Shown: positions 1 through 34,731 of the stretch, one piece after another
Layout of the letters: each line of letters opens with the position of its first letter
How positions within the stretch are numbered: position 1 is the first letter of the stretch
Virus record (IMG/VR): IMGVR_UViG_3300031576_001287
Location: 1 to 34,731 of that record
Length of the DNA stretch: 34,731 bases
Reading direction: 5' to 3' (one strand)
From: a virus
The notes under the pieces: model-generated
What the model was told of the DNA's origin: nothing
What the model saw: only the letters and a program-made list of their open reading frames with translations
Databases searched by the model: none
Program-made: the position numbers and the translations under genes

Positions 1-846
1 CTACTTCCCATTTTTCGCCTGCACTTCCCTTAAGATTTTTTTGTAATCGCGTTCGATCTCGCCGAAGTTTTTCGGGGAGAAGATGATAATATTGCCGGAG
101 ATTTGCTCTTCGGCTTCGGTTTGTTTTTTGGCAAAGGGATCAGGTTCCCAATCGTGATAGCAGTTCCAGCCGCCGCAGTATTGCCAGACCGGATTGAGAT
201 TGCCGTTGCGCATTTGGTTGATGCGGTCGATGTGATGCGTAGTGCCGAGCAGCGCCCGGCAAAATGGCCGCGTCGTGCGGCGCAAGATGCCGGCGTACTC
301 GTACAGAAACACCTCGGCGATTCGCGCCTTTTCAGCCTTCGCAGTGCGCGCATAACCTTTGACCTGCGTGCGCGCAATGGTGTCGGCATAGAGCGTCACT
401 TTCTCGTCGGTGCCGATCAAGCGGCGGGTGATCTCACGAAAGTTTTCATTCTTCGTGATGCCGACACGGATCACGCGCGCGATGGCTTTGACGGCGTTAT
501 CTTCGTAATCACCAAGCCGGGTGCGATTCACCGACTCGATGGCGCGGAGCGTGTTAAAATTTCGTTCGACATCAACGCCGAGGTCTTTATACAGCTCATT
601 CAGCACGCTTAAAACGTCGTTAAACGTGTTGAATATTTTTTTGATGAACTTCGCATGTTCCGGCTTGAAATTTCGCTCGATGAACCGCTGCATCTGGGCT
701 TGGTTCAAATCTTTAAACAGGCCGCGACTTAGCGCATCCAGCGTTTTGGCGCGGATGACGCGGTAATGTTCATCAAAAGAAAGTTGCGCTTGCAACGCGG
801 CGAGGTCGCGGCGAAACTCTTGCAAGCGTTGTTTATCAATTGCCAT
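1..846 (-). CDS. Mu gpF-like minor head (head morphogenesis) protein
   Basis: Product of 281 aa, a minor capsid protein of the Mu F / SPP1 gp7 type that acts in procapsid assembly and DNA packaging. Seen: a helical N-terminal half, a central stretch around residues 150-170 (YADTIARTQVKGYARTAK) typical of the domain, and a C-terminal C..H..C...WNCYHDW arrangement (about residues 196-232) like the metal-binding Cys/His end of the family. The stop is at the very edge of the window, so the gene is complete. Its start overlaps the upstream zinc-ribbon gene by 11 bp, which implies translational coupling. Odd: it lies at the end of the early/transposition operon, about 13 kb from the terminase-portal operon where Mu F would be expected. 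Confidence 0.8.
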   Translation of the reverse strand: MAIDKQRLQEFRRDLAALQAQLSFDEHYRVIRAKTLDALSRGLFKDLNQAQMQRFIERNFKPEHAKFIKKIFNTFNDVLSVLNELYKDLGVDVERNFNTLRAIESVNRTRLGDYEDNAVKAIARVIRVGITKNENFREITRRLIGTDEKVTLYADTIARTQVKGYARTAKAEKARIAEVFLYEYAGILRRTTRPFCRALLGTTHHIDRINQMRNGNLNPVWQYCGGWNCYHDWEPDPFAKKQTEAEEQISGNIIIFSPKNFGEIERDYKKILREVQAKNGK

Positions 847-1057
847 TTTCCGAGGTCTCTAAAAGATTGCGCTGGCGTGATACTTCCACGTCGCGATACC
901 ATTCTTCTTTTGTGATGAAATGATGGCCGCACTGCACGCAGATATAGCGCCGGGTGATAAACGTTTCGAAGTATTGTTTATCACCCATATTTTGAATCGG
1001 TTTCTTGACATCGCGATTTGGAACGAAACTTTTGTTGCGACATTTTGGGCATTTCAT
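836..1057 (-). CDS. Small zinc-ribbon protein
   Basis: Product of 73 aa. Seen: MKCPKC near the N-terminus and CVQCGHHF near residues 40-47, giving two CxxC knuckles about 35 residues apart, the spacing of a zinc ribbon. The region between them and the C-terminus are basic and charged. Such proteins usually bind nucleic acid. Mu Com is also a small zinc protein, but the sequence resemblance is limited to the knuckles and the position differs, so I do not call it Com. It lies between Gam and the gpF-like gene and overlaps the latter. Function unknown. Confidence 0.7.
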   Translation of the reverse strand: MKCPKCRNKSFVPNRDVKKPIQNMGDKQYFETFITRRYICVQCGHHFITKEEWYRDVEVSRQRNLLETSENGN

Positions 1058-1091
1058 GTTGAAGTCTCCAATTGTGCGCCCGTCAAAAACA

Positions 1092-1607
1092 TTAAGCCGA
1101 GGCCGTGCTCATGCCCGCTTCGACCGGCTCATAATAAAATTCATCGCCGGAGACACGCTTGCACCCGACCTTTTTAAGCTCGGCATCCGTCCAGTTTTCC
1201 AGAAAATTTTTGTTCGGCTTTTCCTTGACGATAATCGCAGCTTTGGCGCGCCGGCTGAAAAACTTGCGGATTTTCTCAATGGTGGTCATCGGTTCTTTGA
1301 TTTCAAGATGGCTGCTAAACCGATAACCAATGACCCCGAGATTCAGCTTGAGCGATTTGGTTTTATCGAAAAGCTGGGCGCGGTTCGCTTCCACAAAATT
1401 CGTAATCGCGATTTCCAAGCTCAGAATTTCACCGGCCCAAGACAGCATTTGATTTTGGGCTTCGTCTTTGATTTTGTTGATCGCCTGCGTCGTCGCAGCA
1501 TCAACCGCATCAATCGAATTTTTCAACCCGAAAATTTTGCCGAGCGCGGCATCGACCTCGACCAAATTCAACAGCGGCGCGGCTTGCGGGTTAGTCAATT
1601 TTTTCAT
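1092..1607 (-). CDS. gam: Mu Gam-like host-nuclease inhibitor
   Basis: Product of 171 aa starting at MKKLTNPQAAPLL. The start is chosen because AAGGAG lies 8 bases upstream. An upstream extension of the open frame only shadows the GemA gene. Family knowledge: Mu Gam binds double-stranded DNA ends (Ku-like) and protects them from host exonucleases such as RecBCD. Seen: an alpha-helical N-terminal half, and a region around residues 70-110 (RAQLFDKTKSLKLNLGVIGY, then RF) matching the Gam core 'T..L..G.IGFR'. The gene overlaps the end of gemA by 17 bp. The C-terminal tail contains a copy of a TTCGAC..GCTCA-type interspersed repeat (1118-1133), so the last residues (VEAGMSTASA) may be a recent addition. 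Confidence 0.88.
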   Translation of the reverse strand: MKKLTNPQAAPLLNLVEVDAALGKIFGLKNSIDAVDAATTQAINKIKDEAQNQMLSWAGEILSLEIAITNFVEANRAQLFDKTKSLKLNLGVIGYRFSSHLEIKEPMTTIEKIRKFFSRRAKAAIIVKEKPNKNFLENWTDAELKKVGCKRVSGDEFYYEPVEAGMSTASA

Positions 1608-2238
1608 CGTTAGACTCCTTCGTTTGTGTTTGCAGTACAGCTTTAGCTTGAAGCATTTGATTGGCGTGATAAATTCCCTTTTCAAAATTCTCGTCTTGAT
1701 AGCAGAGCACGGCGAGAATCCCAGCCAAGTTTTGCGGCGGGATTTCCTTGGCGATTTTACTATAAAGCGTGAAGAGTTGGTTTTCCACCAACGCCGGATT
1801 AGGCCCGCAAAGATATTCCGCGACTTCAACAAGAGCAGCGCGCATGAGCATTTCCTTTAAAGTTTCGATCACTTTGCCACATTGCAGGCGGTTGAGTTTG
1901 CGGTAATCATTGACACCAAAGCGGCGTGTAATAAAACTGTTGAGCGTCTCTTCCCATTGCTCCGGAAAGCGGGTGTATTTTTTCCAGAGCGCGGCGATCA
2001 GTTCAAATTGTTTGACCGTCGCCTGTTGAAAATTCAATTGGCTCGTGATCGTGGCTTTTTGTTTGAAGCCCAGCTTCTCGAACGCGGTGAGCAGGGCCTT
2101 GAAATCCGCGTCGGCGCGGATTTCTTTGGCACTGGAGACGCCGCAAACGGAATAGAGAATCGAGCGGTATTCATCATCGCTGAGATGCAGTTGGGCTTTG
2201 GCGACATGGATCAAAGCGTATTTGTTAGCGTTCATCAT
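1591..2238 (-). CDS. gemA: GemA / Mu gp16-like regulatory protein (DUF1018)
   Basis: Product of 215 aa. Seen: the N-terminal block (residues 5-60) follows the GemA/gp16 pattern closely: YALIHVAKAQLHLSDDEYRS, then the SSAKEIRADADF-type segment and LLTAFEKLGF. Family knowledge: Mu GemA modulates host gene expression and DNA superhelicity during the lytic cycle; its biochemical role is not settled. It sits between the B ATPase (10-bp gap) and Gam (17-bp overlap), the same neighbourhood as in Mu-like phages, so the call is supported by both sequence and position. Confidence 0.85.
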   Translation of the reverse strand: MMNANKYALIHVAKAQLHLSDDEYRSILYSVCGVSSAKEIRADADFKALLTAFEKLGFKQKATITSQLNFQQATVKQFELIAALWKKYTRFPEQWEETLNSFITRRFGVNDYRKLNRLQCGKVIETLKEMLMRAALVEVAEYLCGPNPALVENQLFTLYSKIAKEIPPQNLAGILAVLCYQDENFEKGIYHANQMLQAKAVLQTQTKESNDEKID

Positions 2239-2248
2239 GGCCTCTCCT

Positions 2249-3178
2249 TTATTCCGCGCTTTCGTTGTTGTTTTCCTCGGCAGTCGTCACATAATCACCG
2301 CTGGCAACTTCCGCGCCCATTAAATGCTCGAGGCTGACATGCTGCCCTTTGGCGATATAACGGGCGATTTTGATTTGATGCACGGCCAGACGCAAGCCGC
2401 CGCGTTTACTTTTTTCGGAGAGGCGCTTGATGACTTCTTTATCATTGACGCCATAAGCTTCACAAACCAATTTCAAATCAGCGAGGGAAGGTTGCAACGG
2501 AAGCACCCGGCGCACCGGCAAGCGGCTGCTCATCTGCGCGAGTATGCGGCCGGCGCGGGGATCAATCAACCGATTCATAATTTCTTCCGTGCCGATCAAG
2601 GTAAAGGCGCATCCACTTGCATCGTGAATCGCGCGCACTTCCTCGAGGGCTTCGTTGGTCAACTTGTGGGCGTCGTCTATGATGATCATTGCATCTGATC
2701 CCTTCAGCCGATCCACCACCATGCGACGCGCCGTGCGTGGAGAATAACGTTGCTCCTCTTTGAACATGGCGAAATGAATCAGCGTGATGACGCCGGCGAC
2801 CGACTTGGAATCCGGTAATGCGGTGAGGTGAAAGCTGCCGGGGTTTTTGTTGAGGTAGGCTTTGGCGCTCTCGGTTTTGCCCAATCCGGCCGGGCCGTAA
2901 ACGACGCCCATTTTTCGCATCATGTGAATCATGCCGATAGCCTGGATTATTTTTCGCATCGTGCTGGTCGGGACGATTTGATCCGTCCAGTTGTCGCCGC
3001 GATTGGCCTCGCGTTCGAGATAGGCTTTGATCTTCTCGTTGATCCGCTCCACGTTGCCGTTGTAATCGCTCTTGAGATACATCATCAAGACGCCGTGATT
3101 GATGCCGATGGCTTTCGCCAGCGCGTTTTTGCTGCGCGTTTCGAGCAGCTGGTTGAGTGGTTCGATGTACACGTACAT
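2249..3178 (-). CDS. MuB-like AAA+ ATPase, transposition target selection
   Basis: Product of 309 aa. Family knowledge: MuB binds DNA as an ATP-dependent filament, delivers target DNA to the transpososome, and gives target immunity. Seen: an N-terminal helix-turn-helix (about residues 8-40, LLETRSKNALAKAIGINHGV), Walker A GPAGLGKT (95-102), Walker B IIIDD (about 165-169), and a sensor-1-like LIGTEE near residue 195. AGGAGG lies about 10 bases before the ATG. It is downstream of transposase A with one small gene between them and upstream of gemA, the standard A-B order. The length is near that of MuB (312 aa). Confidence 0.92.
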   Translation of the reverse strand: MYVYIEPLNQLLETRSKNALAKAIGINHGVLMMYLKSDYNGNVERINEKIKAYLEREANRGDNWTDQIVPTSTMRKIIQAIGMIHMMRKMGVVYGPAGLGKTESAKAYLNKNPGSFHLTALPDSKSVAGVITLIHFAMFKEEQRYSPRTARRMVVDRLKGSDAMIIIDDAHKLTNEALEEVRAIHDASGCAFTLIGTEEIMNRLIDPRAGRILAQMSSRLPVRRVLPLQPSLADLKLVCEAYGVNDKEVIKRLSEKSKRGGLRLAVHQIKIARYIAKGQHVSLEHLMGAEVASGDYVTTAEENNNESAE

Positions 3179-3238
3179 AACCTTTTTGCCTCCTGTTGCA
3201 GTTCATGGTGTGATCTTGGACAATGTTGTGTGTGAGTC

Positions 3239-3439
3239 TTAACTCGGCCGGTGTGCGGGCCGTGAATTAGGCGTTACAAAAAAAGAAATATCTTCGATCT
3301 GGAGCATGGCGACGCGGATTAAATAATTCAACAAGAAATTAAAGTTCGCGTCGTTGTTTTCCAGATCGCGTTCGGCGCAGAGCGTTTCCAGCTTGGCAAC
3401 GATCTGCGGGTCAATTTTGATGTCGCGAGTTTGTTCCAT
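3239..3439 (-). CDS. Small protein between transposase A and B, unknown
   Basis: Product of 66 aa starting at MEQTRDIKID, with AAAGGAAG just upstream of the ATG; the longer open frame has no such signal and overlaps the transposase. The start is 10 bp from the transposase stop, so it is co-translated with A and B. Seen: mixed charged/helical sequence with a Leu-rich middle (FLLNYLIRVAMLQIED). The pattern could suit a small dimeric DNA-binding or accessory protein, but there is no recognisable motif. Function unknown. Confidence 0.65.
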   Translation of the reverse strand: MEQTRDIKIDPQIVAKLETLCAERDLENNDANFNFLLNYLIRVAMLQIEDISFFVTPNSRPAHRPS

Positions 3440-3449
3440 CAGCTTCCTT

Positions 3450-5678
3450 TCACGATGGTAAAATGGCGTCCAATTTATCCCAGGCGTCCTCGACGGCAAG
3501 GCGCGTCGCCGGCGCGGGAAGGTTAGCAAAATCCATTTCAAATTTTTTCAGCAGCTTGCCGCGGCGGGCGCTTTCTTCTTGCAATCGTTTGGCCGGCACC
3601 GGCAAGATCATCTTCAGATCGTGCGGGGTCACGTGCTCAATAATTTCGCCGGTGCTTTTATCGACGTTGATTTCCGGTTCCGGCCGCACGTCGCCGCGTT
3701 GCATTAAGAAGGCCGGATCGGTGAGATTCAATTGGTGAATATCTTGCAGGCGTGCTTTATAGGCCTGCATTTCTTTGATGGCCTTGCGCTTGGCGGCGTG
3801 ATACTGTCGGACTTTATCGCCGCCGCGCAGAATCGGCACGCCAGAAAATTGGTGAATCGGCACTTCGCAAATGGCCGTTCCATCCGGCCGGTAAATCCAA
3901 ATGTGGTGCGGCTCGCCGGCATTGTATTTCACCCAAACTTCCTTGACGTTGCCGGCCAGCGTTTGCAGCGATTTATCCCAATAGTAGCAAGCGCGTTTTT
4001 TCATATCCTTGCCAAATTGTACACCGTTGGTGCGGAGCTTGATCAGCTTGGGATGGGTGCGCAACAAATGATGCCGCAGAAAATCCGGCAGCGCGCGCTT
4101 GAACGATTGGCGGCTGAAATGGTCGGCCCACATTTGATTTGGCGACAAACCGCCTTTGATCGAACGATTGTTGTGAATGTTAAAAAAATAATGTTTGATA
4201 AATTGAACCACGATCCCCACGGAAAGAAATTCGCCGTTCTCGCGTTCAAAGTACCATTTTTCCGGCCGGTTCAAAACATTCATGCCAGTGTAACCCGGCA
4301 GGTTTTTATCGTGCATGATCGCCATGTTGAGAAACTGCCGCTCAATCGGCTTGGTGCGCGCATTGCCCGGCAAAGCCCAATGAATATTTTCTTTGCCGAG
4401 CAACGTGAGCAAGGGCGCTTGCAAGTTTTTCGGCAAACCCTCTTCCTGATTATTCTTCCCGACTTCTTTGTAATTGGAGCCGTTATCGAGATAAACCGCG
4501 TGCGGAATATGCTCCATGAACGCGGTGTAAAACGCATCGAGCACATTCTGCGCATCGTTGCTGCCGGCGCAAATGATCGCCAGAATTTTTTTGGAGCGCA
4601 TGTCCATGACGGCCGTCGTCCAAATGCGATCACCGGCTTTGCCTTCGCCAAAACTTATATCGGCGAGGCGATCATCAGCCACGTAAATTTCGCCGACTTG
4701 AATCGAATCTTCATCGCGCAGAATGCTGGGGAAGGCTTTATCTTCAAAAGCTTTTTTGCCTTCCCGCAGAAACGTCACGACTTGCCGGGAGATTTTTTTC
4801 AGATGGCGGGCGCACGTGCCGTAGCTGGGGATGAGCCAGTTTTCAGTTTTGGCAACCGCCACTAAATTTTGATAGCAAGAATACATATCACGTTTGACTT
4901 GATCGAGATAGAGCGATTCCAAATATGCTTTGGCTTTGGGATCAAACTCGGCCTGGCGATGGGCTTTGCGGTCGTATTTGTCGATCAGCCCGTCGAGGCC
5001 GTCCAAGCAAAAACCTTGATACCAGCGGTGCAGGCTGGGACGGCTGATTTTATCGTCATGTTGCAGATTCCACACGACGATAAAATCTTGATCGAGCTTG
5101 AGCGTGTTGCCATGTCCGGCCTGCCGGCGAAACGTTTGCCAGTCTTTGACGATTTGCAAACGCCGGTCGGCGCGGCGGCGCATGGATTCCGAAGCGAGTT
5201 GATACAAACCGGCGTTGGCGCTGGCTTGCCTGGCTTCGATCTGGGCTTGCAACTCGTAGCGAAATTTTATTTGCGCCTCGAACGGCAGCGATGAAATGTT
5301 GTAATACTTTCTCGCGCCGGCGACGATGATGAAATCCCAATTCTCGCGGCCCGCCCGCGCGTGCACGGCATTGGCGGCGCAATCCAAATAACCGGCCAAT
5401 TTTTCGGCGGTGCCGTACCAGTGCTTGCTCTGTTGGATGAAATCTTGTTGGGCGAAATCGACCGCAGTGATTGCGGCGGTCGATTTAATGGTCGCGTCGG
5501 AAAATTCTTCAGCAGCGGTCGATAACGCTGGAGATAAATTTTCCAAAGTTACCACAGCGATTTTACCGCCACGGCCAGCGCCGGCGACATAAACCAAAAT
5601 GTGCTTATAGCGGGCGTGGGCCGTGGGCAGCGAAATGTTTTCCAGTTCAGCCACTTTAGTCAAGCGCACGACTTGCAT
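3450..5678 (-). CDS. MuA-like DDE transposase
   Basis: Product of 742 aa, starting at MQVVRLTKVAELENIS. The start is chosen because GGAAAG precedes it and because the longer frame runs into the next upstream gene. Family knowledge: MuA binds the phage ends and cuts and joins DNA by a two-metal DDE mechanism. Seen: a winged-helix/HTH N-terminal region, an IS30/integrase-type HTH region (about 170-260), then the catalytic core with D335/D336 (YVADDR), D398 (YLDNGS) and E446 (KPIERQF), followed by a beta-barrel-like domain and a basic C-terminal tail with KRKAIKEMQAYKARL. The length is slightly above MuA (663 aa). It begins a tight run with the small 66-aa protein, B ATPase, GemA and Gam. Confidence 0.95.
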   Translation of the reverse strand: MQVVRLTKVAELENISLPTAHARYKHILVYVAGAGRGGKIAVVTLENLSPALSTAAEEFSDATIKSTAAITAVDFAQQDFIQQSKHWYGTAEKLAGYLDCAANAVHARAGRENWDFIIVAGARKYYNISSLPFEAQIKFRYELQAQIEARQASANAGLYQLASESMRRRADRRLQIVKDWQTFRRQAGHGNTLKLDQDFIVVWNLQHDDKISRPSLHRWYQGFCLDGLDGLIDKYDRKAHRQAEFDPKAKAYLESLYLDQVKRDMYSCYQNLVAVAKTENWLIPSYGTCARHLKKISRQVVTFLREGKKAFEDKAFPSILRDEDSIQVGEIYVADDRLADISFGEGKAGDRIWTTAVMDMRSKKILAIICAGSNDAQNVLDAFYTAFMEHIPHAVYLDNGSNYKEVGKNNQEEGLPKNLQAPLLTLLGKENIHWALPGNARTKPIERQFLNMAIMHDKNLPGYTGMNVLNRPEKWYFERENGEFLSVGIVVQFIKHYFFNIHNNRSIKGGLSPNQMWADHFSRQSFKRALPDFLRHHLLRTHPKLIKLRTNGVQFGKDMKKRACYYWDKSLQTLAGNVKEVWVKYNAGEPHHIWIYRPDGTAICEVPIHQFSGVPILRGGDKVRQYHAAKRKAIKEMQAYKARLQDIHQLNLTDPAFLMQRGDVRPEPEINVDKSTGEIIEHVTPHDLKMILPVPAKRLQEESARRGKLLKKFEMDFANLPAPATRLAVEDAWDKLDAILPS

Positions 5679-5913
5679 AAGCTTTCCGTCGAAAAGGGTG
5701 AAGCCTTTTTGGCGCAATCGTTTTTTTCTGCTCACGGCGTTTGGCCCTGGCCCTGATAAAATCACAATGGGCGCGCAGCAATTCCATATAATCAGCCGTA
5801 ATCGGATCGCCTTCCTGGCGATCCAACCGGCCAAACGCCGCGAGATTGAGAAAAGGGTTCCGGCGATCCATGCGATTGAAGTTGAAATAAAAATATGTCT
5901 TGTTGTACTTCAT
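5656..5913 (-). CDS. Small basic protein upstream of transposase, unknown
   Basis: Product of 85 aa starting at MKYNKTYFYFNFNRMD; GGAG and GGAAG precede the ATG. It overlaps the transposase start by 23 bp and the upstream gene by 4 bp (ATGA), so it is translationally coupled to both. Seen: aromatic N-terminus and strongly basic C-terminal half (RARAKRREQKKTIAPKR), compatible with nucleic-acid binding. No family recognised. Its position directly before transposase A suggests an accessory role, which is only inference. Confidence 0.6.
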   Translation of the reverse strand: MKYNKTYFYFNFNRMDRRNPFLNLAAFGRLDRQEGDPITADYMELLRAHCDFIRARAKRREQKKTIAPKRLHPFRRKAYASRALD

Positions 5914-6110
5914 ACTTCCATCTCCACAAAGCAATCGGTGTCATCGCGCAGCACCAGGCGCTGGCGCGCCGAAACGCCGATCACTTCGCCGAAGGCGGTG
6001 ATTTGGCCGAGGGTGCAGCCGGCGCGCTTCAACACGTTTTCAACCCGCGCGTCAACGGGATTAAGAATTTCGACCAGCGGCAGTCTGATTTCCAGTGTTA
6101 CGATTTTCAT
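5910..6110 (-). CDS. Small protein, unknown
   Basis: Product of 66 aa starting at MKIVTLEIRLPL with AAAGAGAC upstream of the ATG. A short beta-rich sequence (MKIVTLEIRL, GQITAFGEVIGVSARQRLVL, DCFVEMEV) with one central Cys; it could be a small barrel. It overlaps the next gene by 4 bp (ATGA) and lies inside the end of the upstream membrane-protein gene by 50 bp. No family recognised. Confidence 0.55.
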   Translation of the reverse strand: MKIVTLEIRLPLVEILNPVDARVENVLKRAGCTLGQITAFGEVIGVSARQRLVLRDDTDCFVEMEV

Positions 6111-6276
6111 GGTTGTCTCTTTGAATAAAACGGTTAATCGCTTGCGCTTCATCGTTGCTCAGATCGCGGCTGATAATCACCGTGAAATTGCGGGTGAGTT
6201 TTCGCCAATAATACCAGCACACGGCGAGCACGAGCGCCAGCGAAAGCGGATAAGTCCAGTCAATAAATTTTTCCAT
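6061..6276 (-). CDS. Small single-pass membrane protein
   Basis: Product of 71 aa. Seen: one hydrophobic segment near the N-terminus (about residues 8-24, YPLSLALVLAVCWYYW) followed by a basic stop-transfer (RKLTR) and a hydrophilic tail with SNDEAQAINRFIQRD. The ATG follows the upstream stop by one base, so translation is probably by re-initiation. The 50-bp overlap with the following gene is unusual and leaves some doubt that both are expressed. Possibilities include an exclusion or lysis-related protein; nothing specific can be shown. Confidence 0.5.
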   Translation of the reverse strand: MEKFIDWTYPLSLALVLAVCWYYWRKLTRNFTVIISRDLSNDEAQAINRFIQRDNHENRNTGNQTAAGRNS

Positions 6277-6277
6277 C

Positions 6278-6493
6278 TTAATCTTGCGTTACCTCGTTGG
6301 CGTCCGGCATCCGTGGATCAGCGCCACGCGGGTTCGTGATGATTTCGCTTCCTTGCCAAATCGGGTTATTGGGATCGGTGGCGGCGTTGGTGTCGTCATA
6401 TTGATCGGCGTCGGGAATGTCGTCGCTGTGGATCGCGACGCTGCGCAGATCAAAATAACAATCGAGCAAAATGTGATAAGCTTTGAGAATCAT
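6278..6493 (-). CDS. Small acidic protein, unknown
   Basis: Product of 71 aa. Seen: N-terminal MILKAYHILLDCYFDLRSVA followed by an Asp/Asn-rich tail (DDIPDADQYDDTNAATDPNN). It overlaps the stop of the upstream 58-aa membrane protein by 4 bp (ATGA) and its own stop is 1 bp from the next start. The acidic low-complexity tail is unusual in this otherwise basic gene block and could suit a DNA mimic or an assembly adaptor; that is speculation. No family recognised. Confidence 0.5.
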   Translation of the reverse strand: MILKAYHILLDCYFDLRSVAIHSDDIPDADQYDDTNAATDPNNPIWQGSEIITNPRGADPRMPDANEVTQD

Positions 6494-6666
6494 AATTTCC
6501 CCGCTGGGATGGAGGTTTCACCAAGATCAATTTCCGGCTCGACAGGCTCGCCGGGCGACGGCGCGACCGGCGCATCATAAAGGCGGTTGATTTGCGCGCC
6601 GAGCCAAGCGATATAAATGAGCAGCAAGGCAAGCGCTAACAACGACGGCCAGAATTTTTTCAGCAT
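6490..6666 (-). CDS. Short single-pass membrane protein (58 aa)
   Basis: A short gene starting MLKKFWPSLLALALLLIYIA, with GGGAG upstream of the ATG. Seen: two Lys, then one membrane-spanning helix (about residues 5-22), then a Pro/Glu-rich hydrophilic tail (APVAPSPGEPVEPEI). The stop overlaps the next ATG by 4 bp. The layout (short cytoplasmic N-terminus, one helix, proline-rich tail) resembles small inner-membrane phage proteins, but no family is recognised. The tail (6538-6555) contains one of the TTCGAC..GCTC-type interspersed repeats in frame. Confidence 0.6.
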   Translation of the reverse strand: MLKKFWPSLLALALLLIYIAWLGAQINRLYDAPVAPSPGEPVEPEIDLGETSIPAGKL

Positions 6667-6707
6667 GGCAAGCTCCCATGTTGTTGACAGCCGAATCCCT
6701 GGCCGTA

Positions 6708-6740
6708 GTTCAGTAAACAGTTTTCAGTAAGCAGTGATCA
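6708..6740. repeat. CAGT-type interspersed repeat in spacer
   Basis: The 71-bp spacer between two small genes contains imperfect tandem units such as CAGTAAACAG, TTCAGTAAGCAG and TGATCAGTG. The same CAGTNANCAGT pattern occurs in the host kinase gene at 33200-33235. It is therefore a repeat family shared by phage and host DNA. No promoter or terminator is obvious here. Confidence 0.6.
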
Positions 6741-7007
6741 GTGAAAGCGGCGACCGCCGCGCTGGTGATACTTGTTCCATTCGCGGATGAAGAGCGAGCG
6801 CTGTGAGGCGTTCACTTCACCGTTCTTATGGAGTTCTTTGTACCAGGCGGCAACATCCAGCGTCGGCTCGGCTTTGCAAATCCGGTGCAATTGGCTGAGG
6901 GCATAATGTCCATCAAAATTAGCCGGATTCAACCGCTGCTCGCGCAGTTCGCCGCTGACGGCTTTGATCGCGCGCGAGCGAAAATCTTTTTTAGTGGGCT
7001 TCGACAT
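6738..7007 (-). CDS. Small basic protein, unknown, with duplicated start signal
   Basis: Product of 89 aa from ATG at 7007 (MSKPTKKDFRSRAIKAVSG), preceded by AAGGAGG. A second in-frame ATG at 7034 (MSKLRRRL...) is preceded by an identical GGAGGCTGAG unit 27 bp upstream, so a 98-aa form is equally possible. Seen: basic N-terminus, then a helical region (HYALSQLHRICKAEPTL, AAWYKELHKNGEVNASQR) and an Arg/His C-terminus. No family recognised. The first 17 bp lie inside the end of the upstream gene. Confidence 0.6.
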   Translation of the reverse strand: MSKPTKKDFRSRAIKAVSGELREQRLNPANFDGHYALSQLHRICKAEPTLDVAAWYKELHKNGEVNASQRSLFIREWNKYHQRGGRRFH

Positions 7008-7314
7008 GCTCAGCCTCCTTCGGAGCTTCGACATACTCAGCCTCCCAAGGTTCGTGCTGGTGCACGTCATTGGCATTGACGGCCGCCGGTTCCGCATGGC
7101 CGTTGTTCGCAAACAAATCTTGTTGCGGGCCGTTGCTGATCAGCGAGCCGTATCGGGTGTAAATGACCAATTGGGCGGTATTGATGGCGCAAAACGGATT
7201 GGTCTCATGTTCTTGTTTGAAGTTTTTGACTTCAACGCGAAACTGCCCGCCGTAGCGCAGATTCAATCCGACTTCGAGCGCCTGGGCGAGATCACGATAT
7301 TTTTTTTCCTTCAT
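6991..7314 (-). CDS. Unknown 107-aa early protein
   Basis: Starts at MKEKKYRDLAQALEVGLNLR with AAAGGAGACC upstream of the ATG. Seen: a helix-strand N-terminal half (RYGGQFRVEVKNFKQEH, then AQLVIYTRYGSLI) and an acidic C-terminal tail. The last 17 residues repeat E-A-E-Y/H-V-E-A units encoded by two copies of the TTCGACAT(A/G)CTCAGCCTCC repeat, so the tail appears to have grown by repeat insertion. It overlaps the next gene by 17 bp. No family recognised. Confidence 0.6.
   Translation of the reverse strand: MKEKKYRDLAQALEVGLNLRYGGQFRVEVKNFKQEHETNPFCAINTAQLVIYTRYGSLISNGPQQDLFANNGHAEPAAVNANDVHQHEPWEAEYVEAPKEAEHVEAH
6999..7045. repeat. Duplicated TTCGACATRCTCAGCCTCC unit (27-bp period)
   Basis: Two 20-bp copies (6999-7018 and 7026-7045) differ at one base. 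Read on the minus strand each copy gives GGAGGCTGAG then (T/C)ATGTCGAAG, i.e. a Shine-Dalgarno sequence, an ATG and two codons. Both ATGs are in frame with the downstream 89-aa protein. At the same time both copies encode the end of the upstream protein. Confidence 0.8.
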
Positions 7315-7339
7315 GGTTGGTCTCCTTTGGTTCGACTGG

Positions 7340-7362
7340 CTCACCAAACGATTATTGGTGAG
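7340..7362 (-). other. Hairpin over a gene junction
   Basis: CTCACCAA and TTGGTGAG form a perfect 8-bp stem with a 7-base loop. The loop contains the stop codon of the 91-aa protein gene (7352-7354), and the stem lies 26 bases before the next start. There is no U-run, so a translational-coupling or mRNA-processing role is more likely than termination. Confidence 0.5.
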
Positions 7363-7627
7363 GGTTATTAGATTCTTGCTCGGCCTTGCGGCGTTGTAAG
7401 GTGATATGAATTTGTTCGGCGTATTTCGGTTCGATGAAATCGCCTTTGAGATAAATTTCGCTGGCATGGGTGCCATAATCGACATCTTGCGGGCCGACGA
7501 TCTGGCAGAACACGATGCCCATCTTGCCTTGCTTCGCATTCTCGTGGGCCAGCTTAAACGCCGGCATGATCTTTTTCATTTGGAGCGGCGTGAGTTCCAC
7601 ATGAAATTCAAATTTGGTGTTCGACAT
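7352..7627 (-). CDS. Unknown 91-aa early protein
   Basis: Starts MSNTKFEFHVELTPLQMKKI with GGAGACC upstream of the ATG. Seen: alternating strand/helix sequence (FEFHVELT, MGIVFCQIVG, ASEIYLKGDFIEPKYAEQIH), a small alpha/beta protein with one Cys and no motif I can place. Its leader (GGAGACCAACCATG) is nearly identical to that of the next gene (start 7314). No family recognised. Confidence 0.6.
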   Translation of the reverse strand: MSNTKFEFHVELTPLQMKKIMPAFKLAHENAKQGKMGIVFCQIVGPQDVDYGTHASEIYLKGDFIEPKYAEQIHITLQRRKAEQESNNPHQ

Positions 7628-7640
7628 GGTTGGTCTCCGG

Positions 7641-7829
7641 TTAAAGTGGGTCTAAGGTCAATCGCCGTTGGCTTTCGATGCACTCGCGTTCGATGGCAAG
7701 CTGCAAGATTTCGCCGCGATTGGTTAAATCGGCGATGATTTTTTCTTGGCTAACCTCTGCGCCAAAAACTTGGCGGTAAAGATCGGCGTAGAGATCAAAC
7801 CAGCGGACGTATCGAGGCGGGTTAAACAT
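7641..7829 (-). CDS. Small unknown protein (62 aa)
   Basis: Starts MFNPPRYVRWFDLYADLYRQ. Seen: aromatic-rich N-terminus and two predicted helices (EVSQEKIIADLTNRGEILQL, AIERECIESQRR). It overlaps the upstream gene by 8 bp and so is probably translated by coupling. It may be an adaptor-like helical protein; no family recognised. Confidence 0.5.
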   Translation of the reverse strand: MFNPPRYVRWFDLYADLYRQVFGAEVSQEKIIADLTNRGEILQLAIERECIESQRRLTLDPL

Positions 7830-8025
7830 TGTGCATTGACTCCAGTAACTTTGATGTCAGCGGTTCACAAATAAAATAGAGCAGCGGGATTTGTTTGCAG
7901 GCTTCGCGACACGCGGCCGGCGACGCGCCAAAGCCGAGCAGATATTCACCGCTGATTGTTTTTATTTGAAAAATATAGCGGTTGAGTTCTTGGCGAACGA
8001 CCGGCGTTGACTCAATGATTTTCAT
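7822..8025 (-). CDS. Small unknown protein (67 aa)
   Basis: Starts MKIIESTPVVRQELNRYIFQ. Seen: strand-rich N-terminus (YIFQIKTISGEYLLGFG), an Ala/Cys-rich helix (ASPAACREACKQ) and a hydrophobic segment (IPLLYFICEPL). It overlaps the zinc-knuckle gene upstream by 4 bp (ATGA) and the next gene by 8 bp, placing it in a coupled trio. No family recognised. Confidence 0.5.
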   Translation of the reverse strand: MKIIESTPVVRQELNRYIFQIKTISGEYLLGFGASPAACREACKQIPLLYFICEPLTSKLLESMHNV

Positions 8026-8210
8026 GGCGTGGCCTGGTTAAGTTTTTTCTGGCAATCGCCGCAGCGGCAAATATCCAGCGAGAAGGTGCGGCCTTCGACT
8101 TGCACGGCGACGGCTTTGACCGTGATCCAAGCAAAGCTGTAATGCGTGCCGCAATCGAGGCAGCCCTCGGCGACGATGGTGAGCTTGGCTTTTTTGATGG
8201 CGATGGTCAT
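8022..8210 (-). CDS. Small putative zinc-binding protein (62 aa)
   Basis: Starts MTIAIKKAKLTIVAEGC. Seen: CLDCG near residues 17-21 and CRCGDC near residues 49-54, i.e. four or five Cys in two knuckles separated by beta-rich sequence (HYSFAWITVKAVAVQVEGRT). This fits a zinc ribbon. It starts a run of three overlapping small genes. No obvious SD precedes it. No specific family recognised. Confidence 0.55.
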   Translation of the reverse strand: MTIAIKKAKLTIVAEGCLDCGTHYSFAWITVKAVAVQVEGRTFSLDICRCGDCQKKLNQATP

Positions 8211-8233
8211 GGATATTTTTTAAACCCTGCGGC

Positions 8234-8260
8234 GCCGGCCCGCCTTCCGTGCGGACCGGC
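8234..8260. other. GC-rich hairpin downstream of BRO-N gene
   Basis: GCCGGCCCGC and GCGGACCGGC pair over 9 of 10 positions around a 7-base loop. It lies in the 85-bp spacer between the BRO-N gene and the next minus-strand gene. No clear U-run follows on the minus strand, so it could be an attenuator or processing site rather than a full terminator. Confidence 0.45.
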
Positions 8261-8295
8261 AACCACAGGAGATTTTTATTGATCAGCCGGCGCGG

Positions 8296-8937
8296 CTATT
8301 CGGTTTTGGTTTTATTCACCAGTTGGCGCGCCGATTCGATCAGCGATTTTTGCTCCACGGCTTGGAGTTGCTCCGGCTTCAAATTCCGAAAGTCGCCGTT
8401 GGCATGGCGCTGCAAACGGATAAAGCGGTTGACGGTCGCCCGACCAACCTTAAACACGCGCGCCATCTCCGCGGCCGACAAACCTATTTCCCGCAGCTCC
8501 AACAAACGTTTTTGCGTGAAGCTCGAAAGCTTGCTCTTGCTGACATACGCCTTAAATTCGATTTGCGCCAGCTTGCATTTCATCAGGTAGTTTTGCTCTT
8601 GCAAAACCACGACATCCTTTTCCATCTTCGGCAGGCTCAAAAGAAGATTGGCGACGGCCAAACGAAAAGGCTTTGCGACATCTGTTCGTGCCAACATTGC
8701 AATGATTAGACAGGCCTGCGGATTGAACACGCGGGTATCTTGAATTCCACCAGGTGTAGTCACTTTGGCAAGGATGGTAAAACACTGCAATTCATCAGCG
8801 TGGCGTTCATATAACTTCATGACACCGAGGCGCGGATTGCCGAAGCCGAGATGCTTACCGAGCTTTTCGGCCGTCATCCAGAAATCGCCGTCTTGCTTCA
8901 GCGAAAAATCTTTTTCGATTAAAACGATGGGTAACAT
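8296..8937 (-). CDS. BRO-N/antirepressor-like protein with C-terminal HTH
   Basis: Product of 213 aa; AAGGAGA precedes the ATG. Seen: an N-terminal BRO-N-like block (about residues 15-100: DFWMTAEKLGKHLGFGNPRL, later RVFNPQACLIIAMLARTDVA with KPFRLAVANLLLSL), a short coiled coil (about 105-125), and a resolvase-type HTH near residues 148-178 (LREIGLSAAEMARVFKVGRA). Family knowledge: BRO-N proteins in phages are DNA-binding regulators, often antirepressors. Its place early in the leftward operon suits a regulator of the lysogeny switch or of early transcription; this role is inference. Confidence 0.75.
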   Translation of the reverse strand: MLPIVLIEKDFSLKQDGDFWMTAEKLGKHLGFGNPRLGVMKLYERHADELQCFTILAKVTTPGGIQDTRVFNPQACLIIAMLARTDVAKPFRLAVANLLLSLPKMEKDVVVLQEQNYLMKCKLAQIEFKAYVSKSKLSSFTQKRLLELREIGLSAAEMARVFKVGRATVNRFIRLQRHANGDFRNLKPEQLQAVEQKSLIESARQLVNKTKTE

Positions 8938-9002
8938 GGTTGAATCTCCTTGTGGTTGTGAACGCCGTTGGTTAAATTTAAAGCCTAACCTTTGGAGGCT
9001 GT

Positions 9003-9437
9003 ATGGATATTGACTATGCGCTGGATGAATGCGAAAAAATCAAGCGCGCGCTTTCTTTGTCGAAAGCTGATGCGGCCCAACTGCGCCAGATTTGCCGGAA
9101 GCTGGGCCGGAAAAAGGTTGCGAAATTGGTGGCGCAACTTCAGAATGGCATCGCCAAAGATATAAGAAGGCCTGTTCGGGAATGGACAAAACCAAGCCAT
9201 TTCCGCAATCGCAAGCAGCGAGCATTTTATGTATTGGCGGCGTTGCTGTATTTGCAAAAAGCCCAACGAGTTCTTGCATTTCTCCGACAAGTTGATGATG
9301 CCGCGTTTCATCCGGCAAGTTATTGGATTGAACATGCTGCGCACCTGTTTCCAACATTCGATCAATCCAATCTGGAAATTTGGCCGTGGGCTGAAGATGA
9401 TCCCTTTTTGCCGCCGCCAGCGCCGCCAAATGCCTGA
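9003..9437 (+). CDS. Possible plus-strand gene, antisense to 9040-9564
   Basis: Reads 144 aa from MDIDYALDECEKIKRALSL with GGAGG 5 bases before the ATG. Seen: the first 50 residues look like a real helical, basic protein (ADAAQLRQICRKLGRKKVAK) with codon use like neighbouring genes; codons become less typical after about 9165 (ata, aga, agg, cga). It lies almost wholly opposite a minus-strand frame that also has a good SD. Only one may be real, or the two may be a convergent pair with overlapping 3' ends. No family recognised. Confidence 0.4.
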   Translation: MDIDYALDECEKIKRALSLSKADAAQLRQICRKLGRKKVAKLVAQLQNGIAKDIRRPVREWTKPSHFRNRKQRAFYVLAALLYLQKAQRVLAFLRQVDDAAFHPASYWIEHAAHLFPTFDQSNLEIWPWAEDDPFLPPPAPPNA

Positions 9438-9564
9438 GCGCTTTCTCGCAGCTATAAAGGGCAATTTCATCTTTACCTGCACCGATCTCGGCCAGTGTCT
9501 GGCCTAACAGCGTCAAGGCCCGCTCGCGGCGAAAAGCAGATTCTTTGTTTTCGGTTTTTGACAT
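9040..9564 (-). CDS. Possible unknown 174-aa early protein, antisense overlap
   Basis: Starts MSKTENKESAFRRERALTLL with CAGGAGA upstream, and its leader (CTCCTGTGGGTTTAAAA on the plus strand) is closely similar to that of the gene starting at 10284, which supports membership of the leftward operon. Seen: a helical, protein-like sequence to about residue 130 (LAEIGAGKDEIALYSCEKAL; ETRHHQLVGEMQELVGLF), then a less convincing Pro/Ser-rich end that lies opposite the well-formed start of the plus-strand frame at 9003. No family recognised. I favour this frame slightly on operon context. Confidence 0.5.
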   Translation of the reverse strand: MSKTENKESAFRRERALTLLGQTLAEIGAGKDEIALYSCEKALRHLAALAAAKRDHLQPTAKFPDWIDRMLETGAQHVQSNNLPDETRHHQLVGEMQELVGLFANTATPPIHKMLAACDCGNGLVLSIPEQAFLYLWRCHSEVAPPISQPFSGPASGKSGAVGPHQLSTKKARA

Positions 9565-9588
9565 CGGTTTCTCCTGTGGGTTTAAAAG

Positions 9589-10284
9589 TTAAAGCGGCGC
9601 GCTGATTTCTGCGGCGCGGTGTTCTTGCAATACTTGGTCGTAATCTATTCCTAAAAGCCGTTCGCCTTCAAAACAAAGCGGCTTGTGGTTTTTGCGCAGA
9701 TCGCGCAATTCTTCTTTGAGATAATTGTTTTTCCACCATAAATCTTTATTCTCTTGCTCTAACTTTTTTTCACGCTGGCCCGCCGTCTTTTGTTTGAAAG
9801 CACGAAAGTCATCCGAGCGTTTTTGGCTTTCTTTTGCATAGTGAGCACGCCATTGTTTTTCTTTTTCGAGGTCATCTTGGAGTTTCTTGATCAGTTGCTC
9901 ATAAGCGCCGGCTTGCTCGGCCAAGCGGGATTTTATTTGCTCGTGCAAATTTGACGGCGCGAGCTTGGGGTGCAGCCGATAACAAGACAGCATTGCATGG
10001 ATGCGAAAATAAGGATCGCGGCTACTTTTGATTTCTCCGCAAACGATGCGATAAAAACTGTAGCCGTTAAGATCAAAAAAATTGGCCAGATCGTGCCAGT
10101 CCGAATCCAAGTCGTGCAGCATTTGGCAAAATAGCTCCATGCGTTCGATGATGGTATAGTTTTCCCAGCCCGCGGGAAAGTTAATTTGTCGCTGCTCGCA
10201 GGTAATGCCGTTTTGAAAACATTTTTTAATGCTGATATACAGCATCTTAAAAATCGGCCAGAAATTTCTTGCAGTGATTTTCAT
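9589..10284 (-). CDS. Unknown early protein with long coiled coil
   Basis: Product of 231 aa with CAGGAGACC upstream of the ATG. Seen: an N-terminal globular region with aromatic and Cys residues (about 1-110, includes WHDLANFFDLNGYSFYRIV), then a highly charged stretch (about 118-205: EQLIKKLQDDLEKEKQWRAH, EKKLEQENKDLWWKNNYLKE) predicted to be a coiled coil. It is the second gene after the early promoter, directly after the Cro/Ner-like protein. It could be a regulator or host-takeover protein; no family recognised. Confidence 0.65.
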   Translation of the reverse strand: MKITARNFWPIFKMLYISIKKCFQNGITCEQRQINFPAGWENYTIIERMELFCQMLHDLDSDWHDLANFFDLNGYSFYRIVCGEIKSSRDPYFRIHAMLSCYRLHPKLAPSNLHEQIKSRLAEQAGAYEQLIKKLQDDLEKEKQWRAHYAKESQKRSDDFRAFKQKTAGQREKKLEQENKDLWWKNNYLKEELRDLRKNHKPLCFEGERLLGIDYDQVLQEHRAAEISAPL

Positions 10285-10308
10285 GGTGTGGTCTCCTGTG
10301 GGTTAAAA

Positions 10309-10557
10309 TTAAAGCTGTGCTCTGGCCGCGTTGCGATTCTCTTGAATAATGTCCAAGTTGACGCGCAGCTTTTTAAGTTGGTTGCGCATAAACATACTCA
10401 CGTAACGCTCAATTCTCTTGGATTGGACATTCCCATAAATCACGCCGCTGATCGCCTGTTGGCTCACGCCAAGTCTCGCTGCAATATCTTCTTGACTGAG
10501 ATTGGCGACGCAGAGTGAAACCTGAAAAAGCTTGCTTTTTGTTAAGCCGTTTGCCAT
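10309..10557 (-). CDS. Small HTH protein, Cro/Ner-like early regulator
   Basis: Product of 82 aa starting MANGLTKSKLFQVSL; this start has AGGGAC just upstream, while two upstream in-frame ATGs lack an SD. Seen: a clear helix-turn-helix, LSQEDIAARLGVSQQAISGV (about residues 20-40), followed by SKRIERYVS, the pattern of small HTH proteins at the head of early operons in Mu-like phages. It is the first gene after the early promoter and faces away from the XRE repressor. Likely role: a Ner/Cro-type negative regulator of the switch. Confidence 0.8.
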   Translation of the reverse strand: MANGLTKSKLFQVSLCVANLSQEDIAARLGVSQQAISGVIYGNVQSKRIERYVSMFMRNQLKKLRVNLDIIQENRNAARAQL

Positions 10558-10596
10558 ATTGTCCCTATTCCTTTTCATGGTTGTTATTAACAATTA

Positions 10597-10625
10597 AATA
10601 TAACTCGTAAAAACGAGATTGTCAA
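10597..10625 (-). promoter_or_regulatory. Leftward early promoter (Pe-like)
   Basis: On the minus strand TTGACA (10625-10620), a 17-base spacer, then TATATT (10602-10597): a perfect -35 and a near-perfect -10 of sigma-70 type at ideal spacing. It points to the HTH gene at 10557 and the transposition operon beyond. The spacer is almost entirely the palindromic operator. Confidence 0.85.
10604..10617. promoter_or_regulatory. Operator palindrome CTCGT-AAAA-ACGAG
   Basis: A 5-bp perfect inverted repeat around AAAA lies exactly between the -35 and -10 boxes of the early promoter. A further half site ACGAGTT (10644-10650), inverted relative to AACTCGT (10602-10608), lies inside the first codons of the repressor gene. 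A bound repressor would block RNA polymerase at the early promoter; the second half site could serve autoregulation. Which protein binds (XRE repressor or small HTH) is inferred, not shown. Confidence 0.75.
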
Positions 10626-10632
10626 GGAAAAA

Positions 10633-11157
10633 ATGAGTGATATACGAGTTTCTTTCAAAGATCGCATTGCTACTTTGATTGAGAAAAAGGGGATTAGTAA
10701 AAAGAAGTTTGCTCAAACTATTGGAATTTCAACAGGTAATCTCAGCGACTGGTTAAAGGGGAGGTCGGAACCTTCGTCCGAGACTTTGTCTCGTATTTAC
10801 GAAAATTATAAAGATTTAAATCCAAAATGGCTTTTAAGTGGCAAAGGTGAAGCTTTGCTGAAGGAAACATCTATAAAGGAAGCGGCTGGCCTTAATGAAA
10901 CCGATGAAGGGCGGGACTTCATCAAAACACTTGAGGGACTGCTGATGCGTTTGAACGTCAAGGATGACCATGGCGCTGTGAGCATCAATGAAGAGCAAAT
11001 CCACGAAGAGATCATGCAGCTTTTTTCCAAGCTGGATACTGATAGCTTGGAAAAAATGATGTTGATGATTAAGGCCATGCTATTGCGGCAAAAGAATCAA
11101 GACAAAGAACAATTGCGCCGGCGCGCGGAGCAAGAGCGGCCGGGGGCGGGCGGGTGA
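10633..11157 (+). CDS. XRE-family (CI-like) phage repressor
   Basis: Product of 174 aa; AAGGAAAA precedes the ATG. Seen: an N-terminal XRE HTH (about residues 8-62: KKKFAQTIGISTGNLSDWLK, then SEPSSETLSRIYENY) ending in PKWLLSGKGEALL, a hallmark of CI-like phage repressors. The C-terminal half is helical and charged with Leu/Met (DTDSLEKMMLMIKAMLL), likely an oligomerisation helix. No S24 peptidase domain (no Ser/Lys dyad region), so induction by RecA-style self-cleavage is not expected. It is divergent from the early operon across the operator and would maintain lysogeny. Confidence 0.88.
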   Translation: MSDIRVSFKDRIATLIEKKGISKKKFAQTIGISTGNLSDWLKGRSEPSSETLSRIYENYKDLNPKWLLSGKGEALLKETSIKEAAGLNETDEGRDFIKTLEGLLMRLNVKDDHGAVSINEEQIHEEIMQLFSKLDTDSLEKMMLMIKAMLLRQKNQDKEQLRRRAEQERPGAGG

Positions 11158-11191
11158 GTTGGTTTATTCCATTCATATAAGGAGAAACGTT

Positions 11192-11374
11192 ATGACTCAG
11201 GAAGCGTTGATTCAAAAAGTGACGGCCTTAGAAAAAGAGCTGGGCCAGTTACGGCAAAAAGTGCAAGGGTTGGAAGAAGAGCGCAGCAAGTTTAACCGCA
11301 ACTGGCAGAAGCTGCATGAAGCCCTGGAGAAAATGCGCGGGGCGATTTACTTCAAAGGCTGCGGGCAGCTTTAA
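11192..11374 (+). CDS. Small coiled-coil protein after repressor
   Basis: Product of 60 aa starting MTQEALIQKVTALEKELGQL with AAGGAGAAAC upstream. Seen: nearly the whole sequence is a heptad-type coiled coil (LEKELGQLRQKVQGLEEERS). It is co-directional with the repressor gene (34-bp gap) and ends 4 bp inside the convergent gene from the packaging operon. Function unknown; it may act with the repressor. Confidence 0.6.
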   Translation: MTQEALIQKVTALEKELGQLRQKVQGLEEERSKFNRNWQKLHEALEKMRGAIYFKGCGQL

Positions 11375-11661
11375 TCATCGGCGGCCAGCAAGCGTTTGAT
11401 CTGAGGTTGTGTCGCTTCCGGCGAAAAATTCAACTCGGCAGTGGCTTCCAGCAAGTCGTCCAGTTGATTGCAGATCAAATGAATTTGTTGTGGATAAAGG
11501 TCGAGCAATTTCTTAAAAAGTTGCTCGGCCTTTTCTTTTGTTGAGATGTCGGCCAGCCTTCGTACATCAGCAAGAAAGTTTTTTGCTTCCAAAAGATTTT
11601 TGGGTTGCAACGCTGCAAGCGCCGCGACAGCTTTTTGAAAGCGTTCTTCATCAAGAAACAT
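11371..11661 (-). CDS. Unknown helical protein at end of packaging operon
   Basis: Product of 96 aa starting MFLDEERFQKAVAALAALQP with AAGGAGAAAACC upstream. Seen: almost entirely helical, with a repeat-like Leu/Ala pattern (AKNFLADVRRLADISTKEKA; QIHLICNQLDDLLEATAELN). It overlaps the preceding membrane-protein gene by 11 bp and meets the repressor transcript tail to tail. No family recognised. Confidence 0.6.
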   Translation of the reverse strand: MFLDEERFQKAVAALAALQPKNLLEAKNFLADVRRLADISTKEKAEQLFKKLLDLYPQQIHLICNQLDDLLEATAELNFSPEATQPQIKRLLAADD

Positions 11662-11926
11662 GGTTTTCTCCTTCGGGCGGGTTAAGTTGTTTGGTGAATG
11701 TATCATAAACGAAGCGCCAGGCGACCAGCGCGATGACGGCGATAAAAATGATTTCGTGCCACGCGAAATAATTGAGCGTGATGAGCACCAGCGGCGGGAA
11801 GTAGGCAAACCATTTGACGAGATGCCAATCTTTCCACGATATGCTCGGATGCCGGTAAATCCACGCATCGCGAACGGGATCGAGGAGTACCGCGGCGGCG
11901 AGGACGATCAGGGCTAAGAGTTTCAT
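11651..11926 (-). CDS. Membrane protein with two to three TM segments
   Basis: Product of 91 aa. Seen: hydrophobic segments at about residues 2-15 (KLLALIVLAAAVLL), 39-54 (WFAYFPPLVLITLNYF) and 58-72 (EIIFIAVIALVAWRF), with a short charged C-terminus. The first may be an uncleaved signal anchor. The position at the end of the head operon and the topology would suit a holin- or antiholin-type protein, but there is no endolysin next to it. No family recognised. Confidence 0.6.
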   Translation of the reverse strand: MKLLALIVLAAAVLLDPVRDAWIYRHPSISWKDWHLVKWFAYFPPLVLITLNYFAWHEIIFIAVIALVAWRFVYDTFTKQLNPPEGENHVS

Positions 11927-11928
11927 GT

Positions 11929-11963
11929 CAAGAGTCCGAAGTTAAGGAGTCCGAAGTCCGAGG
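11929..11963. repeat. AAGTCCGAGGTC-type interspersed repeat in spacer
   Basis: The spacer holds three imperfect units (AGAGTCCGAAG, GGAGTCCGAAG, TCCGAGG). The same family recurs at 12391-12421, 16871-16905, 20541-20572 and in frame at 21298-21351. Confidence 0.7.
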
Positions 11964-12386
11964 TTATTTCGTGTGATCTTTCACGAAAATTTTAAGCGAA
12001 ACGATATTGAACCGCGCGTCGTTGAGAATCGTTTGGGCCAGCATGGTCTCGCGGATGATTTCGTAGGAGCCGTTGCGGGCCTGGGCGCGGATCAGATAAT
12101 TCGCTTCCAGATAGGCGGCGACCTGGCTGACGAGAGCGAGATTGCTTTGCTGGCTGACCAATTTTTCCAGTGTCGGGTTTTGCACGACGATCAGCAAATC
12201 AAATTCATAATCCGGCTCTTGCGCGGCGGGCCGGCCGTCGATGAAGATGACCAGAATGGCCGGCAGCAATTGCGTCAACTTGTTGGCGTCCTTCAGATCG
12301 CCGGCGTATTCTTTAATGGTGCGGACGGTCGGATCGGGAAAGCCGCGCTGCAAATGCAGGATGAGGTGGTTTTGGCAATTCAACAT
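11964..12386 (-). CDS. Mu gp37-like protein (DUF1834), head-tail connector or tail completion
   Basis: Product of 140 aa. Seen: LKDANKLTQLLPAILVIFID and an EFDLLIVVQNPT strand typical of the gp37/DUF1834 fold, then a helical stretch and the C-terminal ARFNIVSLKIFVKD. Family knowledge: DUF1834 proteins of Mu-like phages lie next to gp36 and are thought to act in head-tail joining. Here it follows the gp36-like gene directly, with a repeat-filled 35-bp spacer. No good SD is evident in that spacer. Confidence 0.65.
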   Translation of the reverse strand: MLNCQNHLILHLQRGFPDPTVRTIKEYAGDLKDANKLTQLLPAILVIFIDGRPAAQEPDYEFDLLIVVQNPTLEKLVSQQSNLALVSQVAAYLEANYLIRAQARNGSYEIIRETMLAQTILNDARFNIVSLKIFVKDHTK

Positions 12387-12390
12387 TTTA

Positions 12391-12421
12391 AAGTCCGAGG
12401 TCTAAAGTCCGATGTCCGAGG
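12391..12421. repeat. AAGTCCGAGGTC-type interspersed repeat in spacer
   Basis: Three adjacent units: AAGTCCGAGGTCT, AAAGTCCGATG and TCCGAGGTC. They fill the spacer between the gp36- and gp37-like genes. Confidence 0.75.
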
Positions 12422-12841
12422 TCATTCATCGTTTGAATTAACGGTCGTAAGTGTGTCGGTGCAATTGAACCATTGGCCGAAGCGTTTCTTTTTGGCGGTG
12501 AGCGAAATGCTGGCGTCGGCATCAATGCCGGCGAGGCGCGTCCGATATTTTTGCAGCCAGGCAATGGAAGCTTGGTAATCGTTCACGATCTGCGGCGGGT
12601 GCTCGAACTCGGTGTCGCCGTGTTTAATATCGAAGAGGTGTTTCTTCACGACATTCAGCAGATGCCGGGTCTGCGGTGCGGTGATCGTCTCGGCAGTCAC
12701 CGCGAGATATTCGCTGAACTCGGCTGCGGCCAGCGCGATTTTATTTTCCAAGATTTCTTCCGGCGTGAAGGCGCTGCCTTCGACGGTGCAGAATTTTTGC
12801 CAGGCTTCAAAATTTTCCTGGACGTATTCGGGGGTGATCAT
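12422..12841 (-). CDS. Mu gp36-like protein (DUF1320)
   Basis: Product of 139 aa. Seen: MITPEYVQENF at the start, a helical core (NKIALAAAEFSEYLAVTAE; HLLNVVKKHLFDIKHG) and the VNDYQASIAWLQKYRTRLAG block, matching the gp36/DUF1320 layout in which a run of Ala-rich helices is followed by a conserved 'YKDAIAWL' motif. Family knowledge: these are head completion or connector proteins in Mu-like phages. The ATG lies immediately after a TTCGAC..GCTCA repeat which supplies the GGAG. It is upstream of the gp37-like gene. Confidence 0.7.
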   Translation of the reverse strand: MITPEYVQENFEAWQKFCTVEGSAFTPEEILENKIALAAAEFSEYLAVTAETITAPQTRHLLNVVKKHLFDIKHGDTEFEHPPQIVNDYQASIAWLQKYRTRLAGIDADASISLTAKKKRFGQWFNCTDTLTTVNSNDE

Positions 12842-12858
12842 GGTTCGACTCCGCTCAC
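12842..12858. repeat. TTCGAC..GCTCA interspersed repeat forming a ribosome binding site
   Basis: GGTTCGACTCCGCTCACC abuts the ATG of the gp36-like gene. On the minus strand it reads GGTGAGCGGAGTCGAACC then ATG, so the repeat itself provides the GGAG Shine-Dalgarno sequence. Confidence 0.65.
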
Positions 12859-12860
12859 CA

Positions 12861-13112
12861 TTATGGGTTAATTGGTTTCAACAGCGCTTCCGGCGAATCT
12901 TCTTCGATTAACTCCGTGATACAGAGTAAACACAGATCGCCTTTTTGTTCTTCACTATTTTGCAGGTCGGCCAAGCGCAGGCCGCAGTTGGTGCAGAAGC
13001 CATGCGCGGCGCGGTGCTCGACGCAAAAGTAAACGCTGGGCTCCAACATGTTGAGATCGACAAAGCAGGGTTCGCCTTCGGCCAGGCATTGGGGTTCTTG
13101 ACATTTTTTCAT
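12861..13112 (-). CDS. Small cysteine-rich, putative zinc-binding protein
   Basis: Product of 83 aa with GGAG upstream of the ATG. Seen: nine or so conserved-looking Cys/His (CQEPQC, CFVD, YFCVEH, FCTNCGLRL, LCLLC), i.e. two to three zinc knuckles, and a short acidic C-terminus. It sits between the large terminase (5-bp gap) and the gp36-like gene. A role in packaging or in late regulation is possible; no family recognised. Confidence 0.65.
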   Translation of the reverse strand: MKKCQEPQCLAEGEPCFVDLNMLEPSVYFCVEHRAAHGFCTNCGLRLADLQNSEEQKGDLCLLCITELIEEDSPEALLKPINP

Positions 13113-13116
13113 GGGA

Positions 13117-14646
13117 TCATCTCCTAAAATTCCACCAGGATTTTTCGGGATTAAAAAATTTTCGTTCTTTGAGCGGCTTGAAATTGCCGCGTTCGAGATA
13201 GCGAAAGATCATAATGTACGCCGTGGCCAGCGCGTCGATGCCGTCGAGCTTGCCTTTGTCCTTGCCAAAGGCGAGGAGCTGGCTGCGCAATTTCTCGAAA
13301 TCTTTCGTAAGCAATATTTTTTCGGAGTAGCGGAGCATGTTGGTCTGGTGCGGATGCACGAGATTCATAATGCGACTGTCTTTATCGGCGGCGCGCTCCA
13401 CGGTTTTAAGTTGGCTGCTGAGATGCGTCACGATGGGCAACGTCGCCTTGCGGGTTTTCATCCAGTCGCGATAATACGGCTCGGCGAAACTCCACTGCGA
13501 AAAATCATTTTCAAAGAGCAGACATTTCCAATTCGGGATCAGGCCGCGCAACGTCTGCACGTAATCGAAGAGCAGCGGATAACTTTCTTTGCGGATGTAA
13601 ATGTCCTGCACGATCACTTCTTGTTGGCTGGTAATGCCCACGGTCGCGACGGCTTTATCACACGCGGCCGGCGAGACGCCGATGCTCGGATCGCAAGCGG
13701 AGATCGAGGCGAGTATCTGCAAGAGATTGACGTTGACCGGATTGATCATCTCCGGCATGAACACTTCGCCTTTAACGCTGGGCTTGTCCATGTACTCGCC
13801 GAGCCAAATATCCCACGGCATGTTCAGGCGAAACTCTTCCCATTGCGCTTCAGATTTATATTGCGGCCACGTGCTCTTGCCGGATTCATCCAACGCCGGC
13901 AAAGAGAAATGCTTTTCCGGATTGCGATTTTTGAGTTGCACAATCGGGCAGGTTTCGGAAATGCTGTTGCCCATGGTGATACTCAAACCTTCCTCCTCCA
14001 TTTGCCCCGCAACTTCGCTTTCGATGAAATCCACGACTTTGCCGTTATCGTATTCGCTGGTCACGGTGTCCTTGTTGTAAAGATCATCGTTGATCGCGAC
14101 GCGAATGCGTTTAAATTCATCATCGACCAAATTGCGCAGCCCGGTTTTGACACTGCCGGCAATGAGATGGGTTTTGCCGATGATGTAATGGCCCTTCAAA
14201 TCTTGTTCGAGTGTCGGCGCATAATCATAAAGCAACAAACGATTGCGAAAGATCAGGCGCTTCAACGCGGCGGTGCGCTCGTCGGCAAGGTTTTCTTTGG
14301 TGCGGCAATTGATGTTGATGATGCCGCCGACGTTCAAACAGAGCGGCTTGACGGCTTTGGTGATGTACGTGAACGCGGATTTGCCGCATTTGCGAAAACC
14401 GGAGATCGTCCACATGCCGGTTTTCATCTTGGCAATCGCTTGGTGCAAATCATTCCACGCGAGATTAAAAATCTGCGGGAAATAAATCCGGCAAAATTCG
14501 AGATCGTTTTTGTCGGCGTTGCGTCTCCGCCCCAAACGTTTTTCCGGGGTCAAGTCGGTGGTGGTGACCTCAACGAGGACGTTATCGAGAAACAGCTCGA
14601 AAGCGTCATCCAGCTGATCTAATTTTTGCCGGGAAAAGTTATTCAT
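13117..14646 (-). CDS. Terminase large subunit (Mu gp28-like)
   Basis: Product of 509 aa: the DNA-packaging motor ATPase and nuclease. Seen: Walker A GFRKCGKS (83-90) in the variant form common to Mu gp28-type terminases, a possible Walker B at RVAINDD (182-188), then the RNase-H-like nuclease domain with D319 (SACDPS), E379 (LLFEND) and the KLDGIDALATAY block (D468, D471). All three acidic sites are present. The start at 14646 has a stop codon just upstream in frame and only a weak SD. In this order it follows gpG and one unknown gene, whereas the small terminase and portal lie further upstream. Confidence 0.88.
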   Translation of the reverse strand: MNNFSRQKLDQLDDAFELFLDNVLVEVTTTDLTPEKRLGRRRNADKNDLEFCRIYFPQIFNLAWNDLHQAIAKMKTGMWTISGFRKCGKSAFTYITKAVKPLCLNVGGIININCRTKENLADERTAALKRLIFRNRLLLYDYAPTLEQDLKGHYIIGKTHLIAGSVKTGLRNLVDDEFKRIRVAINDDLYNKDTVTSEYDNGKVVDFIESEVAGQMEEEGLSITMGNSISETCPIVQLKNRNPEKHFSLPALDESGKSTWPQYKSEAQWEEFRLNMPWDIWLGEYMDKPSVKGEVFMPEMINPVNVNLLQILASISACDPSIGVSPAACDKAVATVGITSQQEVIVQDIYIRKESYPLLFDYVQTLRGLIPNWKCLLFENDFSQWSFAEPYYRDWMKTRKATLPIVTHLSSQLKTVERAADKDSRIMNLVHPHQTNMLRYSEKILLTKDFEKLRSQLLAFGKDKGKLDGIDALATAYIMIFRYLERGNFKPLKERKFFNPEKSWWNFRR

Positions 14647-14851
14647 AAAAATCTAATTCTTGAAAAATTGTGACACTTTTAAAAAACTTCCTACAGTGCG
14701 ATTAGAGCGAACTTTTTTTTAAGACATATTTTGAGCCATTGGAGAAAAAATCGTTCAATTACAACCCTTGTAAGAGAGTCGTTTGAACATTTTTCCGGTC
14801 TGATATGTTTATGGAAACGGCCAATTTTCGGAACGACTAATTTTTCGGCGA
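14647..14851. other. AT-rich 205-bp non-coding gap before large terminase
   Basis: No convincing frame or hairpin terminator seen. The stretch is rich in A/T runs (poly-T and poly-A tracts near 14712-14720 and 14744-14750). It contrasts with the tight spacing of the rest of the operon, so it could hold a promoter or a regulatory site for the large terminase. I cannot point to a specific box. Confidence 0.5.
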
Positions 14852-15187
14852 TTATTTGAGCCGTTTTTTGAAATTATTGGAACTGCTCAGATAGATAATC
14901 TCCTGCACGACTTTATTTATTTCATCGGTCAAAATTTCTTTATTTTTTTCATTATCGTGTGACAATAAAAATTTACGTTTGATTGAAATTATGTTGTCAT
15001 TAAATAATTGTATGAATGTAATTTTTATGTTTTCGTAAAAAGTGGTAAAATTTCTGCCTCGCGCTTTCACTTCGACTTTGAGGCGATCACCCAAGAGCGT
15101 GCAGGTGATCAGGCCATAAATATTTTTTTCGGGCATCCGCGTTTCGGCAATGTGGCGCGTAGGCGCTGGCGTTGTCTTTTTTGTCAT
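14852..15187 (-). CDS. Unknown 111-aa protein between gpG and terminase
   Basis: Starts MTKKTTPAPTRHIAETRMPE with AGGAAAG upstream. Seen: a short beta-rich middle (YGLITCTLLGDRLKVEVKAR), then an Ile/Asn/Lys-rich C-terminal half (TFIQLFNDNIISIKRKFLL; NKVVQEIIYL). Its base composition is clearly more AT-rich than its neighbours, matching the gap that follows, which suggests a foreign insertion (a 'moron') of about 0.5 kb. No family recognised. Confidence 0.6.
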   Translation of the reverse strand: MTKKTTPAPTRHIAETRMPEKNIYGLITCTLLGDRLKVEVKARGRNFTTFYENIKITFIQLFNDNIISIKRKFLLSHDNEKNKEILTDEINKVVQEIIYLSSSNNFKKRLK

Positions 15188-15205
15188 AAAACTTTCCTAT
15201 CAAGG

Positions 15206-15232
15206 TGTCGCGCCTCGACTTCGCTCGGCGTG
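15206..15232. repeat. CTCGACTTCGCTCGGCGTGAC interspersed repeat
   Basis: The spacer between the gpG-like gene and the next gene holds CGCGCCTCGACTTCGCTC followed by GGCGTGAC, a longer relative of the TTCGAC..GCTCA repeat seen at five other places in the prophage. Its ends (CGCCTCGA / TCGGCG) can pair to a short hairpin. Confidence 0.6.
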
Positions 15233-15241
15233 ACTTATTTT

Positions 15242-15709
15242 TTAATTCGGCAATTTTTGCAGCAACAATTCGAGATCATGGCCGATCAAGTCGAGCAAAT
15301 CTTTTTCGTCCTGGGAATTGACGCCCCAAAATTCGCGAATAACGCGCGAGCGGCCGGCGCCGAGTTCGTTATGATAACTCGCCAGCTTCCGTTTGCGCGG
15401 ATCGCGGAATAAGATTTCGACGTTGGAAAAATCCGTCGCGACGAGGTGATCAATTTGCTGCAACATGCCGCTGATGTCATCGAGCGTGAGATTGACCACG
15501 TGCGTCGGAATGCCGGTGGTTTTGAATTTGCGCTCCGCATATTTCTCGTTGTAAGGCTTAAAAGTTTTGCCGGACAAATCCAAGCCGCGCCGGGTGCGAT
15601 CTTTTATTTTACGAATCTGCGCGAGGCCGAGCTTATTGAGCAGCGTTTGGTTTTGCAAACCGGCGAGAATGGTTTGCAGCGCTTTTTTCATTTTGGCAAA
15701 ATCGAACAT
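15242..15709 (-). CDS. Mu gpG-like virion morphogenesis protein
   Basis: Product of 155 aa. Seen: IRKIKDRTRRGLDLSGKTF (about residues 31-49) followed by KPYNEKYAERK, then the C-terminal ELGAGRSRVIREFWGVN, both signature blocks of the Mu gpG / phage virion morphogenesis family, in which the second reads 'R..LG.s......i...'. Family knowledge: gpG takes part in tail completion or head-tail joining. It lies directly after the portal gene with a 27-bp repeat-filled spacer. Confidence 0.78.
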   Translation of the reverse strand: MFDFAKMKKALQTILAGLQNQTLLNKLGLAQIRKIKDRTRRGLDLSGKTFKPYNEKYAERKFKTTGIPTHVVNLTLDDISGMLQQIDHLVATDFSNVEILFRDPRKRKLASYHNELGAGRSRVIREFWGVNSQDEKDLLDLIGHDLELLLQKLPN

Positions 15710-15710
15710 T

Positions 15711-15733
15711 CGTGTAACGTGAAACGTGTAACG
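15711..15733. repeat. CGTGTAACGTG-type repeat in spacer
   Basis: CGTGTAACG occurs twice, separated by TGAAA, filling the spacer between the portal and gpG-like genes. It is a third short-repeat type in the prophage spacers. Confidence 0.65.
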
Positions 15734-15736
15734 GTC

Positions 15737-16867
15737 TTAATCCAAGAGATTGAGGTTTTGTTTTTCCAGCGGCGCTTGATCTTCGTATTTGAAAATTCCA
15801 AGTTTGGCGACTTCGTCGGGATTGATCCGATAGCCGGTTTCCCAGGCGAAGCGCAAAACTTCCAGGCGCTCATTGACGTTGATCGGCTCGGATTTGTCCA
15901 ACGACAAAACCGGATAGCGGGCGGTGCCGAAATTGCGATCCACCAAAATTTTCACCAAGCGGGAAACTTGCTGCTCGATGAAAAAAATATCGCCGAGCGC
16001 CACTTCGCGGCGGACGCGATAGCTCGAGGTATTGTCGCCGACTTGCAGGCCGGGGGCTTGCTCGACGGAATTGGCATGGCCGAGAATGCTAATGGCGATG
16101 CCCTTATCCGAATTGCCGACGAAGCTTTCATGGTCGCCGGTGTGGCGCTGCGCTTCTTTGAATTCAATCTCGGTGCCTTGCGGCATAACGCCGGTTGAAG
16201 AACCGGCAATGGTTTTGACGGCGTTCTCAATCTCGGTTTTAAATTCTGCGCTCGCGCCGGGGGGATATTTGCCGATGATGATGGCCTCGCCGAATTTTTC
16301 TAAAAAACTCGCCCACGATTCCAAGCCAAATTCTTTGAGAATGTAATCGCGCAACACGGGCAAGAGCACCGGCATTCGCGTGGTCTCACTCACCAACGCG
16401 CCGTCGAGCGGAATCTCGCGCAAATCTTTGTCGCCAAAATCCACTTTGAGAATGCCGTTCGGATCGTAGCGAAAATATCTTTGGTTGAGCTTCTCGGTTT
16501 TGACGATCACCTGTTTGCCGTCGCGCATTTCCCAAATCAAATTGACCACGGAAAACTTTTTCATCCGGGCTTCTTCAATGTCCTCGAATAACTCGCGCAT
16601 GTCGAGACCCATAAAAACGGACTCGATGAAATCTTTCACGGTCATGTCGGCGGCGCTTTCGCTCACCGCGCTCACCCGCCAATCTTTCAAGAAGCCGGCG
16701 CGCCGGCCGAGCAAGCAACCGGCGACGTGGGTATCGAGTTCGGCCTGCTCGATCAGCGCGATGACTTCGCGGAGATTGCCATTCTTGTAATTTTCCACGG
16801 CGCGTTTGTAAAACGCCGGCGAAAACGAAACGTTGGTGTGACCGATTTTTTTATTGACAGTGATCAT
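15737..16867 (-). CDS. Portal protein (Mu gp29-like, DUF935)
   Basis: Product of 376 aa, forming the dodecameric ring at the capsid vertex through which DNA is packaged. Seen: an N-terminal segment with HVAGCLLGRRAGFLKDWRV (about 47-65), ARMKKFSVVNLIWEMRDG, SWASFLEKFGEAIIIGKYPP (about 183-202), and the EIEFKEAQRHTGDHESFVGN block, all as in the gp29/DUF935 family. It is somewhat shorter than Mu gp29 (512 aa), mainly at the C-terminus. It follows the small terminase across a repeat-filled spacer. Confidence 0.88.
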   Translation of the reverse strand: MITVNKKIGHTNVSFSPAFYKRAVENYKNGNLREVIALIEQAELDTHVAGCLLGRRAGFLKDWRVSAVSESAADMTVKDFIESVFMGLDMRELFEDIEEARMKKFSVVNLIWEMRDGKQVIVKTEKLNQRYFRYDPNGILKVDFGDKDLREIPLDGALVSETTRMPVLLPVLRDYILKEFGLESWASFLEKFGEAIIIGKYPPGASAEFKTEIENAVKTIAGSSTGVMPQGTEIEFKEAQRHTGDHESFVGNSDKGIAISILGHANSVEQAPGLQVGDNTSSYRVRREVALGDIFFIEQQVSRLVKILVDRNFGTARYPVLSLDKSEPINVNERLEVLRFAWETGYRINPDEVAKLGIFKYEDQAPLEKQNLNLLD

Positions 16868-16870
16868 GGC

Positions 16871-16905
16871 ATAGTCTGAGGTCTATTGTCCGATGTCCGA
16901 AGTCG
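16871..16905. repeat. AAGTCCGAGGTC-type interspersed repeat in spacer
   Basis: The spacer between small terminase and portal contains AGTCTGAGGTC, TTGTCCGATG and TCCGAAGTCG, the same family as the spacers near 11.9, 12.4 and 20.5 kb. Confidence 0.7.
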
Positions 16906-16906
16906 A

Positions 16907-17386
16907 TTAGCCGAGCTTCTTACGAATCTCGGTACGAAAGTCGCGAATGGCTTCGGCAAATTCTTGGCTGATCAGCTTGGGATAATTTTGCCGCGTATAG
17001 TTGACGAAGTCGGTCATCAGTTGATACATGACGGGAATCTGATAACGAGGGTCATCTATTCTTTCAAGCTGCTTTTGCATCTTCGCAATGGCATCAGCAT
17101 CAATATGACCGAAATCAGCTTTATCATAAAATTTGTGAATTTGCTTCAGAATCTTTTTTACAAGGCTGCTCGGACTGATCTTTTCGTATTCATCTTCCTC
17201 AAGGGCATGACGCTGATCATACCAGTCTTTACCCTCGGCGTTTTTTTCCTTCGCCCATTTCATAATGGTGTTCGCCGAAGGGCGCTGCTTGAAATGCTTG
17301 GCGATTTCATGCGGCCCTTTCTCTTCATGGACGAATTGCCGGCGCGCTTCCAGGCGAATCTCTTTGTCAAAATGTTTCGTGGCCAT
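16907..17386 (-). CDS. Terminase small subunit (DUF1804, Mu gp27-like)
   Basis: Product of 159 aa. Seen: an N-terminal HTH region (MATKHFDKEIRLEARRQFVH then GPHEIAKHFKQRPSANTIMK, about residues 24-43) followed by WAKEKN and a helical C-terminal half. This matches the small-terminase DUF1804 pattern, in which an HTH reads the phage DNA. Family knowledge: the small subunit recognises packaging DNA and recruits the large subunit. It is the first gene of the leftward packaging operon, transcribed from the divergent control region. No strong SD is seen. Confidence 0.78.
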   Translation of the reverse strand: MATKHFDKEIRLEARRQFVHEEKGPHEIAKHFKQRPSANTIMKWAKEKNAEGKDWYDQRHALEEDEYEKISPSSLVKKILKQIHKFYDKADFGHIDADAIAKMQKQLERIDDPRYQIPVMYQLMTDFVNYTRQNYPKLISQEFAEAIRDFRTEIRKKLG

Positions 17387-17429
17387 GCGAGAATATAAGC
17401 ATTAAAGGAAAATTAACATAGCTTTAAAG

Positions 17430-17449
17430 ACTCACATACATATATGAGT
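17430..17449. promoter_or_regulatory. Imperfect 20-bp palindrome in divergent late control region
   Basis: ACTCACATAC / ATATATGAGT pair at 8 of 10 positions. It lies in the AT-rich 136-bp region (17387-17522) between the two divergent morphogenesis operons, upstream of the rightward promoter. It is a candidate binding site for a late activator (Mor/C-like in Mu) or a repressor; no Mor/C gene is visible in this window. Confidence 0.5.
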
Positions 17450-17458
17450 TTGATTTAG

Positions 17459-17487
17459 TTGTTATTGTATATTTGTTTTTTTATATT
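17459..17487 (+). promoter_or_regulatory. Rightward late promoter
   Basis: TTGTTA (17459-17464), a 17-base spacer, TATATT (17482-17487). It precedes the protease/scaffold gene by about 35 bases and would start the capsid-tail operon. The -35 is imperfect (two mismatches from TTGACA), consistent with need for an activator. Confidence 0.6.
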
Positions 17488-17522
17488 TAATCATCGAAAT
17501 GAAAAATAACAGGTGCAATTAA

Positions 17523-18548
17523 ATGTTCGACTGGTTTAAAAATCGCGGCGAGAAAAAAAGCTTGAAAGGTTTGTACTTCAATCAGACCGACATCAAGCAA
17601 GAAGATTTTATCAAGATCGTGCCGGTCGGTTACTTTCCGAATCATCCGGATGGGGCGCACCAGATCGAAGCGCGCCACATTGAAGAGATGATGAAGAATT
17701 TTGCCGCGACGAAAACCGACCTGTTGTTTGATTGGGAGCACCGAAGTTTGCGGGGCGATTCGCGCGCGGCGGGCTGGGCGAATGCGATGGAAGCGCGGGC
17801 CGATGGATTGTACGTCAAATATCCGGAATTCACCAAGCCGGCGCAAGAGCAGATCGGTAATCGCGAGTATCGTTATTTTTCGCCGGTGTATCGCTTAAAC
17901 ACGAAAAACAAGCTCGGCCAAGAGATCGGGGCCACGATGGTTTCGGTCGCGCTCACCAATGTTCCTTATATGGACAGTGAGATTGACGCGATTAAAAACG
18001 ACAAAACGGAGAATGCCGCAATGAACAAAATTTATTTGAATTTTTTCGGCCTGCCGGAAAACGCGACCGAGGCCGAGGTGAAAACCAAGCTCGACGCGAT
18101 GCGCGCCAAATACGGTTTGCCGGAAACCGCGACGCTGGATGAAATTTTAGGGAAGGCCGCAACGCCGGCCGCCCCGGTGGAAAAACCCGCGAGCGGTGAA
18201 GCCAAAGCCAACTCGGCGACGCCGGACATTGAAACCCGCTTGGCCGCGTTAGAATTGGATCGCCAACGGGGTAATTTGGCGAATGCGGAATTGTTGGTGG
18301 ATGACGCGATTGCAGCGGGAAAAATTCTGCCGGCGCATCGCGCGATCTGGGTGAACTCGGCGCGCAATGATTTCGATGGCACCAAAACGCAGATCGTGGC
18401 AATGGCGAAAAATGCCGCGCTGCCGGCGACGGTAGACAAGCCGAAGGCCGGCGAGTCGAATGTCAAAGTCAATGCGGTCGCCGACGCAACGGCCTATATT
18501 AAGGGATTTAACCGGCAACCGCAACCGCGCCTAAATCCGGTTTGCTGA
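17523..18548 (+). CDS. Mu gpI-like prohead protease with C-terminal scaffold
   Basis: Product of 341 aa; CAGGTG lies upstream of the ATG. Seen: KIVPVGYFPNHPDG near residue 34 and LLFDWEHRSLRG near residue 66 with AAGWANAMEARADGLYVKYP, the core blocks of the Mu gpI protease family; REYRYFSPVYRL follows. The C-terminal half (about 165-330) is Ala/Lys/Glu-rich and low in complexity, as expected of the fused scaffold (gpZ-like). Family knowledge: the protease cleaves scaffold during capsid maturation. It heads the rightward operon and is followed by the capsid gene. Confidence 0.85.
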   Translation: MFDWFKNRGEKKSLKGLYFNQTDIKQEDFIKIVPVGYFPNHPDGAHQIEARHIEEMMKNFAATKTDLLFDWEHRSLRGDSRAAGWANAMEARADGLYVKYPEFTKPAQEQIGNREYRYFSPVYRLNTKNKLGQEIGATMVSVALTNVPYMDSEIDAIKNDKTENAAMNKIYLNFFGLPENATEAEVKTKLDAMRAKYGLPETATLDEILGKAATPAAPVEKPASGEAKANSATPDIETRLAALELDRQRGNLANAELLVDDAIAAGKILPAHRAIWVNSARNDFDGTKTQIVAMAKNAALPATVDKPKAGESNVKVNAVADATAYIKGFNRQPQPRLNPVC

Positions 18549-18590
18549 AATTTTGTTGTTGAACGGAAAATATTTTTTGGAGAGATCATC

Positions 18591-19532
18591 ATGGCTTTAC
18601 TTCGTGCAATCAGTCCTTCCGATCCTTTGACCAATTTGATTTTGGAAGGGTTGGAAGTCAGCGCGCCGATTCTGCGCGACGTTCAATTTTATGCGCGCAG
18701 CGGCTCTTCGGATTTGCTCAAAACGCAGCGCGAAGCCGAGACGCCGGCCAGCATCTTTCGCTCGTTGAACGAAGCGAACACGGCGACCGGCCCGACGCCG
18801 AATTACGACACCATCGCCAAAAAGATTGTGAGCTTTGATGCGAAGGTTGACGTGATTCTGGAAGATCGCAACGAGGATCCCGAAGCCGAACTCGCGCAGC
18901 AAACGCGGCTGAAAGCAAATGAGGCCGGATGGATTCTGCAAGAGCAAGCTTTTGAAGGGGATTCCGGCAGCGATGCCGAATCTTTCGACGGCCTGCGCAA
19001 TCTCGTTGATCCGGCTTGGCAGCTTGAGGTTGACACGAACGGCATTGTCTTGCAGCTTGGCAATTCCGATGACGCGGTCACGGCCCAGCAAGTGGCGATT
19101 GAAAAGTTGCAGCAGTTGTTTGCAATGGTGCGCGGCGGTGCGAGCCATGCGTATTTCAATGAGTATCTTAAAATTCGGATTCTCACCATCGCCAAAAACC
19201 TCGGCTTCTATCGCCAGAGCAAAGATGAGCTGGGTAACACCATCGAGCAAATCGGCGAGGTGATCATTCGCGGCGCGGGCTACGCGAAGGCCGGCACGCC
19301 GTTGCTGCCTTTTGATGAAACGGTTGGGGCTGCAACGAATTGCTCTTCGATCTTTGCAGTGCGTTGGGGCGAACGCGTCGAATTGACGGCGCTCACCTCG
19401 GTTGGCGTTAAAGCGCGCTATGCCGGGCAATCCGGCAACTTCATAACCAACAACGTCAATCTCGATATGGCGTTGGCGCTGCAAAACCCGACCGCGCTGG
19501 TGCAGTCGAGCGGCTGGCGTTTGACGGTTTAA
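18591..19532 (+). CDS. Major capsid protein (HK97-like)
   Basis: Product of 313 aa. Seen: MALLRAISPSDPLTNLILEG start, then a region rich in Asp/Glu with RSLNEANTATGPTP, IVSFDAKVDVILEDRNEDPE, and a C-terminal domain ending VNLDMALALQNPTALVQSSG. The order strand-helix-strand and the place right after the protease/scaffold fit an HK97-fold coat protein. Sequence identity to Mu gpT is not obvious, so the fold call relies on size and position. A hairpin and a terminator follow, consistent with high expression of the capsid gene. Confidence 0.75.
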   Translation: MALLRAISPSDPLTNLILEGLEVSAPILRDVQFYARSGSSDLLKTQREAETPASIFRSLNEANTATGPTPNYDTIAKKIVSFDAKVDVILEDRNEDPEAELAQQTRLKANEAGWILQEQAFEGDSGSDAESFDGLRNLVDPAWQLEVDTNGIVLQLGNSDDAVTAQQVAIEKLQQLFAMVRGGASHAYFNEYLKIRILTIAKNLGFYRQSKDELGNTIEQIGEVIIRGAGYAKAGTPLLPFDETVGAATNCSSIFAVRWGERVELTALTSVGVKARYAGQSGNFITNNVNLDMALALQNPTALVQSSGWRLTV

Positions 19533-19555
19533 TCGAAAAAATTCTTACTTATAAT

Positions 19556-19586
19556 GGAAGTCCTGCACAGGACGTGCACGACTTCC
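19556..19586 (+). other. Long hairpin downstream of capsid gene
   Basis: GGAAGTCCTGCAC and GTGCACGACTTCC form a 13-bp stem with one mismatch around loop AGGAC. It starts about 23 bases after the capsid stop. It lacks a U-run, so it may protect the capsid mRNA 3' end or mark an RNA processing site upstream of the terminator. Confidence 0.6.
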
Positions 19587-19615
19587 GATAATTTGGTGTG
19601 GTTGTCTCCTGTGCG

Positions 19616-19652
19616 CCCGTCCCGCAATAAGCGCGGGACGGGATTTTTAAAA
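19616..19652 (+). terminator. Rho-independent terminator after capsid gene
   Basis: CCCGTCCCGC / GCGGGACGGG make a perfect 10-bp GC-rich stem with a 7-base loop, followed by ATTTTTAAAA. It would cut transcription between the capsid and tail genes, so the latter need readthrough or another promoter. Confidence 0.85.
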
Positions 19653-19666
19653 CCAAGAGGTGAAAC

Positions 19667-20146
19667 GTGAAAAGAATTTTTCTTTTGAGTTTTTTGCTGT
19701 TGGCTTTTATGGTGCCGATGCTGGCCGTCGCGCAGACCGGCGCTTATTCTCGTGATGCGGTGTTCGCGCCGGCTTATCCGGGTGAAACCCTGCGCTTTAC
19801 TTGCGCGCTGGATTCGGTTGACTTAGATACCTCGCGGGCTTTTACCCTGGGCAAGTATGATGGCGCGTTCAGCCTGGCGACTTTCCCAATTTAGGCGCAA
19901 CGGAATTTCGGCTCGACCGTGGGCGCGGTTAAAGTTACCACCTTTATTGACGGCAGCTTCGACGGCTCGACGTGGTTTGCCTGCGATACGCTCGGCACGG
20001 ACGTAACGACCGAAGGAAAAACGCTCGTGCAGATTGATCTCAACAACAAACGCTTTCCCTATTACCGAATGCGCAGCAACGGCATCGCGACCAACCGGCC
20101 CGATTGCACCGTCGATTGGATTTGTTATTTGTATCATAAAGATTAG
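19667..20146 (+). pseudogene. Secreted/virion protein split by an in-frame amber codon
   Basis: One continuous frame of 159 codons with TAG at codon 76 (19892-19894). Seen: a Sec signal peptide (MKRIFLLSFLLLAFMVPMLA, cleaved after VAQ-like AVA), then a beta-rich domain. The downstream half (starting AQRNFGSTVGAVKVTTF) stays in the same frame, is protein-like, and contains no good SD, so it is the continuation, not a second gene. The fold resembles a small virion decoration or head-associated domain (VKVTTFIDGSFDGSTWF). Options: a degraded gene, suppressed or programmed readthrough, or a sequencing error. TAG is a real stop in other genes here. Confidence 0.65.
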
Positions 20147-20205
20147 CCGAGTCGTTCAATTCAAATCACCAAAACGAAAAACCTAAATTTTAACTTGGTG
20201 CAATC

Positions 20206-20538
20206 ATGGCGCAATTGACGATTCAAAATTTGGCAAAAACCGGCGTGGTCATTACCTATGGCGCGGCGGCGGGCGGCGGCGACGAGTTTGCCAACAACGG
20301 CAAGACTTTTTTGCACGTGAAAAACGGCGGCGGCTCTTCGATCAATGTCACCATCGCCAGCCAAGTCACCGATCCGGAGCCGGGCACGGCGGCGAGTAAT
20401 GTCGTCATTGCCGTCGCCAACGGCGCCGAGAAGATGATCGGGCCCTTCAATCAGAACGGCTATAATGATGTGAACGCCAAGGTGCAAGCGACGTACAGCG
20501 CCGTCACGAGCGTGACGGTCGCGGCGATTTCGGTTTAA
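20206..20538 (+). CDS. Capsid decoration-like protein
   Basis: Product of 110 aa. Seen: MAQLTIQNLAKTGVVITYGA, GGDEFANNGKTFLHVKNGGG, then SSINVTIASQVTDPEP and FNQNGYNDVNAKVQATY: small all-beta protein with the 'G.F.N.G.tfl...N.' pattern seen in head-decoration or fibre-like proteins of siphoviruses. It lies between the amber-split secreted protein and the holin-like protein. Role: probably stabilises or decorates the capsid; this is a family-pattern inference. Confidence 0.65.
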   Translation: MAQLTIQNLAKTGVVITYGAAAGGGDEFANNGKTFLHVKNGGGSSINVTIASQVTDPEPGTAASNVVIAVANGAEKMIGPFNQNGYNDVNAKVQATYSAVTSVTVAAISV

Positions 20539-20540
20539 TT

Positions 20541-20572
20541 GTTCGAGGTCGAATTGTCCGAGGTTCGAGGTC
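20541..20572. repeat. TCCGAGGTC-type interspersed repeat in spacer
   Basis: GTTCGAGGTCG, TTGTCCGAGG and TTCGAGGTC follow the decoration gene stop directly. Same family as the spacers near 11.9, 12.4 and 16.9 kb. Confidence 0.7.
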
Positions 20573-20593
20573 AAAATAAAATTGAGGTGTATC

Positions 20594-21079
20594 ATGCGGT
20601 TGAATAAATTTTTTCTCGCGTTTATTTTTTTCTTCGCGCTCGCAGGGTTTTCGGTGCTCTCGGCGCAAACCATGAACGAAAATGCCGTGCCCGATCTGTA
20701 CAACAAGATTTTTAATCCGGAACTGATCGTCGTGATTCTCGCTATTCAAGGCGCGGTCAAAGGGATTCGCACCGTGATCAATGTCAAGGGCTTTTTGGCT
20801 GTGGTTATCACTATCGTCGTCAGCCTGGCTTATGGTCTGATTCAATTTGGGATGGGCGGCCAGGGCACGGCTTACGGTTTGATTGCCGGCGCGCTGGCGG
20901 CGTTGACGTTCTATTGGTCTAAAAATCTTGGGACTGTGCTCGCGGCGTTTGGCGTCGGCAATAAAGAAGGCTTGGCCGCCGCCAATATTAGCACCGATTC
21001 ATTTCTCAATCTGTTTAGCAGAGATGGAATTTTCGCCAGTACCTTGCGCATCCTAAAATATTTATTCATTCGTAGTTAA
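20594..21079 (+). CDS. Holin-like multi-pass membrane protein with signal peptide
   Basis: Product of 161 aa starting MRLNKFFLAFIFFFALAGFS; GAGG lies upstream of this ATG. Seen: an N-terminal signal peptide with an AQ end (LSAQ), then hydrophobic segments near residues 43-55 (LIVVILAIQGAVK), 65-85 (GFLAVVITIVVSLAYGLIQF) and 92-110 (TAYGLIAGALAALTFYW). Short charged loops between. A protein of this size and topology among late genes could be a holin or an anchored virion protein. The signal peptide is unusual for a holin. No family recognised with certainty. Confidence 0.6.
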   Translation: MRLNKFFLAFIFFFALAGFSVLSAQTMNENAVPDLYNKIFNPELIVVILAIQGAVKGIRTVINVKGFLAVVITIVVSLAYGLIQFGMGGQGTAYGLIAGALAALTFYWSKNLGTVLAAFGVGNKEGLAAANISTDSFLNLFSRDGIFASTLRILKYLFIRS

Positions 21080-21141
21080 AGTTTCACCGGCGCGACGATC
21101 AAAGCGTTTTTGATATTCACATTTAAAATCGAGAGATCAAC

Positions 21142-21420
21142 ATGGAAGCCAAATTAAAAGTTTATACCGGCAATGCGAATTTCAATGGCCGGCGTTATGG
21201 CGTGTTGTTCAGCAAAGGCGTCGGCGAAGCGACCGCAAAGCAGGCGCACATTTTGGTGAAAAATTGGGGCTACAAATGTCCGGAGTTGGAGGGTGTCAAG
21301 TCCGAGGTCGCGAGTCAGAAGTCCGAAGTTATTGCGCCCAAATCGGAAGCGGCTAATGATGGAGCTAACGGCGGCGCCTTTAAAATTGACGCCAACAAAA
21401 CGAACACGCTGAAGAAATAA
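21142..21420 (+). CDS. Unknown small late protein with in-frame repeat tail
   Basis: Product of 92 aa starting MEAKLKVYTGNANFNGRRYG. Seen: an N-terminal domain (residues 1-52) with VLFSKGVGEATAKQAHILVK, then a tail of KSEV/KSEA units (VKSEVASQKSEVIAPKSEAA). The tail is encoded by the AAGTCCGAGGTC repeat inserted in frame (21298-21351). The gene abuts the next (2-bp gap). The role is unknown; position suggests a minor virion protein. Confidence 0.6.
   Translation: MEAKLKVYTGNANFNGRRYGVLFSKGVGEATAKQAHILVKNWGYKCPELEGVKSEVASQKSEVIAPKSEAANDGANGGAFKIDANKTNTLKK
21298..21351. repeat. AAGTCCGAGGTC repeat inside a coding region, in frame
   Basis: Units AAGTCCGAGGTC (21298-21309), AGAAGTCCGAAGTT (21317-21330) and AAATCGGAAGC (21340-21350) encode KSEV, KSEV and KSEA. 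This is the same family that fills prophage spacers, here used as protein-coding DNA without breaking the frame. Confidence 0.8.
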
Positions 21421-21422
21421 CC

Positions 21423-21623
21423 ATGCCGAACGCTGAAGAGAAAGTGACGCTGCGGGATGTTTTTGGATTGCAGCTCGAAATGAGCAAGCAACTCAGCGAG
21501 ATGAATTTGAAAATCGAGCGCATCAAGATTCGTGTCTTTATCATCGCCGTAGTGGTTTCATTGTCGGTCAGTGTGGGCGCGAAATTAGCCATGCAATTTT
21601 TTAATCTTTTACCCTTGCCGTAA
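21423..21623 (+). CDS. Small membrane protein, XhlA-like
   Basis: Product of 66 aa. Seen: a coiled-coil N-terminal half (RDVFGLQLEMSKQLSEMNLK) followed by one C-terminal TM helix (about residues 38-58: VFIIAVVVSLSVSVGAKLAM). This layout (amphipathic helix, then one TM) is that of the haemolysin XhlA/holin-associated family. Together with the multi-pass protein at 20594 it may form a lysis pair, but no endolysin is seen nearby. A 2-bp gap separates it from the previous stop. Confidence 0.6.
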   Translation: MPNAEEKVTLRDVFGLQLEMSKQLSEMNLKIERIKIRVFIIAVVVSLSVSVGAKLAMQFFNLLPLP

Positions 21624-21632
21624 GGAGAAGTC

Positions 21633-22106
21633 ATGGGCCGTTTACATGCCAGTTATTTTAAAGTCGTGACCGCGGGCGGTGACTTGGATGCCGCGACCGA
21701 GCGCGAACTCGCCAAAAATGTCGTGACGCTCACCGGCGAGGGCAAAATGGTAGAGCATATCGTGAGCGACAACCCCAATCCGGTCGAGCGTTATGAGATC
21801 GGCACCGGCTTCAATCTGAAGGGGGTGATAGTTTACGATGACGATCAAGACGCGGTGGATTTGCTCGGCGGCTCGATCACCAGCAGCGTTTACACCAAGA
21901 CGCACGGCATCCGCACCTTGCCCAAAAAAGATATTCGCGTCGGGGTCTATCGCAAGGACGGCGAGATCGTGACGTATGATCTCACCGACATGAATTTCAT
22001 GCCGAAGGTGGAAGCGGCGTTCGAGCAAGACAAGCGGACGTATCTGCCGTTCGAGTTGATGAGCACGAGCACCAGCGATTTGACGATTGACAACTCGGCG
22101 GCATAA
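21633..22106 (+). CDS. Probable major tail (tube) protein
   Basis: Product of 157 aa with AAGGAG upstream. Seen: an all-beta, Asp/Gly-rich sequence (FNLKGVIVYDDDQDAVDLLG; KKDIRVGVYRKDGEIVTYDL) with a single TM-free domain. It is directly upstream of the G/GT chaperones and tape measure, the usual place of the tail tube gene in siphoviruses and Mu-like phages. A strong terminator follows at 22141, which suits a highly expressed structural gene. The identity is inferred from size, composition and position. Confidence 0.6.
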   Translation: MGRLHASYFKVVTAGGDLDAATERELAKNVVTLTGEGKMVEHIVSDNPNPVERYEIGTGFNLKGVIVYDDDQDAVDLLGGSITSSVYTKTHGIRTLPKKDIRVGVYRKDGEIVTYDLTDMNFMPKVEAAFEQDKRTYLPFELMSTSTSDLTIDNSAA

Positions 22107-22140
22107 AGAGCCTACCTCCGATGACCCAACACACAGCCGC

Positions 22141-22176
22141 AGTCCCGCCGTCGAAAGACGGCGGGACTGAATTTTT
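22141..22176 (+). terminator. Strong intrinsic terminator after tail tube gene
   Basis: AGTCCCGCCGTC / GACGGCGGGACT is a perfect 12-bp stem capped by a GAAA tetraloop and followed by GAATTTTTAT. It lies 35 bases after the tube gene stop and 17 bases before the next start. Confidence 0.85.
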
Positions 22177-22192
22177 ATCACAAGGAGATTCC

Positions 22193-22480
22193 ATGGCAAA
22201 AAATTCAGAATTAAAATTAACGCTGAAAAAAGCCGTCACGATGGGCGCGCTGAAAACGCTCGACAAATACGGCTTGACCGCCCGCCCGGATCGCAATGAT
22301 ATGACGATGACGCAAAGCATTTACGAAATTTGCCTGAATGAAAATTATTTGCGCGAAGTTTGTGAAGCGATTTACGAAGATGATTTTTCGAGCATGGCAT
22401 TTGAAAGTCTCGATTTGCGGGAAGTGATTGGCGGGTATAAAAGTTTTTTGCAAAACTTTTTCAGTGCTATGAAGAATTAA
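22193..22480 (+). CDS. Tail assembly chaperone G (short form)
   Basis: Product of 95 aa starting MAKNSELKLTLKKAVTMGAL with AAGGAGATTCC upstream. Seen: a small helical protein rich in acidic residues (YEICLNENYLREVCEAIYED). It sits between tail tube and tape measure, the fixed place of the chaperone pair. A slippery heptamer lies 12 codons before the stop (counting the stop). Family knowledge: the G and GT products, made in a fixed ratio, bind and solubilise the tape measure before tube assembly. Confidence 0.78.
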   Translation: MAKNSELKLTLKKAVTMGALKTLDKYGLTARPDRNDMTMTQSIYEICLNENYLREVCEAIYEDDFSSMAFESLDLREVIGGYKSFLQNFFSAMKN

Positions 22481-22707
22481 ACCGGATCAGCGAGAAGCTT
22501 TATGCACGAGGAAAGAATGATGAAGCGCCGCACGGCAATAATGAACCGGATGAATTTACCTGGCATCGGCTGATACGGCATTTGATCCGGGCCGGTTATG
22601 GCGATTATCCCACAGCCGCCGCCGCCAACTTGATCGACGCGGCAATCTTTATTTATCTCGGCAGTGACAAAGAAGCGCGGCTTGAAAAGTTATTAAACAC
22701 CCCTTAA
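22193..22707 (+). CDS. Tail assembly chaperone GT, made by -1 frameshift
   Basis: Inferred product of 171 aa: frame 22193-22450, then from 22450 in the -1 frame to TAA at 22705-22707. Seen: the -1 frame stays open from the slip site and reads helical, protein-like sequence (FQCYEELNRISEKLYARGKN; TWHRLIRHLIRAGYGDYPTA; LIDAAIFIYLGSDKEARLEK) that ends one base before the tape-measure ATG. This second part has no ATG with SD of its own. The same layout as lambda G/GT and most long-tailed phages. The alternative, a separate gene in the second frame, is less likely. Confidence 0.8.
22444..22450 (+). other. Slippery heptamer U UUU UUG (-1 frameshift site)
   Basis: In the G frame the codons read AGT TTT TTG, giving T TTT TTG, which matches X XXY YYZ. 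After a one-base slip both tRNAs re-pair and reading goes on as TTT TTT GCA AAA CTT. A second weaker run (C TTT TTC) follows at 22455-22461. Confidence 0.8.
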
Positions 22708-22708
22708 C

Positions 22709-25645
22709 ATGGCCTTATTAAACATCAAAATCCAGCTCGACGGCACGCAGTTTAAAGATGAAAGCGGCCGCATTGTCGGCACCGTCGAGGGCATGGAAGG
22801 GAAAGTCTCAGGTTCGCTAAACTCGATGACGGCGAAAGTGGGACTTTTTGCTTTTGGGTTCAATCAGATCATCGGCGTGGCGCAACAAGTGGCCGGGGCG
22901 CTCACCGCGCCGATTGCGAAGTTTGCCGAGTTTGGAACCAGCATGGCAAACATCGGTTCGCTGGGCGTCAATAACATTAGCGAGATTCGCACCGAGATTT
23001 TGTCGATGTCGCGCGACGTCAGTGTGCCGATCAGCGCGCTCACGGCCGGCATGTATGAAGTGGTGAGCGCCGGCGTTGCGGCCAGCAATCAAATTGATTT
23101 TCTGCGGCTCACGGCGCAAGCCGCGAAAGCCGGGGTCGCCGAAACTTCCGATGCCATCAACTTCGCCGCCGCGGTGATCAAAGGCTATGGCTTGGAATGG
23201 AGCGCGACGCAGACCATTCTCGATAAAGGTTTTCAAACCGTCAATCTCGGTCAGACCAAATTCAGCGAATTGGCGCAATCTATGGGCGGCGTAATTCCGC
23301 TGGCCAATGCGCTGAAGGTGCGTTTGGATGAACTGTTTGGCGGTTATGCGGCGTTGACCGGCGTGACCGGCAACACGGCTGAAGTAACGACGCAATTCAA
23401 AGCCGTGATGACCGGCTTGGCCGATCCGACAGATGAATTACTCAAGCTCGTGCAGCAGCACGGCCATGCGACCGTTGAAAGCGCCGTGGCGCAAGAGGGT
23501 TTGACCGGCATTCTGAAAATCTTGCAAACGGCGACGGGCGGCTCCGCGACCGAGATGGCGAAATTCTTTGGCAGCGTCGAAGCGGTGAATGCGTTGCTGG
23601 CGTTGACCGGCGAGCAGTTCAACAGCTTCACCGAAAAAACCGAGGCGATGGCCAACAGCGCCGGGGCGATGACGGCCGCTTACGAGGTGCAAAGCGATAC
23701 GATTGAATCGCGCTGGCTGATCATGCAGAATCGCGCCAACGTCCGGCTGTTTGAATTTCTGGAAACGGTGAAGCCGGTGATCACGGGCTTGCAGGATGTT
23801 GCCATCAAGCTGATCGAGCTGGATTGGCGACCGTTCATTATCGGCGCAACCACGGCGGGCACGGCGCTGATCGCGCTAAATTTTCCCACGATCATTACCG
23901 GCATCGCCAGCTTGGGAACGGCCATTGTTTCTTTCAGCGTGACCGCCACGGCCGCAATCACCGCGATTCCGTTGGTTGGTTGGGTTGCAGCCGGCGTGAC
24001 GGCCCTTGCCACTTTAACTGCGGCGCTGATCTTGACCGCGAAGGATGAAAAGGATTTGGCCGAAGAGCGCGCGCGCACGGCCAAGGAAACGATCAATATT
24101 ATTGACGCGGAAAAACAGCGGATCGAGCAAGCAATCGAGACCAATGGGGCGACCGTTGAGACCACGAAGCAATTGCGTTTGATGAATGAAGAGTTGATCC
24201 GGCAACAAAAAATTATCAGCGACGCGAATCTTACCATCTTCACGCAAAAGCTGGAAGAGTCAAAGACTGATTTGGATGATTTGCAGCAAGGGTTGATCGA
24301 CAGCTTTGATTTGACCGGAATTTTGCTGCGTGATCTCAATCAGCGCACGAGCGGCGACATCGTAAAGATGGAAGAGTTTGTCACCAAGCGTCTCGCCGAA
24401 TTGGGGGATTTTCAATTTAAAAATAAATTGGGTTTGATCCAACTTACTGAGCAAGAATTAGAAACCATCGAGGCCGAACATGCGAGTTACTCCGAAATTA
24501 TCCAGCCTCTGCAACAAGCGGCGGCGGCCCAAAAGAACTACAATCAAGAGATCGAGAATCGAAAACGCTTACTCGACACTGCCGGGAGCGAATCCGATAA
24601 AGTTCAAACGCTCTCCAGCAAAGCCAGCTTCACAGCGCCGGCAAAAAGCGAAATCGAAAAACAGTTAAAAAATTTGTTTCCGGTTTCTGGAGAGTTTATT
24701 GATTTACCGATCCATGCCACGGTTTCGATGCCAGCGCCACGCTTTGTTGACGAGCTGAAAATTTTCACGGTGGACATGCAAAGTGAATTAGCCGCAGCGA
24801 CGTTTGGCAGAGAAGATGAATTGCTGCGGCTGCAATTTGACAACAAGCTTTTGACCGAGGAAGATTATTTCAGTCAACGGCTTTTGCTGTTGGAAGATTT
24901 TCAGCAGCAGCAAGCGGAAATCTTCGGGAAAGAATCCGCTGAAGCCTTAAAAGTGAGTCTGGAGAAAACCCGCTTTGAAGAACAATATCTCAGCAAAAAG
25001 CGCCAGCTTGAAGAGCAAAGCGTCCGCTCGTTTCTCGCGACCACGAGCGGGCTTATGGGCGCATTTCAAGGGATTAACGAAAACTTGTTTGCGGTGGGCA
25101 AAGGCTTCGCTTATGCTCAGGCTGTGGTCGATACTTACGCGGCGGCAAACAAAGCGCTCGCCGCTTATCCACCGCCCTTTAGCTATATCGCCGCCGCCGC
25201 GAGCATTGCCACCGGCATTGCTAACGTTGCCAAAATCAACGCCACCAAATTTGAGCGGCGCGACACCGGGGGCTTTCTCGGCGATGATCAACGCACCTTA
25301 TTTAGTGGTGACTTTGGCGGCGGCGAAAATCGTTTTATTATCGCCAACGACGGCGAATTCATCATCAACCGCGCGGCGACCGCGCGTCATCGTGAGCTGC
25401 TTGAATTAGTCAATGCCAGCAACGGCCGCGATATTTTTCCACGGCGACAAGATGGCGGGATCGTGGGCGGCGGCTCGACCGGCGCGCCGGCCATCGGCTT
25501 CGGAAATATTGATGTAGCCGAATTGGGCCGGAAGATCGGCGAAAATATTCAGATCGAATTGCGCGCAGAATTAGATGCCATGCGCTTCTATCGGGACACA
25601 CTGCCGAAGTATGAACGCGAAGAAAATCTGCGGCGGGTGTCATGA
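22709..25645 (+). CDS. Tail tape measure protein
   Basis: Product of 978 aa that sets tail length and is injected with the DNA. Seen: an N-terminal TP901-type core (about residues 80-330: MANIGSLGVNNISEIRTEIL; VPISALTAGMYEVVSAGVAA; VTGNTAEVTTQFKAVMTGLA), a hydrophobic section of several TM helices (about 375-445, with ATTAGTALIALNFPTIITGI), then long charged helices (about 445-780) and a C-terminal Gly-rich end with DTGGFLGDDQRTLF. By the rule of about 1.5 angstrom per residue a tail near 145 nm is expected. It starts one base after the GT stop, and overlaps the next gene by 4 bp. Confidence 0.92.
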   Translation: MALLNIKIQLDGTQFKDESGRIVGTVEGMEGKVSGSLNSMTAKVGLFAFGFNQIIGVAQQVAGALTAPIAKFAEFGTSMANIGSLGVNNISEIRTEILSMSRDVSVPISALTAGMYEVVSAGVAASNQIDFLRLTAQAAKAGVAETSDAINFAAAVIKGYGLEWSATQTILDKGFQTVNLGQTKFSELAQSMGGVIPLANALKVRLDELFGGYAALTGVTGNTAEVTTQFKAVMTGLADPTDELLKLVQQHGHATVESAVAQEGLTGILKILQTATGGSATEMAKFFGSVEAVNALLALTGEQFNSFTEKTEAMANSAGAMTAAYEVQSDTIESRWLIMQNRANVRLFEFLETVKPVITGLQDVAIKLIELDWRPFIIGATTAGTALIALNFPTIITGIASLGTAIVSFSVTATAAITAIPLVGWVAAGVTALATLTAALILTAKDEKDLAEERARTAKETINIIDAEKQRIEQAIETNGATVETTKQLRLMNEELIRQQKIISDANLTIFTQKLEESKTDLDDLQQGLIDSFDLTGILLRDLNQRTSGDIVKMEEFVTKRLAELGDFQFKNKLGLIQLTEQELETIEAEHASYSEIIQPLQQAAAAQKNYNQEIENRKRLLDTAGSESDKVQTLSSKASFTAPAKSEIEKQLKNLFPVSGEFIDLPIHATVSMPAPRFVDELKIFTVDMQSELAAATFGREDELLRLQFDNKLLTEEDYFSQRLLLLEDFQQQQAEIFGKESAEALKVSLEKTRFEEQYLSKKRQLEEQSVRSFLATTSGLMGAFQGINENLFAVGKGFAYAQAVVDTYAAANKALAAYPPPFSYIAAAASIATGIANVAKINATKFERRDTGGFLGDDQRTLFSGDFGGGENRFIIANDGEFIINRAATARHRELLELVNASNGRDIFPRRQDGGIVGGGSTGAPAIGFGNIDVAELGRKIGENIQIELRAELDAMRFYRDTLPKYEREENLRRVS

Positions 25646-26928
25646 GCATTGCATTCAAACTAAAAGCGGTCAATACGGCTGACACCGGCGAAGTGGTTTC
25701 TGGTGGTATCGAGAATATCAGCAATCAGGTGATCAATCGGCTGAGTTTCGATCAAACAGTCGGCGATGAATTTTTCATCAAATCATCAGATATGATTTTA
25801 GAAACCGTGGGCGTTTTGCCGCAGATAGATCGAATTCCCGTGGGCAATAATTGGATCGCGGTCTATGTCAATGATTTGCTCTTTAACGTTTATCAGCATC
25901 CCGGCCAATCGAATTACGTGGAGTACAATAAAAAAACCGGAGTTTATAAGTACCGGTTATATGCGATGCAAAAGGTGTTTTACGACCACTTAAAAAGCAC
26001 GATCATTGAATACTCCACGGATTCCCATGAATGGAATCACGACATTCCGGCATCCTTCGTTACGATTGATTCGATTACCGTGCATAATGGCAGCGGAACG
26101 CCTTTTAGCACTTTAGATCGTGCCGGTTTTTCATTGGGTGATTTACTCGGTAGCCTGGTTTCGGCTGATAACGATTATGGTTACAAGATCAACAGTATGA
26201 CGGTGCCGATGCCGACGAAAAATGACAACGATCTGCCGATCATTTGGCGCGGGCTGTCGGTGGATATTGGCGACACCGATGAAAACATTATCAACCTGAA
26301 TTTCTACGAGAACGGCGTGGACATTTTTCACACCAGGTGGTTTGAGATTTTTCAACTGGCGGTGTTTGGGTGGAATGCTTTCATTAAAGTGCAGCCGGTT
26401 TTCGCCAATGATGATTTGGCGATTAACATTGACATTGTTCCGAAGGGCAATGCCGATCTCGGCACCCCGGTTGAAGATGTCAAATGGATCGAGCGGACGC
26501 GCGTGCCCAAGAAATATCAACTCGACGGCATTCAGCTTTCCGGCGAAAACTTTGAATATACGCAAGGCGATTTGGACGGGGCGAATGTGTTCTCGCGCTC
26601 GATAGAGATTTCGGATTACGATCAACCGATTGACGATCACGATCTGAAACTCTATTGGGCGGCGGGGGATTATAACGCCGGCAGCGGAAAGTATGAATTG
26701 ACCGCGCCCTATTTTACGGCCGGCTTGGTGTCGTTGGCTTACGATAATATGATCAGCGCCGGCAATGGCTTTGAAGGCAAGGTTTTGCTGATTTATGAAG
26801 ATGGCGGCGTTGAACAGGTTTTACAAGTGCTCGATCAAATCGTGATCGGAGCCGAGACGATGCAGATCAACACGATTCGCGGGGATGCCAGTGGTAGGGC
26901 CAGCATCGAAGGAATCGTCATCGCTTAA
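25642..26928 (+). CDS. Tail tip / distal tail hub protein
   Basis: Product of 428 aa, overlapping the tape-measure stop by 4 bp (ATGA). Seen: a mixed beta protein with YQHPGQSNYVEYNKKTGVYK, then WNHDIPASFVTIDSITVHNG, and an Asp-rich C-terminal half (DNDYGYKINSMTVPMPTKND). No glycosidase or protease motif is visible. Position right after the tape measure is that of distal tail or tail-hub (Dit/Tal-like) proteins in siphoviruses. Called on position; fold not proven. Confidence 0.6.
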   Translation: MSIAFKLKAVNTADTGEVVSGGIENISNQVINRLSFDQTVGDEFFIKSSDMILETVGVLPQIDRIPVGNNWIAVYVNDLLFNVYQHPGQSNYVEYNKKTGVYKYRLYAMQKVFYDHLKSTIIEYSTDSHEWNHDIPASFVTIDSITVHNGSGTPFSTLDRAGFSLGDLLGSLVSADNDYGYKINSMTVPMPTKNDNDLPIIWRGLSVDIGDTDENIINLNFYENGVDIFHTRWFEIFQLAVFGWNAFIKVQPVFANDDLAINIDIVPKGNADLGTPVEDVKWIERTRVPKKYQLDGIQLSGENFEYTQGDLDGANVFSRSIEISDYDQPIDDHDLKLYWAAGDYNAGSGKYELTAPYFTAGLVSLAYDNMISAGNGFEGKVLLIYEDGGVEQVLQVLDQIVIGAETMQINTIRGDASGRASIEGIVIA

Positions 26929-26932
26929 AGCC

Positions 26933-27349
26933 ATGCTCGCACAAAATATCAAAATCACTTTTATCGCCACGAGCAGCGGCTGGGTGCAAAAGACGCTGTT
27001 GTGTGATTATGCGCTCTTTGGGCTTGACCTTATTGGTGAGGTCAACGAAATGGTCGATTATTCTTTGGAGGAGAATTATCCCGGCGTCCGGCAGACCATT
27101 GAATTGAAAGTGAAGTTGGATTTGCACGAATCGTTTTTTATGGCTGACTTCCTCGGCTCGACCGATAAGGTTCTGAAGATCGACGGATTGTTTTTTGATG
27201 TGGTAAATGACATACGGCAGGCCAGTTTCGAGTTGTTCAAAAAAACCATGATCAGCTCGCACGTGACCTTGAAATTCAAAGCCAAAACACTTGGCGTCAA
27301 AATGCCGCCCACGGTTAAAGGCGGCAGCGTGATTGGAGTGATTGAATGA
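26933..27349 (+). CDS. Small tail-tip protein, unknown
   Basis: Product of 138 aa starting MLAQNIKITFIATSSGWVQK; the longer frame starts inside the previous gene. It begins 4 bp after the previous stop. Seen: beta-rich, with FFMADFLGSTDKVLKIDGLF and a Lys-rich C-terminus ending VKGGSVIGVIE. The size and place fit a minor tail-tip or tail-fibre attachment protein. It overlaps the next gene by 4 bp (ATGA). No family recognised. Confidence 0.6.
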   Translation: MLAQNIKITFIATSSGWVQKTLLCDYALFGLDLIGEVNEMVDYSLEENYPGVRQTIELKVKLDLHESFFMADFLGSTDKVLKIDGLFFDVVNDIRQASFELFKKTMISSHVTLKFKAKTLGVKMPPTVKGGSVIGVIE

Positions 27350-27708
27350 AAAACGTCATTACGTTGCAAAATTTAGACGGCTCGCCGGCAACCGGCAAGA
27401 GCGTCGAAGCTTATGAGTATGATGCCGCACCGCCGTACTATGGCGATAAAATCGGCGACTATTCAGAAGTGCCGGGCCTCGGCGAATATTATATTGAGAT
27501 CACCAGCACGGTCAAGGCGACGATCTTGGTGAATAGCGCCGTGCAATCGGCATTTGTCGGCTATCCCTTGCTTGGTGATCTTGGCCCAGGCTTCATTCCT
27601 GACGACTCGATCACCACGATCAAAATTGATGACGGCGCGGTAACGACGGCCAAGCTTGCCGATGGCAGTGTAACGCCAATCAAAACGACTTTTGCTGAGG
27701 ATCATTAA
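27346..27708 (+). CDS. Small tail-fibre-like protein with DGxVTTAKL repeats
   Basis: Product of 120 aa. Seen: an N-terminal beta domain (LQNLDGSPATGKSVEAYEYD) and a C-terminal run SITTIKIDDGAVTTAKLADG then SVTPIKTT, the short collagen-less repeat common in phage tail fibres and their adaptors (units of about 10 residues, 'DGAVTTAKLADG'). It overlaps the previous gene by 4 bp and precedes the large fibre by 1 bp. Likely a fibre neck or adaptor. Confidence 0.65.
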   Translation: MKNVITLQNLDGSPATGKSVEAYEYDAAPPYYGDKIGDYSEVPGLGEYYIEITSTVKATILVNSAVQSAFVGYPLLGDLGPGFIPDDSITTIKIDDGAVTTAKLADGSVTPIKTTFAEDH

Positions 27709-27709
27709 A

Positions 27710-29287
27710 ATGAAAAAGCTGATTGGGTTTTTGATTTTGCTTGGTCTCTGTGCAAATGTGCAAGCGCAGAGCAAAAAATTCCGTACCGATTCGTTGAAAG
27801 TCATGTTCTATCTCGACGCGCGCGGCCGCATGATCGTGCGCGATTCGTTGATTGTTTTAAACAATGTCCATGCCGATAAGTTTTACGGGGACGGCGCAAA
27901 CTTGACCGGCGTCGTCGGCTCGGTGAGCAGCACAACCGGAGATTTGATCTTAGGCGCGGATAGCGATGACAATGGCAGCGGCGATGCACGATTTCAAATT
28001 GGTGGAAGTGATCGCCTGAGAATTTATAACGCCGGCCGCGCTTATTTCGTTGATACGACGTTAGTGGTCGGAAATCCGAATTCCGGCTCGAGCGCCACGA
28101 GTCTGCCGGGCGTCGAAGCCCAAGAAGATACCACGGTTCAGGTCTCGGCCATTCGGATTTATGGCGGCGGCACTGGCTCGCGCCACGGTATGATTATGAC
28201 CGATGATTATAACGATGTCATTTCTTTTGTCAGCGGAAAAACCGGCACCGTACCGAATGGAAATGCGTCATGGCCGTTACGATTTTTTATTGCTGGCCCC
28301 GGAGAAGTTGCACGAATCACGACTACCGGCCGTATCGGCATTGGGGTGACTAATCCGGCTGCGGGTTTTTTCCATATTCATACGGGTAGTAGCAATGGCT
28401 TCAATGATGGGATCGCGTTGACAAATTCAGTAACCGGCAACACGAGTTCGGATGGATTTCATATTTATTGTGATGCCGTTGGCGGCGTCGGCATGATGAA
28501 TCGCGAAGCGGCTTATTTGACGCTTGGCACCAATGACATTGATCGTTTACACATTGATCAAAATGGTCATGTCGCCATTTCAGGAGCTTCGCCCGGCACA
28601 AGCTTGGCATTGGATGTGGTTAGCACAAATGGAGCTTTTGCGCCGCCAAGAATGACGCAAACGCAACGCGATGCGCTCACGCCAAGTAACGGCATGATGC
28701 TTTATTCAACGAGCACGAACAAATTTTATTTACGACAAAACGCCGCTTGGGATTCGCTGAGTACGGCGGCGGCCGCGTTCATTGGGGATACGACGGAAAT
28801 TTCGGTTTTTATCGACACGACTTCAACGAATAGTGGCAGCGGGAATTCGGTCGATCTCACCCGCTTGACGATTCGCCGCACTCACACCTATTGGGCGATG
28901 GATGCGGCGAATTCTGATACCCTGCTTTTCACGATTCCAATTCCAGAGTTTGCAGACTCTCTGGAATACGTTGTCTTGCCTTACCGTGCCAACACGAATT
29001 CGGGAGCTTATTATTTAAAATTTTCTTGGGAATTTCTTGATGATGATGATCCTGTGGATAATTCTTTTACTTATTCAAACAGCATGGAATTCACGGCACC
29101 AACGGCGAGTGCCAGCGGTCATTTTAAAAGCTATCGAAAAAGTTTAGCGACTGGATCATCGAAGTCGGCCAGCGGCCGATTAATCGACGGCATGATTATT
29201 CGTTTCGGTGGAAGCGACACGGCTACCGGCAACTTTGACCTATCAACTGAGATCGTGCTCGGTTGGAGCCGGAAGCGAGGATATTGA
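27710..29287 (+). CDS. Large tail fibre-like protein with Sec signal peptide
   Basis: Product of 525 aa starting MKKLIGFLILLGLCANVQAQ; GAGG lies upstream. Seen: an N-terminal signal peptide (1-20, VQAQ end), a Gly/Asp-rich beta region (DNGSGDARFQIGGSDRLRIY), and the segment APPRMTQTQRDALTPSNGMM followed by LYSTSTNKFYLRQNAAW, the pattern of fibre or trimeric receptor-binding proteins in which 'pprmtt.qRdai..p.eGm.vyn' precedes the last domain. The gene follows the fibre-neck gene, so the identity as tail fibre is good. The signal peptide is odd for a virion protein. Confidence 0.72.
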   Translation: MKKLIGFLILLGLCANVQAQSKKFRTDSLKVMFYLDARGRMIVRDSLIVLNNVHADKFYGDGANLTGVVGSVSSTTGDLILGADSDDNGSGDARFQIGGSDRLRIYNAGRAYFVDTTLVVGNPNSGSSATSLPGVEAQEDTTVQVSAIRIYGGGTGSRHGMIMTDDYNDVISFVSGKTGTVPNGNASWPLRFFIAGPGEVARITTTGRIGIGVTNPAAGFFHIHTGSSNGFNDGIALTNSVTGNTSSDGFHIYCDAVGGVGMMNREAAYLTLGTNDIDRLHIDQNGHVAISGASPGTSLALDVVSTNGAFAPPRMTQTQRDALTPSNGMMLYSTSTNKFYLRQNAAWDSLSTAAAAFIGDTTEISVFIDTTSTNSGSGNSVDLTRLTIRRTHTYWAMDAANSDTLLFTIPIPEFADSLEYVVLPYRANTNSGAYYLKFSWEFLDDDDPVDNSFTYSNSMEFTAPTASASGHFKSYRKSLATGSSKSASGRLIDGMIIRFGGSDTATGNFDLSTEIVLGWSRKRGY

Positions 29288-29288
29288 G

Positions 29289-30731
29289 ATGAAAAAGCTG
29301 CTCTTTTTGTTTTTGCCGGCGCTGGTTTTTGGGCAGACGCATATTCATAGGTCGATCCAAAATAATACGGCCGTGATTGGCAGTGGCGGGACTTTAACTA
29401 TTGTGGATACGACTGCCACATTTTCAATTGCCATGCCGGACTCGGCTGGGGGAAGAGGAGTGTTGGTGTATTATGATTCAACTGGACTTAATTTAGTCAT
29501 CAATGCGGTTTGTTTTATTAAATATCGGGTCTCATCAACAGTGTTTGGAGTGCAAAGATTTAATGGTGGGACGCCAGCAAGTGTAACTGGTTCAACAATT
29601 CATGGTTTGATTCATTGTTATACGAGTTGGGAGAATTTCCACAATGGAAGTGAGAATACTGGAATCCCTGTGCTTGTGAGAAACTTCGATTCTCACACCG
29701 ATGGGATAAATTTAGATTCTAAGGGTTGGTATCTTCATGTAGCGATGTATGCCGGAGCCCATGATTTGACTACCACACAGGGCGGCGATGATATTGATAC
29801 CAGCCCAACAGAAATGTTGCATATATACGCGCCTTGTGGTAAGCGCTTTGTGGGGACTTCACAACGATCAACAACTGGAAAATTAACATATCGTGGAGCG
29901 GTTTTCACTGTAAGTACTGGAACGGGATGGGCAAGTGCTGATGACGCCGGAAACCGCGTTTGTCAAGATGTAGTGTTTGAAGGAATGCAATTTGATTTTT
30001 CTGATGTTGATTCACAAATTGGCTTACTAATTAACGCGCAGCAATCGGGCTTAGTTCAGAATTTCTTAATAAGTGATTGTATTTTTAAAGGGAGTGATAG
30101 CACTGCTACAAACACGAGTAATCATGCGGCAATTGTTTGGTCGGGAGGGACAGCCTCAAACGGTGGAAAGGTAAAAGTCCAAAACAGTCTGTTTTACGGC
30201 TGGAAATCCAGGGTGACAACGACAAACGAAGGGGCAATTCTTTTTACTGCGGTTAATATTTCAGATTCTTTGCTGGTGGAGAATTGCACTATTTATAAAT
30301 GTCAAGACGGAATCAAGAGATCGAACGCGGGAAATATTCTAATCATCAGAAATACAATTGTCAACCGCTGCAATGATGGGTTCAATGGTGGAATTGGGGG
30401 TAGCTTCAATGTATCAGACATAGCGAGTGACTGCGGCGGTTGCACTAATATGATTACCGGAACGGTTGCTTTTACGTCGCAATCGACCGGAGATTTTAGC
30501 CTGCAATCTGGCGATACAGTCGCCAAGAATGCGGGAACAAATAATGCCGCTGGAAGTTTGGTAGCTCCAACAACCGATATTAAAAACTATACTCGATCTG
30601 GCACGCGAGATGTGGGTGCTATTGAGCAAGGTGCAGCGGCCAGCGGTTGCAGTGTGGAAACCGACGCAGTATCATCTTTTCCGAGCGTTATTCCGGTTAA
30701 GGGGCTTCAAAGGCTTCGCCGGATGTGGTAA
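29289..30731 (+). CDS. Beta-helix tail spike-like protein with Sec signal peptide
   Basis: Product of 480 aa starting MKKLLFLFLPALVFGQTHIH; GAGG lies upstream. Seen: an N-terminal signal peptide (about 1-16), then an Asn/Gly/Ser-rich beta region with right-handed parallel beta-helix (pectate-lyase-like) features (about 210-450: HAAIVWSGGTASNGGKVKVQ; GAILFTAVNISDSLLVENCT; DGIKRSNAGNILIIRNTIVN). Such folds are common in tail spikes that bind or cut surface sugars. The base composition is clearly lower in GC than the rest of the late operon. It is the last phage gene before the right end. Confidence 0.7.
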   Translation: MKKLLFLFLPALVFGQTHIHRSIQNNTAVIGSGGTLTIVDTTATFSIAMPDSAGGRGVLVYYDSTGLNLVINAVCFIKYRVSSTVFGVQRFNGGTPASVTGSTIHGLIHCYTSWENFHNGSENTGIPVLVRNFDSHTDGINLDSKGWYLHVAMYAGAHDLTTTQGGDDIDTSPTEMLHIYAPCGKRFVGTSQRSTTGKLTYRGAVFTVSTGTGWASADDAGNRVCQDVVFEGMQFDFSDVDSQIGLLINAQQSGLVQNFLISDCIFKGSDSTATNTSNHAAIVWSGGTASNGGKVKVQNSLFYGWKSRVTTTNEGAILFTAVNISDSLLVENCTIYKCQDGIKRSNAGNILIIRNTIVNRCNDGFNGGIGGSFNVSDIASDCGGCTNMITGTVAFTSQSTGDFSLQSGDTVAKNAGTNNAAGSLVAPTTDIKNYTRSGTRDVGAIEQGAAASGCSVETDAVSSFPSVIPVKGLQRLRRMW

Positions 30732-30771
30732 GTTCTTTTCGATTTTATTGAGTTTAGGTATTGATTTTTTG

Positions 30772-30818
30772 CCTTAAAAATCTCAAATTGATTGGCGAAA
30801 AATCTCATTTTGATTGCG
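30772..30818. repeat. Two 22-bp-spaced direct repeats, candidate transposase sites at phage right end
   Basis: CTTAAAAATCTCAAATTGATTG and GCGAAAAATCTCATTTTGATTG (common core AAAAATCTCA...TTGATTG) are 22 bp apart, i.e. about two helical turns. Family knowledge: MuA binds closely spaced 22-bp sites at the right end. They lie between the last phage gene and the broken host LamG gene. The exact terminus is not fixed; no obvious TG/CA end was found at the break, which is why only a range is given. Confidence 0.65.
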
Positions 30819-32007
30819 CGGCTATAAATGTATTGAATGAAAAGCTATTCGTACTGGGTAGGGAGTGGAATGAGCCATCTGTGAAGCCGATGTTTATGTG
30901 ATACTTGTTCGTGTTACCCGGCCCTACGAGGCTCCATGAAGCGAATGGAGCAGTGTAGGTGTCGCCAATATCCTTGCTAACAATAATCCCTCCTAATGCG
31001 TCATTGCGAAAACCAGGACTCTCAGCAAACACCCACGCCTCGATAGTAAACTGCTGCACCTCGATACCAGCAACGCTGGAGATTCTCACGATATCATCTA
31101 CGCCATCAAAACTAAAGGATTGCCCAACTCTGCCCGTCGCGAACGTGGCGCCGTTTATCAGCGCGCCATGATTGCTGCTTTGAATATCATTCGCATTGTC
31201 TTCAGCCGGCCACCAGCTTATTAAGCCTGAAGGCGAATCCACACAGCTCGGCGGTAGAGGTTGGCATTTGCCCGCGCTGTTGGCAGTGTAGAGGGATTGG
31301 ATTTCGGTGGCCGAAAGGGCGCGGTTGTAAATGTCGACTTCGTCGATGAGGCCGTTAAAAAACCTGTTGAAAGGCCCACCACCCCACGATGCTCCGATGT
31401 TCACATTTCGCGAATTGCCCGCTGGGGTTCCTGAATAAGGGAGAGAGCCTTCCAAAACACCATCAATATAAATCTTGAGATCACTCCCATCCAAAGTGCC
31501 TGTTACAAAATGCCAGTTGTTATCAAGCAGATTTGTGGTCGAGTAAAGCTCAGGAAAATCGACACCATCTCCATACGAGAAGGCGATTCTTCCAGAATTG
31601 GTTTCCCCTTGTAGTACCCAACCTGTGGCGTCCGTCCAACCATGAGACTTGTCCACGACGAGATAGTGACTATACGCTTGCGTAGGATTTGCTTTGATCC
31701 ACGTGCTCACGGTAATTTGGGTGGGTTGCAGTGCGGCATTGTGAGGAATACTAACATAATCATTGGTTCCATCCAGACTAAACGCCCGTCCAACCAAGCC
31801 CGTTGCGAAGGTTGCGCCGTGTTGAGGCGTTCCATGATTACTGCTTTGAATATCATTCGCGTTGTTCTCTCCCGGCCACCAGCTTACCAAGCCGGAAGGC
31901 GGTGTAACACATTGCGATGCGCTTTCCGAAAAAGTAAATCCCATCGTTAAAAGAAGTACGGCGACAAACATGTGTTTCTTTCCCGATATCGCAGATAAAT
32001 TTTTCAT
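30805..32007 (-). pseudogene. Host secreted LamG-domain protein, truncated by the prophage
   Basis: Reads 400 aa. Seen: a signal peptide (about 1-31), then two LamG/concanavalin-type repeats. Each begins with CVTPPSGLVSWWPGENNAND-like text, then the LamG fold; the first is complete (to about residue 245, ending ATEIQSLYTANSAGKC). The second stops after SFSFNTF, just where the first continues with WHFVTGTLDG. The last residues IAAQSK come from the phage end sequence. Interpretation: the prophage inserted here and removed the 3' part of the gene. Family knowledge: LamG proteins bind carbohydrate or cell-surface ligands. Confidence 0.85.
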
Positions 32008-32095
32008 GACTGCTGTCCTCCAAAGTTGTGGTGCATGATGTTAGATTGATTTGGATAAATGAATATCAAAATATAAGAAAAAGATGAGGTTTTGT

Positions 32096-32129
32096 CTAAC
32101 ACGGTGGGAACAGGCTATAACACAAAAGG
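32096..32129. repeat. Direct repeat copy 1 (CTAACACGG..GGAACA..CACAAAAG)
   Basis: Copy 1 shares CTAACACGG, GGAACA and CACAAAAG with copy 2 at 32258-32290 and the rest is similar. The two copies are 162 bp apart and flank the hairpin at 32184. Confidence 0.65.
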
Positions 32130-32183
32130 GGCTTTTTGCTTTCCAAGGGTGGGAATGCGCATAGTATGATTGAAAAAATGACG

Positions 32184-32212
32184 CAGACCGGTCACTCCGA
32201 GTGACCGGTCTG
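32184..32212. terminator. Perfect 13-bp hairpin
   Basis: CAGACCGGTCACT and AGTGACCGGTCTG pair perfectly around CCG and can extend by a few bases. No long T-run follows on either strand (TCATTT on plus, CGTCATTTTTT on minus). On the minus strand it lies downstream of the kinase gene and is followed by TTTTTT (32177-32172), so it is a plausible terminator for the kinase transcript. Confidence 0.6.
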
Positions 32213-32257
32213 TCATTTCAATTCAGAAATTTTGAGGTGAGAGCTTTTATAAAATCT

Positions 32258-32290
32258 CTAACACGGCAGGAACAAAAGATAGCACAAAAG
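32258..32290. repeat. Direct repeat copy 2
   Basis: Second copy of the element at 32096-32129; see there. Confidence 0.6.
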
Positions 32291-32306
32291 TGACAATTTC
32301 AGTTTG

Positions 32307-32353
32307 TAGTGTCGCCTTCAGGCGTTCAACTTGACGCCTAAAGGCGTAACTAC
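32307..32353. repeat. Imperfect inverted repeat at kinase stop
   Basis: TAGTGTCGCCTTCAGGCGT and the complement of ACGCCTAAAGGCGTAACTA pair over about 15 positions. Each arm also contains its own small palindrome (CGCCTTCAGGCG and CGCCTAAAGGCG). The right arm holds the stop codon of the kinase (32350-32352). It looks like a REP/BIME-type element. Confidence 0.6.
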
Positions 32354-34731
32354 GAACCTTGGCCATATTCATGCGGCAATTGCCCATATTGCTCCTTGAA
32401 GCAACGGGCAAAATAAGAAAGATGATTGAAGCCGACCTGATAAACAATTTCGGAGACGCTGCCGCTCTTCTGTCGCAGCAATTCGGCAGCACGTTTCAGG
32501 CGCATGGTGCGGATAAATTCACTCGTTCGCTGGCCGAGCAGACCGCGCAGCTTGCGGTTGAGATGCGCCCGGCTCATCGCCATTTCCTGCGCGAACGCCT
32601 CGGGGCTGAAGTTGGGATCAGTGAGATGCTTTTCCAAAACTTCCCTGGCTCGACTGAGAAACTTTTCATCGGCGGAGGTGATGGGAAGGCTGGGAAGTTG
32701 CATATCCAGCGCCGCCATTTCCCGGCGAAAACGCTCGCGCTGTTTATGCTGGCGCTCAATCCAATTTTTAACGCGCAATTGCAGCTCGCGGCCACTCACC
32801 GGCTTGGTGAGATAATCATCCGCGCCGAGTTCCAGGCCTTGCATTTTGCTCTCGCCGGAGCCGCGCGCCGTCAGCAGAATAATTGGAATGTGGCTGGTCA
32901 GTTCGCCGGTCTTCAACTTGCGGCACAATTCAAAACCATCCATTTGGGGCATCATCACATCGCTGATGATCAGGTCCGGAATTTCTTCCACCGCTTTTTG
33001 CAAGCCTTCCTCGCCGTTCCCAGCTTCAAGCAAACGATTCGTATGATTCAAATGCTCGCGGAGGTAGCTGCGCATATCAGGATTGTCTTCGATGAGCAGA
33101 ACCACGGGCCGGTCGTCGGACGGTTGGATTGGTGGATCAATGGATTGTTGGATTGCTGGAATATCAGCCTCCAGCTCACTTGTAACTTGCCACTTGCCAC
33201 CTGCAATATCACTGATTACTGGTAACTGCTCACTGGCAATCTCTTCCGGTTTGAGATGCGCTTTGCCGAGCGGCAGGCGAATCACGAACTCGCTGCCTTT
33301 GCCTTCCTGACTTGTGACTGAGATTTCGCCATGATGCAATTCGACCAACTCTTTGGTCAACGCCAATCCGATTCCCGTGCCCGACTCTCGGCGCGTGTTC
33401 TCGTCGCGATAACGGTAGAAGTAATCAAAAATATGCGGCAGAGCTTGTTGAGGAATGCCCACGCCAGTGTCGCGGACGGAAATCTCGACGTAATTGCCGA
33501 AGGCGATGGGTGAAGAGTGAGGGGAGAAAGGCGAAGGGGGAGCATCGCCATTCGCCTCACGCCTTTCACTCTTCACCTTTCGCTCTTCGCCCTTCGCTTT
33601 TCGCTCACTGCCAACTGCGACTTCCCCTCCTGACGAAGTGTACTTCAGCGCATTGGAAAGCAGGTTGATGATCACTTTTTCCATTTTGTCCGGCTCGATG
33701 AAGATGCTTTCCGAGGTGAGCTGATCGTCAGCACGCAACTCGAGTTTGATGTTCTTTTGTAAAGCATGTGATTCAAACGCGGCGATAAGGTCTTGCAGAA
33801 ATGGAACCACTAAAACGGGTCGCGCTTGCAAGCTCATTTTGCCGCTTTCCAATTGCGCGAGATCGAGCAGTTGTTCCACCAACCGTCCCAAACGGCGCGT
33901 ATTACGCAGCATCATGTCAATTCGTGGCCTTTTTTGCGCATCATGCGTCTCTTTCAAAATTTCTTCCAATGGGCCGCCAATAAGCGTCAGGGGCGTGCGA
34001 AACTCGTGGGAAATGCCGGCAAAGAAACGCGATTTCAAATGATCCAATTCTTCGAGACGTCCGGTGCGAACTTGCTGGACCTTCAATTCGTTGCGCAGAC
34101 GCAGACGTTTCATCTCGTATCGACGAATCCCCAGGAAAGCGCCAATCAAAGCTAACACATAAAGCCCATAGGCCCACCACGTTTCCCACCAGAACGGCGC
34201 GATGCGCAATTGTACCGTTGCGCCAGTTTCATTCCAAACGCCGTCGTTATTGCAAGCCTTCACGCGAAAAGTGTAACGGCCTTTGGGCAGATTGGTATAA
34301 AAGGCCGTACGGCGCGTGCCGGCCTCGACCCAATTTTGGTCATAACCCTCGAGCTTGTAGCTGAATTTAACCCGCTCCGGTATCGCAAAGCTCAGCGCTG
34401 TGAAGCGAAATTCCAATTCGCGTTCGTTCGCTTCGAAGCGAAGCAGAGAAGAATCCGGCGCGATGGCTTGCTGTTTGTTGACGATCACTTCTTCAAGATA
34501 CACGGGTGGAGGAACTTTATTAATTGGCATGTTATTCGGATCGACACATACCACGCCGGCGGTTGAAACAAACCACAGCCGGCCATCCCGACTTTTCCAC
34601 GCCACCGGCTGCCGGCGGCCATTGCATTCCGTTTCGCGCATGCCGTCGAGACCATTGTAAACTTGACTGATGATCCTGCCGGCTTTTCCCTCCGCGAAAT
34701 CGTTGAGCTGTTGCTTGCTCACGTGAAAAAT
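32350..34731 (-). CDS. Hybrid histidine kinase with REC and AraC-type output domain (partial)
   Basis: The frame is open to the window edge, so the N-terminus (probably a propeller sensor) is missing; the visible part is about 793 aa. Seen, numbering from VSKQQLNDF: last propeller piece (1-60), Y_Y_Y domain (about 100-175), one TM helix (about 182-200), HisKA with phospho-acceptor H239 (GISHEFRTPLTL), HATPase (NLLSNALKYT near 353, DTGVGIP near 418, GTGIGLALTK near 448), REC with D588 (LIISDVMMPQMDG) and a C-terminal AraC HTH (about 680-790). Family knowledge: such one-piece regulators sense polysaccharide breakdown products in FCB bacteria. Two repeat-derived stretches are inserted in frame (see findings). 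Confidence 0.92.
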   Translation of the reverse strand: MFHVSKQQLNDFAEGKAGRIISQVYNGLDGMRETECNGRRQPVAWKSRDGRLWFVSTAGVVCVDPNNMPINKVPPPVYLEEVIVNKQQAIAPDSSLLRFEANERELEFRFTALSFAIPERVKFSYKLEGYDQNWVEAGTRRTAFYTNLPKGRYTFRVKACNNDGVWNETGATVQLRIAPFWWETWWAYGLYVLALIGAFLGIRRYEMKRLRLRNELKVQQVRTGRLEELDHLKSRFFAGISHEFRTPLTLIGGPLEEILKETHDAQKRPRIDMMLRNTRRLGRLVEQLLDLAQLESGKMSLQARPVLVVPFLQDLIAAFESHALQKNIKLELRADDQLTSESIFIEPDKMEKVIINLLSNALKYTSSGGEVAVGSERKAKGEERKVKSERREANGDAPPSPFSPHSSPIAFGNYVEISVRDTGVGIPQQALPHIFDYFYRYRDENTRRESGTGIGLALTKELVELHHGEISVTSQEGKGSEFVIRLPLGKAHLKPEEIASEQLPVISDIAGGKWQVTSELEADIPAIQQSIDPPIQPSDDRPVVLLIEDNPDMRSYLREHLNHTNRLLEAGNGEEGLQKAVEEIPDLIISDVMMPQMDGFELCRKLKTGELTSHIPIILLTARGSGESKMQGLELGADDYLTKPVSGRELQLRVKNWIERQHKQRERFRREMAALDMQLPSLPITSADEKFLSRAREVLEKHLTDPNFSPEAFAQEMAMSRAHLNRKLRGLLGQRTSEFIRTMRLKRAAELLRQKSGSVSEIVYQVGFNHLSYFARCFKEQYGQLPHEYGQGS
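33120..33240. repeat. CAGT/CAATCC repeats inside the kinase, HATPase-REC linker
   Basis: On the minus strand the linker carries CAGTTACCAGTAATCAGTG, GGCAAGTGGCAAGTTACAAG and CAATCCAACAATCCATTGAT, three short-period patterns. They encode about 40 residues (about 497-537) between the ATP-binding and receiver domains with no break in frame. Confidence 0.7.
33505..33618. repeat. Inverted, GAAAGGCGAAG-type repeat inside the kinase ATP-binding domain
   Basis: GGTGAAGAGTGA (33509-33520) and its exact complement (33566-33577) flank a GC-rich core; further short units of the type GCGAAG and GTGAAAG follow. It encodes about 39 residues (371-409, including RKAKGEERKVKSERREANGD) that interrupt the HATPase fold between GGEVAVG and NYVEISVRDTG, which are normally adjacent strands. 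Confidence 0.75.

Follow-up and report, generated by a model that had tools for sequence, protein, structure and literature searches.

The locus described here raises the question of how a palindromic DNA segment came to lie in frame within the ATP-binding domain of a histidine kinase, and whether it arrived there as a mobile element. The Rickettsia palindromic elements (RPE), whose families have their own consensus, are palindromes that lie in frame in the genes of conserved proteins and add a segment to them, and the original prediction for this locus had proposed a mobile element of that kind. The window, i.e., the whole stretch of DNA that was analysed, corresponds to a 34,731-base entry in IMG/VR. 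It contains a Mu-like prophage, with genes for Mu B, the Mu transposase, a portal protein, the Mu I protease and tail proteins; its right end carries host-like genes, one of which encodes a hybrid histidine kinase (Table 1). The prophage part (1-30731) has an unusual gene order and uses both strands, with a Mu F-like gene leftmost, then Mu B and the transposase, and the portal and tail genes rightward.

The nearest homologues of the kinase were found in genomes of candidate division KSB1 and Calditrichota, and a search of viral contigs did not find this kinase. Judged by these homologues, the kinase host is a KSB1/Calditrichota-like bacterium and not a member of the Rickettsiales. This assignment is supported by a short intergenic inverted repeat at 32305-32360 (CGCCTTCAGGCG ... 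CGCCTAAAGGCG), which resembles elements in the related genomes G084 (L173:16012-16124) and G089 (L200:3364-3477). The relatives used for comparison were taken from the phylum of the KSB1 genome G001.

Table 1 Features of the kinase gene at the right end of the window
Feature	Position	Strand	Remarks
Hybrid histidine kinase	32350..34731	-	Y_Y_Y - HisKA - HATPase - REC - AraC-type HTH; N-terminus cut by window/contig end
HATPase_c domain, PF02518	33265..33693	-	Domain match; residues 344-486; holds the insert
In-frame insert, HATPase beta-hairpin loop	33496..33609	-	Residues 372-409: SERKAKGEERKVKSERREANGDAPPSPFSPHSSPIAFG; ~30 residues more than nearest orthologue L121
Inverted repeat, left arm, 39 nt	33503..33541		Perfect 12 bp, GGTGAAGAGTGA, at 33509-33520
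Inverted repeat, right arm, 39 nt	33545..33583		Perfect 12 bp (complement) at 33566-33577
Degenerate tandem heptamers, consensus TTCRCYY	33560..33606	+	TRF; top lag-7 window in whole 34.7 kb
Second array, period 7 (CACTTGC and ACTGATT-like units)	33177..33240		Encodes HATPase-REC linker; second-best lag-7 window
Third array, period 8 (GTTGGATT)	33123..33160		HATPase-REC linker; best lag-8 window

A palindromic insert in the HATPase domain

The insert lies within the HATPase_c domain, between the strands GGEVAVG and NYVEISV, as had been predicted from the letters of the DNA. The predicted inverted repeat was likewise recovered, and so was its perfect 12-bp core: its two arms are 77% complementary and separated by a 3-nt spacer, and the stem score of 24 compares with a mean of 7.8 and a maximum of 10 in 20 shuffled sequences. 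No other inverted repeat of equal strength was found across the window. As RNA, the insert folds with −56.4 kcal/mol (z = −4.6; 0/200 shuffles as good), and an Rfam search of the insert gave no family match at gathering scores. By stem score and RNA fold, the inverted repeat is far beyond chance.

In the AF2 model, the HATPase fold and its core are retained (mean pLDDT 88), and the insert is placed at a surface beta-hairpin loop, in agreement with the expectation of a surface location. Extension of the beta-hairpin by the two arms of the palindrome was considered and rejected, since the model gives a weak partial helix followed by disorder instead.

The closest orthologue, G084:C57, can be aligned on both sides of the site, with 72% amino-acid identity before it and 69% after it; a short unrelated loop stands in place of the insert, and the linker of this orthologue is also free of repeats. 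No target duplication was visible around the insert in comparison with the empty site, to which the DNA identity is ~78%, so that a short duplication could be hidden. Over an equal column span, the loop comprises 10-14 residues in most homologues from outside the phylum vs 43 in the window kinase. At this place, most of the distant homologues have other segments, and only one of them, L091, has a segment of the same flavour; the refuting condition named with the original prediction, an identical segment in distant genera, thus did not go against it. Four phylum kinases (L101, L273, L103 and L109) have HATPase loops of 44-60 residues with no period-7 signal; these may have arisen by decay of arrays or may be genuine extensions.

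Heptamer arrays in the window and in related kinases

The palindrome is built of units with a 7-nt period, namely TTCACTC TTCACCT TTCGCTC TTCGCCC TTCGCTT TTCGC, and two further arrays that encode the linker between the HATPase and REC domains sit a few hundred nucleotides away in the same gene (33123-33240). Neither the period of the palindrome nor the linker arrays had been mentioned in the original prediction. Short heptamer-like repeats (CAGTAAA, AGTCCGA/AAGTCCG and CGTGTAA) also occur in the prophage part, at 6709-6745, 12391-12423, 15711-15733 and 21298-21330, several of them intergenic; the repeat habit thus extends beyond the host kinase gene.

Among 52 kinases of the phylum, 21 period-7 arrays were counted, 7 in the loop, 13 in the linker and 1 elsewhere, these counts not being independent because of homology. 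The loop and linker together make up only 12,927 of 190,110 nt (6.8% of the ORF length), yet they hold 20 of the 21 arrays. In the same kinases, periods of 5, 6, 9, 10 and 11 gave 0-2 arrays and a period of 8 gave 8 arrays, and the 64 kinases of other phyla yielded one period-7 array. Arrays at the two sites differ in form, strong inverted repeats being present in 8/8 loop arrays and clearly so in 0/13 linker arrays (the loop arrays number 8 here and 7 in the period count due to slightly different thresholds). Fisher's test gives about 5e-6 for this split if the arrays are independent, and their independence is only partial. The linker arrays are translated in a polar orientation (EQPATSN, QLSVISDQ, IEDRGSR).

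Period-7 or period-8 repeats were also seen in the HATPase-REC linker of the cyanobacterial hybrid kinases L075, L080, L317, L318, L320, L323 and L324, which makes the linker a repeat site in a second phylum. Some of these cyanobacterial linkers contain arrays that look opposed by eye, the stem score of L075 lying inside the shuffled range; confinement of palindromes to the loop may therefore not be a universal rule.

The sequence flavours are TTCGC (window and L091), GGATT (L092, L126, L127 and L107), CAGTNNN (L093 and L098) and GGGAG (L116 and L249; not of period 7). On a kinase tree they are scattered and show no clustering, the groups being small, and a single origin of each flavour is thus unsupported. 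The clearest evidence for repeat turnover at the loop and linker comes from sequence comparison of close kinase pairs, which share about 85-96% DNA identity in the flanks, yet carry different repeats at these sites. In the pair L251/L092, the identity is 0.965 before, 0.869 between and 0.945 after the two sites, and the loops are unrelated; the same holds for the loops of L094/L127 (about 0.86) and L093/L116 (about 0.87). The linkers are wholly or partly unrelated within each of the three pairs.

This dissimilarity bears on whether the segment is a native functional loop, i.e., whether the phylum has a long loop at this site, with a content that is important for signalling. Many phylum kinases do have long loops without repeats (up to 60 residues), and the reading frames are always intact. 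However, the loop is short in the nearest orthologue and in most homologues, close pairs are dissimilar there with no conserved motif, and the AF2 model is disordered in this part, all of which makes a native functional loop improbable.

Another reading is a slippage switch (phase variation), in which the kinase would be silenced by a frameshift whenever a 7-nt unit is added or removed; the unit length is indeed not a multiple of three, and the array is a tandem one inside a gene. Such a switch is very improbable, as the units are degenerate and nearly all of the compared kinases are open. Moreover, the homologous kinases L119 and G084:C41, from two species genomes, are identical at 3053 of 3081 aligned bases (99%) with no gap, arrays included, so the arrays are not hypermutable. 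Additionally, in the Ser/Thr kinase paralogues of G089, the lengths of L295 and L300 fall short of that of L150 by about 21 nt (3 × 7), with the frame kept.

Origin and persistence of the insert

A mobile palindromic element in the RPE sense would belong to a sequence family with members of roughly 100 nt, which move by transposition as whole units and insert into genes in frame. The insert itself is in frame, palindromic and missing from the nearest orthologue, and hairpins of the TTCGC flavour turn up at several sites of the genomes G086, G087 and G089, an apex resembling CGCGCCCATCGCC recurring among them by eye. In-frame examples of this flavour are found in a Ser/Thr kinase loop (in three paralogues of G089 and also in G085) and in a GAF-type histidine kinase of G086, where the hairpin occupies the HATPase loop, this loop being shorter in the G088 relatives of the kinase; the other HATPase loops that were looked at in G086-G088 are mostly without an array. 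Intergenic heptamer hairpins are present in G084 and G089, and several heptamer classes are dispersed over both genomes. In 0.8 Mb of G084, a strict lag-7 threshold gave one array, and a lower threshold gave 12, vs 0-5 for other periods.

So, the expectation of further copies held insofar as hairpins of the same flavour do occur in relatives, both between genes and in frame, but the near-identical ones (87-88%) sit in gene paralogues and not at new sites. Dispersal of three such hairpins in G089 was considered and rejected, the sites being kinase paralogues with the hairpin at the same codon position. Most of the non-paralogous copies in G085-G089 are about 72-80% similar, mainly over the heptamer itself, and no common ends were seen among the hairpin copies. 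Of the resemblance to Rickettsia elements, the palindromic form, the reading in frame and the surface loop are retained, and mobility as a unit is not supported: the shared part is mainly a degenerate heptamer pattern, and unrelated flavours replace one another at one site between close relatives. Transposition of the insert as an RPE-type unit is accordingly unlikely.

The explanation preferred here, with a probability of roughly 70%, is that the insert is a hairpin of degenerate tandem heptanucleotides, of a sort that is scattered through these bacteria. The HATPase beta-hairpin loop most likely acquired it after divergence from the nearest relative, and it is tolerated there. The gain would have occurred via slippage or template-switching at the hairpin rather than by a transposase. 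The occurrence of the same flavour at the same site in the distant homologue L091 would also allow an older gain, followed by loss in the nearest relative. The insert presumably persists because a solvent-exposed loop tolerates extra residues, and its cost at this place would be low and its effect on the kinase near-neutral. At the same time, the insert might be functional.

Tolerance of such arrays within a gene has a simple arithmetical side. Since 7 leaves a remainder of 1 on division by 3, a heptamer array encodes, on each strand, one 7-codon cycle whatever the frame, and 50% of the possible heptamers contain no stop in any of the six frames; an array of this kind can therefore be read as a low-complexity protein in either orientation, as long as its total length stays divisible by three (21-nt steps). 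In the arrays studied, the frame of the gene itself is open throughout, even though another sense frame is interrupted by stops in 9 of the 20 arrays. Since relatives carry unrelated repeats or none at the loop, this site appears to be a permissive one, where repeats have been acquired and exchanged time and again with the protein still readable; in related kinases, the loop and the HATPase-REC linker have repeatedly taken up heptamer arrays, lost them and received others of a different flavour.

The exclusively palindromic form of the loop arrays (8/8 vs 0/13 in the linker) exceeds what simple tolerance explains, and it presents a testable puzzle, with protein constraint or the way of origin as a possible cause. 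A more far-reaching proposal, to which we give little credence, is that the loop and linker could be sites of diversification, where hairpin-templated copying would rewrite heptamer arrays (palindromic at the loop, one-way at the linker), tuning or rewiring sensor kinases between close species.

Comparison with known systems

Heptamer repeats in bacteria, pairing of heptamers into a hairpin in a Nostoc intron and palindromes read in frame in Rickettsia are all known. A search of the open-access literature found no description of heptamer hairpins at a fixed site of an enzyme domain with exchange between relatives. The domain order of the kinase (Y_Y_Y, HisKA, HATPase, REC, AraC HTH) is that of hybrid two-component systems, from which it differs in its repeat-derived loop and linker. 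Close kinase pairs that carry unrelated sequences at the same codon position offer a natural experiment on the origin of repeats and of new protein segments inside enzymes, and the 7-codon cycle, identical in every frame, is a simple explanation of how genes can harbour repeats whose unit is not a triplet.

Heptamer arrays that are dispersed and at times lie within genes have been described as TAACTGA repeats in marine Beggiatoaceae and cyanobacteria (PMC4679880), GGGNATC repeats in Xanthomonas and Nostoc (PMC4692102) and heptanucleotide elements in Geobacter metallireducens (PMC2700814). The CAGTNNN flavour of the related kinases is close to the first of these, for which a translation of the LSVISYQ type and a possible tolerance between parts of modular proteins are noted (PMC4679880). 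In the descriptions consulted, those repeats are mostly intergenic direct arrays of one sequence, whereas here a fixed protein site is preferred and a palindromic form is taken within an enzyme domain.

The cyanobacterial heptanucleotide short tandemly repeated repetitive (STRR) sequences include degenerate heptamers whose pairing forms the P6b hairpin in the tRNA-Leu intron of Nostoc (PMC3488679). The present arrays share with them the degenerate tandem 7-mers, the several classes, the opposed arrays that form a hairpin and a fixed site whose content varies from one relative to another; they differ from the STRR of Nostoc trnL, located in a group I intron RNA, in occupying a protein-coding frame, in belonging to another phylum and in the full exchange of flavours. 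With the Rickettsia palindromic elements (mentioned in PMC2635572), the insert has in common a hairpin-forming palindrome that lies in frame in a conserved gene, is missing in the orthologue and is tolerated at a surface loop. In contrast to the consensus families of RPE, mainly the heptamer pattern is shared here, and one site holds unrelated sequences. The kinase insert thus connects in-frame palindromic elements with dispersed heptanucleotide repeats, both of them already described: it works like an RPE and is built like the STRR-type heptanucleotide repeats, which are the closer match in build.
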